Positions 1 to 64,000 of a stretch of 64,000 bases of DNA are shown here, piece by piece; position 1 is the stretch's first letter, and every line of letters starts with the position of its first letter. The DNA is taken from contig MU001690.1 in the NCBI GenBank assembly GCA_010093515.1, positions 1 through 64,000 on the forward strand, given 5' to 3'. Made by a program: the position numbers and the translations under genes. Origin of the DNA: Lineolata rhizophorae (Eukaryota; Ascomycota; Dothideomycetes; Lineolatales; Lineolataceae). A model generated the notes under the pieces. It worked only from the letters and a program-made list of their open reading frames with translations, made no database searches and was not told the DNA's origin.

Positions 1-194
1 AACTGTATCTTCCTCCACCCAGCCTTGCTGATAGTCTTACTCATGTCCGCGGTGGCTTCCATGTCTTGAAAAGTGACCTCATCCTTTTCCCATGTATGAG
101 AGAGTATTGCGTAGGCAGGTACATCGCCGCTGGTGGTTTCACGAAAGACGATCTCGCCGTCCGGTTCGCGCTGTAAGAGGCGTATGAGGGCCAT
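1..194 (-). CDS. HET-domain protein, N-terminal part (runs off left edge)
   Basis: Reading the minus strand from the ATG at 194 gives 64 uninterrupted codons to the window edge. The product begins MALIRLLQ and continues with AYAILSHTW and then EVTFQDM. This is the hallmark start of the fungal HET domain: an N-terminal RLL segment, then YAILSHTW, then a conserved E-V-T/S-F-x-D block. HET-domain proteins act in heterokaryon incompatibility and related cell-death signalling. Only the first part of the domain lies inside the window, so intactness, length and C-terminal domains cannot be judged. The ATG is the natural start because the conserved domain begins about 25 residues later. The assignment to the family is strong; the role is known only at family level. 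Confidence 0.85.
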   Translation of the reverse strand, partial: MALIRLLQREPDGEIVFRETTSGDVPAYAILSHTWEKDEVTFQDMEATADMSKTISKAGWRKIQ

Positions 195-1237
195 GGCTGA
201 GGCGCGATCTCATGGCAAGCGCGGCTTATGCGGCTCGTTCGGCATGTCGGCGCGAGGTGTTCGAGGGTCGACAGTACGGAAGCTGACGTCGGAGGACGGA
301 TCGTGATGAGGTAGTGTAGTGGTGGAGGCAGGCGCTGCCCACGAGGCTGCGTCGTGGCGCAGGCTGGCCGGCATGGAGGTTCTCATGTCGCTCGATTTAA
401 TTGGAAGCCTTGCGCACTACACACCGAACCCTAACGCGGATTGCTCGGTTTTGACCTATGGTAAGCCATTTGAGGTTTCGCGCAGTCCTTCCAAGGCAGT
501 TAGAGAGCGTTCACACCTATTGAATAAAGGAGTCGAACAACGGAAGTGCAAGATCCGAACCACTAATACCCGCTACTATATCTGGGAGGAGTGCTGTACC
601 ACAGACTTACTAGCCACAGACTTCTCTTGCCCGCCACTGAGGCTTATGTCATACTGTAATTATTATGTGAGCGTGCAGATCGCGTCTTAGGATGACTAGG
701 GCCTGTTCGCTTAAATGGAGAGGTACCGATCGCCGTGGCGATCCTGCATGAATCATCTTTACATTGCTGCCACAGGGCTGGCGATGGCTGGTTAGTGCGA
801 TCGCAAGGCTTCGAAGCTCGAACACTGTTATATTATGACCACTAAAAGCTCTAAAAGCCTAGCGCTAAAGCTGCAGTGGAGGTGCCCTGCCATGTCGCGA
901 AATTAGGCACCCTCGTTCTAGGCGCGACGTTGACGACAAGGTTGGTAATTTTTCTAGTAGCAGCAGTCGGAAGGTCGAGGAAGACCCGTGGCATCTAGCG
1001 TAAGCACCAACACATTGAGAACTACACGTGGGAAGAGTCTTTCCTGCTTTGAAGTTAAAGTACCCATAAATTTTCTCGCTACGGTGTGGTTCTCGCTACG
1101 TAGTGGGGGATGTTAATAGGTAACAGTCTGCAGAAAGCCTCAAGCAGACTTGGAGTACGAACGGGTTATGCTACGTAAGTACGAAAGCAGAACTTACCAG
1201 CGTTATCACAAAACTTTAAATTTTTTTTCCCCCCGCT
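195..1237. other. Intergenic region, 5' of the HET gene
   Basis: About 1 kb between the HET gene start and the small gene on the same strand. The open frames here have no recognisable domain or coding character. No RNA gene or repeat was recognised. Confidence 0.6.
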
Positions 1238-1585
1238 CTACATCGATTTCCACGTCCTATGTGCCGCCCTGCACGCCTCTTCCCACAGCAACGCCGCCTT
1301 GCTCCTCCGCCGCAACTCCGCGACTATGCAGCCCCCCTCTCTGAACCGGAGCGCCACCTCGTGATCGACCGCATATGTGCGCGTCGTGGCGCACTCGGGA
1401 CAGCACACGCTCCCAACGACGACCGCGTTCTTCAGCTTGGGACGGGGCGCGCGTTCATCTGCACGCACGAGCAAATCGTACAGCTCCGGGTACACGGCTT
1501 CGAAGAAGCACTCGTGCTCGCAGAGGGTGGTTTCCATGACGAAGCACCCACAGGGCGAAGAGCTGTGGCAGTATTCGACGCACAT
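1238..1585 (-). CDS. Small Cys-rich protein, 115 aa, function unknown
   Basis: A single-exon frame of 115 codons. The protein is hydrophilic, has no signal peptide and carries paired cysteines: C-G-C near residue 12, CEHEC near 22-26 and CCPEC near 61-65, with a basic C-terminus (AELRRRSKAALL and then RAAHRTWKSM). The spacing could form a zinc site, but I do not recognise a named finger. I keep it as real because composition and codon use look coding and the overlapping frames on the other strand look random. It is similar in style to short uncharacterised Sordariomycete proteins. It lies alone between the HET gene and the FAD monooxygenase. Function is not inferred. Confidence 0.55.
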   Translation of the reverse strand: MCVEYCHSSSPCGCFVMETTLCEHECFFEAVYPELYDLLVRADERAPRPKLKNAVVVGSVCCPECATTRTYAVDHEVALRFREGGCIVAELRRRSKAALLWEEACRAAHRTWKSM

Positions 1586-2966
1586 GCTTGCCTTATTTTT
1601 TGGTCGTGTGGAGGGGCTGTTCGAAATTCACTAGGGACGTGGGATCGTGCTGGTTATTCAGGTAAGTAGACAGAGACACTTCTACATATATGCCACTCAA
1701 GACTATCTCAATGTGTTGGTTACTCCTACTCAACAGTGCAACATGTTTAATGAGCCTAGAATTGAATCTATACAATGTAGGAACTCAGAGAGCAAGTTCA
1801 GAGTGGCAATACAGTGAAGAGACGCAGTGAGACTAGTGATAAACGTGAAGAGAAACAAAGAGATAGACAATGTATTATCCGGGTCTTTGACACTACCGGC
1901 GACTCGGATCTCCTAGGGCCAAACGACATTGCAAAATTGGAAATAATGACAGCAAATCTGACTGCCATTGAAAAAGTACAATCAGTGATTTTTAATGAGC
2001 ACGTGAGTACAGCATCCATTCGGTTGAAATTGACATATGTTATAATAGGAAAAGTTATTTGGCTGTAGAATTCAACAGCCTTCACTCGAAGGCTTACGGA
2101 ACACATTTTCATTGTATGGAGATGAACACTGTGCCAATGTCATGCCGCTGTGATGCATTTGCAAGTGGATTTTAGGAAAGACGATGAACAAATTCCAGTA
2201 TACAAGAAAACTGAACTGAGCTAGGTATACTACTCTTAGGAGCGAACGCTTTAAGCAGAACACCTAAACAAGGCCTGGAGCGCGAGCCACTGACGTTGGC
2301 GCGCCTGAGTGCGGCTGCGCCGCGGAGGACTACTAGCGTTGCGCCTCACCAGCCTGACCACATACCAGGCGTGTCAAAGAATCGCTGCTGCCTTGTCAGC
2401 CAAACGAAACAATGTAAAGTCGTCGTAGACCTCGGAATGCGAAAACAGACCTGCAACAACCCAATTATAGAACTACATACGCAAGAAACCTTCTTTTTTC
2501 CTTCCAACATTGTGTTGCGGACGCAGGACGTTGGTCGGGCTTGTCGCATTAATTACCCGATGCGGTAGCCTTGCCTTGGCGCTAGTGAAGCGTCGACTCA
2601 CGCATGAGTGGTCAGGCCGAGCCAGCCGCGCCGTAGCGGCTCGATGCCTCTCTAAAATAACTTCATATCGAAAGAAAGATCCAAATGTTGCTGCCTGGTG
2701 AGTTCCTCGCGACGAGCCATGCCCCTTCTCTCCACATTCCTATTTTCCTTCCAGCATCCCATGTTTCAACGAGATACCAGTGTAGTACTCAACGAACTCT
2801 AAATCCAACTCTCCACAATCCACAACAACAAAGGCGTGCAGCCGACCTTGCCTGCCAACTATATCTTCACATTTGCACCCCATCGCATCGAGGTCCTCGA
2901 ACGTCCCCCACCAAAGCACCTCAGCCAACTCCCAGCCCCAACTCACTCCACTCACCAACCCCTACC
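1586..2966. other. Intergenic region upstream of the FAD monooxygenase
   Basis: About 1.4 kb, moderately AT-rich to about 2,300, then GC-richer. No domain-bearing frame, RNA gene or repeat was recognised. The last 200 bases are pyrimidine-rich and should hold the promoter and 5' UTR of the monooxygenase. Confidence 0.6.
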
Positions 2967-4743
2967 ATGAAAATAATCATCGTCGGCGGCGGCATCGCCG
3001 GAATCTCCACCTACCTCCACCTCATCAAGCACCTGCCCCCGCCGCCGCCGCCCTCCCCCCCTCACACCATCCAAATCTACGAATCCCACGACCCGCGCAA
3101 GAAGCAACAGGCGGAGCCGTCGCCGCTGGGGCCGAAGCAGGCGTCGGCGTCGGCGCCGCCGCTCGCGCCGCCGCCGTCCGCCGGCCCCACCAACCTCAAC
3201 GCCCTCCCCGCCCCGGCCACCGTGCCCTCGGCCGCCGGCGGCGGCCTCGGCATCAGCCCCAACGGCATGCGCGTCCTGCGCGCGCTCGAGCCCGGCTTGC
3301 ACGCCGCGGTGCGCGCACAGGGGTTCGTCGTCGAGCGCTTCGTCTTCAAGACGAGCGGGAACCGCGTCGTGGCGGACACGGCGGCGGTGGACGGGGCGCG
3401 GAAGAGGCCGGTGGTGGCGGTGGGGGGCGGTAGGGGCGGCGGCGGCGATGAAGGCGCCGGGGAGGAGAAGGAGGAGATGATGCCGCGCGAGGAGACGGTG
3501 GCGAGTAGTAGGCATGGGTTGTGGAGGTGTCTGAGGGAGGCGGTTAAGGAGGAAGGTGTGGTCGTTGAGGGGAAGAGGGTGAGCGAGGTGCTAGTGGGCG
3601 AGGACGAGAGGCCCGTTGTCAGGTTTGCGGACGGGTTCGCCGACGAGAGCGCGGATATGGTTGTCGGCGCGGATGGCGTGAAGAGCGTGGTTAGGAAGGC
3701 GGTCCTGGGCGCGGCCAGCCCCGAGCCGACGTACGAGTAAGTGTTGCTCTGCCATCGGGTTGTTTTGAACACTCCAAAAACGAGTCAGCCAGCTGGCCCA
3801 ATAGTCCCTGAACTGAAACTTTCCCCCCTTTTCCCTCGATCCAACAGAGGCCTCGTCTTCGTCGGCGGGTTCACCGACCGCCCGGTGCCCAGCGACGCCT
3901 CCCCCCACGGCCCCGCCATGGTCTTCACCTTCGGTCCCACAGGCTTCTTCGGGTACAGCGGCAGCGCCCCTGGCAACAGCCTCATGTGGTGGAGCACCTA
4001 CGAGCTACCCTTGGAGACGGCGCGGGCCGAGACAAACGGCGCGCGCACCAAGCGCCGGCTGCAGGAGCGCCACGGCAGGTGGAAGGACCCCGTCGTCCGC
4101 GACCTCGTCGAAGTCGTCGACGTCGACCCGCCCTACCTGAGCTGGACGGTGCCCGAGCTGCCCGCCTGGGGCAAGGGCGGCGTCGTCCTGGTCGGCGACG
4201 CCGCTCACGCGCTGCAGTCGACGTCGGGCCAGGGCGCTAGCCAGGCCTTTGAGGATGGCTTGACGCTGTCCCTGCTTCTCGCGCACTATCTGCGCAAGGT
4301 CTACACGCAGCAGCAGCAGCAGCAGCAACAGTCAGAGTCGGGCGCCATGTCCGAGTTGGAGGCCGTCAAGTTGAGCGCTAGGAAGCTCTTCGAGATTCGG
4401 AGTCCGCGTACGGGCGAGATTGCGCGGACGGCGCGGAAGCTGGACGGTGGGAAGAAGAGCCACGGGCCGTTGTTCGAGATTATGCTTTTCGCTTTCTTCT
4501 GGCTCGTAGCGAAGGTGCCGGCTATAGGTATGTTGGCCCCGTTTTCTCTTGTGTCGGCTGGATGCTGTTAATCTTCTTCACCCCCTTCTATATGGGAAGT
4601 TGTAAGCGGGAGAGTTTGCAGTTTGCCATTGCCTCATTCGCTGATGAGCCAATGTAGGGAAGTTACTCGTCGGTGACCGTCACGAGATCTTGTTCGGATG
4701 GAGCGCGGAAAGAGAGGTGAAGAAAGCAGTGGAAAAGGAGTAA
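2967..4743 (+). CDS. FAD-dependent aromatic-type monooxygenase, 511 aa
   Basis: Three exons: 2967-3736, 3848-4527 and 4658-4743, giving 511 aa. All junctions keep frame and use GT-AG. The family (PF01494) uses FAD and NAD(P)H to hydroxylate small, often aromatic substrates. Visible motifs: the dinucleotide fold MKIIIVGGGIAG at residue 1, the GADGVKS (DG) motif near 245 and LVGDAAHALQSTSGQGASQ (GD motif) near 370. The start was chosen at 2967 because the Rossmann GxGxxG must lie close to the N-terminus; the frame is open further upstream but without family character. A proline/alanine-rich insert (about 20-75), a glycine/acid-rich insert near 155-170 and a Q run near 415 are unusual. Substrate is unknown. 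It converges on the HDAC gene. No secondary-metabolism neighbours are visible. Confidence 0.85.
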
Positions 4744-5147
4744 AGTTTTGATGAATTAGGAAGTTGGCTGCAGGTCTATTGGCTTTCATCCGGATGCTAT
4801 TGCTGTCTGCCATGGGGGGCCTTAATAGTGTAGATAAAGCAACACCCCATTATCCGTGTAAACTCCATTCTCAAAGGGGAAAAAAAAAGAAGCAAAAAGA
4901 GAAAAAAATACTAACCCGACTCCCCAAAATTCAAAATTGGTTTAGAAAACCCCCCCAAAGTGACAAATCTGCAGCCAAAATAAGTGCGTTTGTGATCTAC
5001 CATAAAAAAAATAAGGAATTGCCTTTTTTTGTTGGGAACCCACCTAGAAATTCTAGCACCTAAAAATCCACCACCTTTTCCCCTCCCCATATTTATTTAA
5101 TTTTTCTTTTCTTTTTCTTTTTCTTTTTTTTTTCCTCACTCCAAGGC
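4744..5147. other. Convergent 3' intergenic region
   Basis: About 400 bases between two converging genes. It holds A-rich stretches around 4,880-4,910 and a CT-rich tract around 5,100-5,140 that are probably 3' UTR and polyadenylation sequence of the two genes. No gene was seen. Confidence 0.6.
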
Positions 5148-6701
5148 CTACCGAAACTCCCCCCTCCCACCCACGTTCTTCTCCTTCCTCCGCCGCCTCC
5201 CCTCGGCCACGCCATCCATCTCCATCAGCTCCTCCTGGAAGCGCTCCTCGGCCTCGGCCCTCGCCCTCGAATAGTCGCGGGGCAGCTCCTGCATCTGGAC
5301 GCTGGGCGCGCCGCGCACGTAGCGCAGCTGGGTGAGGACGTTCTCGACGAGGCGGGCGAGGCCGGCGGGCGAGTGCCTGTTCTGGTGGCGCTTGCCCTCG
5401 ATGTTGTGCAGCTCCGGGTAGAGCAGGCCGGCGCCGTTGTCCTCGCCCATGAAGGCCTGGCGGTAGGGGATGTGCGCCGGCAGGGTGCCGCGCAGCTCGG
5501 CCCCGACCGCGAGCGCCGTCTCGTGGCACCAGGTGCGCGCCACGTTGCGCGGCGTGTAGCCGCCGCCGCCCAGGATCAGCAGCGGGCGGTCGTGGCACCG
5601 GCTCTTGACGAAGGCGACGCAGGCCCCGTGCGCCTTGATGTTGAGGTTGAAGCGGCCGAGCCGGTCGCCGCCCAGCGAGTCGGCGCCGCACTGCAGCACG
5701 ATGGCGCCTGGGTCGAAGGCGTCGATGACGGCGCCCGTGATGCGCCGGAACAGGTCGCCGTACTGCTCGTCGTCGATGCCGTCGTCGAGCGGCACGTTGA
5801 GCGCGTGGTGGGCGCCCTCGTCGCGGCTGTGCGGCGGGCCCGTCTCGTCGGCCCCGCCCGTGCCCGGGAAGAAGACCTCCGGGTCGTACTTGTGGTAGGA
5901 CAGGGTGCAGACGCGGTCCGTCGACCAGAAGGCCTGCTCGACGCCGTCGCCGTGGTGCACGTCGATGTCGACGTACAGCACCCGGGCGTGGTGGCGCAGC
6001 ATCTCCTGGATCGCCAGCACGATGTCGTTGACGTAGCAGAAGCCCGAGGCGGCCGACTTCTTGGCGTGGTGCAGCCCGCCCGACCAGTTGATGGCGATGT
6101 CGGCCTCGTGCGACATGAGGGTGCGGGCGGCCTGCAGGCTGGCGCCGCCGTACAGCGACACGTAGTCCCACATGCCGTCGAAGACGGGGCAGTCGTCGCC
6201 GAAGCCGAAGCGGTCGCGCTCGGCCTTCCAGTCCTCCATGTTGAGGGGGTTCACGCTGTTGCCGGCGGCCGGGACATAGGGGAGCAAGTCGTCAGTCATG
6301 TCACAGGTCATGGGGGTGATGCCGCGGTCCGGGTCATACATTCCCAGGAAGTCGAGGTAGCGGTCCGTGTGGAACCGGGCCAGCTCCTGCCGGGTGGCCG
6401 GCAGGCTCTGGTAGCACTCCATGGCGTACTGCAGGCCGTAGCCGACGATGAGCTGCTTGGACAGCATCAGCCGCCACGGCTTCATCGGGTGCGTCTTGCC
6501 GAAGTGGTGCGATTCGACGTCGGCGTTGTAGTGGAAGGACACCTTGTAGCCCTGCGGCTTCTCGATGCCGTTGCGGTCAGCCTCGGCGTCGATCAGCCGC
6601 TCGATCTCGGCCTGGGGCAGCGACTTCCACTCCAGATGCTCGGGCTCTGGCGCCGGCGTCGGCGCCATCCACGGCCGCACGATGGCGTCGGTATGAGGCA
6701 T
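5148..6701 (-). CDS. hosA: Class I histone deacetylase, Hos2/HosA type
   Basis: One uninterrupted exon, 517 aa. It removes acetyl groups from histone tails in the nucleus, in yeast as the catalytic subunit of the Set3 complex. The class I deacetylase domain spans about residues 50-440. Catalytic features are intact: the histidine pair in SGGLHHAKK near 205, zinc ligands in YVDIDVHHGDGV near 240 and GADSLGGDRLG near 345, and the active-site tyrosine in GGGGYTPRN near 385. The blocks HPMKPWRLML, FNLNIKAHG and RYVRGAPSVQM match Hos2 more closely than Rpd3. A roughly 50-residue N-terminal extension and a short basic C-terminal tail are lineage additions. The ATG at 6701 is the first in frame. Neighbours suggest no operon-like link. 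Confidence 0.95.
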   Translation of the reverse strand: MPHTDAIVRPWMAPTPAPEPEHLEWKSLPQAEIERLIDAEADRNGIEKPQGYKVSFHYNADVESHHFGKTHPMKPWRLMLSKQLIVGYGLQYAMECYQSLPATRQELARFHTDRYLDFLGMYDPDRGITPMTCDMTDDLLPYVPAAGNSVNPLNMEDWKAERDRFGFGDDCPVFDGMWDYVSLYGGASLQAARTLMSHEADIAINWSGGLHHAKKSAASGFCYVNDIVLAIQEMLRHHARVLYVDIDVHHGDGVEQAFWSTDRVCTLSYHKYDPEVFFPGTGGADETGPPHSRDEGAHHALNVPLDDGIDDEQYGDLFRRITGAVIDAFDPGAIVLQCGADSLGGDRLGRFNLNIKAHGACVAFVKSRCHDRPLLILGGGGYTPRNVARTWCHETALAVGAELRGTLPAHIPYRQAFMGEDNGAGLLYPELHNIEGKRHQNRHSPAGLARLVENVLTQLRYVRGAPSVQMQELPRDYSRARAEAEERFQEELMEMDGVAEGRRRRKEKNVGGRGEFR

Positions 6702-8114
6702 CGCAGGACGAGAGGGAGGAGCCGGGAAATAACAGTGGATAACCAGGCGGCTACTGGGCCGGGGGTGTTGCCTTTTCCAAAAAAGATGGGACCGCCAGAG
6801 ACGTCCAGTGGGAAGAAGTAGGGAGGCAGAAAGCAGGTGTTTGCGCCACTTTAAACGGGACGAACTGCGAAGTCCCCAGAAGTGTGGCTGGAGATCCCGG
6901 CGCTAGGACTGGCTGGGACCCTTGTCGTGGCTGATGCCGGCCCGCAGCGGCGACCAGAGTCGAGTTTGCCGATCTTCGGCGCTAGACGCGAACGGGTATG
7001 GGGACGTGGGCCCCCGTGGCTTGGAGGTTGCTCCGTGGTGTTTCCCCGGCCACGAGGGACATGCACCAGCTAGACACGGGCAGATGCTCCCGTGACGGTC
7101 GGCGCTTAGGACAGGCAAGATGGAGCGCTTGAGCTTGGCGAGCGAACCCAGACTCACAGCCAGCGGAGGGTCTGGCACGGCGGCCGGGGGTGGAGGAAGC
7201 CAGAAACGGCGAGCGAGGAGCGGCTGGCCGTGACCCGGAACCAAAGCGCGGAGTCTCTGCGCGGCAGGTAGAACCAAGGGAGGAGCGGCCCGGCGGTTTT
7301 GTTCTCGGTACCGAGCAGAAAGTGACATGGACGGCCGCTTTGGTCCACTGGAGCCCCGTCACCAGCCGCACATTCACCCCTGGCCATCACCAAGAGCGCC
7401 GTGCATGGCTCTCCAGTTCACCGCCGTCTTTATACCTACAGAGCATGCCGTGGCCTACAACTCAACGCACCTGAAAGAGCCCAAAGGGTCATGCCCAAGT
7501 GTGCAATGAACTACGCCGTCTATTCTCATCCTGGGTTAAGCCTTCCCTGCCTACAGACCCTACTCCCCTATCTACTACTATACGACTCCGGCACAGAACC
7601 CACCCGCCTAATACAGACTGCAGCACTTCGACAATGGAGACTTCAAACCTGATAGCAATACGCCTCTCGCAATGCCGAACAGTTCCGACCGACCCGATCT
7701 ATCTTCCCAGACGGAAGAAACCGAAACCCTTGAGGTTGTTAAAACCAACCGGAAGCGGAAAAAAAAAAAGAAAAAGAAAAGAAACAGAACGCCGTCAAAT
7801 GTTATTACCGCGCCCGCCATCGCCCTAGAGGAAAGCAAAACCAAGAAAATCCCCCCCCTTGCCCTCCTCATAGTCCAAGTAGGCTCCAATCGAACCCTCG
7901 CACACATAGAAACCGTGCCCGCGATACACATACTCTTTTTGCCAAGCACACACACAAACAATGCCGAAAGAAAAAAATAGAAAAGGAAACCCAAGAAGGG
8001 GGACCAAAAACCGCAATGCCCAAACAAAAAAAAAAAAAAAAAAACCAACCAACCAACCCACACGCATGACCAATCCCACTAGCAACACCACCCCCTCGCC
8101 CCCGCCCCCAGGCC
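6702..8114. other. Upstream region of the HDAC gene and 3' region of lipin
   Basis: About 1.4 kb between the HDAC start and the lipin stop, both on the minus strand. It contains an A-rich tract at about 7,760-7,785, a pure A run at about 8,027-8,046 followed by a short CCAA tandem repeat, and no convincing coding frame. Confidence 0.6.
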
Positions 8115-11100
8115 CTAGCCGCGACCGCCATCCCCACCAGGCGCGCCTCGCGCCTCCTCCAGGCCTCTCAGCCCGGCCCTCAGCCTCTGGTCGGGCAGGC
8201 GCAGGCTCGGCCCCGGGTCCGACGCGCGCGGGCCCGGCCCGCCGTCCGCGGCGCCGGGCTCCTCGGCCTCGTCGTGCTCGCGCTCGTCGACGTCGTGCTC
8301 GTCGTCGGGCCCCGCCTCGTGCTCGCCGGCCGAGGCGCGCGAGTAGAAGCTCGCGTCGAGGTCCTCGCTCTCGTCGTCGTCGTCGTCGTCGTAGGCGCCC
8401 TCGGTGCCCTCGTCCTCGCTCTGGAAGCTCGCCTCCTCGTCATCGACGTCGTCCTCTTCGTCATCGACGTCCTCGTCCTCGTCCTCCACGTCGACATCCT
8501 CGTCCTCGTCCTCGTCCTCGTCGTCTTCCTCGCCGCCCCGTCCCACGCGCACACTCCTCGCGCCGGGCCTCCGCGCCCCACCATCCGCGTCCGCGTCCGC
8601 GTCCCCGCCCTCCCCATGCCCATCCGCACCCGCACCCGCACCCCCCTCATCGCTCTCCTCGCTCGCCGAGAACTCGTCCAGCTCGAGCGGGCGCTCGCGC
8701 CAGTAGTTGAAGTCGGTGAAGTCCTCGCCGCCGCTCTGCACGAGCAAGGCGAGCGGGGGGAAGAAGTGGTCAACCAGCTCGCGCATGCTGACGTAGCCCG
8801 TCTTGTAGCGGTTGAGCGACAGCAGGTCGAGGCTGACCTCGGCGTTGGAGTTGATGGTGAAGATGCGCGTCGACGGCATCCGGACCGACCGGTAGCTCAG
8901 CGCGTCCGTCAGCCGGTTCCCGAACCCGGCGTAGAAGGGCGTCTGGCCCGCCCACGATCCGCCCCCCGCCCCGCCCCGCTGCGACGCGAACAGGCTCGCT
9001 ATGTCCCGCAGGCACGCCATCTTGAACACCTCGGGCTTGCGCAGGTAGATCTCGCGCCGCAGCGCCGCCATGGTGCGGTCCGGGCTCATGATGACCGGCC
9101 CGCGCGGCAGCCTGTAGCCGTCCTGGAGGACGCCGTTGAGGTAGGCGCGCGTGGTGTCGGCCTGGCCGACGGACCGGCTCGTCAGGTACAGGATGTTGTA
9201 CCCGTTGGCCGCGATGTCGGTGTACAGCTTGGCGACGCCGAGGTGGGTCCAGTCGCGCCCGATCATGTTGAGCACGTGCCCGAGCGCGTCGCTCTTGGTG
9301 ATGGTCCCGTCGATGTCCGAGATCACGATCGGCACGTCGTGCCGCCACAGCCAGATCGACGCCGTGCACGTCGCCCGGTTCACGCTGAAGCTCATCGTGT
9401 TCTCGCCCGGCCGGAGCCCCATCGCCCGCAGTTGCTCCGACGTCAGCCGCAGCGTCTTGGCGTAATTCTTGTGCGCCTCGCCCCCGCCCGTCCCGGAGTC
9501 GTCACCTACCGCGCTGCCGCCGCCGCCGCCGCCCTCCGCCGGCGATTTAGGCGGCGTCGACAGTCCTAGTGCGCTGTCCGAGTCGCGCCGCACGCCCGCC
9601 GGGCCCGGAGCAACCCCCGTCGCCGCCGCCGCCGCCGCCGTCGTGCCCTCGTCCCTCTCCACGTCGCTCTGGTTCTCATCGGAATGGTATCCAGGGTCCG
9701 AGATAGCATCCGAGCTGAGCATACCGGCGGGGTGGAGCCTCTGGAGCGCGGGCGTCGCACGGGCAGACTCGTCGGCGGTCCTGCGCTGGGCCTGCTCCTT
9801 GGCCTCCTCGGAGGAGTAGATCCAGAGGTTGCCGTTGACGTCGGCGCCGATGAGGGCGCCGATGTCGTAGTTGCCCTCGAGCTCCTCGGCCAGGATGCGG
9901 CGCGCGATCACCTCAGCCCGCAGCGCCTCCTCCTCGGACGACTTGTAGCCCGTCATGTCGAGCATCAGGTCGCCGCCGTCCGTCACCTGCGTCGGTATGT
10001 TGGACGTCCACAGCTTCTTCGACAGGTTGATGGCGCGCGACACCGCCTCCGGCTTCGACACGGGCGGCGGGCTGGCCGAGCGCTGGACGTGCTGCAACGG
10101 CGGCGACGGCGACGGCGGTGGCGGATGCGTCATCAGCTCGCTCTTACGGAGAGGCGATGACGGCCCGGCTCTGTCCCCGTTGTAGTTGGTGTTGTCATTG
10201 CTGCCGTCCGGCTGCCCGTCGAACTCGCGCGTCATGGCTTCCTTGGCCGACGGAAGGATATCGTCCGTGTTGGAACGCACGATGTGAAGCGGGAAACCGG
10301 CGGTGGCGGCGGCGGCAGCGGCGGCGCCACCACCGCTGCCACCGGGCGTAGCAGAGGACTCGCGGCCAGTCCACTCGCCCGAGATGGAGCGCGAGTGTTT
10401 TTCGCCGGGCGACGCAGCTGGCGGGGTCGCATCGTCTACGCAAAGAGTGACATTGATGTTAGCGGTGGACTTCCCTTTCGGTCCCGCGCATTGTACCTAT
10501 GGAGTCCATACCAAGCGATGCCGGCGCAACCCGTATGTCCGGCGCTCCGGTCGCTTCGGGAAGCGCGGTCCGGCGCGACGCATTGGCGAGGTCCAAGGGC
10601 TCCGGCTCGGGTAGGTCTTCGGTAGTCGGGGTGGTGATGGTGGGGCGGGCCTCGGGGCTGGCGGCGGGGGAGACGAGCGGAGACGTCTGCAGGGACTCCG
10701 GGACGGCGTCGGTGGTCTCGAAGACGAAGAAGGCCTCGCCGCCTTCGCCGAGCTTCATCGAGTAGTCCTGCTTGACATCGTTGACGCGGAACTCGACCTA
10801 GCGACGACAGATTGTTAGGATTTGGTTGCATGGATGCGAACGTGGGCCCGCGGGAAGTCCGAAGGAGCGGGATACCTTCTTCTCGTACGGCCGCAGGAGG
10901 GAGAACTTCCCGAACCGGACGTGGAAAGGCGAGCACGCCAGAGAGCCTGCGCGCTTCGAGTGTCAGTTCTGGACGTCAGGCTGGCTCTCCGCGGTGATCG
11001 GCGAGCGATGGTTTGGGGGAAGCCGGGCGACGCGTACCGTCTTCCTGCTCGACGACAATGACGTCGATGGCGCCGCTCAGGGTGGCCGGGTTGATGGAGT

Positions 11101-11146
11101 TCCAGGTCTTGGAGACGGAGCCGGAAATGGAACGCACGTATTGCAT
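8115..11146 (-). CDS. pah1: Phosphatidate phosphatase, lipin family (Pah1/Ned1), 933 aa
   Basis: Four exons (11146-11038, 10946-10876, 10797-10497, 10435-8115) give 933 aa with all phases matching. The enzyme dephosphorylates phosphatidate to diacylglycerol with Mg2+, acting at the ER/nuclear membrane and controlling the balance of storage lipid and phospholipid. The N-LIP domain (1-105) starts MQYVRSISGSVSKTWN and contains SPFHVRFGKFSLLRP and KLGEGGEAFFVFE, including the conserved glycine region. The HAD catalytic domain begins near 525 with DIDGTITKSDALGH, the DxDxT nucleophile motif. The FNYWRE tryptophan motif lies near 735. The tail is extremely acidic (Asp/Glu runs from about 740), like the Pah1 tail that recruits the Nem1-Spo7 phosphatase. 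Introns are 61, 78 and 91 nt. It is divergent from the FN3 protein. Confidence 0.95.
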
Positions 11147-12090
11147 CGTCGGCTCCGTCGAGGGGCGGGCGGTTGTCGTCGGCGCCGCTCGGCCGGGGAG
11201 TTCGCGGGGGGTGGTGGGAGGTGGTGGGAGGTGGCTGTTGCTTGCGGCCCTGGCCAGCGCAGCGCGGGACGAAGGCCGGCCGGCGCAGGAGGAGAGAGAG
11301 GTCGAGGCAAGCGGCCCAGAAGGGTGCGAGCGTCGCGATGCGGGAGGACGGGGAGGGCGTGGGCGGCGGCCAGGCGGCGGCGTTCGGTTGGGCCGGTCCG
11401 AGGTTCGGGGCCGGGCTGCCGCGGCTCAGGGACCTCGCGTCGGCGGCGGAGGCGAGCGTCGGGGCCCGGGGAGAAGAGCGCACGGAACGGCGAAGGCAAC
11501 GGACGGCGGGAGGGAGGAGGCGGAAAGCGGGAAAATGGGGGAGTGGCCGTGGAGCGCGCGAGGAAGAGGTGAGGCAAGTTGTCAGAGTGACGCGATGAGC
11601 GGGCGCCTGGGGGCGGCCGAGTCATGGGATGCAGCCCCAGCCTCAGGCAAGCCGCAGCAAGCCGCAGCAGCGCCACGTCTACCCGGGGCCGGCAACAAAG
11701 GAGACGCGGCGGGAGAAGGATGCTTGGGGCTCTTGCTTCCGGCTCTCCAATTGAAACAGAAAGAGAGAGGGGGTTCGCACTGCACCGATACATGTACACA
11801 AAACTCCGGCCGGGGCGTCCTGCAAAAGCGTTGAGCTGCACGGCGCCGGCCCGCTCGCGTGGGCGGGGCCCGGCCAAGCCTCGGCCCGGCCTGGCTCCGA
11901 AGCCCATCAACCACCACGCGCTGCCCGTCGTCCGCACCCGCCGTCCGCTCCGCCGCCCCGTCTCGCTCCTGTTCCTCCGTCCGTGGCTTCGTCGTTGTAT
12001 TTGTTTGCCTTCTCCCTCCCCGCCTCGCCGGACCCGCAACGCAGGGGCTCGCGAAAGCGGGCGCAGCGCATACCCCCCTCCCCCCCCCCG
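11147..12090. promoter_or_regulatory. Shared divergent promoter region, lipin / FN3 protein
   Basis: The 0.94 kb separate the lipin ATG (minus) from the FN3-protein ATG (plus), so both promoters must lie here. The sequence is very GC-rich and gives long open frames on both strands that lack any family signature. No specific factor site was assigned. Confidence 0.55.
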
Positions 12091-15000
12091 ATGCCGTCGG
12101 ACGTCCTCTTCTGGCCCGGGCAGCCCGCCGCCCCCGCCGCGCCCCCCGCCGTCGCCATGGTCGACAGCCTCGTGCACTCGGCCTCGTGGCTGCCGGCCCT
12201 GTCCGTCTGCGGCGCCGTCCTCTGGCTCTTCTACCGCGCCTACCAGGTGCTGGCCAAGCCGGTCGACGAGCTGGTCAACCTGCTGGGGCTCGAGATGCCG
12301 CCCGCGCCCGTCGTGTCGCTGGCCGCCGTCAAGGCCAACGGCGTCGTGCTGCACTGGAAGCCGCCGGGCCTGCGCGGTTCCGTCGCCAAGTACCAGGTCC
12401 GCCTCAACGGCCACATGGGCATGTCTCCCTTCCCTTCTCTTTTTCGCGCCCCTGCTTCTTCCCCGCAAGAGCGAAGTGCCTGCCTGACTGACTAAACCCC
12501 CCTCGCAGCCGGCGAAGTCTCGTCGAGCGAGACCACCGTCAGCATCACAAACCTCCGCCCCGAGAACTCGTACGTCGTGCGCGTCATCGCCCTCAACTCG
12601 TACCTCTTCCAGGCCGCCAGCGCGCCCATACGCCTGACCACCAAGCCGGCCTCGTCGGGCGAGTGTCTTGGCTCCCAGGATGACGGCCCGACGGCCCGCG
12701 CCGGCGGCGGCGCCGCCGCCGCCGCCAACAAGCCCGACGCCCGCCGCAAATGCTTTGTGCCCCGCGTGGCGCCCTACAAGGCCTTCCTCGAGCCCTCGGC
12801 CTCGACCCTCTCGCCCGCGACGCCCTCGCGCGAGCAGAGCGGCGCGTCGTCGCAGGCACGTCGCAACCTCGGCCGGCGCAACACGCCCTCGACCTCGGAA
12901 CTCAGACAGACGGCGGCGGCAGCAGCAGCACCAGCGTCGAGCGAGACCGCGCCCACGGAGGAGACGGTCAGGGATTTGAGCGACAAGTTGGACGCGCTGC
13001 GGCGTGAAGGCGAGGGCCTGGAGCAACAGAAGGAGGAGGAGGAGCGGAAGCACCTGGGAGATAAGGATGGGCTGACGCAGGAGCGCGAGGAGCTGAGGCA
13101 GAGGCTCAAGGAGAAGGATGACGGTTCGAGAGACCTCAAGAGGCAGGTGGCGGCCGTGGAACGGGGCAACACGGCATCGCAGGCGAAGCGGCTGGCGCAG
13201 GAGAGGCTGCTGCAGGGGAAGCAGGAGGAGCGGAGGAAGCTCAGGAGTGACATCGAGAAGTGGGAGAGGGAGATGGAGGGCATGGCGGCGGAGATGGAAC
13301 GGGTGGGGAAGGAGAGGGAAGAGTGTTCGAAAAAAGGCGAGGAGGATGTGAAGAAGCTGCAAGAGGAGCACGCCAAGGCGTTGAAGAAGAACAAGGAGCT
13401 GGAAGAAGAGCTGCACGAGCTCGGGTTGAAGACGAAGAAGCTGGAGGAGGAAAGGGCCGAGGCCGAGGCTGCCGGCGTCTCCCACGGCGACCAAATGCAG
13501 AACCAGGAGTTCGACGAGGAAACCCGCCGCATGCAGGAGCGCTGCAGTCAGTTGCAGAACCAGCTCGACGGGGCCCGCGCCATCCAGCAACAGACGATCG
13601 ACGCCTATCACCAGGCGCTCAATAGCTTCGAGTTTCTATCTCAGCGCCGGACGAGCCAGCCTCATATGTACGGTCCGACGCCAACCCTGGGGAACCCCAT
13701 CACGCGCCGCAACAGCCAACGCCGCAGACGAGGCGACAGCGGCCGCGGCGAGCTCTCGGCGGGAACGGGCTCGGGCGGTGGACCCTTCACAGCAACCGCC
13801 GGCGGCGGCAACTACAACAACACCAACAACAACAACAATAACAGCAGCAGCGTGTCTAGCATCTCGCCGATCCTGCCGTCGTCATCGTCGTCGCCGCCCG
13901 GCTTCGCCAACTTCCCCAACATGGTCACGCTCGGCTCGAGCAGCCGCGCGGCGACCAGCAGCTCCATGTCGCAGTCGGACGTGGACGCCTTCACGGGCGG
14001 CGCGCTCATGAGCCCCACGACGGCCGACTCGCTCCTGCCGTCCGACTTGCTCGGCGACGAGACGGACACGGACCAGGACGACGGTGGCCAAGGCGGCAAG
14101 CCGTCGGCGTCGTCGGTGTCGGCGTCGGCGCCGGCGTCGGCCGCCATTGAGCGCGACCGCGAGAACAAGCGCGCGAGCTCCGGCTCCGTCATGCAGGCCG
14201 CAACGCTGCCGGGCCTCGGCGCGCTCCCCGGCCTCGGCGCCCCCCAGACGCTCGAGCACGCCACGCAGAGCCCCTCGTCGCCCATCTCGGTGCAGAGCCG
14301 CTCGCCGTCCGTCTTCGCCAGCCCGCGCGACAGCGCGAGCCACCTGGGCGGCTTTGGCAGCGCCGCGGCCGATGCGGCGGCGGACGGCAGCGACCGCAAG
14401 TCGATCCGCTCGACGACGAGCGCGTCGTCGCGCAACGTGCCGGGCGCCGGCGTCGGCGGCGCCGTCCTGCACCATACCAGCCGCTTCACGAGCATCTTCG
14501 GCTTCAACAGGCAGCGCGGAAAGACGCTCGACTCGGACGGGGCCGGAGGCCCCGCGCTAGGCTCGCTCAAGCCGTCGCAGAGCCACTCCTTCCCGCGCGA
14601 GATGCCGTCGGCCGTGGGCGCGGCGCCGTCGGCCGACGCGACGGCCGCCGCCGCCGCCGGGGCGCTCGAGCCCATCGGGACGAACCCGCGCCGCCGTGGC
14701 TCGCACTCGGGACGCTGGATGCTGGACTCGGGCTTGAATCCCTTCACCAAGTCGTTAAGCAGAGGGGGGACGGCGGCCGGGGCCGTGGCCTCGGGTCACC
14801 ACCAGCACCAGCACCAGCACCATCACCATCACGCATCGGACACGACCAGGGCGGCCCTCGGCGACGCGCCCGCCATAGGCAGCTCCTCCTCGATCGACGC
14901 GGCGCCCGGCGCCGGCGACGTCTACGACGACGACGACGACGCCTCCTTGCCCGCCTCGTCGCGCCGCCGCGGCTTCAAGCCCTTCTCGTTCCGCGGCACC

Positions 15001-16596
15001 GGCGCCGACCCCTGGCGCGGCGCCTGGTTCTCCGCCGCCCCCGCGACAGCCAACAACGGTGACAGGTCGTCGTCGCCACCGCCACCGCCGCCCCAGCAGC
15101 AGCAGCAGACGCGGCGTACCACGCCTACGACGGCGGCGCAGCCGCGGCCGCAGTCCACGGCGTCGTTCGATGGCGCGGTGGGCGTCGGCGCCGGCGGCGC
15201 GCCCTTGCCCCGCCCGTCGTCGGAGAGCCAGCGCCTCTTCGGCTGGCCCGGCAGCGGCGGCGGCGGCGGCGGCAGTCTAGCGGCCGTGGGGGCCTTCGGC
15301 GGCGCGGGCAGTAGGCATCCGAGTCGCCGGCCGTCGACGCAGTATAGCATCGGGCCGGACATAGGGCTATTGGAGGCGGCGGCGGCGGTGGCGGCGGACG
15401 GGACGGCGGCGGCGGGAGGGTTGCCGCCGGGCGCCGAGCAGGAGGGCATGATGAAGCCGAGACAGGCGCCTATCGGGACGCGGCCGAGCTCGTCGGCGGC
15501 GGCACAGGCGGCAGCGGCACAGGCACAAGCACAGGCACAGGCGAGCTTTTCGGGGCAGCAGCGGCAGGCGCAGGCGCAGGTGGAGCAGTACATCGAGCCG
15601 GAGACGCCGCCGTCGCGGCAGCGGCAGCAAGGGCCAGCCAAGTCGTCGTCGGTCAAGCTGAACCCGGCGGCGCCTAACTTTAAGAGCTTCTTCGGGAAGA
15701 GGGATAAGTCTGGGGCTGGGGGCAGCGGCGGGAGCGCGGACGCCAAGGCCGAGAAGGCTGGTGAGAAGGATAGGAAGGAAGAGAAGGAGAGGGAGAAGGC
15801 GGTCGTGGCCGCTCCTCCTGCTCCCCCTTCCCAGCCCGAAACCCCCACCGCGCTAGCAGAGTCCCCCACGACACCCGGACCCGGACCGGGCCCCGCAGCA
15901 CCACCACCACTGCAACCGCAGCCACAACCACCGTCCTCTTCCTCGCCCCCCGACTCGCGCAAGTCCCGCAGCGACGCCCGCTCCTTCTCGACCCTGGCCG
16001 AGTCGGAGCGCGAGCGCGACTCGCTCGAGCGCAGCGCGTCGCACACGCCGTCGGAGCCGACGGCCGCCGCCGCCGCCCCGTCGCCCCTAACCCCCTCCAT
16101 CAGCGCCTCCACCGCGAGCAACAAGGAGTCCCTCATGCAGAAGCTGAGCAGGAAGTCTAGCTCCGGCAAGTTCAACTTCCCGGCTAAGTTCGGCGCCGCG
16201 AGCAAGGAGAAGAAAGCTGCTGCTGCTGCGGCGGCGGCGGCGCAGGCGCAGGCGCAGGCGGAGAGGGCCCAGGGAGCGGGCGATGGAGCGGGGGTGGACG
16301 AGGGGACGGCGGCGGAGGAGGAGGGGCTGGGCGCGGAGACGTCGGGGGGGTTGGGCAGGAGCGCGGATGGCGTGGTGGGGGCGGGCGGGAGCCGCGCGAG
16401 CGGGCTGAGCTGGAGCTCGTTGAAGAGGAGGGGGAAGAGGGGGGGTGGGGAGAGGGAGAAGGGGAGGGAGAAGGGGAGGGAGAAGGGGAGGGAGAGGGAG
16501 AAGGCGAAGACGCCGAGCTTGAATGAGAGTTTGACGAGTGCGGAGACGGCGGGGGAGGGCGACGAGGAGGGCGATGAGGAGGAGGGGAGGGCGTAG
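12091..16596 (+). CDS. Membrane-anchored fibronectin-III / coiled-coil protein, 1471 aa
   Basis: Two exons: 12091-12418 and 12509-16596. The junction needs a GC-AG intron (donor G|GCATGT at 12419, acceptor CTCGCAG) because only that phase joins YQVRLNGHM to AGEVSSSETTV inside the FN3 fold. Order: a hydrophobic segment at about residues 25-50 (WLPALSVCGAVLWLFYRAY), an FN3 domain at about 70-155, a charged coiled coil at about 260-480, then roughly 1,000 residues of low-complexity Ser/Ala/Gly/Gln-rich sequence with a His run near 870 and basic Ser-rich patches (KLSRKSSSGKFNFPAKFG) near the end. The ATG at 12157 is an alternative start. Architecture suggests a scaffold tethered to a membrane. 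I know no characterised counterpart and assign no function. Confidence 0.8.
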
Positions 16597-17639
16597 GGAG
16601 GGCGTGGATTGGCTGTTGTGGTGCAAAGCGGGGTCGGGTGTGGAGGACGTGTCTTTAGTCTAGGCGGTAGCTGATAGGGGGTGTGTGAGATGCGTGTGAG
16701 AGTAGTGTTTGTGGGTGCAGTCGTCTCGGTGGTTAAGTTAGGACGGCAAATTTATGACGCCGTTTCTAAATGGGAGAACATGGGGCCAAGGATGATGCTA
16801 AGAGTAGCTACAAAGCGGTATGAAGCTTAGATGTGTCATGATGTTGAGGATGTGTATGTGGAAATGGACGGGCGGACTTGTGTTGGTGGTATGGAATAGC
16901 CTTGCTGCCACGCACTGTTGGAGGAGGGGGGATATTCTTTCTAGTTGTGATTGCCTTCAAACATTCGGTCTTTGCGTGCAGCGCTAGGTCTGCCTTGGCG
17001 TTTTTGTGGCTGCAAAATATATCCGAGTATATGAAGTCACTTTTTTGAATAGCCGGCATTTATACCGTATAAGACAAGTCAAGGAGGGCTATAAATGCCA
17101 ATGTAGACGCATGCCGCCCACTGGTCTGTTGAAGGGCGTTGACGCGACACTCCATAGCGAACGCTTATAATGAGGCGTAGCAAGGCTCAGACTCCTAACA
17201 CTCACCTCCTTGCCATCGTCTTAGTACGCTCGTCTTAGCATTCTGGTCTGCTATCTCGTCTCCAGAAACAGCCTCCTCGGACTGCAGACAGTGGCCCCTG
17301 GTATCCCGCACGAGCAGGCCGATATAGTACCGTAGTGCTGGCAAGAGGACGGCAAGGCCGAAGTTGACCGAGCTGACCCGTCTCGCGCCAAGGCGGTGGA
17401 AACGGTGTTAGCTACTACGGCGACTTCCCATCGCTCCCCCGAGGCGCCCGAACCCTGTAAAACAGTCGAAACTAAACATCTCGTCGATTTCGCCAGCCCA
17501 GCATCGCCGCCGTCCACGGGCTCAACGACGATAGGGAGCATACCCGGACGGCCGCGAAGAGCGGCGTCTGCTGGCTCGGTCGCCCGCCGCTGCGGCTTAG
17601 ATTCCTCCCCCTGGCGCGGATCCTCGCCTGGGGTTACAA
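16597..17639. other. Intergenic region; boundary of a decayed island
   Basis: The first few hundred bases are 3' flank of the FN3 gene. Base composition falls from strongly GC-rich to mixed after about 16,750. The part from about 17,250 may hold further remains of the neighbouring broken NLR-like gene, but nothing readable was recognised. Confidence 0.5.
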
Positions 17640-18800
17640 TCCGAGCACGATGTCCTTGTAGGATGATTGTACGGCTGCAGCTCCTACCTTTCTCCGTTTT
17701 CTTGGGCGAACTTACAGCAAAACCCTCTTTTCCCGGACCCCCCAGACTCCTGCTATCTCAAAGCGTCGTTGATGGCGCGTACCGGCGCATCCATTTTCTC
17801 CCGAGAGCGCTTTCTCTGCTAGACTCGACGTATCTTTACGTCCAGCGAAGATGTCGCTCGCTGCTTGCGGCGTGAAGAAGTGCTCGTTGCGTTGCTTCTC
17901 GCGTGGTCTTAGAGGCTGATGGTAGGGGGTTCGTTGTCGTTCTGGACGTCGAAGATTGTTCTAGTCAGCTCGGGAGCTTCGTGTGACCAAGACTTAAGGA
18001 GTGAATCTGAAGCACGTCGCCATCTCGCAGCGATGACGGGGAGCGCTTCGCGACAATATCGTATTAGCGCGGCGGTTACCCGGTCGACTGTAGCCCTGAG
18101 AATTGAACCATTTGATCATGGGTGGCATGTATCCCGGACCTCTCAGTGTTGTCAATGTTCGGAACTGCGGACAACACTCCGACCACTGGTTCAACAGGAT
18201 TGCCTATCTCGAGAGGAATTTGTTCCCAGAAGGGAGAAAAAGTAGAACTGTTCTATCAAAGACGAAATGAGGTCGGTGCTCGTTTGTGGAGCTTCGGGGT
18301 CCTTCTCAATCGCTAACAGAAGTTCGCCTTCGGACTTATTCCGCGTATGCTGCTGAGGCCGTGACCTCGAGTTCAATAGTCACTTCGTTTTGTCCGCTCG
18401 ATTGTGCGGCATTCCGAAGAAAAGGACTGCAAACGTGGAGATGCAGTTGGAGTATGGATGCTCGAGGTTTCTAGATGTTCTCGTGGACGAGTACATCAAA
18501 GGCCACTTCACTAGGAGGCCCCCAAGACCGTGGAAGACGAAGATGATAGGCCTTTGGGTCCGATCTCCGAGAGAACAATCAGTTACTACCTGGTTCTGCA
18601 TCCTCTCGACACAACTTCCACCATCGGCGAGAATACTTGCACACCATAGCCGTACGTCGGGACGTGAGCGACGGTAACTTCCTAAGGCAACGGATCCCGA
18701 AGCCACAAGACGTTCTTGCGATGTGACTTAGTAACGCAAGAGCCAGCTCTATCGCCATTCAATTCATAAGCTACTACGATGCTATTTTGTGTGTTAGTGA
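17640..18800 (-). pseudogene. Broken NLR-like gene: SesB-type alpha/beta hydrolase + NB-ARC
   Basis: On the minus strand, pieces in different frames spell a known fungal architecture in the right order. From high to low coordinate: NVLWLRDPLP (about 18,680), RPIIFVFHGLGGLLVK and ISTFAVLFFGMPHN (about 18,400-18,580), a stretch resembling the end of a SesB-like hydrolase domain including RYCREALPVIAARWRRASDSLLKSW (about 17,970-18,080), then AASDIFAGRKD and RRFEIAGVWG (about 17,720-17,870), which match the entry to an NB-ARC domain and its P-loop region. SesB plus NB-ARC is a standard layout of fungal NOD-like receptors. The copy is clearly broken at many places and no full-length frame exists. 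It sits in a mixed-GC island beside a broken P450, consistent with an accessory region. Confidence 0.7.
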
Positions 18801-20079
18801 CTCTCAACACGTTTCTAGGGAGAGGGGGGAAGCGAGCCGTACTCGACCATCACTCCACTACTGTCTCAGCAGGACGGATTGCCATAACTCGAGATGTCGT
18901 CCAGTCGTGTCAACCCAGTTTGATGCATGGTAGCCCTTTTGCGCCTTTCCCAAGGCAGTCGAAGCCTAGTGAAGAGCGTGAAATGGTCATCATACTACGA
19001 TGGAATTAAACGAGCTTGCGACAGAACTGCGTCATTAAAATGAAGGCTGACGAGTCGGAATGAGACAAATCAGTCCAAAGAGCACTAGAATATTGGGAAC
19101 CAACGAAGTCGCGCACGAGTAAAGGATCTGAGACACCGACAAAGCAAAGGGAAGCATAGTGCACGCCTCCTCCCACAGCGTTAAACCAAGCCTGCGTGGC
19201 AAAGGCTGAGAACGTTCTGCAGAACGAATTCCCGCAGATGGAGCGTAGAACAAGGAGGCGCGGCCCGGGACGACGTGGGACGAGTTCGGCGCGGTCGCCT
19301 CGCAGTGCGGATCATGTTTCGACGCCTTGTCTTGCATGTTCGTCCGGACGCTGGCATAGATATAGCTAGGAAGGTTAAGTCGGCGCTGATTGGCCAAGGC
19401 GAGCCTCATAGCAGTGTACGAAGCACGGAGAGCCGTGCCGCACTCATCTGAAGTGGCTATTAGGGAGGCGAACAAGCCGCTATCTAATTAGATATACGGT
19501 TTGTTGAACCGACACCCTTTTCGCGGCAGTGCGCGTAGGCCTAGAAGCGGGCAAAAGAGCCGCTGTGGGTGCGGGAGGATATTTGGGATGGTGGCAGCGT
19601 CTATCCATCTCTTAAAATGCCAACTTCGCCTCGAGATTGCGATTTGAAAGAAGCAGTTCACTCGTTCGAATTTGCAATCTGTTCTTGTACCATAAAGAAT
19701 GAGCTGGCAATTCATCTCATCGCTGAGCTCCGTGTTGCTTGTAATTGGCGCCCTCTTATATCAACTGGCCAAGCGATATCTCAAATATCGAGTGAGAACT
19801 CAAGGCTTCTAATAGCCCCACTTTTTGAAGTGCGTAGTGAACTAAGGCGTACGTTGGTCGGTGTTGCTTTCAGCGTCCGTCATAGCTGTCAGCTACCACA
19901 AAAACTCCCTACCAAATAGCTACTAGGCATAGACCGAATTAAAGGCCTGTAGGAGTCTGATGCAGAAGGACGTCTCCTAGCCTGTTTGTGTTCCATCGCT
20001 GTGAATTACGAGCCTTGGAATAATCTGCACCAGTACTTACTAGTTAGACCGTAGGCCTATCACGTCTTGCGCCCTATAA
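18801..20079. other. Intergenic region inside the decayed island
   Basis: About 1.3 kb with no recognisable domain on either strand. The frame at 19,035-19,475 (minus) is open but has no family character. It may include lost 5' ends of the two flanking broken genes. Confidence 0.5.
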
Positions 20080-21071
20080 ATGTGGTCTCTTCTGTCCACG
20101 AACTACAGAGGGGACTTTTTCAGCAATTTTCATAACTTCCATTCTGCCTACATTTGTCCTGTTGTCGACTAGATCGCTACCAAAAGATTACTGCTTCGGC
20201 GAGCGACACAGCGTTTTCGCGTCTCTCCTAGCTAATGGCATTTTCACCTAGGAGGTTCCGCACGAAGGCCTTCCCGCGAAATGCTGTATAAGTAGTTCGT
20301 TCGGACTCAGTATCAAAGCCTCGATCATATCCGCGAACACAGACAATCTAATTTGCCGATTTCCCACTAACGGCGCAGTCGACTTGCAGCCGCTTCTCTT
20401 CAGCCTGACACTCGACACTACAACACTGCTCTTCAGCGAGTCAGTCTACAGCCTCAAGGCGACCATGGATGAGCGGGAGGTAAAGACAAATGTCGCGTTG
20501 CTGAAAGCTTCGACATAGCACAGGAGGGACTGGCGAAACGATTCCAGATCGCCCGTACCACAACCTTCACATTCCTCCAGAAATCAGACGTGCATGTTCC
20601 ACGGTGCACGAGTACCTGGAAGGATACATCAGGCGGAGGAACTTGAGGAAGCAGAAGAGCGAGGATACCTCGAAACTGTTTGGCTTCATCAATCAGGTTG
20701 CAGACGAATCGACAAGTGACGAGGATCTTCGAGGTCAGCTTCTCAACGAGCTCCTAGCTGGACGGGACACGACCGCGTACTGTCACCTCGCCCATCCCAA
20801 TCCGCCGCGGCGAGCTCGTCGTTTTCTCGCAGTAGGTCAACTGCCGGATGCGCAGCCTGTACGGTGGCGACTGCGACGACTTTCGGCCGGAGCGGTGGAA
20901 GACGGGCGAGCTAGCCGAATCGGCTGGGGCTATTTTCCGTTCAAGGGCGGGCCGCGGACGTATCTGGGGCCAGGACTTCGCCCTCATGGACACCTCGTAT
21001 GCTGTCATACGGGTCATGCAGGCGCGTGCGGACATGAGCCTGCCGCAAGGAGAGAAGATCGAACCACCTTA
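20080..21071 (+). pseudogene. Broken CYP52-like cytochrome P450
   Basis: Segments read in order on the plus strand match a fungal microsomal P450 of the alkane/fatty-acid hydroxylase type: KDYCFGERHSVFASLLANG (about 20,180-20,240), VDLQPLLFSLTLDTTTLLF (about 20,380-20,440), EYLEGYIRRRNLRK and LLNELLAGRDTTAY (the I-helix oxygen-binding motif, about 20,755-20,780), then GGDCDDFRPERW (the PERF region, about 20,865) and FPFKGGPRTYLG (the heme-loop region, about 20,937). The residue that should be the heme-ligating cysteine reads Tyr, the stretch between I-helix and PERF region is much too short (K-helix missing), and frame changes and stops occur. It is therefore non-functional. It ends tail-to-tail with egd1. 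Confidence 0.8.
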
Positions 21072-21534
21072 GACTCAAAAGCAGTTCATTACCCTGTTAT
21101 TGCTTAGCGCGAATAGATGCCGAGTACAGATTACACGAACAGGTGGTAATTTGTAAAGGAAGAGGACGTGAATTCGCTGCCTCGGAAATAGAAGGTTTTC
21201 ATCTCCTCAAATGGCCAAATCGTTGCTGGATATGGAATTGATGCGCATGTGGGAATCATGATCACTTTTATTTTTCTCCAAGTAGGATCGTATTATACAA
21301 CGCAGCCTAGTCCAGTAAGCCTGGTATATCCTTAAAAAGAGACCCACGAAGAGAGAAGACGCAGACAGTTGTTGAATCTCTTTAGCGCTTGAGAGCGCAA
21401 GGCTTTGTACTACGTTAGACTTCTCCGTGCCGCCCGCCAGTTTCTCAGTGGACTTCGTCGCGGTGGTCGCAATTTCGCGCACGATTTGTCCTAGAACACG
21501 CCACGAAGACCGTCCACTCGTCGGTAAGGTCCGC
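21072..21534. other. 3' intergenic region, P450 relic / egd1
   Basis: About 460 bases. It should contain the 3' UTR of egd1 (minus strand). No gene or RNA was recognised. Confidence 0.55.
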
Positions 21535-22397
21535 TTACTCGACGTCCGCCTCCTTCTTGCCCTCGAAATTTCCGCCCTCGACCAAATCAGGGATGTCGTC
21601 GTCATCGTCGTCATCCTTCTTGTCATCACCCTTCTCCTTCTGCATGCTCTGGTAGCTCTCGGCGAGCTTGCGGAGCGACGCCAGCGAGTCGGGCCCAAGC
21701 TGGTTGAGGATGCCGGGAACCAATTCCGTGAGTTCCTTGTCCTCACCGTTACCGTAGATGGCAAACGTGTTCGCGGGAACCGAGGCATGGACTGTTTAGA
21801 GCTTTCGTGTTAGAAGATGAGGTGCACCATCGCAAACGCTTGATCTCGACTCACCCTTGGGCGCAGAGAAATGAATAACGTTGCCGTCGCTCTTGAACAT
21901 ATTGACTTCCTCAATGGCCTGGATCGGCTGCACATTGAGCTTCTTCAATGATGCTTGCAGCTTCTTGTCATCGGTTCCACTACTCTTGTGCACTTTCTTG
22001 ACCTTGCGCCGTGGTGTGCCCTTGCCACTGATATTGAGGAACGCATTGTCAGCGATATTTGCTCCTAGGCTGCTACACCCATTGCCCCCCAACATTGGAG
22101 ATAGGCCGATTGCGATACTCAAAATGGGTTGGCGGGCCATCCCCAAGAGGCTTTCCTTTCGCCATTCCCTGGGGGTGACGGCATTGAGGACGGCAAACAG
22201 TCGAATAAACATAATAGAAGGCTTCTTACCCTAAAATCAATGCGTTAGCCACATGCTCCAGCGGGACTGCCGTGGACTCTGGCAGTCGTTGCCGGCGCGC
22301 AGAGCCGGACCCAGATCGCGCATCCATTGGACGTAGAGGACAATTACGTACCGATGCGCACCTGCTGTTGCATTCGTGCCAGCTTGGCCTGATCCAT
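21535..22397 (-). CDS. egd1: Nascent polypeptide-associated complex subunit beta, 158 aa
   Basis: NAC-beta binds emerging polypeptides at the ribosome exit with the alpha subunit. Exons on the minus strand: 22397-22352 ([15 protein letters not shown] plus one base), 22230 alone, 22027-21855 ([17 protein letters not shown] and on), and 21791-21535. Only this arrangement yields the invariant [12 protein letters not shown] core. The ribosome-binding RRKVKKV motif, the NAC domain (about 35-100) and an acidic [11 protein letters not shown] tail are all present, at the usual length. The single-base exon 22230 lies between TTTTAG and GTAAGA. Intron 1 (22351-22231, 121 nt) has a GCTAAC branch site; intron 2 (22229-22028, 202 nt) has CTGAC; intron 3 is 63 nt. 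Skipping the base would shift the frame. Gene identity is certain; the microexon is inferred from frame and splice signals. Confidence 0.93.
22230..22230 (-). other. egd1: Predicted one-nucleotide exon of egd1
   Basis: A single G on the minus strand, bounded upstream by the acceptor TTTTAG (22236-22231) and downstream by the donor GTAAGA (22229-22224). It completes the glycine codon GG|T between exon 1 (phase 1) and exon 3 (which starts with T before GGC AAG). An equivalent view is a nested intron pair in which removing the first intron creates the donor context of the second. Confidence 0.7.
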
Positions 22398-23133
22398 GAT
22401 GCCGGTTTGCGGTCTCGAGAGCGTATCTCAAACGAGCCCACTTACGAATATGCTTTAGATGACCTGATATAGAGCAGCGACCCAGTCAGCATAGGAAAAG
22501 TGGAATCCCAACGAGAGAGCATCCTGGAGAGTGTGGGTGGATGTTCGCGGGACTATGGATAATCCGAGCAAAAGGTGCGGATGTATGCGAGAGCAGCGCG
22601 AGAACGTACTTTTGAGGTGCGACGCAAAGGCCGGGAGGAGACGGTGGAGAAATGGATAGGTTCGGCGAGTTAGATGGTGGTTGAGCAGGACGATGGTCGT
22701 GGCCGAGCGAGATCACCGGGTGGTCAAAGACGCGGAGCCGCAGAGCGAGGCTGCCCCGGAGTCTGTGCGGCTCTCGCTAAATTTTCTGCGGCCACCCCAC
22801 TAGTCGACCGTCATCGAGTGCGGGCTCCAATGAGTTTTATATTGCGCCGTTTTGTTGTGTCTATATAGTTGCTAACTACAAGTACTCCCGTGTACAGTAT
22901 ACGGAAGCTTATTGACATCGGCCATTACGTTACTGCGGTTTTGAAACATGACATAATGCACAATGTTATCATACATCATGTGCACCTTGTAGGCTGCGCT
23001 CTACTGAGATGTAAAATGCCCATAGGGAATCTTGCGGGCAGACCGGCATTGATGAAATGCTAGAAGAGGTATCGTCATTGATTGATAATAATGAGTAAAA
23101 GAGCCCTCATCTTAAACCACCAAGCACACCTCA
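22398..23133. other. egd1 promoter and 3' flank of the SDR gene
   Basis: About 0.7 kb. The first few hundred bases upstream of the egd1 ATG should hold its promoter. The part from about 22,860 is AT-richer and is the 3' flank of the dehydrogenase gene. No further gene was recognised. Confidence 0.55.
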
Positions 23134-24131
23134 CTATTGGATACCGTGCTTGGCGAACTCGTTCTCCGTCCATTCCCACAGCTTCTTCGCCTGCTCCGGA
23201 TCCCTCGACAGGTTCGTGCCTCCGCTCTTGCTCCCAATAGGCACATAGTACGCACCGTTCTCGAGCTCCGCCTTGGGGACTGTCGCCGCCCAAAGCTGGT
23301 TCTTGGCGCCCGCCTGCGGTGTTCCCATGACGAAGGGAGCGCTGAGCTTGGTGCCCCAGCGCAAGAGGAAGTTTTTCTCGCCCAAGGATTGGTAGAGGTC
23401 CGTGAAGATGACGCCCGGGTGGACGGCGACCGAGGTGATGGACGGGTAGCGGCGCGCAAACTCGCGCGCGAAGAGGATGTTGGCCAACTTGGAGTTGCCG
23501 TAGCGCTTCATCGTGTTGACCTTCTCGAGGGCGTCCATGTCGAGCTCGACGCCGCTAGCCGGCGCCATCATGTGGCCCGCCGACGTCACGTTGATGACGC
23601 GCACGTCCGACCCGGCCTCCTCCGCCGTGCGCTGCAGCGTCGGCAGCAGCAGCTTCGTCAGCAGCGCATGCCCGACGTGATTCGTCCCGAACTGCAGCTC
23701 GTACCCCTCGGACGTCTTCGAATACGGCGTCGCCATGACGCCCGCGTTGTTCATGAGTATGTCCAACCGGTCCGATTCCGACTTGAACGTGGTCGCCGCA
23801 TTCTTTATCGATTCGAACGACGTGAGGTCGAGCTGGAGGAAGGTGATGGGCGCCTCAGGGATGTGCGACTTGATGTCGGCGATGGCGGCCTCGGCCTTGG
23901 CAGGGGTGCGTGCAGCGAGATAGACCCGCGCAGGCTTGTGAGCGACGAGCTGGAGAACGGATTCCTTGCCTAAGCCAGTGTTGCCTATTATGGTTAAGGT
24001 TCATTAGTGTTCTGAACTTGATTGGTCAGTGCCTGGAGAAGTTGGGGGCCTTTACTGCCAGTGACGAGAATGACTTTTCCGGAGAGGTCGGGAATGTCCT
24101 TCTCAGCGTCGAAGCTCTTGCCCCAGAACAT
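23134..24131 (-). CDS. Short-chain dehydrogenase/reductase, 308 aa
   Basis: Two exons, 24131-24056 and 23984-23134, joined by a 71-nt intron (GTAAAG donor, AATAG acceptor). The NAD(P)-binding motif TGSNTGLG (residues 24-31) spans the splice site. Other signatures are NNAG near 100, the catalytic Ser in INVTSAG near 150, the catalytic pair YGNSK near 175 and HPGVIFTDL near 200. Length fits the classical/retinol-dehydrogenase-like SDR group. The start MFWGKSFDAEKD was chosen because homologous proteins begin just before this F-W-G-K block; the frame is open to an ATG at 24305, which would add 58 non-conserved residues. Substrate is unknown. It has the same orientation as the next gene, the sugar transporter, with 0.6 kb between. 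Confidence 0.88.
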
Positions 24132-24776
24132 TTTAATAAAGTCTGTAGTGAATCCCGGCGCAGAAGCCAATATAGTAGACACCAACGTAATAATTTCAAA
24201 GGGCTCTTTCAGCAGCTGTGGGACAGGTAACAAATGCTGAGGAGAAAGGCCCCGGTGCTTGTTGCCTCCTGACGTCCCACTAGCACTTGGCCTTGGAGTT
24301 GCCATCTTTTAATGCGGCTGCCGCAAAAGCGTCAACTAGACCCAATAGTCACCCGGACTAATGTCGGAATTGACACGTGAAAACCGGCAACTTCATCGAT
24401 CCGCGAGTCCGGGTGGCTTGCATCTACGTAATACATAGAGAGTCATGTCGGACCGCGATTTGCCGAAAGTGAAAAGTGGGCCTATCGCCCGGAAGTAGTA
24501 CGGACCGTGACAACTTATTCTTCTACTACTTCTCAATCTTCCAATGGTCGCGCTATCAGTGGAATCCTACTAACGCTATAACGGGACCATTTGACAGCAG
24601 TCACTCCAGATAAAGACAAGTCGGCCGATTTAGGCGCATAGTGAGCATCTGGCAAGGATATATGTACACCCATTAAAAATTTGTATACGTCAAACGAAAT
24701 AGCCAAAAATTGAACCAGCAAGTGCATCACTCTCGTCCATCTACCGGAGGTCTACATGACGCATCATATCATATCT
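24132..24776. other. SDR upstream region / transporter 3' region
   Basis: About 650 bases of mixed composition. No gene was seen beyond a possible N-terminal extension of the SDR frame up to 24305. Confidence 0.5.
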
Positions 24777-26416
24777 CTAAACCGACAACTGATCCTCTAC
24801 GCGCTGCAGCAGGGGTGTCCGCTCCTGTGGTGTATCCGAGGGGTAAGGAAACCTCTTAAACTTGCCCATCTCGACCTTGCGCACATTCCACGTGCCGGCC
24901 TGCTTCGCATCCTCGAAGTACTGCTGATTCTCTTCGAAGCTGCGGCCGCCGCTTTCGGGCAGATAGACGTACGTCCACCAACCGGCAAAGGCGTTGGTCA
25001 CGGCGAAGATGAGGAAGATCCAGTAGGTGAGATTGTTGAACCAGATCGGGGTCAGGAGCGTGATGGCGAAGTTTGCGAAACCCCAGACGACGACGCTCAC
25101 GGCGGCTGCTTGGGCGCGGGCCGTGGTTGGGTATATCTCGGTTGGGATCAGCCAAACGGTGGCCAGCCATCCGATACCGAACGCGCCGGTGGCGATAAAA
25201 AGAACAATGGTCCCGAGCACGGCTGGGACCATAGGAGTGATGTCTACCTTCCTGCTAGAGGACATAGCCATGCCACCGAATATTGCCAGCAAGAGGAACG
25301 AGACAGTCAAACACATGCTACCGCCCACGAGCAACTTCCGCCGGCCGACGGCATCGATAAGAATCCATGCCACGCTCATCAAGACAAAGTACGAGATATA
25401 GTTTGCTTGGGTAAGATATTCGGCAAGATGCACGCCAAAACCGAGTAGCTTGACTTGGAAGTTAGCCACAAGGCAATGATTCGAGAAAGGGAAACTAGTG
25501 AAGTCCTCACCTCGAAGATCTGGGGTCCATAAACTGATACAGCGCCGTAGCCAGTTAACGCCTGGTTGATCTGACCCATGATTGTGATTACGGTTGGATG
25601 GAACTGCGGATGGCCAGGAGTAATCATATTCAGATAGCTCACAGGCTCTTCTTCCGCCGTTTCATGAGCCCGAATGAGCTCCTCGCACTTCCGCTTCCCT
25701 TCCGCCTCGCCGTATATTTCCTCCATGGCCTCGGCAGCGTCTTCTCTCCGGTCGTGATACACGAACCAGCGCGGTGTCTCGGGGAGGTCCCCGATAAAAG
25801 CAAGCAGAATCACAGGATACGCCTGCATCACAATGATCGGCACTCTCCACGCCCATTGGCTCCACTTGCCCAAAGATCTCGTCACGCCCAGGTTTATGCC
25901 GAACGCCATGTTCAACCCGAAGATATTCATCTGGAATTCCTGCGCCAATGCCTTGCCGCGGGCCTCGTCCGCCGCCAGCTCCGCGCTGTACACGGGGATG
26001 ACCGAGTCCACGCCGCCCACGCCCAGGCCCATGATGATGCGGCCCAGCAGCATGACGGCGAGAGCCCCGCGGCTGTATCCCAACCCCGCCGTGAACATAA
26101 TGAGGTTCCCGAGCGAGGCGGTCGCGAGGCAGAGGAAGATGGCCTTCTTGCGCCCCCACCGGTCGGCCCACCAGGAGAAGAAGACGGCGCCGGCAGAGCA
26201 GCCCAGGTAGTAGACGGCGACGATGACGCCGACGACGGACGACGTCTCCGAGATGCCCATGGTCGTCAGGTAGTCGTGATTGGTGTTGATCAGGGACATC
26301 ATGCCCTGGTCGTAGCCGTACAGCGCGATGGCTGTCGACGAAAAGAGCACGACCTGCGCCTTCTTGTCATGGTAAAAATTCTTCGCCCACGTCGCGAGGA
26401 AGGACATGGCGGGCAA
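24777..26416 (-). CDS. MFS sugar transporter, 525 aa
   Basis: Two exons, 26416-25511 and 25448-24777, separated by a 62-nt intron; joining at the second AAG (CAAG|CTA) gives the in-frame sequence GPQIFELLGFGVHLAEYLTQ. The protein has the twelve-segment sugar porter layout. Signatures: GYDQGMMS in the first segment, WWADRWGRKKA in the loop after the second, RIIMGLGVGG in the fourth, PETPRWFV before the central loop, DAVGRRKLLV after the eighth segment and YLPESGGRSFEE after the last. It should import hexoses or related sugars at the plasma membrane by proton symport; the exact substrate cannot be read. A second Met at residue 4 is an alternative start. No clustered catabolic genes are visible. 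Confidence 0.92.
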
Positions 26417-27280
26417 GCGAGGGGCGTGAGGAGGGTAGACGGAGCGATCGGGGAGGAGACGATCGAATTGTGGATGCGAGCGTGAATAACTTGCATCCCT
26501 AAGTGATGGGAATGGCGAGGGCCCGCCATCGCCTCGATCGGCCGGACGGCGGCGAGAGATCTTGAAACCTCACGAGGGCACGTGGGGCGCGACGGCGGCG
26601 ATGCAGGCGCGCTATGACGGCACGAGGAGGCGGGCGCGAGGTCCGGAGGGTCGAATCGAGCAAGCCGGCGCACGCACGCTCCGATTCGCCGCGGGCCTGA
26701 GGCCAAGCTTTCCCTGCATTGCATTTCCCTGCTTTGGTACTCCGCAGGCGCCGCTCGATCCCGTGCATCTTCCACGTAGGGATCTTAGGCAGAACAACAA
26801 GATTAATACGGTGTAGATAGGCGCTCAATTGCCATTATAAGCCGCGTACTGATAAGTGAGCGGCCTCCTGTAGCCTATCTAAAACAAACGACAAAGCCAA
26901 GCTTGCTTTTCTACGAGCCCCATCAAAAGGCCTCGCTTTCAATTAAGACTGTCTATGGACATGAGTTCAACAACAGGGCATCGGACAATCCCCCAACAGC
27001 ATCATATTCAAGCTATCTCCCCTTCATAGGCTCAGTAATTGCCAGATCACTTCAATAACCTCGAGAGCGGTCACACCACCTTTTGGGGATGATTAGTCGT
27101 GCTCTTAACCCATGTGTCCCTCGAATCTAGAGTTCCCCCTCGACCGTCTAAGAAGCCCTGCCGTTCCGCCAGCACCTGGTGTTTAGGTCAGCTTGACAAA
27201 TGGAGTGGGAGGGTGAGCTCAGTTGGCGTACCTGAACCTGCGCGCCTTTCTGACGTTGGCGATGTTTCCGCCGCCGTCGT
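26417..27280. other. Transporter promoter region and intergenic DNA
   Basis: About 0.86 kb. The transporter promoter lies in the first few hundred bases; the rest falls in GC. No gene was recognised. Confidence 0.55.
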
Positions 27281-27761
27281 TCATGCCGCCGCCTGTCGCG
27301 CCGCCCAAGCAAGGTCTCTCCGTATTATTTCGTCCCTGATGCTCTCCATGCGTTCCATCCATCCATTAGGACGTTGCTCGGTCCAGGATTTGGGAGTTTC
27401 CAAAGTTCTTCCTCCGTCGTCGTTCCTCACTCGGTAACAGTAATCGCAATACCAAATATCTACTCCGACAAAATACGGGATCAGATACTCCATAGATGGC
27501 AAACTTACGAGATTACAACCATGGACGAAAGATGATGATGGTGAACCGAGTCTACTTACTTTGGATTGCTGAAATCTTACCTCGCATACAACCTTTATGA
27601 AAGAAAGCGCCATCCGGGCACCAAGGACCGAACCCACACTTTCTAGTGGGATGTTTCGGATTGTTCAGGAGGTCGTAGTGGTTGATTAACCCACGGCATC
27701 GGCCGCATTCGACCGGCTCCTTCCGGGTGGAAAGGTAATTTGGTAACGTGGCACGTAACAT
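27281..27761 (-). CDS. Small PHD-like zinc-finger protein, about 120 aa
   Basis: Tentative two-exon model: 27761-27581 and 27462-27281. Exon 1 carries ECGRCRGLINHYDLL, then KCGFGPWC and FFHKGCMR; exon 2 carries DIWYCDYCYRVRNDDGG. Together these give C-x2-C, C-x5-C, H-x2-C and W-x-C-x2-C, the ligand order of a PHD finger, which usually reads histone tails. The donor (G|GTAAGA) is good. The acceptor at 27463 (TCGGAG) is weak and leaves a short loop between HxxC and WxC, so the exact junction may differ. The C-terminus (SWTEQRPNGWMERMESIRDEI) is helical. The start at 27761 is the nearest Met. It is isolated from other genes. Family call is moderate, role unknown. Confidence 0.45.
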
Positions 27762-28337
27762 GGCAAGATTCCAAAGTGGATTGGAAAACTGAAAACGCAG
27801 AAATGTAGTGCCGTGGTCGGGTTTGAGTAAGAGAGCACGAAAATACGTGACAAGGGAAGCACTTATAGCGGAGAGGATCGCAGCTCCTACTGGCCGAGTC
27901 ATTCTCTCGGCGCGATCTATCTTGCTCATTGATTCACCCGACGACAAACCATTGTCCCGGGCTCTCAATGGCGTCTTGATGGCATCCAGAAGGAAACAAG
28001 TAGACAAAAGAGCTGTATCGCTACACAGAATGCATGACCTCCCAAGGTAGGTTAGGATTTGTTCACTCATGGCCTTTGCACCATCGCAAAGCTCTGACTT
28101 CGAATGAAATGTCTTAGACCTTGACTTCAGGTTCTACAATCCACAAAGTAAATAATTTTAGACATACCGAGGCCTCTGTCTCGCTAAGATCGAGGTTGTT
28201 GCTTCAACACGGAATGAACAATGGGATTGACTTAAGCATTGGAGTAGATTTTGCAACCATTGTGTTTATCATTATAACGAGAGTCAAGCCACTTTTCGAG
28301 AGGTATATACAAAGTATAAAAAACAAGTCGTCATACA
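27762..28337. other. Intergenic region
   Basis: About 580 bases between the PHD-like gene and the lyase 3' end. The frame of the PHD-like gene stays open upstream to 28070 but without recognisable coding content. Confidence 0.5.
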
Positions 28338-30417
28338 TTAGAATCCTGAAATGGGTTAGTTAATGTTCTCGTGAGGAGATAGTCAAGGATGTTGAGGAAC
28401 AACTAGTAAACAGCTAGGCGAGACGCAATAGAACTTACCAGCTTCAGTGTTCCCTTCACCCATACTCTTGCTTCCACTGCTTCCACTCTGAATCGACCCC
28501 AGAATGCCATCAATGTAACTGGCACCACTCCACTTCTGGTGGGTGAGAACATCGCAGCCAGTTTCCTTTTCTCGCCTCTGCACCAACTTCACATAAGCCA
28601 GCATACCCTCTTCCTTGAAGCCCTTGGATAGCTCATTCGTAATTGTCGCATTCGAATGTAGTCCCGCAAGCGAAATAAGTTGCAGGACAAATCTGCCACA
28701 TTCAATCAGCACTTCGCCCTCTACCTGGGACCCATCCAGGGAAGGAAAGCAGGGGCCCCAGAAAAAAAAAAAAGGAAGACAAAACCACATACCCTTCCTT
28801 CGCCAAATCCCACACAAAGCTCTTCAACGACTCCTCCGAGAAACCATGTCCCAACCAATTGAAGCTCGGACTCAAATTATACACGAGCTTCTTCCCGGGA
28901 AACTCCGCGCGGACCTCCCTCGCGAACCCGGCCGCCTTCTCCACGCTCGGATCCCCAGTCTCGACCCAGAGCAGGTCCGCGTACGGCGCGAACTCCCTGG
29001 CGCGCTTCGTCGCCGCCGGCAGCCCCGCCCGGTAGTGGTAGTAGCCCTCGCGCGTGCGCGGTATGTCCCAGGACCAGAAGACGGGCGCGCGGGCCAGCGA
29101 GTCGGCCAGCTCGCGGCGGCGCGACATGGGCATGTTCCTATCCGCATTGACGGCGCGCTCGTACTTGTCGACGGCGGCCTGGTCCGCGCCCTCGGCCCGC
29201 AGGTGCGCGACGGCGGCCTCGTCGAACGTGACGAGCTTGTGTTTGCCGACCCAGTCGGCCTCGAAGGCGTCGATCTCGGCGCCGGGGGCGCCGGCGAGCT
29301 CCATGGCCTGCAGGGTCTCGGCGAGGGGCTCGGCGGGGCGGTCGATGCCCAGGATGAACTCGTGGTCGCGCACGTCGATGGAGTTGCTGAGCAGCTTGCC
29401 GCTCTCGGCGTCGGTGCGCGCCACGACGAGGTTCTCGCCGCCCATGAGGTCCCACTGGAAGCGCGCCGCCACAAGCCGGTTGACGTGCTCGCCGACCGGC
29501 ACCAACACCTTGCCCGCCAGGTGCCCGCACTTCTTGCCGCCATGTAGCTGGTCCTCGAAGTGCACGGCCGCCGCGCCGTTCTCGGCGAAGAGCTTGGCTA
29601 GCTTGAGCACCGCCGAGAGTCCCCCGTGGCCCGTGTCGCCGTCCGCCACGATGGGCCGCATGTAGTCGACGTAGGGCGTCGCGGCGCGCTGCGAGGCGCT
29701 CATCTTGCGCCGATTGTCCCAGTTCTTGCGGTCGTGCATCTGTTGGGCTTTGAAGATGCGCTGCACTTGGTTTGGGACCGTGTTGTATGGGTAGTCGCCG
29801 AAGTCAGGGGACACTTCGTTGGTGGTGGTCAATAGGGAAGAGCAGGCCCAGCCGGAGAGGTAGAGCACTTCTTGGTGAGGTGCTTGTTGGGTCATCTGGA
29901 CCGGGTCGATGGCACCCACTGCGGTGAAAACATAGGTGTATTAGCTCCAAGGCCGTATGCAGCTTGCCGAATAGTATAGCACAGTATTGGAAGGGATATG
30001 ACACTCACTTGTATGGACAGGCTCTCCCTTCGCCGCCCGTTCCTCCAGCAGATTGAACAGCTTCCGCGCCATGAGCGAGCTCGGATACGTCTGCTGCAGC
30101 GCGCCGCGCTTGCTAACAACATCTTCCGCCGAGTAGGGCCGCTTTATACCTACAAACCGCGGGGATGCCCACCACTCCTTCACTTGTTGCACCTGTTCGT
30201 CGAAGAGGGCGTCCTCCGCGGCTCCGGCCTTCGATGCAGTGGGCAGGAGCTGGTACGAGTCGGCAGGGAGCGAGGAGACAGGCGGGTCGACGGGCTTTAA
30301 GGGCGAGTCCGACATTCGATACGCGGTAGTGGAGAGCGGTCGAAGGGTTTGAAAGGCGCGAATGGGTCGTGACGAACGGCTCTGTCGAGCCACGGATCGG
30401 GAGACGGTCCGCAACAT
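28338..30417 (-). CDS. mclA: Mitochondrial 2-methylisocitrate lyase, 598 aa
   Basis: Four exons: 30417-30009, 29918-28793, 28692-28439 and a last exon of 8 nt (28345-28338) encoding the end of ...NTEAGF. All phases agree. The enzyme cleaves 2-methylisocitrate to pyruvate and succinate in the methylcitrate cycle that removes propionyl-CoA. The isocitrate-lyase superfamily signature KKCGH (catalytic Cys) is near residue 263, with substrate-loop blocks VADGDTGHGG, HFEDQ and NLSPSFNWL. The N-terminus MLRTVSRSVARQSRSSRP is a classic mitochondrial presequence, which separates it from glyoxysomal isocitrate lyase. The branch site TTAACTAAC sits before the last exon. It is divergent from methylcitrate synthase, 722 bp away. 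Plain isocitrate lyase activity cannot be excluded by motif alone. Confidence 0.92.
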
Positions 30418-31139
30418 GACGGAGGGACCCTCACAGAGGACGTCACGATGCAGACGGAATGAGAGGCGAGACTCTACAATAAGTAAGGAGACGATTGATA
30501 TAAAACAAACCCGAATACAGACCTACTCCCCAAGCTGCTTGAATTGCTAAGCGCGGCACCGCCTTTGCCCCCCCAAGGCCCCGCGCAAGACTAAGGTACG
30601 TACGGAGCACAGGAAGCTGGGGGACGAGACTAATCCAGGCGGAGATTGTTCGGAGGAGCGTCGGCGACGAAGATCAGACAAGTTTGCGTGTTGCTAGCCC
30701 TGTGGGCGGAAGAAGAAGCGGCCAGAGAGTTGGGCCGAGACTCGACAGCCTGGTGATATCATATGCTCAAGGGCAGCCCCAGGATACTTTCTGCTGGAGC
30801 AAAAACCAACCGCGTGCCTCTGGACCGAGACCGGAGTTCGCGTGGCAGAGAGCTTCCGGTGTCCCGTAGGCCGCGGAGCCGACGACAGCCGAGGCGAAGC
30901 TCCACCGCTGCACGCTTGCGGTATGCAGCCGTCCGGTCTCCCACGCACGCCCGAGCTGCGCTTTTTCGGGCCCGGCCAAAAGCTCGCCGCGGCTTGCCGC
31001 CGTTGCTCCTATATCTTCGGCCTTACCTCTTCGCCCCAATTCGCAGCTTCAAGTGCGCGGAGATCTTGAACAACTGCGAGATTGCTGCGGAGACGCACCC
31101 CGCAACCCCGCAATTCCATCCCCAGCCTCCCTCCCAGCC
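30418..31139. promoter_or_regulatory. Divergent promoter of the methylcitrate-cycle pair
   Basis: The 722 bp hold both promoters of the lyase (minus) and the synthase (plus). A CCAAT box is visible at 31036-31040, about 100 bases before the synthase ATG. A short GC-rich motif of CreA-like form (CTGGGG) lies near 30,617. Co-regulation is inferred from the layout and from shared pathway; factor binding was not shown. Confidence 0.6.
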
Positions 31140-32833
31140 ATGGCATTGAACGCGCGAACGGCGTCGCGAGCTCTCCGAGCTGTCAGGGTAAGGTCCTCGG
31201 AGCTACGGTGGAGTTTTGGGGTCAATTGGTTAACATGGAGTTGTGTCCATAGCCAAAGGGTGCGAATTCAAGGCTCGCAGGTAACGTTCCCTTGGAATGT
31301 TGCGTTGTTGGCGATCAATTCAAGCTGACGGAGCTCTCGTACAGCCGTGGCATGGGAAGCGACGCGCCAATACTCCGCCTCGTCCGAACCTGACCTCAAG
31401 GAAACGCTGAAGAAGGTCATCCCCGAGAAGCGAGAGCTCCTGAAGAAGGTCAAAAGCCATGCGGACAAGAAGTTGGGCGACGTCAAGGTGGAGAACACGC
31501 TGGGCGGAATGAGGTCAGCTTCGCCCTTCGGAGGACATACAAGCTTCAATTGAACGCGTCTGACACTGGAAACAGGGGTCTGAAGGCGATGGTCTGGGAA
31601 GGCTCCGTCCTCGACGCCAACGAGGGGATCCGTTTCCACGGCCGCACCATCAAAGACTGCTCCAAGGAGCTACCCAAGGGCACTTCCGGCCGGGAGATGC
31701 TTCCCGAGGCCATGTTCTGGCTTCTGCTGACGGGCGAGGTGCCGTCAACGTCGCAAGTGCGGGCCTTCTCGCGCGAGCTGGCCGAGAAGGCTTCGATCCC
31801 GGCCTTCGTCGAGAAGATGCTGGACGACTTCCCGCGCGACCTGCACCCGATGACGCAGTTCGCGTGCGCCGTCTCGGCCCTCAACCACGGCTCCGTCTTC
31901 GCCAAGGCGTACGAGAAGGGCATCAACAAGGCCGACTACTGGGAGCCCACCTTCGACGACTGCGTCTCGCTGCTGGCCAAGCTGCCCACCGTTGCGGCCA
32001 AGATCTACCAGAACACGTACAAGGGCGGCGACGCGCTCCCGGGCGCCGTCGACCCGGACCAGGACTGGTCCTACAACTTCGCTGCCATGCTGGGCAAGGC
32101 CGGCAAGGAGAACGAGGGCTTTCAGGACCTGCTGCGGCTATACCTGGCCCTGCACGGCGACCACGAGGGCGGCAACGTCTCGGCCCACGCCACTCACCTG
32201 GTCGGCTCCGCGCTTTCCGACCCCTTCCTGAGCTACAGCGCCGGCCTCCAGGGGCTCGCCGGCCCGCTGCACGGCCTCGCCGCCCAGGAGGTGCTGCGCT
32301 GGATCCTGCAGATGCAGGACAGCATCGGCGTAAAGTTCACCGACGCCGACGTCGAGAACTACCTGTGGACCACGCTCAAGTCCGGCCGGGTGGTGCCGGG
32401 CTACGGTCATGCCGTGCTACGGAGGCCGGACCCACGCTTCGAGGCGCTGATGGATTTCGCGGCCGCCAGGCCGGAGATCGCGGCCGATCCGGTCTTCCAG
32501 CTCGTGAAGAAGAACTCGGAGATTGCGCCGAGGGTGCTGATGGAGCATGGCAAGGTGAGTGCAAGAGAGACACGGAGCGAGACTAGTTGAAGGATGAGTA
32601 CGCTGACCAGTGAACAGACGAAGAATCCTTATCCGAACGTTGACTCCTCTTCCGGTGTTCTCTTCCATCATTACGGCTTCAAAGAGACTCTGTACTACAC
32701 GGCCACATTTGGCGTGAGTCGTGGCCTTGGACCGTTGGCGCAGTTGATCTGGGACCGCGCTCTGGGGCTGCCGATAGAACGGCCGAAGAGTATCAATTTG
32801 GCGGGTATTTTGAAGCAGGTGGAGTCTTCATAA
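31140..32833 (+). CDS. mcsA: Mitochondrial 2-methylcitrate synthase, about 472 aa
   Basis: It condenses propionyl-CoA with oxaloacetate. Confident exons: 31140-31187 ([16 protein letters not shown], presequence), 31345-31513, 31576-32554 and 32618-32833. Citrate-synthase signatures: [33 protein letters not shown] and the catalytic Asp in [11 protein letters not shown]. The body ([26 protein letters not shown]) resembles Aspergillus McsA rather than the house-keeping citrate synthase. Exon 1 ends in phase 0 (AGG|GTAAGG), yet the next exon needs phase 1 (CAG|CC GTG GCA TGG), so one extra base modulo three must be spliced in. The best fit is a 7-nt exon CCAAAGG at 31253-31259 between CCATAG and GTGCGA; a 1-nt exon at 31259 also fits. 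With 7 nt the protein is 472 aa. Confidence 0.92.
31253..31259 (+). other. mcsA: Candidate 7-nt microexon of mcsA
   Basis: CCAAAGG lies between an acceptor (TCCATAG, with TTAAC branch site 15-20 bases upstream) and a donor (GTGCGA). It restores the frame between exon 1 and the conserved [16 protein letters not shown] exon; the following intron has a CTGAC branch site before TACAG. A single G at 31259 after CCAAAG is the competing solution. Confidence 0.45.
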
Positions 32834-33300
32834 GTTATCAGTATATTCGAGGGTAAATTCGATTCCGCCATATTCATGATTTCATAAACACTAGTACGGC
32901 TCATTCCGCACTCATTTAAGCCTCATGTGCGAAAATTGGCGAAGTTGGCAATCTGTCCCAAGTAAGACTGCTCAGTTTTGCATTTACCTTATCGTAAGTG
33001 CTCTAAACGATTTGCGGCTAGTACGCACATCTCTCAGCTGGCTATAAGAGACCACGTTTCCATTAATAGTAACCCAAAAGGCACGCTTTTTATATCACCC
33101 AAACAAGGAACTAATGTAGGGTTCACATGAGATGCTTCTTAGCACATCTGCAACTGGATTAACGCCCGAACAAATCAGTAAAAGCCCGAGAATTTTATAT
33201 ACATAGATATTGTGCAGTCATTTACAACAGAGCAGAATCACTGCTGAGCGCTTGACTTCCAAATTGGCTGTGCCCGGATTCAAGTTCCTCAGCTATCTTC
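32834..33300. other. Intergenic region, AT-richer
   Basis: About 470 bases, 3' flanks of two converging genes. It is clearly lower in GC than the synthase gene. Nothing else was recognised. Confidence 0.55.
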
Positions 33301-35455
33301 CTAAGAGTCCATTGGTGGACGAGGTCTCGTAAAGAAGGTTTCCGTGTCCTCTGCTTTCCTTTTGATGTCTTCGAGCTTTTCTGTGAGACTTTTTGCGGTT
33401 GGCCTATTCTTATGATAAATTTCGAGGCACCGTTCGATCTGGTCCATCATCAACATGAAAGGTGCTTCGCCTGTGCCGTCACTTGGCACCACGTCCCGGA
33501 TGGCCTTGATTTGTTCTTCGACGACGGGGTTGAGCTTTGCTCGGCTCACATCGGGCTTGGAATTGCAAGGCACCCAGAAGGCATAGCTCTGGACAGGTTC
33601 GACGTGTCCGCAGAAATCATGCCATGTTTTCTCTCTAAGGCAAGTTAACAACATTTCAAACAATCTTAACCTATACTTGCAACTTACCGTCTTGCATCAA
33701 AGGAAGCCTTCGCGCTCCGTCCCAAGCATATCCGTACCATGATTTGCAGGAGGACGCACCCAAATGACCATATGTCTGATGCCCGGTTTTGGAATATACC
33801 TTCTTTTCCGTCAGGATCTGTGCCCGCTCGTACTGCTTCCGGTGCGACGTAGTTGGGGGAGCCGCCGACGTTTTCGGTCTTTGAACCTCCCAAAGTATCC
33901 TTGATCTTTCCAATGCCAAAGTCTGATAATAATAGGCGCCCATATTTCTTTTCCCGATCGCTTCTCAACTTTTTGTATGTCCCGTACCACAAAATGTTCT
34001 CTAACTTTATGTCCTAAATCATTTAAAAAAGTCAGTACACGGCCTCTCCAGTAAAGTCGCTCGGGGGCATTGTGCTCCTACACGGTGAATCATAAAGCTC
34101 GGGGTTACCGCGAGGCCACCTTCGCCGGTCCTATGAGCTTGGTAAAGCCCATCGGCAAGTCCATGTGTCTGGCAGAGCAGCCAGCGGATGAAGTCGACAT
34201 CGTCGGAGTTGATCTCTTTTTCGAGGTATGTACCCAAATTCATCTCTGCCAGAGGGAAAACGGCGTAGCAGTTCTCGCCATGATGGAAGGCAGAGAGAAG
34301 TTGGACCAGATGAGGATGGTCCAATTTTGCTATGTGCAACAGCATCTTGAACTCCCGATCGAAGTCTGCCTTGTTCTTTCCTGGACGGTTGAACATTTTT
34401 AGGGCAAGCCAAGGATTCGGGTCCTAACATTCAACAAGAAATTAGCCTACAAGGTCAATCATCTGCTGAAATCGGCGGAGAATGGGCCCCATGGACCTTA
34501 CGTGATCAAGTTTGTATACTTCCTGTTGCCCGGGTTCAAATAGAACGGCTGACACTTTGCCATATTCCCCCCTTGCCAGATCTTTCTTTTCGGCCAGCGG
34601 CAAAATTCTGCGTGCAGAGTACTCTTCCGGCTTATCTTCAAGAGGACGAATCTTGATCGCGTAAACGTCCCACTGATAAAGTGACATTTGCTCGAGGGTG
34701 CGCTGATCCGATATCGACCAGTTTTCGGCCAGCTTAGAGTCAGGCAGTGCGCGTGCCATCTTGTTTTTCCAACCTTCATGCACAATAAGCCCTAGTTTCT
34801 CGGAATTGGCAAGAAGAGCTATTGCTAGCAACTCAATTCCCTTTTCGCACAACTCCTGGACAAACTTTGGGTCTGCGACTGCTTTTTCCTTCAGTGTGGT
34901 GTCCTCTTCAACAATGCAGTGAACTGTCCGGCAACACATTATAGAACGTAGTTTCAGATAAGGAATGAAGGGTTCTCCGGCATTTTTGCTCTTCTTTCTT
35001 GCTTTGTTGAGGCTGTCCCAAACCTCGTCTTTGGTCGCCTTAGGCCCTAGATTTGTTGGAGGATACCACCCGTGGTATTCGATACGGCTGTATTTATCCC
35101 TTCCGAGTTTATATTCGAGGAAGGCATTGACAGTGTTGGCCTTGTTCCCACACGGACGCTCCTCCACCTCCTCCACTTCCTCCTTTCCTTCCTTGGAACC
35201 GATCAATTTTGCGGTAGCATCGCGCCAGTATTCGCGTCCGCCATGAAGAGCCGCGGCTTTTGCCATGACCTTAGTGTAGATATCTTCCTCTGTTGCGAAG
35301 ATGTAGCCCTCCCGATCAATAGGCGGCGTGGTTTTGATCTGTACGGCGACCTTGACCTTTATTTCCTGCGATCGTTCCCTTCCTTCGGCTTCCTTCGGTC
35401 GTTCTGGCACTTGTGCCAGAGATACCTTAACAGTTGGGATGGCCGGCAAGGTCAT
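33301..35455 (-). CDS. Serine/threonine protein kinase, fungal accessory type, 651 aa as modelled
   Basis: Exons 35455-34502, 34423-34082, 34013-33688 and 33634-33301 splice in frame to 651 codons. Residues 1-285 are a lineage-specific helical region. The kinase domain follows: the nucleotide loop LARGEYGKVSAV near 290, the lysine in WLALKMF near 325, HRDIKLEN formed exactly across the second splice site, DFGIGK near 455, YVAPEA near 480 and DIWSFGC near 510. All catalytic residues are present. The start at 35455 (MTLPAIPTVKV) is provisional: coding-like sequence continues upstream in the same frame (DFTTRWKISEKSITVHNF) but meets a TGA at 35558-35560, and no clean upstream exon joins it. The gene may have lost its original N-terminus. 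Substrate unknown. Confidence 0.75.
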
Positions 35456-36911
35456 CTCTTCAAGGCTTGAGACTTTGGATGAATGGTTTGAAAAATTGTG
35501 CACAGTGATGGACTTCTCGGAAATTTTCCACCTTGTTGTGAAGTCGAGTGCCGAAAGTCAGATAGATAGGGAGTTGTCGTTTTCATCAAATGGAACACTG
35601 AGTATCTGAACCAAGTCCACAATGCGATTTAAAGGAGCTAGTTAGGATTCGTTCGTCGGCAATCAGTATACGTTTACTATGGACGTTGGACTAAGTATAA
35701 AGATCGCTCTCACCTCCTGGATCCTGAACTGTAGGGCATTGCACACCATTGATTGTTAGGATGGAAGGATGAAAGCTTTATACGAAGCTTGAAAACAACA
35801 AACTATTTCAAAAGTAATGTTAGCGTAAAACGTGCCTCATAGATGTCCCAACGATTTGTCCGCCTAGTTTGGATAATAGGGAGCGGAGGTTTTTAAATAC
35901 CTACTAGTGTGTGCCCCGCCCGTGTCTCTACACGTCAAACGTCCTTGGCGGGTGCCTCATACAAAGCCCAAAGCACTGCACATGTCCTTAGCAGGGACTA
36001 TAGGCTACTTTCATGGCTGCATGTAGGCGAAGAGGGCGTAGTGAGGACCGGCGAGTCTAGAAAGGGGTCAGTTAGACCGGTGTATGACTGTAAACAGCCT
36101 GCCGCTACTAGGGTAAGGCGGAAAAAAAAAGCAACTAGAGGATAAGTACTGGGTTCTTGATACTTTACGCCCCGAAATCTAAGGTCGCATAGAAATGGCT
36201 GGAGATATGAATGCAGCCTTAGCCTCGCAAGAATTTGAGAAATTTATTGGTCAAAACTTCCCGGCATAATGATAGACGGGCTTGTTGCTCACTCGGTGAG
36301 TAAAAGTGAAAGATATGGATCCCTGAAGAATGCAAGATGCTGGAAGGCTTCACACGCCTAGCTTTTGTTGCCTTGTCTGCCTGCTCCGGTGAGCGAAACC
36401 TATAGTTGCCTTCTTTTCCGATAACAGGCTTTGGTATCGGCGAATCCGACTGTATAGACCGGGCAGCCTGCCAGCTGCCGACGAATGAAATCGTCCAGTA
36501 AATTGGAGGGCGCACACTCGCACCTTGTAGCACTCAAGTATACGCACTTTGCATATGAAACCTACCTAAATAACAAGCCCATAACTCTGGTACATGTTGA
36601 AACTTGCTCTGTATAAAGCTGCTACGTGGCATATATGCTAGCAATTTCCCGTGTTGAACATGTTCATCAGACGATGTAGATTACTATAAACGGTCAGTTT
36701 TCGACACAGAGTTTCCTCACTATTGTAATAATCAAGCGTGCTGTTAGTCATGTGCCCAAGTAAATTCCGAACATCTACTTAGATCGTGTTATCCTTGGCC
36801 AGTCTCGTTGCATAAGAGTGCAGCTTAAGGTGGAGTGAGAGTCAACTAGTGCTATAGACGTGACAAGCCTGCAGTCCGGCGCTAAGCACTGTAAGCCAAA
36901 TTATTTAGCTT
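35456..36911. other. Kinase 5' remains and gene-poor DNA
   Basis: From 35456 to about 35,640 the minus strand still reads coding-like sequence of the kinase N-terminus (including NRIVDLVQILSVPFDEND) interrupted by a stop. A possible first ATG lies at 35749 with a GTGAGA donor at 35713, but its phase does not fit. From 35,800 to 36,911 the DNA is AT-richer and nothing was recognised. Confidence 0.5.
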
Positions 36912-38996
36912 CTAGCACCAGCACTTGCACCATGTCCGAGGGCGAGTACTATGAGCAGAATCTGCCATAGCACTGTTACCCCTAACTTGGTGCTGCATGT
37001 GCATCTCTGAAATTTCATCCAATGAGAAGTCAAGAGATCTCTCGACTTCGTCAGACGGTTCACCCGCTTGCTTTTGGTTCCAACGTCTTCGGTGAATTCG
37101 AGTACCAAAGAACCATATAAGGATAGTTATCGCCGTCAAAGGTATAGTACAGGCGAAGAAAAGCCACGATTCCTTTAAGACGGAGGTGTGGCCTTGGTCA
37201 ACTAGGACAAACCCCGTTGAAAAAAAAGCCTAGTTTGGGTTAGCACCAGATATGCTTCCGAACACGTTACCACATACCGCAACTAGATTGGCCGGGAGAA
37301 AGAAGACGGTAATGATTGTGATTATTTTTATTGCTCCCGAGTCCTTCGTGGCTTTTTCGGTGAGTACCCGCATTGCAACATTGTCTCTTCTGGCCTCCTC
37401 CGCAATTGCCCTCAAAGATGAGGCATTTTCGTACTCCAGTAAATCGGAAAGAAGGGACGAGCTTCCTTGGACGCGGTCATACAAAGCCCGGGCTTTCGAA
37501 TAGTGCAGGTTCGCTTCTTCTAGAATCTCGCTAAATCGATTTTTGATGCATTCATCGTATTGGTTCAGCGAAGTTTCTTCTACGTCGGCCAAATGATCAA
37601 TGAGCGATCTAATCGTATTCGTAGCGGACCCAAGCATTACTTGAAGATTGAGAATCATGTCTTCTAGCATCTTCAGCTTTTGGCGGTCGCCGAAATTGAT
37701 GTTGAAGTTAATCAAACCAGCTAGTTTCTCTTTTCCAACGTCGGCAAGTGTTATGCGATCAGCCTAGTAGGAATTAGAACATGTAATTCGCGGTAATCCG
37801 CTAGGTTTGCGTACCTGTGCTTGGACGCGTTCGCTAAGATCAGCGAGATACCATCTCCACTCTGCCAGTGAGTTTTCAAGAAGGGTTAAATGGAGCGCGA
37901 AGGGATCTGTTGCGCACGTGTTGATGGCGGAATGAAGAAATCTGTCGATCCGGGCCTCTGCGTCAGCCGAAGCTCCGATTACGACCCATATACATCTCTC
38001 GAGTGTTTTCTCATATTTCTGATAGACGGCTGTCTGCCGAACCGACCACTTTTCTTTCTTCTGGTCCCCGGTCGCGTTCTCTGCTACATATCGGAATCCG
38101 TAGCAGCATTCTGCATTGAATTAGAACATCAGGACGTACAAATGCAAGAAGCAGTTACACTAGAACGAAAAGAGAGAAATGAAGATACAAAAGACGTATT
38201 TCACGTACCGTAACCCCCAATGGTAGAGCCTGAATGCAACAGCCTAAATTTACAAGCTGGAGGAGCAAAATCGTCCTCACGCTGCTTGAAGCCGAACGAC
38301 ATCGCAAATTCTTTGAACCTTGAAGTGATGGAGAAATGGTTCAAGAGAGACTCGAACAACTTATGCGAAGGTGATAGCCGGCTATTCGAATTCCGTGTCA
38401 ACCTTACGAAACTTTTAAACCTTAGTAGAGCTATTGAGTTTTGTGATAAGACAAGACACTAACAAAGCTAAGTGTGCGCAGTTGACGAGGTGACCAATTT
38501 CATCCGGCTCTCTAATATGAGCTGTGTGGACATTTCCAAGGTCGGAGACCAAGTCGAAATGAATTTCTGAAAGATTCTGCAACTGACTTGGCAAGTCTTT
38601 AGTACTGTCAGCACATAAAGTCGACTCACGGTCATTGTAACAAACATGATACTGCCAGATAAAGTTGGAAACTCGCCCCAAGGCCAAGTCCAAGGGCTGG
38701 AATCGAATCTCGGGGGTGATAGAAATTGAAGGACTTTGCTTACTTGATACGTGAACATCTATGCCAAAGCGTTTGTCCGCGCTGCCTTCTGGCAGGAAGA
38801 TCGATTTCTGTTTGACCCTAAAACGCGATAGTGCAAGGGTCTCAAGGTCGCTTAGCGCCATTGCGATAGAGATGTGGCAGTCGAAGGCGTGTCTCGATTT
38901 ATGTAGTCTGGTAGCCTGATCATCTTCATTGCAGCTTTTGCTTACTGAGGGAAGTAGTCGTTGGGAAAGCCTTGGAAGGCAGCTTCGAAGCGTCAA
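36912..38996 (-). CDS. CorA-like fungal membrane protein (5' end unresolved)
   Basis: The 3' part is clear: exons about 38,430-38209, 38110-37815, 37763-37278 and 37229-36912, with 98-, 51- and 48-nt introns, all in phase. It reads CCYGFRYVAEN, then WSVRQTAVYQKYE, LLENSLAEWRWYLADLSERVQAQ, LINFNINFGDRQKLKMLED and a long helix into two membrane segments (IKIITIITVFFLPANLVAAFF and WLFFACTIPLTAITILIWFF). This is the fungal CorA/ZntB-like layout: soluble helical domain, two C-terminal membrane helices, but without the canonical GMN motif. Upstream, 38,996-38,470 is coding-like in one frame (HIREPDEIGHLVNCAHL) but cannot be joined cleanly to the next exon. No upstream ATG was settled; Met at 38861 is internal. 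Ion transport is not proven for these divergent members. Confidence 0.65.
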
Positions 38997-41900
38997 GGAG
39001 AATTCGCAAGGCGGCGCTAAGGCGGAACATCGGACTCACCGGCGCTGCCTCCTGCATCCCTTGGCGGTGGCACTGTGTCGGGGCTAATTGCCGGCTCGCT
39101 TCAAGTGGATAGTGTATGGAATCTTCCCCCCCACTCTAATTTAGAAGCCGCTAGATACTTTTAATGGCATTTAGATCTAGCGAGTTCGCTGGCTACTTAA
39201 TTATTATAAAATAGTTATTGGTATGGAAGAAGCTATTTATGATAGGATTTTGGTGTTCAATCTGCGCACAGATAATATTTGTATGGAGAGTTGCGAAGCG
39301 AGAGTAAAAGGTGGGGGGGTCAGTGTGCGCTTGCACCCCCCTGTACAATACATGTTCCTACGCACGTATCGTCAAGCATATCATATAAAGCCACGTCTAT
39401 AAGGAGGCGTTCGGCGACGTGGAGCCTCGACGGCCGGGTATCACGCGCGCCGTCCTCGCGGGAGCCATCTTCCAATGTACTGTGCCGTAAACCTCCACTC
39501 CCCCCAGGGACTCCGGAAGGTCTTAATAAGCAAGCAAAGCAAGCTCGCTCGTTCCTCTACCAAATGAAAATGCAACGAGCACAAGGACCTTGCTCTTTTA
39601 GGTGTTAGCTACATTGGTGCACTCAACCATCTGAACACTATGGCACTTGAAGCTGATGTTATCTGTCGTACACACGTAGCATGCCAACAAAGGCTCGGGT
39701 GACCTCAACTTCCGAAGATTGTCTTGGCAAGAGGCTGTGCACCACGACAGCAGCAGAGAATCCCGTTGGCCATTGGTCTTCACACTAGCGCTCGATGCCA
39801 AGCTGAGAGGCTCATGTTCCACACTGATTTTAAAAATCCTCCTCTCCTTTTTTTTTTGGCCGGCGAACAATCTAGAGATAAAGCGACCTATTCTCCGCTT
39901 AGTTTTATTCCACTGAAGCCTTGGCCACGACTGCCGTCGCTCGTACGCAATATCTTCCGGGTCTCTTTCCCTACCATGGACAACGGTTCGATTCAGGTCC
40001 TAAACGACAGCTACATCTCGCAAGTCGCGTTGGTCTCCCTTCTTCGGCGGCTGTTTCCGAATGGCGGTTATAAAGCTCGGGTATAGACGATTCCTCCTAC
40101 CTGCAACCCAAAATCGTTACCAACTGACTGTTCGTTGTTTTAGTATAAAAACAATCGGTGGGTTATTCAGGCGCCCCGACACCTAACCGACGTAAGCCCA
40201 CTACCACTACCATAGAAGTCCGCCGTCTACAAAGCGCTATTATACGGCAATCCCGTACTGATGGCATGAATTTTCTGGTGTACAAAAGGAAGAGATCGAG
40301 TCTATCTGGCAGACATCGACAGCGGCCTAAACGGACTTTGTCAACATCCCATGTCGGCCCGTTGGCTAGTTTCATGGCACAGTCGCCACTTCAGATTGGC
40401 AGAGAGTTGCGGGCAGGTGCTTTATCGGCGTGCACCACCTGAGAATATCTTATTTCGTTAGACTGCATCGAAGCCAGAGCATATATATAGCGGCATTTTA
40501 GAGCGTATTTTGACATAGGCCTTGTTTTGATTGACCCAGTCCAGACAATTTCTTCCTTTTTCTCTCGAACTATTTCCCAACCTACCAGGATGTAATATCT
40601 TTCCCGCACTTCCTAGGAGCTTCTTAGCTTATATCTGAGCTGTAAGAAGGCCTGTCTTCCCCTCAGGACTTGTCCCGGATCTCTAGTAATGCACTACTTT
40701 AGTCATGCAGGGCTAGGCAGTTGGCTCGGAATTTTCGAGTTGGCAAAAGCGCAAGATGCCGGATGTTTATCTGTTCATGCAACGTCTCATGCAATAGATG
40801 GGTTCACGTAAACACTCAAATACCGGCACTTTTGAGGTTATTACTGGAAATACGTTCAAGGGTCCAACTAGCGGGACAGTTCAATAATAGTTCAATGTAG
40901 GCTTCCAGACGTAGCTATCGTCACGTCTATCACTGTAATGGGCATTAGAATATATTTAAAAAGCCGCCGTATAGCCTGTACGTCTTTAACACTGCCGTTG
41001 CAGATTAATGCGCCCCCCAGTATTGTGAGAAGCAACAAGACTTACCGTTCGCAAATCGTTATTGTCGTGGATATCAATGTAAGGCAGCAGTAGACACGTG
41101 ACGCTCGGGGCCAAGGTAATGCCGGCCCCGGTTCAGCGTGTAGCGTACATAGATCGCAGGGTGCAGGTCGACCTACACTCTGCAACCTCACCTTATACAC
41201 TCTATTTTGCCACCGTATACGCTGTAGCGCTCAACAGTTATGTCTAAGGTTGATAATAGCACGCAGAACTCACAGAAGATCGAATATCTATCCCATGGCT
41301 GTTGGCCCAGTATTATGCATGAAAGTCGACGTGTTTAGTGAAACAGTATCGATTGTCCATGGTTCAGAGCAGGCGGACGGCGATTTTGGCATATAGATGC
41401 GAAGACGGTATGGCAGGAAATTGCCAAGGAAGGGGAGTAGGCAGATCGCAAGCTCCCTAATCCCGAACAGATTTGCAAATTGTGAAGCCAAGGCAGGAGG
41501 ATACCGGCGAAGAAGCAGGCTGAGAACCCTGCGCGCCACTTGTTCCCCGTCGTCGCCTTCCGCGTCACACCCCAGCAGCGCCGGCCGGGGTGCGAGGCTG
41601 GAATCTGGATGACGACAGGGTCGGGCCAGCGATGGCCAGAAAGGACGTGGTGGACGCTCTACGTAGAAGTTTCCTCCGCCCAAGGTCTTGGAACAGGCGA
41701 GAGAACGTTTTTGAAGATCCTACGACCGACGGGGCCTGAGTCGGCGCACGCAGCGCCCCTTTGAGGTTGGATATTTCTGGCGCGGGCGCGATCGTCTATC
41801 GCTGCCGATCACGTTGCGCTCGGCTCGCTTCGTTGGGGCTATGCAGGTGTTTGGCGAGGAGGCGACCTGCCAGCAGAACTTTTTGGTGACGCCCTAACTA

Positions 41901-42285
41901 GTAAGTCACTCCGCAACCTCCTGCTTCCCGTCGCACTCCATTGCCCTCCCTCGCGCAATTTGCCCGCCTGTCAGCTCGTTACCCCGACCGCTATCCCATC
42001 GTTGCCGCGAACCCGACCGCCGCAGAGCTGGACTTACGGCGCCATGCAGGCACCCGTGGTCGCCTGAGAAGCAGAGCTCCCCCCCCCCCGATCGTCGTCC
42101 GCGCGAACGCCTCAACTCACGGAGTACAGCTTCGCGCCGCGCACACCAGAACCGCCCGCGGAACGCCGGTTAGCCGCACAAGTCGCACCTCCCACGTCGT
42201 CGCGAGAACTCGGTCGCTCGGATTCAAGCACCGTCGCGCGCTTTCGCCCTTTGGCGGGGACGGCCTCTCAGCTGGATGAATTTGG
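38997..42285. other. Gene-free, lower-GC region
   Basis: About 3.3 kb. No frame shows a domain. A C-rich/G-rich pair of short tracts near 39,310-39,345 could fold into a hairpin. A CACGTG hexamer occurs near 41,096. GC rises after 41,400, and the final 800 bases should hold the promoter and 5' UTR of the Flc/TRP-like gene, possibly with a 5' intron ending at the CTCCGCAG before 42,451. Confidence 0.5.
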
Positions 42286-45200
42286 ATGGAGCGGGTTTGC
42301 CGGGGCGCGGGTGGTGCCCGTAGAGGACACCGCGCCGGTGCAGATGGACGCCAGCCGCTGGGAGACATGGCGAGGGAGCAGGTAGAAACGGGACGCGGCG
42401 CCGACCCTCTTGCGACTGACAGGAGGGCGCCGATACTCTCCCCTCCGCAGGCGCCGACGCCGAAACGGGCATCTCGTCATTGCGTCACGACCACATTCCG
42501 TCCGCCGAAGGTCCTACAGTGGAAATGGGGGATACGCTGGGCTATGCTAGCCCTCCTTACCTTCGCTATAACCCATTCCGAAGCGGTCTTCATCGACTTT
42601 GAGAATTGCCTCAGTCCCAACGTCATCAACGCCGAACCGCCGATGCCGCTTCAATTCATACCACTCTTCTTCGACACCGCGTTTGACACCTCCAAACCGA
42701 GCCACAATCTCAATATCACAATATACGGGAACGTTTCGGGCCAGACGACGCGGGAAGACTACCCCCCTCCGGACGATCCGCAATGGAGCGACCCGAACGC
42801 TACGTTTGGCAAGATCCCGGACGTATACCGAGGCCCGGACGGCGACGCCACGCTTACGACGCTCTTCTCGAAGTTCAATGTTCTGACATACACACCCTAC
42901 GTCGCCGACCCCACCCGCTTTTGCGGTTCGCTGTTGAATACAACATGCCCAATCGGGCCCGTGTTTGATGGGAACCGGAGCAATCCCGAAGATTGGCCGG
43001 CGTTCACCGTCGCGCATGATTTCTACAGCACGTACTCGTTTGCTACTTTCGCGGCCACTATCCGCATCAAGTTGGCGGGTCCGGACGACCGCTACGTGGC
43101 GTGCATCTCTGCAAACATCACTCCGGACCTTGGCAGCAAGATCTCGGACGCGCTCACTTATATTCCCGCGGCCATTTTGGCATTGGTGGCTATCGCGACC
43201 ATCTCAGCTGCCATATTCAGCCCTTGGGGCTCGGACGATCTTTTCCGCTGGTCGAGCAATTATGGCCGCGACGAAGACTTGCTGCGACTCGTCACTCCGG
43301 GCTTTGGAGACTGTCTGCAGTACGTCCAGTTCATTGTCCTCGCGGGGAGCCTGGGCCTCAACTATCCTGGTTATTATCAACCTGTAGTAAGCCAAGCTAG
43401 TTGGGCAACGCTCCTTTTCAACCAGTCCCTCGTAAGCCACGGAGGTGGTAGTCATAGTTTGGTTGACGGAGTCTACAACGCGAGTGGCACCTATGGCTTG
43501 ACACGTCTGCGACAGCTTGCGGGGATGGCGGAGGACGAGGATGTATGGGGCGGCATGATGGTGGTACTCTTCGGTCTGACCGTAGGAGTTGTCTTGATAT
43601 GCCAGCTCGGATTCTTCATTCGCTGGATTTATCATCAAGTGTCCAAATCCCCGGAGCAGGACCTTCAGAACAAAAATCTTCCCTTTACAGTCGGCAACGT
43701 CGTCCGGATTGTTTTCAACTACTTTCTCCTTCCGATAATCGCTCTTTCCATGTTCCAGCTTGTCGTGGCCGGTCAGTCCCCCGTGTCGGTCGTTGCCCCG
43801 GCAGTTATACTTCTGGTCATCACTTTTTGCGGCGCTGCCTGGATATTTCGACTCATTTTCACCACTCGGCCGCGCGCTCACTTGTTCGACGATATGCCGA
43901 CTGTTTTGGCGTACGGTCCATTGTACAATACCTATTCGGATGAAGCAGCTCCTTTTGCCTTCATTCCTGTATTACTAACAGTGGTGCGAGGGGTTGCCAT
44001 CGGCGCCATTCAGCCTTCGGGCATAGCTCAGCTCGTCGTGCTTGCCATCTGTGAAGTCGTGCTCATTTTGACACTGCACGCCTTCCGTCCTTTCCACTCC
44101 ATGACCTCGATGAACGCCTATCACACTTTCTTCTCTTCCGTACGCTTGCTCACGGTACTCTTGAGTGTCGCCTTCGTCCCCTCCCTTGGAGTGTCCGAAG
44201 CTCCCAAAGGCTGGATCGGTTATCTCATCCTTCTGCTGCACGGCATCGTCCTCATTTTCGGGTTCTTCCTCAACGCGATCCAGACCCTCATCGAGGTCAC
44301 GGCGCGCCTGGCGGGTGCTGGTGGCGACTCTCGCGGCGGCCTCACCACCGTCTTCGGCGTACGGCAGCTCTCGCGCCGCTCGCATCAGCGCCGCAGCAAC
44401 GCGCGGAGCAGTCTCAATTCGGACGCGGCAATGCTTGCGCATAGCGCCGAGAACGACGCCAAGTCAGCCCAGCTCATGGGCGGAGGCGGAACACGCTCGC
44501 GCAGCCTGTCGGCGAGTTCGACGGTTCTGCTAGGGGGTGCAGGGAGGGCGCCGTCGGATCAACGCATGAGCGGCGGGTTCGACCAGTTCAGCCAGATGGG
44601 CGACAGCTACAGCCCCGGCATGGGCACGCCCGCCGGGGGTTCTCAGAGCCCCTTTTCGTACATTGCAGGCGGCAGTGCCGGGCCATCGTCGAGGAGGCCG
44701 ACCATGGGGACCATGGGGACCATGGGGACCGTGGGATCCAAAACGTTGGATTCGACGGATCCGTACTACCGTCCTCCACGTCCGCGCCGCGCAACTTTGG
44801 ATCCGTACCAGCCGGGGCAGAAGAGTAGGGCGTCTTGGGCAAGCGTGGATGTGAGCAACCGTCCTTACGACGGGTTTGGTGATGGTTCTGACTTCGGAGG
44901 CGACGCCGGGGAAGGGTCATCTTTCTCTCCGTCCAGGACGGCGCCCATGCCCGCCTACATCCGCACGCCGCGTGAAGAGACCGAGCAGGTTCTGGGCGGT
45001 AGTGCAGCTGGTAGTGCGGCGGCAAGCCCTCACAAAGACTATGCCGTGCGCGAGGCCGATTTCTATTACGGGGTGACGCGGGGTCCTGCGCTTTCGAGCG
45101 TCAACGCACCGCGTCGTCTCCGAACGGGACCAGCGGATCCAATGGGACCGGTCAGCTCCGCAAGCGGGTGGCTGCGGAACTTGTTCGGCGGGAAGAGGAA

Positions 45201-46305
45201 GGACAAGGGCAAAGGGTTCGAGGTTGTGAGGAGCCAGCGGGCGCCGCCGGCGATGATGGAAGGCATGGAGGAAGAGGGTGAAGAGATGCAATCTCCGGCG
45301 CACCAGGAACCGTATCGCGACAGCCCGGATTTGCCGCCCGCGATGGATGGCCAGCGAGACTTGTTCGAGGTGCCTGCAGGGGACATCGCGGCACAAGGCA
45401 GCGACAATTCGCCAGTCGCGGGCGGCGTTTCCTACGACGACGACGATGACGACGACACGGCCTCTTCGGGAGACCCGTTCGGCGGCCTGTCGCGGCGCTC
45501 CAGCCGCCCGCGAGTGTCGGACATGCCCCCGTCCCTCGCGCCCATCGAGGCCGGCGGCGCCATAGAGATGCCCAGCCGGGTGGGCTCCAAAGCCAGCTCG
45601 CGCGCGGGGGCCCCGGCGCCGGTGTCGGCCGGCGGGCCCTACAGCATGGGCATGGCGGGCGCGCCGGCGCCGCACATCCCGCGCAAGAGCTCGCGCCGCC
45701 GCTCCCAGCACGAGGCCTTCCTCGACGACGCCAACCGGCTGTCGACCATTCCGGCGTCGCCCGGCACCTCGCCGCGCGGCAGCAAGTCCTTCTCGCAGGC
45801 CATGGCCGGCGCCGAGGAGGAGCACCAGCACCAGCAGCGCCCGCAGCGCCCGCAGCAGCACCTGTTCCCGCCGCCGGCGGCCGGCGCCGCCCAGGCGACT
45901 ACGTCGGCCCGCCTCCCGTTCGGCGGCGACCCCTCGCCCTCGCCCGAGCGGCCGTCCGCCGCCTCCACCTCGGCCGCGTCCAGCGTGTACCAGGGCAGCG
46001 GCGCCAGCGACGAGTACGGCCCTGCCGGCGGCGGCGACTACGGCGGCGGCGGCGGCTACGGTGCTACGGCGGCGGGACCAAGCTCGAGCTCGCGGGCCGC
46101 CGGAATGGACGCGGCGGCGCCGCCGAGGGCGTCGGCCGAGCGCCCGCTCAGCACCGGCGTGGTGCACCAGCACAAGGCGGGCGAGAGCATCCGGCAGGGG
46201 CGGTATGGCGATCATGCGAATTTGGGGCGGAGCGCGGAGGTGGTGGGGGGGGTGTCGAGGGGGAGTAGTAGGGGGGAGGATGGGGATGGGAATGGGGGGG
46301 GTTAA
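42286..46305 (+). CDS. Flc/TRP-like membrane protein with long disordered tail, up to 1339 aa
   Basis: One long open frame. Layout: signal peptide region (MLALLTFAITHSEAVF, near residue 87 of the longest frame), an extracytoplasmic ML-like domain (about 100-285) with cysteines and several N-glycosylation sites, then about nine membrane segments between 290 and 665 (for example SDALTYIPAAILALVAIA and WIGYLILLLHGIVLIFGFFL). This is the fungal TRP-like/flavin-carrier (Flc) family, linked to calcium signalling and cell-wall maintenance in yeasts and moulds. Residues 670-1339 are a cytoplasmic, low-complexity tail with MGT repeats near 807-816 and acidic, Ser/Arg-rich and Gln/His-rich patches. The start is uncertain: ATGs at 42286, 42367 and 42544 are in frame; the last puts the signal peptide at the very N-terminus. 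A short 5' exon is also possible. Confidence 0.85.
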   Translation: MERVCRGAGGARRGHRAGADGRQPLGDMAREQVETGRGADPLATDRRAPILSPPQAPTPKRASRHCVTTTFRPPKVLQWKWGIRWAMLALLTFAITHSEAVFIDFENCLSPNVINAEPPMPLQFIPLFFDTAFDTSKPSHNLNITIYGNVSGQTTREDYPPPDDPQWSDPNATFGKIPDVYRGPDGDATLTTLFSKFNVLTYTPYVADPTRFCGSLLNTTCPIGPVFDGNRSNPEDWPAFTVAHDFYSTYSFATFAATIRIKLAGPDDRYVACISANITPDLGSKISDALTYIPAAILALVAIATISAAIFSPWGSDDLFRWSSNYGRDEDLLRLVTPGFGDCLQYVQFIVLAGSLGLNYPGYYQPVVSQASWATLLFNQSLVSHGGGSHSLVDGVYNASGTYGLTRLRQLAGMAEDEDVWGGMMVVLFGLTVGVVLICQLGFFIRWIYHQVSKSPEQDLQNKNLPFTVGNVVRIVFNYFLLPIIALSMFQLVVAGQSPVSVVAPAVILLVITFCGAAWIFRLIFTTRPRAHLFDDMPTVLAYGPLYNTYSDEAAPFAFIPVLLTVVRGVAIGAIQPSGIAQLVVLAICEVVLILTLHAFRPFHSMTSMNAYHTFFSSVRLLTVLLSVAFVPSLGVSEAPKGWIGYLILLLHGIVLIFGFFLNAIQTLIEVTARLAGAGGDSRGGLTTVFGVRQLSRRSHQRRSNARSSLNSDAAMLAHSAENDAKSAQLMGGGGTRSRSLSASSTVLLGGAGRAPSDQRMSGGFDQFSQMGDSYSPGMGTPAGGSQSPFSYIAGGSAGPSSRRPTMGTMGTMGTVGSKTLDSTDPYYRPPRPRRATLDPYQPGQKSRASWASVDVSNRPYDGFGDGSDFGGDAGEGSSFSPSRTAPMPAYIRTPREETEQVLGGSAAGSAAASPHKDYAVREADFYYGVTRGPALSSVNAPRRLRTGPADPMGPVSSASGWLRNLFGGKRKDKGKGFEVVRSQRAPPAMMEGMEEEGEEMQSPAHQEPYRDSPDLPPAMDGQRDLFEVPAGDIAAQGSDNSPVAGGVSYDDDDDDDTASSGDPFGGLSRRSSRPRVSDMPPSLAPIEAGGAIEMPSRVGSKASSRAGAPAPVSAGGPYSMGMAGAPAPHIPRKSSRRRSQHEAFLDDANRLSTIPASPGTSPRGSKSFSQAMAGAEEEHQHQQRPQRPQQHLFPPPAAGAAQATTSARLPFGGDPSPSPERPSAASTSAASSVYQGSGASDEYGPAGGGDYGGGGGYGATAAGPSSSSRAAGMDAAAPPRASAERPLSTGVVHQHKAGESIRQGRYGDHANLGRSAEVVGGVSRGSSRGEDGDGNGGG

Positions 46306-47260
46306 GGTGGTCGTTTTTTGGTCTGGGGTTGGAGCGTGTTCGGTTCATTGTATCAAACTTGGTGCCGTTCCTTTAATACCTGTGGTTTGGGGTGGATCAT
46401 TTTCATTTTCATTTTTTTTTTTGGCCTTCTATCTGTTTGTTTTACCATATGTTTGTTGGCAAACTCGTACATGGGCAACGGCTTTTCCTTTTGTTTTTTG
46501 CTGTTGGTTTTGATCCTGGTTCCTATGCTTTGGGTTTGTTAATCACTGAAGGCTGCGTGTGCGCGTGTGGCAGCCTGCATAGAACGGCGCGTATACGAAT
46601 TTCCTTTCCCGCCTGCCTCTATCCAAAGATGGAAAAAATCCTTGGTTTTGTCGGGGGGGTTGGTGGTGCTAATGGCACGGCGTCACGTGTACGAAAGTGA
46701 GAGAGGGCAGCATGCGGGCTTTTTCCTGTCATTTTGCATCACGCGTGTCAAAAAGATAAATTGGGACCCGGTCCGGGGGGAGGAGTGAACGGGAAAGTCG
46801 GCGCACACGAATGCGGAGGCGCATCTCTCTTCGTCTTTCTCTTCTCGGTTGCGTCGCACATACAGGATGCGATTTGTCGTGCGGCCGCAAAAACAGATGC
46901 TTTGGACGAGGGCCGCGGGTCGCGTGCAGTAATCAATAGGAGCGCACATATTCACGCAGGAAGAGTGAGCGAGGCACGTGAGCAAGTCGCTGGTCGCCCG
47001 AGCCAGCTCCCCGGCCGCCGCCGCCGCGAGCTCCCGCAGCACCTCCCCGCCCAACCCGCGCTCCTCGCAGCTCACCGCCGCCGCCGAGCCGCTGACATTG
47101 CGCTTCTCCACGCGACGCGTTTTGCCTGCGGGGCTGTCTGTGGCCCAGTCCGCTTGCTGCGTAGGAGCAGCCGCACCCGCGACGGGCCGGCGAGGGCGAA
47201 ACCGTCCGCGGGGCGGCTTCGAGGCGTCCTGACTGCGCCGCAGCCCAGCGGCCGCGGCCT

Positions 47261-47291
<31 letters not shown>

Positions 47292-47599
47292 GCTGCCCCC
47301 TCGATGCCACCGCGCCCGCCCTGCGCATCGCGCCGTGCCGCTGCCTGACGCCGGCGAGGCCCCTTCTGCCCCCTTCTCGCGCCCTCCTGCCTCCTGCGCC
47401 TTCCGCGCTGCCGGCGCGTGCACGCCAGGCGCGGCCCCTCGGCTCCGCGCCGACTTCACGCCGCATCGCCGCGCTCCGCTCCCGCTCTTCCAGCCCGGCC
47501 CGTTCATTCTCCCTCGCTCTCGAAACCCGCCGACCGCAACGCGGCGCCAGAGACCCGTCGCGCCCGCGCCCGCGCCCACGCCCCCGCCGCGCTCCCTCC
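46306..47599. other. Intergenic region upstream of the FYVE/RING gene
   Basis: About 1.3 kb. The first part is T-rich 3' flank of the Flc-like gene (T tracts near 46,415). A CACGTG lies at 46684-46689. From about 46,970 the DNA is extremely GC-rich and reads open in several frames without any family signature; it should be promoter and 5' UTR. Confidence 0.5.
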
Positions 47600-50334
47600 A
47601 TGGGCGACCGGAAGCGCCGCCTGACCGCCCCCGAGAGCCCCGAGTCGCGCCGCCACGGCCCCGGCCAGCTCGCCCACCCCGCCTGCTCCTCCTCGTCCTC
47701 GTCCTCGTCCTCCTCCACCACCACCGCCGCGCAGTTCTCCGAGCCGATCGGGCCCGCCAGCGCCAGCGCCAGCAACACCCTCGACGCCGTCGGTGCCGGC
47801 ATCCCCCGCGCGGCCAGCCTGAGAGGCGCGAGCAACAGCGGCGGCGGCAGCAGCAACTGGCCGTCGCATCCGCAGCTGCAGCCGAGGCGCACGACGTCGG
47901 CCGGGGCGGTGGCGGCCGGTGCTGCGGCGAGCAATGGGCCTTTTCCCGCCGGCTACCAGCCGCGTTTTGCTGAGTCCGCTTCCAACGTGACGCTGCTCCG
48001 AGGAGGAGGTGGTGGTGGTGGTGGTATGCAGCGACAGCAACAGCAGCAACAGCGGCGCCAGGGTCCCCGAGCGGCTCCTGAATCGCAGACGTCGCATCTT
48101 CCCGGCTCCTCCATGGCTGCTCCGATCGATCTGAGCTCGCCGCCGCCGCCGTGGCAAGGCTCGTCCTTCCCCGGAGACAGAGAGAGTGGTGGCACGGCTA
48201 GGCACGGCAGGGGGTTTGGCTCGTTTGGTGGTGGGCAAACTAGGAGTGGGGACAACGCTGGTGGCGATGGCGACAATCACCGTCGAGGCGCCAGTGACTA
48301 CGGGCCTAGCTCAGCCGATGCCAGCAATACGGCAGGAGCTGGTGGTGCCGCGAGAGCCAGACACCGAGGTGACGATGGGCCACGACAGTCATTACGGGGT
48401 CAAACTCAGGGCGGCAGCAGGAGGGAGAGCGATATCGTGCTGCCCAAATGGCAGCTAGATAGCGACGTGACCCGGTGCCCCGTGTGCCACACGCAGTTCA
48501 CCTGGTACTTTCGGAAGCATCACTGTAGGTAAGTTCTTCCGGGCCCCAGGCGCATGCGCGCGACCTTTCACCTGGTCAACGTTATAGCTTCCGCCTACCA
48601 CACTGTTTTTTTTTTTTTTTTTTGTTTTCCCTCCTTTGCTCTCAACCCTCCCCCCTTCCAAATTTCTCGTTAACACGTTTCCGTCCGGTGCCAACAGGAA
48701 GTGCGGCCGCGTTGTTTGCGCAAACTGCTCGCCTCATCGCATCACGATCCCGCGTCAATTTATAGTCCACCCTCCTACGCCCGCAAACATCATCGACCTT
48801 ACCGACGACGACGGTTTCTTCGGCGGCCAGTTTTCGAACCCCGCTCTTGGTGGCGGCGAGGAAGTGCGCGTTTGCAATCCTTGCGTGCCCGATCCCAACT
48901 TCAGTCCTCCTCCACAACAGTTTGCCGGTATGGACCCTAACCACCGGCAGCAAGGCCAGGGCTACTGGCCCTTCCCCGAATTCAACAACAACCACAATAA
49001 CGACCAAGCCAACCCCAACAACAATAACGATAACAACGGCCTTCCTTTCCTCCCGCCTCACCCAGGCCGTCCTCATAACGTGTCGTTCAACAACGCTCGC
49101 GCCTTCCAGTTGCCGCCACGCTCCCCCGGCGTGGTGCCTCATCACCGCTCGACCCTCAGCGAGGCGGCCCTCAACAATTACGCCGGCCATAGTGCTGGTT
49201 CGCCAGCGGCCTTCGAGCCGCCTCCAGACCTCCGCCGCAACATAGATCCCAGCCATGGCTCTTTCCCTTCCGAGCAGCAACAAACGGGCTCTTCGTTCCC
49301 TCTGCTCGGACGCCTTCTGTATGGATCCGGCAGCAACACCGCCGGCGACAGCGCCGCCGCTCATCAGTTCCCGGGATTCGGCCCGCCCCCCGTTCCTGGT
49401 TCCGGTAACCAGGGCAATGCCGCCGCCTCCTCCTCCAACACACCCACGCCACCCCCACCGCCGGGCGTCCCGAACTACCACGACATGTTTCAGCCGCAGT
49501 TCGGCCCGACGCCCGGCCCGCAGCGCCGCCCCGGCCTCCTCCCCCAGGCGCCCTCGCCGCGCCAGCACCAGCCGCACGCCCCGGCCGCGGCCCCGCCGCA
49601 GTTCCCCCAGCACCACCACCGCCCGCACGCCGCATCCCTCTCGCACCAGCAGCACCAGCAGCACCAACAGCAACAGCCGCTCGCCGCCGCCGCCGCCGCC
49701 GCGCGCCACCAGCTCGCCGAGGAGGACGAGTGCCCCGTCTGCGGCGACGAGCTGCCGCCGCGCGCCCAAGACGGCGACGAGTCGGCCCGCGAGCAGCACG
49801 TCATGGACTGCATCAACGGCAGGCTGGGCGGCGGCGGCGGCGGCGGCGGTGGTGGTGGTGGGGGCAGCGAGGATGCCCCGACGGAGTCGCCGCAGCAGCA
49901 GCCAGCGCAGAATCGGCGCGTGCAGGCCTTCCCGCCCGCGGCGGCGGGGGGGGTGGGAAGCCCCGCCAGCGGCGGCGGCGGCGGGGGCGAACCTTCGCGC
50001 TCGCGGCCGCGACGCCAGACGCTGAATCGGATGCGGGTGTACAAGGCGACGGAGAAGGACTGCGTGGGCGGCGGCGGCGAGCCGCAGGAGTGCGTCATCT
50101 GCTTCGAGGAGTTTGCCGAAGGGGACGAGATGGGGAGGCTGGAGTGCTGGTGCAAGTTCCATCGGGTGAGTTTTTCACTAGATGCCTCTGAGCCCCGAGG
50201 CGCATGGTGAAGTGTGAAGTGCGAAAGCGGGCGGCTAACTTTTGGAATTCTGGTTGGTGTTGCAGCATTGCATTCGCGAGTGGTGGGATAAGAAGGGTGT
50301 GGGGGCCTGTCCGACGCATCAGCTGCAAGAGTAA
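47600..50334 (+). CDS. FYVE- and RING-finger protein, Pib1-like, 821 aa
   Basis: Three exons: 47600-48528, 48698-50165 and 50266-50334. Both splices are inside zinc fingers and restore them. The FYVE finger (about residues 290-360) begins WQLDSDVTRCPVCHTQF and contains RKHHCRKCGRVVCANCS, the phosphoinositide-3-phosphate-binding signature. A middle C-x2-C...H-x4-C motif (ECPVCGDEL, then HVMDC) lies near 650-680. The C-terminal RING (about 768-820) reads ECVICFEEF, then ECWCKFHRHCIREWWDKK and ends CPTH. Pib1 in yeast has the same FYVE-then-RING order and is an endosomal/vacuolar ubiquitin ligase. Long Gln, Asn, Pro, His and Gly runs separate the domains. The first intron contains a T-run of about 18 before its acceptor. 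A ubiquitin-ligase role on endosomes is inferred from the family. Confidence 0.88.
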
Positions 50335-51987
50335 GAGGACGCCCGCGTTGAGAGAGCCACCTGAGGCCCCTGCGCTTGACCGCATCCGTTTCCCCGAATA
50401 TCGCTTACTACTGCACTAGGGAGTCTCGAGGAGGAAATGGCGCCGGTTGGCAGGCCGTGTTGCTATGCGTCGTGTTTGTGGTTTGTCTAGACAGTTGCTC
50501 GTGTGCTATTGCATGGTTGTGCGAGTGCCTATGTGCGGGGGGGCAATCACGCATCAGATTCACTTTTGGCGGTCCCAGATAGTGTCGACTCTTTCTGTTT
50601 TTCACTATTCTACTCTTGCAAACGCATGAGCTTTTTCACTTGTAGCGTATTTTTCAGGTGCGGCTAGTACTCTCTCAAGCATTCCTTTTTCTGGTAATTG
50701 TGTGCGGGATAGGTGTTTCTTGTGTATAGGGGGGCAGGTCACGTGTCCGGAAGTCTTCTCCTTCCTCTTTCACCTGCACTTCCCACCATCATCGACTCAT
50801 CCCGTCTCCGCTTTCCCTTCCTGTTCTCATCGTTATAGAGCTCCCGCTCCATCATCTCACGAACGCTTCTTACGACCGCGTCCTGGGGTGCTCACGGCGT
50901 CCTGACGGCTTCGGCATCCTCCTCGGTTCCGGCTTTTCTGGAGTTTGTTTGGAATCCGCCTGTCCGCGGTGTCAAGTGGGGGACCGCCGGTTCATATTCC
51001 CGTGCTCATTTCTTTTTTTGTCTCCCCGCTCCATTCGTGTCCTAGGTGATGCCGACGGGCCGTGCGAGCTCGAGCGCTGCTCCTCCCGTCGTGGTGGCGT
51101 TGTAGCATCTCGCCTAGCTTCGAGGTTTGGCCTTGCATTCGAGAGTGCGTGCGTTTGTTGGTTGCTGCGCGGGCCGCGTGCGGTGCTCGACCGTGGGGTT
51201 GTGCTCGGCTGCGCGTCATGCCGTCTCTGTCTTGGGCGGGCTGGTGAAGGCGCCAATAGAAGCTGAATTCGGTGGTAGATGCTGGCGCTGCTATGGGGCG
51301 TTGAAGCTGTTGGTAGGTGCTGAAGCTAATCCTGGGTGCGCGAGCTGTTGATAAGTGTCGAAGCTGCTGGTGGGTGCCGAAAGCTGGGTTGGGGATATAC
51401 CGGAGGTTTGCATCAGTGTGGTTGTGGAGGGCGTAGGTAGGATAGGTAGTGTTTCTAATGAGATGGGTGGTCTTAAGGTTGGACTATGCGCTAGAATTTT
51501 TTTTTTTTTTGTTAGCATCAGGAAACCGTGCTATGCTTCGAGGTTGCTGATGCAAATCTAAGATGGGTAGAGTGCCGGTATTTTTTATGATGGATTAGGA
51601 ATCAATTGGGGGATACATCTCTTCGTATTACAATTGCGTGCGGTTGCTTCTTTCAACCTGAGATGTAGTTCTATAAGTATCTGAAACCTTGGAGTGTCGA
51701 GGCAAGGGATGTTTGTTGGAATGCATGTATTAATAAGAGTCGTGTGCTCAGAAGTACTTCCAATGCTTCACCTTACTCAGTGCAGCCTTGACATGTCTTC
51801 CCCACTCCTTACCACAACGGAAGCGAGCGTGATCGTACAAAAGAAGCCCCTAAGTTTAAGCTCAGCTAACATACTCCATACGGGACTAAATTCAAACACT
51901 ATCTACTGCACGATGTAAGCGTCAATACAGTACTCGGAACCTTCCCTACACTAGGCACCTCCACCACACGCCCTTGATACAGCCACA
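50335..51987. other. Intergenic region
   Basis: About 1.65 kb, moderate GC, no domain-bearing frame. A CACGTG occurs near 50,741 and a T-run near 51,500. Two imperfect G/T-rich repeats of the type GCTGxTGGTxGGTGCTGAAGCT lie between about 51,300 and 51,385. Confidence 0.5.
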
Positions 51988-52299
51988 TTACTGGCCAAAC
52001 GCGAGTTCAGAATCGCACCACCCATCGCTGCCGCACTGGGCTCCTAGCGGACAGCACCACCCGCCACCGCAGCTGCCGGAGTCGCTCCCGCACGCCTCGC
52101 CCGGCGAATGGCCTCCGGCGACGTCTACATTGTGGCCCATGGGCAGCCAGGAGCCGAAATTCATTTGCCGGCCGCGGAGTCGATTGCAGTCCGCCGGCTT
52201 CGGGCGCGCCCGCGCGTCGATTGGCGAGAAGCGCTCTTCGGCTGGGCGCGCCGCCGCGGCAGTGGCAACGAGGCCGAGCGGAAGGGCGAGCGGTTGCAT
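51988..52299 (-). CDS. Small secreted cysteine-rich protein, 103 aa
   Basis: Start at 52299 gives MQPLALPLGLVATAAAARPAEE, a convincing signal peptide with cleavage expected after the alanine stretch (about residue 18). The mature part has seven cysteines, six of them packed into the last third: EACGSDSGSCGGGWCCPLG and then QCGSDGWCDSE. The C...C...CC...C...C order recalls hevein-like or CCPxGxxC secreted modules, but spacing does not match a named domain. The frame stays open upstream to 52425, but that would bury the signal peptide. It lies alone in a gene-poor stretch, which is common for effector-like or cell-surface proteins. Secretion is a strong inference; function is unknown. Confidence 0.55.
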   Translation of the reverse strand: MQPLALPLGLVATAAAARPAEERFSPIDARARPKPADCNRLRGRQMNFGSWLPMGHNVDVAGGHSPGEACGSDSGSCGGGWCCPLGAQCGSDGWCDSELAFGQ

Positions 52300-53887
52300 T
52301 TTGGGGCTGTGGGTTAGGTGGGTTGGGAGAGGGGTGTGGCTGGGATGGGTTGGGGGCTTTTGGGCTCCGCATAAAGTCACTGGACAAACGAAGGTGCATT
52401 GTGCGGATTTAGCCTGCTGAATCAAGGGGCAGTGGGTGGCTCAATACTTGTATCGGAGAGACCTTCGTAGGGTAACTAGGTATGGATTGCATCCACCCGG
52501 CGGAGCAGGCTGCTCGTCAGTTCGTGCCGCACTCATTAGCTTGTGCCGCACTCGTCAGCCACGCGAAGCATGGATATACCGACCACACTGAATGTTCGCC
52601 AACAAAGGCCTCCACCGCGCTGAAAGTGCTGAAGTGGATGGTTGGTGGACTCGGCCAGAATACATCGATCGTCCTATTGTCGGCATGCCTAACTTGGCTA
52701 GCCGGGATTGAACAAATTCGCAGCATGCCTTGGTTGGTGGCGCAGTCGTCACTTGCACGCTGGGATGTTCACGCTGCCACGCCGCGTACTGCACCGCCCG
52801 CTTTTGGCTCCGCAAACACAGGCACGCATACGAAGTACTAATGCTCGATTCCGGGCTTCGTCATGAGTAGACTAGCAACCGTGTGCACGTGCTGATCTCT
52901 CCAACGGATTAAAAGCAGTTTGTACTTTTGTCAAGTCCAATGTTTGCGAAGGTCGAGGGCTGCACGTATTGCAGTTTCGAGTGCTTTACAACTGAAGGCT
53001 TGAATGAATACAGAGGTGCGGAGGTTACGACTGCCGGAGCTGAAGGGACCATGGGCTTTTGTGACGAACGTAGTACAGTAGTCTTGTCACACTCTTACTA
53101 GGCTATTTAGCCTGGGCTAGGGCTGTGGCCAAGACGTTTCAGAATAGTGCTTCAAGCACTAAGTACAAACTCACCACCAGTCCAATCGCAGATCTAAGAG
53201 AGAGAAAGAGTGACACATCGCGCCAAAGCAATTGCACTTAGACACATGCCGATGGTCGCATAATATAGTATTATATTGGGATTCTTTTTTGGTATCTTCA
53301 AAAGTGGCATCTAGCGAGTGGAATCTATACAAAACCTAAGCGATTGACTCCTTTTTTTGAAATGATGCCCGAGAGTCCGAGTCGATGCAATCCGACTGAA
53401 AAAGCTCTATTCTCGACAACGATGGCTCACCGATTAAAGGGCATGCAAATATGTTTTGAGACCAGCCATGCTGGCCCCTGACGTAGGTCGTGTCAAGGAT
53501 GGGAACCCCATCGCATGAGAATACAACCTACACGGGGTACCGTGGTAGCGACCGCGTGAGGGTTAGTCTCACTTTCGTACCGCAGGACTCCGAGCGAGCG
53601 ACAGGCCGGCGGTGTACAAAAGCGCCTATAACGCACCGATAGCAAATTTGCTAGTTAGCATTCCTCAGGACTTCAAGTCCGATATAGATTATTAGTCGTT
53701 GAGAGCCACGATAGGGAACTTTGAAGCACTCACCTTCGTAGACAATCGTCCGCCGCTCCTTCTAGCGTGTATTCCTCTCTCACGTCGCGCTCGCAATCCC
53801 TCCATACCGCCACAGCTCTTCGCAAAAACGAAAATAAGATGCACGCCGCATTGCGCGCACAATCAAACACCGAGGGAGCCTCGCCAC
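52300..53887. other. Intergenic region, partly AT-rich
   Basis: About 1.6 kb. A short duplicated phrase (GTGCCGCACTC, twice) lies near 52,525-52,555. From about 52,850 to 53,700 the DNA is AT-richer. No gene or RNA was recognised. Confidence 0.5.
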
Positions 53888-55646
53888 CTAGCCGTCCTCA
53901 TTCATTTCCGAATTGTCGTCCGTAGTCCAGGGCATCTCCCAGGCCCTCGGCTCGAACAGCGCCTCGAACCCCAACCCGTGCATCATGAGCGGCCACTCCA
54001 TGTGCTCGTGGTAGGCGAGCGGCATGCGGTCCATGATGCGGCCGATCCAGTGCATCATGGCCGAGGGCGGGTTCGGCCGGTCCGTGGCGTGCTGCCGCTC
54101 GTACATGAGTATCGGCAGCAGCATCTTCTGCACGGCGAGGAAGTGGGCGACCAGGATCTGCGAGGGCGGGTTGTGCGGGTCGATGAAGGTGCTGAACTCG
54201 GCGTTGTTGGGCAGCGCCGGCCAGGCGTAGAGTTGGCAGAAGGAGGAGTATGCTGCTTCGTTACCGTTTTCAGTGTTTTTCTTCTTGTTAGCCTTTTCTT
54301 TTCCTTTTCTTTTTCTCCTTTTTCTTTCGCGTGATTCGTTCGCTCCGGCTTTGCCCCCCCCTCTTCTTCTCGATTGGGTTTTCCATTGGTTGCATTCACT
54401 CACCTTTGCAGGGGAAGGAGTGCGCAAAACGAACCGCGTCCACGAGTGCCCCGTGATACATCTTCATGGGCCCGGGCTCGATCAGCGGCGCGATTCGCTC
54501 CAACGACTCCAGCGCCGGGCCGACCAGGCCCGGATTGACCGGCGACATGGGCAGCTGGTTGAGCCTGCGGTACATGGTCTCGGTCTGGGACTCGACACGG
54601 AAGCCGTAGAAGGCCGAGGCGGGGCCCATGAGGCGGTCGTGCAGCGCGACCAGGTCGGCGCCGCGGATCATGGTGATGAAGTCGGCGAAGCCGTCCTCCA
54701 TCTGCGCCGACTGGAAGCACAGCGCCAGGCACGTGGCCATGCGCGCGTCGCTCTCGTACTTGGACTCGGACGGCGTCGACAGCGCGTCGTTGAGGGCCTG
54801 CATCGCCTTGAGCCGGTGCGCGAAGGCGTCCTCGAGCACGGGGGCGCCCGTCAGCGCCGCCATGTTGGAGCCCGCGAAGGCGAGGAGCGCGTGGATGAGG
54901 TAGTCGTACTGTTGTTGTTCCCGCGCGGTCGCTTTTGGTCAACCCTTTTTTTCCCCCATTCCTTATGAAGAGTGCGGAAGAGCAGGGTGGTGGATAGGTT
55001 TTCGTAGAGGCAGAAGAAATTGCTTCAGGGAGGGCAAATTGTACATCTACAAGCTTACTTGTTGTGCGATTGCCGGAATGTCGGTCACCCAGATCCTGTC
55101 CGAGCCAACGGGGAGATGGGGGTACCCGACGCTCATGAAATGGTGGAAGAGCATCATGTCTGTCATGGAGAAGATCCTCGCGTGCGGCGAGAACTGGACG
55201 ATGGGTTGAGGGTCAGGGAGCACCGCGGCCGCCGCTCCCGCGGCCGCCAAGTCCCACATGGGCTGGAAATCGCCGCCGACATTGGCTTGATGCTGATGCT
55301 GATGCTGGTGCTGGTGCTGGTGCTGGTGCTGGTGGTCGTCTACCGCATCATCATACCGCTGGTGGTACTGGATCACGGTCTCGGGGTATTCGCAGCGCAG
55401 GCCGGCCTTGACGCAGTGGTCGCACTCGGGCCAGCGCTCCTGGCATTTGATCTTGCGCTTCTTGCAGTTGAAGCAGCCCCGTCTCGACTTGGTGTGGCCC
55501 TTGCGAGGTATCGGCTTGCGCTTGGCCGTCGGCGTCGGCGCCGTCGTTGCCGTCGCCGCCGCTGGCTCTGGAACTGTACGCAATGTTGTCGATGAAGTTG
55601 ACGCCTCCAGCACAACGTCTGGCGACTCAGACGATGACCCGGACAT
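53888..55646 (-). CDS. Zn(II)2Cys6 transcription factor, 485 aa
   Basis: Three exons: 55646-55059, 54908-54404 and 54252-53888, all phases correct. The zinc cluster RRGCFNCKKRKIKCQERWPECDHC... (residues about 55-85) has the six cysteines in the fungal C6 spacing, followed by CEYPET. After it comes a pure His-Gln repeat (8 pairs, about 105-120). The remaining 300 residues (LIHALLAFAGSNM, SSFCQLYAWPALPNNAEF, ILVAHFLAVQKMLLP) match the regulatory domain of the Upc2/sterol-uptake-control-like family of C6 factors. It acts in the nucleus as a DNA-binding regulator; its targets are unknown. An AT-rich TATATA-like element lies about 95 bases upstream of the ATG (55,738-55,748). It stands alone with no obvious biosynthetic cluster. 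Confidence 0.9.
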
Positions 55647-57635
55647 AGTACGCGGAGTGGTCCCCTCTTAAGAATTCTTTCAGTCGCATGAAGGATAGGA
55701 GTGTTCTGACGCTCGGCTATGCGAGACACGGCCGTCGATTGATATATAATTCGTAGTATGTATAGAGACTGGCCGCTCTGAGTGCCGTTGGCCAGTCACA
55801 AGTGAGAGATGGTGGACAAAACGGGCCGGATGAGGCTGAGCTTGGCAGCTGGCCAGTGTGCTCGTATTCTGAGTCACCGTAGCTTTCAAAACTTGCCTCG
55901 TAGGTGGGGGGGGAACTGGCGCTGCTTGGAGCAATGGTGGACGATCCCCAGGGCGCTGCACGGGCTTCAACCTACTGTACGTAGTAAGATAGTTCAAACC
56001 CTACCCGCGTGCGATGTAGCCCCGGGGGGCACTAGCCAAGCGTTTGGCACCTATCCCTGCAGCCTGTAACGTCCTCCTGTTCTACATACGCCTTCGCCTG
56101 CACGTTATGTAGACGGGCCGCAGTGGCTTTTGGGCAAGCCACCTGGCCCTAGTCTACATACCGCCACCTAGCTTCGCGGCGGCCACGACCCGCACTCGCT
56201 CCTTGTGCTAGGCGCGTCACGGCAAATTGGTTGGTATTATTAGCAGGGACGAAATGGCTTGGCTCGAGATTGTCCGCGTCTTTTGCAACCCGTCACGTGA
56301 CGGCGCGATGTTGACCGGCCGCCGATCACTTCCCTGCCGTGAGTAGGTCGCGAGTTATAATAAGCACCGGCCACTCGCAATTGAGCACACATGCAGCAAG
56401 ACCAGCCGCTCGAACTGCGCCCCGCCTCGTTCATTTACTCGGCCGCGTCGCCTAGACAGGTACTGAACAGGTCCCGGGACGACTAGGAACCGATTCTTGA
56501 GATGTCATTCGGCCTGCCTGGGGCGAATGCATGCGATGCAACTCCAAAGCCTGGGCTGGTCCGCCCGGCCGTCTGTCAACGCGCTCGGTGCTGCGCCAAG
56601 GAGGAGGAAGAAGCCCGCGAGGCTGTGTCTCTCCGATCGTGTCTTCTCTCTCTCTTCCTCCTCGCCACCGTGATATGTCCCGGCACCTCGTCGGCCAAAA
56701 TCCCGCAGCCGCGGAATTGGCTCCGGCCGGGTGGCCGGGCTCCTCTCTCCATCTCCCACAGCCCCGGGAAGTGCGCCTCGTCCCGAGCACGAGACCGCCC
56801 CGGCGGCTGCCTTGCCCTCAGCCCGCCACCGAGGCTGCTTTGTGGCTGTAACCGTCGTACATATGTAGCCGCCTGCGTCCCTTAAATTACCGCCTTGGGC
56901 CAGCTAAATTTTCCGAAGTCGAAATCGTTTCTCCGCGGGATCCCCCAAGCCAGGCTCGGCTGGACTTGCTGCTTTTTTCTGCCCGAACCCCGCTACTTGT
57001 TCGACGAAGAAACTTTGTTTTCTTCCGTAGATGCAGGTGACGAGTAGCATACGTACACGGGACATATATATAGATATTCGAGCCAGCCACGCGAGCGATA
57101 CCTACGTAGTACATACAGACACGGTAGCTGGCGGTAGCCGGAGGCACCTCGACGATTCGGTGTCCTTTCCGTAGCCAAGCAACGCGCGAATAACCCGTCT
57201 TCCTCCTCACCTCTTCCTCTCTCTCTTTCCTTTTGCAGTTCAGTGTTCAAAGAAGACCAAGCGAAAAGGATTTTTGTAAACTGGAAGCGATCACGGGTAT
57301 TGTATGTATGCGCGCTACAGCCGAAACCCACATATGACAAAACGAGAAAAGAACGCCCACGCTGGACAGTTCGCCGCACCTCAAATCCTCTACCTGACCA
57401 TGCAGCCACCGATCCAGTTCAGTCCAATTCGCCTTATCTAAGCGGTTAATGCAACCGACCTTCCATCCACTCATCTCCCTTCGGCGTGCACCGGCGCAGA
57501 CCCACTCACTCTCGATTCCCTCCCTACACGGGCAATTCCTCAGTATTCTTAGAAACTGCCCAAACCATCGCAGGCACAGGCATCATACCCCCCCCTCCCC
57601 AACCCAAGGCGCTCTCCGGGTTCCCGCTTCCCCAC
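55647..57635. other. Intergenic region upstream of the Zn2Cys6 gene
   Basis: About 2 kb with no recognisable gene. It includes a TATATA-like element near 55,741, the palindrome at 56,292 listed separately, and a pyrimidine-rich 3' flank of the NIPA-like gene after about 57,450. Confidence 0.55.
56292..56301. promoter_or_regulatory. Palindromic GTCACGTGAC element
   Basis: A perfect 10-bp palindrome with an E-box core (CACGTG), about 650 bases upstream of the transcription-factor ATG. Such sites bind bHLH factors in fungi. Function here is speculative. Confidence 0.3.
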
Positions 57636-59997
57636 CTACCCCTCCCTCCATCTCCTCTTCCACCACCTCAACTTGAACCATCCACCCCCTTCCTCATCCC
57701 GCGCCGGCCCGCCGCCGCCGCCGCTTCTCCGCCTCCCGCTCCCGCCCATCAGCGGCGCCTCGTTGTCGTCGGACTCGGTGTACATCTCGTGGCCATCCTC
57801 CTCCTCCGCGCCGTGCTGCTGCTGCCGCTCCGCCTGTCTCTCCTCGTCCCACCGCTGGTCCGACGGCCCGATGCCGTTACCGTTGCCGTTGCCGCTGGCG
57901 CTCGCGTCAAGAACGCCATAGCTCCGCCTCTTGCTCCCGCTTCCACCACCACCGCCACCGCTCCCGCTTCCGCCCTGCGCCCCGGCGCCTAACGCCCCAA
58001 TCCCGCCCTCCCACCACCGTCTCAGGCTCTCCTCCCACCCTCCTCCTCCCGCACCCTGCCCTTCCGATACCGTCGCAGACCTCGCCGCCTTCTTCCCCTT
58101 CGTCGAGTCCAAATCCCTCGACCACGGACTACTCGGTTTCCCCCCTCCACCGCCGGCCAGCCCCGGCGACGCTGGCGACTGCTGCAACTGCTGCCGCTGC
58201 TGCCTCCTTTCCTGCAGGAACGCGAGGCTAGCCCGCCGCTGGGCCGGCGACGGCCATATATCATCGCCGCGGTCGTTCAGCTCGTCCCATACGTGGCTGG
58301 CCTCCTCGACCGCGAGCGTCATGCTGCGCGGGCGGCCGGACGCCGGCCGGCGGTTCGCGAACGAGGAGCGGCGCGGACGCTGCTGCTGGTCCGACGGCGT
58401 GCGCGGTGACGGCACCGCCGCCGAAGACGAGGCGTGGACGGGCATCTTTGGAGAGCGGCGGAGCGGCTGCGGCTGCGGTCGTAGGAGGGGGGTCGATTCT
58501 GAAGGCCCAGGGCCGCGGGATTTGGCTGAACTCCGCGAGGCTCCTTCGCCTTCTTCGGTGGCGCCTAAGGGGCTGGGCGTCGCGGGTGGAGACTCGATGG
58601 CCTCGGAAGCGAGGTCGGAGTCATCGTAGTCGTCGGGCTCGCGGAGTGGTCTGAAGTTTAATCCGGGGGTAAGAACTGTCTGGGGAGCAGAAATAGTAGG
58701 CGTTCTGCCGCTCCTGGTTGTCACCGGGGATGTTGGCGGACGATGGTGGCCATGGTGGAGGTGGTCCTCGTCCAATCTCCATGAGAGTGCCACAACACCC
58801 GTCAGCAGGATCACCGTTCCAAGGGCGATGAGAACGGCGTGTAATACAGGTAAGCGTGAGGCCTGGCGGAAATAGATAAGGCCGTCGAGAATCGCAACGA
58901 TGTTGTAAATGCAAAAGACAAACGGATATAGCACGCTGGTAGAACAGAGCTTGAGACCACGATGCAAAAAGTAAAGCTGCGCAAGCGCAAGGGCTACCAG
59001 GCCCAACAGGATCATCCACGACTGCCACCGATTAAATTGGTTGATGCGGTCGACAATCGTGCGTACAATCAACTCGACGGCGGACTTCGCCACCAGTAGG
59101 GAATGAGCTGAGAGGATGCCGCTTACGCATCCAAAGCACATTCCCCGCAACAGGCGTATTCGAGGTGTCGATCGTGGCGCCAAGCGCTTCAGTGCCCAGC
59201 TAGAGGCGAGAATAACACCGACGATCAAGAAAGTACCGATTAGCCACAGCATAAACTGTCGTCGCGCTAGGAGATCGAGAAGTTGGTTAAGGTTGTGCGA
59301 TGGCTCCGTGAGCGCCCCGAACGTTCCGATCAATACAGCTCCTCCGGTAACCAGAATGGTGCCCGCGAGAGAGAATCTTGTAAACGGCTCGCCGAGGATC
59401 AGGGTCGCACAGATGGTGTTGAAAACCAGACCCGACTAGTTACACGTCCCAGTCAGCCTAGTCCATGCTGCGCAAAGATACAGCGCCGATGTCCGCGTAG
59501 GAGGTTGGATTCGCATACCGCTTGCAAGGTTGAGAGTACCGGCAGAGGCAGGGTCGTAATTTGGATGGTACTGCCGACGATGTTCGACACGATGAACATG
59601 AACATGCCCAACTAAGTTATCTGCGCATTAGCGGTGTCCATCCATCAATCGCGCCCAAGCCCATGCCGTCCTAGCCGAACTGTAATAGCCGTACCTGCCA
59701 TCTCCGTCGCCTGTACGGCGGCCGCCGAGTGTGATGTTCCTCCTTCTCATCCTCGAGCAAATGCGACTTGCGCTGCAGGGTCAGGCCGACGCTTTGGATG
59801 GTAGTCGAAAGCAATCCTACGAGCACGCCAAGCTAAAAAGGAACGGGGCGCAACAGCCTTTCGTCAGCCTTTATCGATACTCCCCAGGTTCGTGGATAGA
59901 ATATGATCGGAGGGCGAGATCCTGGTGACCACGGCGTCGCTTTCGAAAGCCCAAGGTGACTCACGGCAACGCTGGCCCCGGCGGACAGCTCGACCAT
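57636..59997 (-). CDS. NIPA-family (DUF803) magnesium transporter, 687 aa
   Basis: Five... rather, four exons: 59997-59965 (MVELSAGASVA), 59832-59695, 59611-59519 and 59435-57636, each phase 0. The membrane domain (1 to about 310) shows the NIPA pattern: LGVLVGLLSTTIQSVGLTLQ, RRPPYRRRRWQ, then GSTIQITTLPLPVLSTLQASG, NTICATLILGEPFTRF and further segments such as VLHAVLIALGTVILLTGVVAL, about nine in all. Family members carry Mg2+ across plasma or endosomal membranes. The C-terminal half (about 320-687) is cytoplasmic and low-complexity (Ser/Arg/Gly-rich). The start was placed at 59997 because the following VGLLSTTIQ block is the conserved beginning. It is divergent from V-ATPase subunit E across 0.87 kb. 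Transport function is a family inference. Confidence 0.88.
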
Positions 59998-60869
59998 GGC
60001 CGAGGCTCGCTCGAAGTGGATTTCCGGACAGCGGCAAGGAAGTCGAGGCTACCTAGCCGGCAGCTTCATTCTGGGGCAGTTGACGGCAAGACTGCGAGTG
60101 ACGGCGAAGGAGGGCGGTGCTGCACGCAACGAATGAGGTTGCGCAGTAGTGGTGGTGGTGGAGGACGAGGGGATGACGATGGAGCTTGCGGTCGCGTTCG
60201 GTCGAGGGGTCGGGTGCCGCCCAGTCAGCCGAGCAAGGGACGGACAGCGTGGCCAGCGGCAATTGAACGGGCGTGTCGATCGGAATCGGCGCGAGCCGAG
60301 GTCTGGAGGAGAGGTGAAAAAAGAAAGGAAAGGGAAAATGAGCCAAGGTGAGGATGCTGAGTGCAGGACTTCGGGACAGCCATAGGCTAGCAGGTGTGTG
60401 GTTCACGAAGCGCGCGTTGGTACATGCGACAGTCGGGCTGGGCCTGGGGGCGAGCCGGTGGCTGCAGGCGCAGTGTGGCACCCGCGGCTGCCCGTGGAGG
60501 CGCACGCAGAAGGAGGGGCCCGGGCAGGAAGCTTCCCCGTCCAGGCCAGGCAGCCGCATCGCTATTGGCGGGCCGCCTTGCTTTTTCACGCCTATCGACT
60601 CGCCCAGCAGCCTCGATCTCAGTTGCTCGTTCCGTCGTCGGTGCGCCTGCTGCTCCTGCTCCCCGCCAGCTGCCTTGAAGGCCCGCCAAGACGCAGCTAG
60701 CCCGCCGGTGCCCGCCTCGCTGCTGCTGCTGCTTGCGGTTGCTCTGCTGCCGCTGCTCTGCACCCATCAGCTTCCCCACCGCGCACGATCCATCGTCATC
60801 CGCCCGTGATTCCTTGACCACGCTCTTCCGACCGCCTCCTGCAATTGATCTCCCCTCCTCGCCGCCATC
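59998..60869. promoter_or_regulatory. Shared divergent promoter region, NIPA-like / V-ATPase E
   Basis: The 872 bp between two divergent ATGs must hold both promoters and 5' UTRs. It is GC-rich with open but featureless frames on both strands. No specific site was assigned. Confidence 0.5.
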
Positions 60870-61773
60870 ATGTCGCAGGTTCATGCCATGTCCGACGACC
60901 AGGTCAGCAAAGAACCGCCCTTCCTCCCGCGGTTGCGAGCTTTTCAGCTTGCCGCGCCGCGTTGCGGAGACCCCTCAACAACAGCACCAGACATGCGTAT
61001 GCTGACACGCTGCGTCCCCCTCCCAACCGGTTGGGGGCGCACCCGTTGCAGGTCGCCGGCGAGCTGAAGAAGATGACGGCCTTCATCCAGCAGGAGGCGC
61101 TGGAGAAGGCCAAGGAGATCCAGATCAAGGCGGACGAGGAGTTCGCCATCGAGAAGTCCAAGCTGGTGCGCCAGGAGACGGCCGCCATCGACGCCGAGTA
61201 CGAGAAGAAGTTCAAGCAGGCCTCCATGTCGCAGCAGATCACGCGCTCCACGCTCGCGAACAAGTCGCGCCTGCGCATCCTGTCGGCCCGCCAAGAGGTG
61301 CTCGACAACCTCTTCCAGCAGGCCTCGAGCAAGCTCGCCGACGCCACAAAGGACAAGAAGCAGTACCAGGAGACCATGAAGAACCTCGTCCTCGAGGGCC
61401 TCTTTGCCCTGCTCGAGCCCAAAGTCATGATCAAGGCGAAAAAGGCAGACTTTGACGTGGCCAAGAAGGCCATCGCCGACGCCCAGAAGGAATACAAGTC
61501 TCAAACCGGCTCCGAGGTCACGCCGGTTTTGGATGAGAGCGATCCGCTGCCGGACGGCACGTAAGTTGGCCACGACCACGGCCGCTCTGAAAGGGTCTTC
61601 TGCTGACCGACTTGCTTGTTAGGGCCGGAGGCTGTGTCATCGTCGGTGGAGGGGGCAAGATTGACATCAACAACACGTTTGAGGAGAGATTGAAGCTGCT
61701 GGAGTCGGATGCCCTGCCTGCTATGCGAGTGGCGCTGTTTGGCGACAACGAGAACCGCAAGTTCAGGGACTGA
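60870..61773 (+). CDS. vma-4: V-type proton ATPase subunit E, 230 aa
   Basis: Three exons: 60870-60902 (MSQVHAMSDDQ), 61052-61560 and 61623-61773. Subunit E is part of the peripheral stalk that links the ATP-hydrolysing V1 head to the V0 membrane ring; it acts on vacuoles and other acidic organelles. The sequence shows the family blocks MTAFIQQEALEKAKEIQIKA, DEEFAIEKSKLVRQE, SQQITRSTLANKSRLRIL and the C-terminal GGKIDINNTFEERL and PAMRVALFG. Length is normal for fungi. The first intron (149 nt) follows a very short first exon, as in Neurospora vma-4; the second is 62 nt. The protein is one long helix pair, as expected for a stalk. No anomalies were found. Confidence 0.96.
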
Positions 61774-62495
61774 GTTCGTTCTCTTCTCCTTTTCGTGTGC
61801 GGTCTCGTGGTTGCTATAGAACAAGGGGGTTGGGGGAGTCGGGCTCCCCAAGGGAAGAAGTTCCTGGAGCTTTTCTCTGTACATCGGGATGGCATCGTTA
61901 CGGCTGCAGGTATTCCCTCGGTTGTTTTGTAGCATTTAGCGGTCCCGTCTGTGCTGTATCATACCACGTGCCTGTCAGGCGGACGGGCTCGATTTCATAG
62001 TACTTATTATATGGCCTTACCTTCAAACTTGTACACGCAATATGGAACGTAAAATCCGGAACATTGCCTCAGGGAAGCTTAAGCTCTGGTGCTTCTCCGA
62101 GAGACGCAAAGTCTCCTGCGGGTGTAGCTGCCAAGTAATTCATACCAGAGGCTCTACATGCTATCAAGGCTTTACGTAAGGCTCTTGATTACTTCTTGTA
62201 AGTTCACGACGCCATTATCACTCTCGAATTGGTCTTGTGATGTTGGGGAGGCGCCAGAGAGGAGCCAGCCAGTCAGGTGCAAGGGTCCCGCCGAGCGCGT
62301 GCTGCTATTGGCCCAAGCTCGTAAGCGAAAGCTTGACTTTCCATACGGAGTACCAGAAGGGCTCCTGCTCGCAGTCGCGTCCATCCCACATGCACGGCCG
62401 CGCCTTCGTTTCTCTGCACGCGGCCACAATATCACGGCTCTCTTTGCCGCACCGCTTGTCCTCCCCAATTCTCCGTAACCCTCACGTCGCCCCCA
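61774..62495. other. Intergenic region, vma-4 3' / CHS5 promoter
   Basis: About 720 bases. The 3' flank of vma-4 and the promoter of the CHS5 gene lie here. Nothing else was recognised. Confidence 0.55.
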
Positions 62496-63911
62496 ATGCT
62501 GATATCATTGACCGTCGGCAAGGTCGACGCCGGCGTGGCCGTGCTTCTGACCGAAGATAAGCGCCTGGTAACACCTGACAACCACCCCTCCCATTCAGAG
62601 CGCCACGAGAGCGGATCTGCGATTCTAACGTCTACGCCGCGTAAGATCGAGTTTCCCTCCATCTTGCTCCCCACAGACATATCGTGCGGCAGTATCGTCG
62701 ACATCAATGTCTCGCGCAACTACGCCGCCGAGAACAGCGCCGAGACGGCATTCGCCAACCTGCAGCGGACCATCCTGCACACCTTCGGCCTGCATACGCC
62801 CAAGCCGCCGGTGCTGCGCTGCCGCAACGCGACGCAGACGTCGGTCGTGCTCGAGTGGGACCCGATCGACCTGGCGACGGCGGAGCTGCGTTCGCTGATC
62901 CTGTACCGCAACGGCTCCAAGGCGGGCGCGATCCCAAAGCCGCTCGAGATGCAGAGCACCAAGATCTCCGGCCTGGCCGTCGACACCGAGTACGTGTTCC
63001 ACCTGGTGCTGCGTACATCGGCCGGCACCTTCTCGAGCGAGCGCCTGCACGTGCGCACCCACAAGATGACGGAGCTGTCGGGCATCACTATCACGCCGGG
63101 CGTCATGCCGGCGGCGCTGCGCGAGTCGCTGCAGAAGACGGCCGAGCGCATCGGCGCCAAGGTCATCGATGCGGTCCGCATCGACACGACGCACTTCGTC
63201 TGCACCGAGGGCCGCGGCCAGGCCTGGGAGCGCGCCGTCGAGATGAACGTCCCCGTCGTCGTGCCAGACTGGGTCAAGGGCTGCGAGCGCGAGGGCCGCA
63301 TCGTCGGCGTCCGCGGCTACTACCTCAACGCGGACCCACGCCTGCGCCAGGTCGGCGCCGGCCACCAGCCGCAGCAACAACAGCATCCTCAACAGCAGCA
63401 TCAACAGCAACGCCAACAGCCTCCGACCCCCAAGACCGAAGTCACGCCGCCGACGCCAGAGCGTCCGACGCGAGACTCGCTGGCTGCGAACGGCGCCGAG
63501 GCCCACCGGGCATCCCAGTCAAGCGAGGCTAGCAAACCGCCTCCCACGCCGCCCGCCAAATTCAGCCCGGACGTGGCGGCTCCGGCACACGGCTCGACAA
63601 GCGAAGGCGAGGAGCAGAGCAGCGAGGACGGCGGGGAGGGCGCGCCGCCGGAGCCCAAGTCCGCAGCCGAAGACGAGCCGAAGGTGCGGCGCCAGGATGT
63701 CGAGCCCCAGGCCGTGGGCGATGCCGAGAGCAGCGGGGAGGAGACGGAAGGGGAAGGTGGTGCCGTGGGCGGCGGCGGCGCTGGGGGCGGCGGGGCGGAA
63801 GCCGGCGCCCAGGGCGGAGGGGGACCGGCGCTACCGACTCGCCAGGCGGACGGCGGAATGGGCGGGACCAGGACCCCGGACTCGGGTGACTTCCACGAGG
63901 TGGCTTTGTAG
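62496..63911 (+). CDS. chs5: CHS5, exomer scaffold (FN3 + BRCT), 445 aa
   Basis: Two exons: 62496-62567 and 62646-63911. The 78-nt intron has a TTCTAACG branch site and a GTAAG-ending acceptor; removing it joins LLTEDKRL to IEFPSILLP, the conserved Chs5 N-terminus. CHS5 is the core of exomer, which sorts chitin synthase and other cargo from the trans-Golgi to the cell surface. The dimerisation segment SLTVGKVDAG is at the start, the FN3 domain at about 75-165 (VLRCRNATQTSVVLEWDPI), the BRCT domain at about 170-255 (IDTTHFVCTEG, VPVVVPDWVKGC). The tail is Gln-rich and then acidic/Gly-rich. Since the intron is 3n long without a stop, retention would insert 26 residues. The stop is at 63909-63911. 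Confidence 0.93.
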   Translation: MLISLTVGKVDAGVAVLLTEDKRLVTPDNHPSHSERHESGSAILTSTPRKIEFPSILLPTDISCGSIVDINVSRNYAAENSAETAFANLQRTILHTFGLHTPKPPVLRCRNATQTSVVLEWDPIDLATAELRSLILYRNGSKAGAIPKPLEMQSTKISGLAVDTEYVFHLVLRTSAGTFSSERLHVRTHKMTELSGITITPGVMPAALRESLQKTAERIGAKVIDAVRIDTTHFVCTEGRGQAWERAVEMNVPVVVPDWVKGCEREGRIVGVRGYYLNADPRLRQVGAGHQPQQQQHPQQQHQQQRQQPPTPKTEVTPPTPERPTRDSLAANGAEAHRASQSSEASKPPPTPPAKFSPDVAAPAHGSTSEGEEQSSEDGGEGAPPEPKSAAEDEPKVRRQDVEPQAVGDAESSGEETEGEGGAVGGGGAGGGGAEAGAQGGGGPALPTRQADGGMGGTRTPDSGDFHEVAL

Positions 63912-64000
63912 AACGGCGTTTGGCGTGCTGCGTACGTGATTGGCCGCTACGGCTGTCACGCTTTGCCTTGCTACGTACCCTACGTACCTACCTTCCTCTC
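63912..64000. other. 3' flank of chs5 to window edge
   Basis: Only 89 bases with a short repeated CTACGTAC motif at the end. Nothing further can be said. Confidence 0.5.

Follow-up and report, generated by a model that had tools for sequence, protein, structure and literature searches.

A single nucleotide, the G at position 22230, very likely forms a complete exon of its own in the NAC-beta gene of Lineolata rhizophorae, as judged from the reading frame, a conserved protein motif and the annotation errors of related genes. Our explanation as a whole, which we hold with considerable confidence, is that this G would be a constitutive exon lying between two ordinary U2-type introns, that the structure is probably Pezizomycotina-wide, and that gene predictors misannotate it.

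The gene, a member of the egd1/BTF3 family, is located on the minus strand of the window (the whole 64,000-nucleotide stretch of DNA that was analyzed, whose coordinates are used throughout); its sequence was read directly and spliced by script. Exon 1 (22352–22397) encodes 15 residues plus the first base of a glycine codon and ends in ATC G; its product is 100% identical to the corresponding part of P0001, the public Lineolata rhizophorae protein that is the best match. It is followed by intron 1 (22231–22351; 121 nt, GTACGT..TTTTAG), the one-base exon (22230), intron 2 (22028–22229; 202 nt, GTAAGA..TATCAG) and a coding exon that begins with T GGC AAG (21855–22027). Intron 3 (21792–21854; 63 nt, GTGAGT..AACAG), which served as the control junction, precedes the last coding exon (21535–21791) with its TAA stop at 21537–21535. 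The sequence-only reading had assigned a branch site to each of the first two introns, and a motif scan located a branch-like site for each: CTAAC in intron 1 (22244–22248), whose A lies 15 nt upstream of the intron's last base, and CTGAC in intron 2 (22048–22052), where this distance is 22 nt. A PF01849 (NAC domain) match above the cut-off was found at 21856–21969, and this domain, together with an N-terminus of the form RIGGKG-T-x-RRK as seen in the BTF3 alignment, identifies the product as NAC-beta. The second NAC-domain match in the genome (L002, G000:C9:912520-912606) is presumably NAC-alpha. A search for an intronic RNA gene in 21400–22900 returned three Rfam matches (E up to 5), all far under their gathering scores.

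The need for the G follows from the frame. The mismatch proposed earlier from the letters, in which ATC G (ending at 22352) and T GGC AAG (starting at 22027) are one base out of register, was reproduced by the splicing script. When exon 1 is joined straight to the exon at 22027, the frame is lost after RI and a 42-residue ORF is left; retention of intron 1 or of intron 2 leaves 17 or 16 residues, respectively. The proposed series of acceptor, base and donor (TTTTAG-G-GTAAGA) is indeed present between the exons, and inclusion of its G, as the second base of the GGT codon in R-I-G-G-K, restores the core motif RIGGKG and a NAC-beta of 158 residues, all 158 of which are identical to P0001. The public annotation of this gene thus already carries RIGGKG (P0001), and the same motif is found in the BTF3 chain of solved structures. 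The G is flanked directly by AG and GT, the introns are complete on both sides, and the base is required for both the reading frame and the conserved motif.

Other splicing options were enumerated by script. Single introns were listed if they were at least 35 nt long, used GT, GC or AT donors and AG or AC acceptors, and kept the downstream frame and C-terminus; none of the 155 frame-keeping options (from 86 donors and 46 acceptors) gives RIGGKG. Five two-intron options run from the exon-1 donor to the acceptor at 22028 with a middle exon of at most 60 nt, and RIGGKG is obtained only from TTTTAG-G-GTAAGA; the option TGCCAG-A-GTCCAC, for example, gives RIDGKG.

The chance expectation for such a step was estimated by shuffling. 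The 324-nt interval between the two exons contains two AG-N-GT steps. The pattern [CT]AG-G-GT[AG]NG with an upstream CTRAY was present in 0.18% of 20,000 dinucleotide shuffles of 324 nt (0.45% with any middle base), and in 1.4% (middle G) or 3.9% (any middle base) when the branch-like site was dropped from the pattern, these percentages being a guide only, as the pattern was framed after the site had been seen. Genome-wide, CTAAC-N6-34-TAGGGTAAG was found at two sites in the 31-Mb genome, versus six for the reversed control; the motif is rare yet not enriched. The sole other genomic site is G000:C5:1069531-1069569 (L023).

The proteins of relatives provide a further line of evidence. Three protein searches, each represented by the best 120 of several thousand matches, yielded 267 different proteins (P0001–P0267), which were sorted by eye from the tables into 175 with an NCBI source (genome annotations) and 92 without. 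The contig size is known for 83 of the latter, and 81 of these 83 contigs are no longer than 3.4 kb (the exceptions are 5.2 and 15.5 kb); eight others have no contig size and one, P0171, is a UniRef record only. A full-length uninterrupted frame on contigs this short would point to spliced RNA or to an intronless gene. P0171 is a UniRef BTF3 record under the firefly Photinus pyralis that matches Sordariomycete NAC-beta, and is probably fungal contamination of insect data.

Among these best matches, the motif [RQ]-x-GG[KR] occupies the junction in 92 of the 92 proteins without an NCBI source (P0189 with Q) versus 33 of the 175 genome-annotated proteins (Fisher P = 7e-44, relatedness ignored). 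Two of the three search queries carried RIGGKG, which favors GG records in both groups alike. In the remaining 142 of the 175 genome-annotated records, residues are added, lost or wrong immediately ahead of RRK, a ribosome-binding motif. The control junction at intron 3 is intact in 165 of the 175 genome-annotated proteins (disturbed in the other 10) and in 89 of the 92 others. The control being mostly intact, the trouble is specific to the junction with the one-base exon. The 33 correct genome records may reflect either intron loss or evidence-based annotation. Four genome records that we assume to be from Xylariales (P0238, P0240, P0254 and P0260) have RTGGKG and may mark a lineage in which one intron was lost. 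In an alignment of 21 proteins both glycines are invariant, but nearly all of these proteins were picked with GG and the alignment was given no weight.

We then asked what the false residues spell; the counts and P values that follow ignore relatedness among records. The disturbance could be anchored at the junction in 124 of the 142 records, and three classes of error can be read. In the first class, a single residue is inserted (47/142, or 53 if RIGKGTPR-like records are counted in): T in 17, I in 12, D in 10, E in 2, H in 2, and N, A, K and S in one each. The inserted residue is therefore T, I or D in 39 of the 47 (RIGTGK, RIGIGK, RIGDGK). A donor of the form GTNNGT offers a second GT four bases on, and its use adds GT-N-N to ATCG before T|GGC. 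Such a +4 shift predicts Thr from GTACGT, Ile from GTATGT, Asp from GTGAGT and Asn from GTAAGT, and a predictor that finds the correct frame lacking one base would be expected to make this move.

In the second class, the junction reads R-x-G-YV (16/142) or R-x-G-FV (1/142). The underlying codons, GGG TAY GTN or GGG TTY GTN, would be produced if intron 1 were removed, the G exon included, and the following GTAYGT (or GTTTGT) read through. A phase-2 donor, ATCGG|GTAYGT, also spells YV, but a single splice from it to T|GGC would be correct, and predictors would have had no reason to fail. In the third class, a stretch of junk ends in x-GGK (15/142), and x can be encoded by NYA in 13 of the 15 (P = 0.002, relatedness ignored), the other two being R and D. 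Retention of the last bases of intron 1 (YAG), with the end of the one-base exon serving as a donor, would place an NYA residue before GGK.

The remaining records were compared with the same junction. The residue before GKG can be encoded by NNT in 112 of 115 cases, as T|GGC demands; the exceptions are E, E and K in P0049, P0080 and P0109, which are presumably from lichen fungi. Among 29 records with longer inserts after R-x-G (other than YV or FV), 21 start with E, K, M or T, the residues expected from read-through of GTGAG, GTAAG, GTATG and GTACG. Five genome-annotated records (P0056, P0081, P0084, P0095 and P0112) have RIGKGTPR, one glycine short, and no simple splice explanation was found for them. 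Two further records, P0246 (Dichotomopilus) and P0253 (Colletotrichum karsti), combine NAC-beta with a PF07960 domain, which may be an artefactual gene fusion arising at this junction.

Could the relatives merely have a long intron that is hard to predict, with the one-base exon private to Lineolata or to a few species? This alternative is compatible with a real exon here. The interval is 324 nt in Lineolata, gene finders adjusted to the short introns of fungi can introduce spurious exons, and 63 of the 142 disturbed records fit none of the three error classes, leaving those errors without a simple reading. However, in the 47 records with a single inserted residue the predictors appear to have passed over the entire interval, so that its length did not stop them, and they apparently had no correct one-step junction to use. 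We thus consider a merely long intron an improbable account of the relatives.

The +4 shift could also be taken at face value, as a natural insertion. A donor 4 nt downstream (GTAATT, 22342–22347; TAC|GTAATT), spliced by script to the acceptor at 22028, defines a single 320-nt intron and yields RIGTGKG. Such an intron is canonical (GT-AG) and in frame, and T is inserted here in the 17 genome-annotated relatives mentioned above. Nevertheless, the insertion is present in none of the 92 proteins without an NCBI source, the inserted residue varies (T, I, D, N, A, S, H, E, K) within a motif that is kept in BTF3, and P0001 is without it. In addition, GTAATT is a weaker donor than GTACGT when judged by the fungal splice-site consensus. 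A natural insertion is therefore very unlikely; it predicts the mature junction ATCGGTAC|TGGC, versus ATCGG|TGGC with the one-base exon.

A single intron with a non-canonical end, ATCG|GT...CA|GTGGC, would give the same protein without any one-base exon. It has the merit of producing RIGGK from one splicing event, and the mature mRNA alone cannot distinguish it from the two-intron structure. Yet it accounts neither for the AG-G-GT step and the branch-like site that goes with it (0.18% of shuffles) nor for the recurrence of R-x-G-YV (16 records) and of NYA-encodable residues before GGK (13 of 15), and we give it only a very slim chance. An assembly error, in which a G was lost at an exon edge beside one ordinary intron, is compatible with the window taken alone, and one base would restore the frame. 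It is scarcely credible given that 142 of the 175 genome-annotated records, from many species, are disturbed here, whereas 165 of the 175 have an undisturbed intron-3 junction. The sequence-only reading had proposed a one-base exon, or a splice pair behaving as one, and had mentioned the nested introns (stwintrons) of ascomycetes. The one-base exon is well supported by the frame, by P0001 and by the relatives' annotation errors; stwintrons of the [D1,2], [D5,6] and [A2,3] types were considered and rejected, since each intron has a complete donor (GTACGT or GTAAGA) and a complete acceptor (TAG or CAG) of its own, with no overlap between the two.

The disturbed records span the Dothideomycetes, Eurotiomycetes, Lecanoromycetes, Leotiomycetes, Orbiliomycetes, Pezizomycetes (Peziza echinospora) and Sordariomycetes, the classes to which we take their species to belong. 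Lineolata rhizophorae itself, whose relatives the sequence-only reading had sought among the Sordariomycetes, belongs to the Dothideomycetes (Lineolatales). Different error classes occur within one genus: all three in Fusarium, two in Colletotrichum and two in Trichoderma. Fusarium oxysporum has both a +4 shift (P0200) and a retained intron end (P0227), and Monilinia fructicola (P0105) has RTGGKG where M. fructigena (P0144) has RTGYV. The mixture of error classes in Fusarium and Monilinia suggests one old structure that was misread in several ways. Judging from these protein errors, the one-base exon is likely common to several Pezizomycotina classes, and the structure may date to the Pezizomycotina ancestor. 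Scans of viral contigs and of prokaryote genomes yielded no genomic sequence of the gene from relatives.

With the one-base exon included, the mature mRNA would read ATC G-G-T GGC AAG (RIGGK). An exon of one base has no room for U2AF, bound at the acceptor before it, and U1, bound at the donor after it, at the same time. Given this collision, introns 1 and 2 are probably removed successively. If intron 1 were removed first, the newly formed ATCGG|GTAAGA, a recursive step that the sequence allows once intron 1 is out, could serve as the donor for intron 2; this order is our suggestion. The G exon is presumably included constitutively, and gene predictors that cannot write an exon of one base would then misannotate the NAC-beta junction. 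Since skipping of the exon and both intron retentions stop early (42, 17 and 16 residues), mis-splicing would be null. Control of NAC-beta through exon skipping, which the sequence-only reading proposed as a regulatory switch and the early stops might permit, is speculation. It is doubtful, too, whether an exon already present in the Pezizomycotina ancestor has been kept as a splicing gate, with the two-step or recursive excision setting the level of the ribosome-bound chaperone NAC-beta.

If the DNA of relatives confirms the structure, a core gene of translation would have retained a one-base exon throughout an entire fungal subphylum. The records with the error pattern include Aspergillus and Trichoderma, so the exon is possibly present in such laboratory-friendly genera. 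Under confirmation, how the spliceosome handles an exon without room for both splice-site complexes would become directly testable, as would whether introns 1 and 2 are removed in a fixed or a free order. The proportion of genome-annotated NAC-beta records that look wrong beside the RRK motif (142/175) also matters for annotation pipelines.

No publication joining NAC-beta with microexons or with Ascomycota introns was found in our search, subscription journals lying mostly outside it. Several known systems can be compared with the NAC-beta case, as far as the available parts of their reports describe them. In plants, a one-base exon (A) in Arabidopsis APC11 was tested by mutation and RT-PCR (Guo and Liu 2015, PMC4674806), and one-base microexons of APC11 and VPS55 occur across land plants, being absent, according to the accessible text, from the reference annotation in all species of the study (PMC8831610). 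NAC-beta would resemble these plant genes in having a one-base exon, conservation over a large clade and annotation that often misses it; the difference is that they are plant genes. A single base between two introns is also described in an Ophiostoma strain, but there the introns are mitochondrial group II introns (PMC12308204). Stwintrons are defined, in the part of the source available, by an internal intron that splits a splice element of an external intron (PMC9024468). The [D1,2] stwintrons (PMC9024468) share with NAC-beta two U2 introns at one place, an ascomycete host and, probably, successive removal; unlike them, the NAC-beta introns interrupt no splice element of each other, and one exonic base would be kept.

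The closest likeness is CYP621A, in which a one-base exon (G, within AGGGT) is reported in 20 Fusarium orthologues and confirmed by SRA reads (Nelson and Syed 2026, PMC12940212), and which its authors, in the text available, call the first one-base exon for a fungal gene (PMC12940212). Like NAC-beta, it is a nuclear ascomycete gene in which an AG-G-GT core lies inside a conserved glycine motif (PMC12940212). CYP621A, as far as the report describes it, is a rarely expressed P450 in one genus, whereas NAC-beta is a core translation gene in which the one-base exon has a far wider predicted range. The NAC-beta case would thus add to the known one-base exons, with a predicted range much wider than that of CYP621A.
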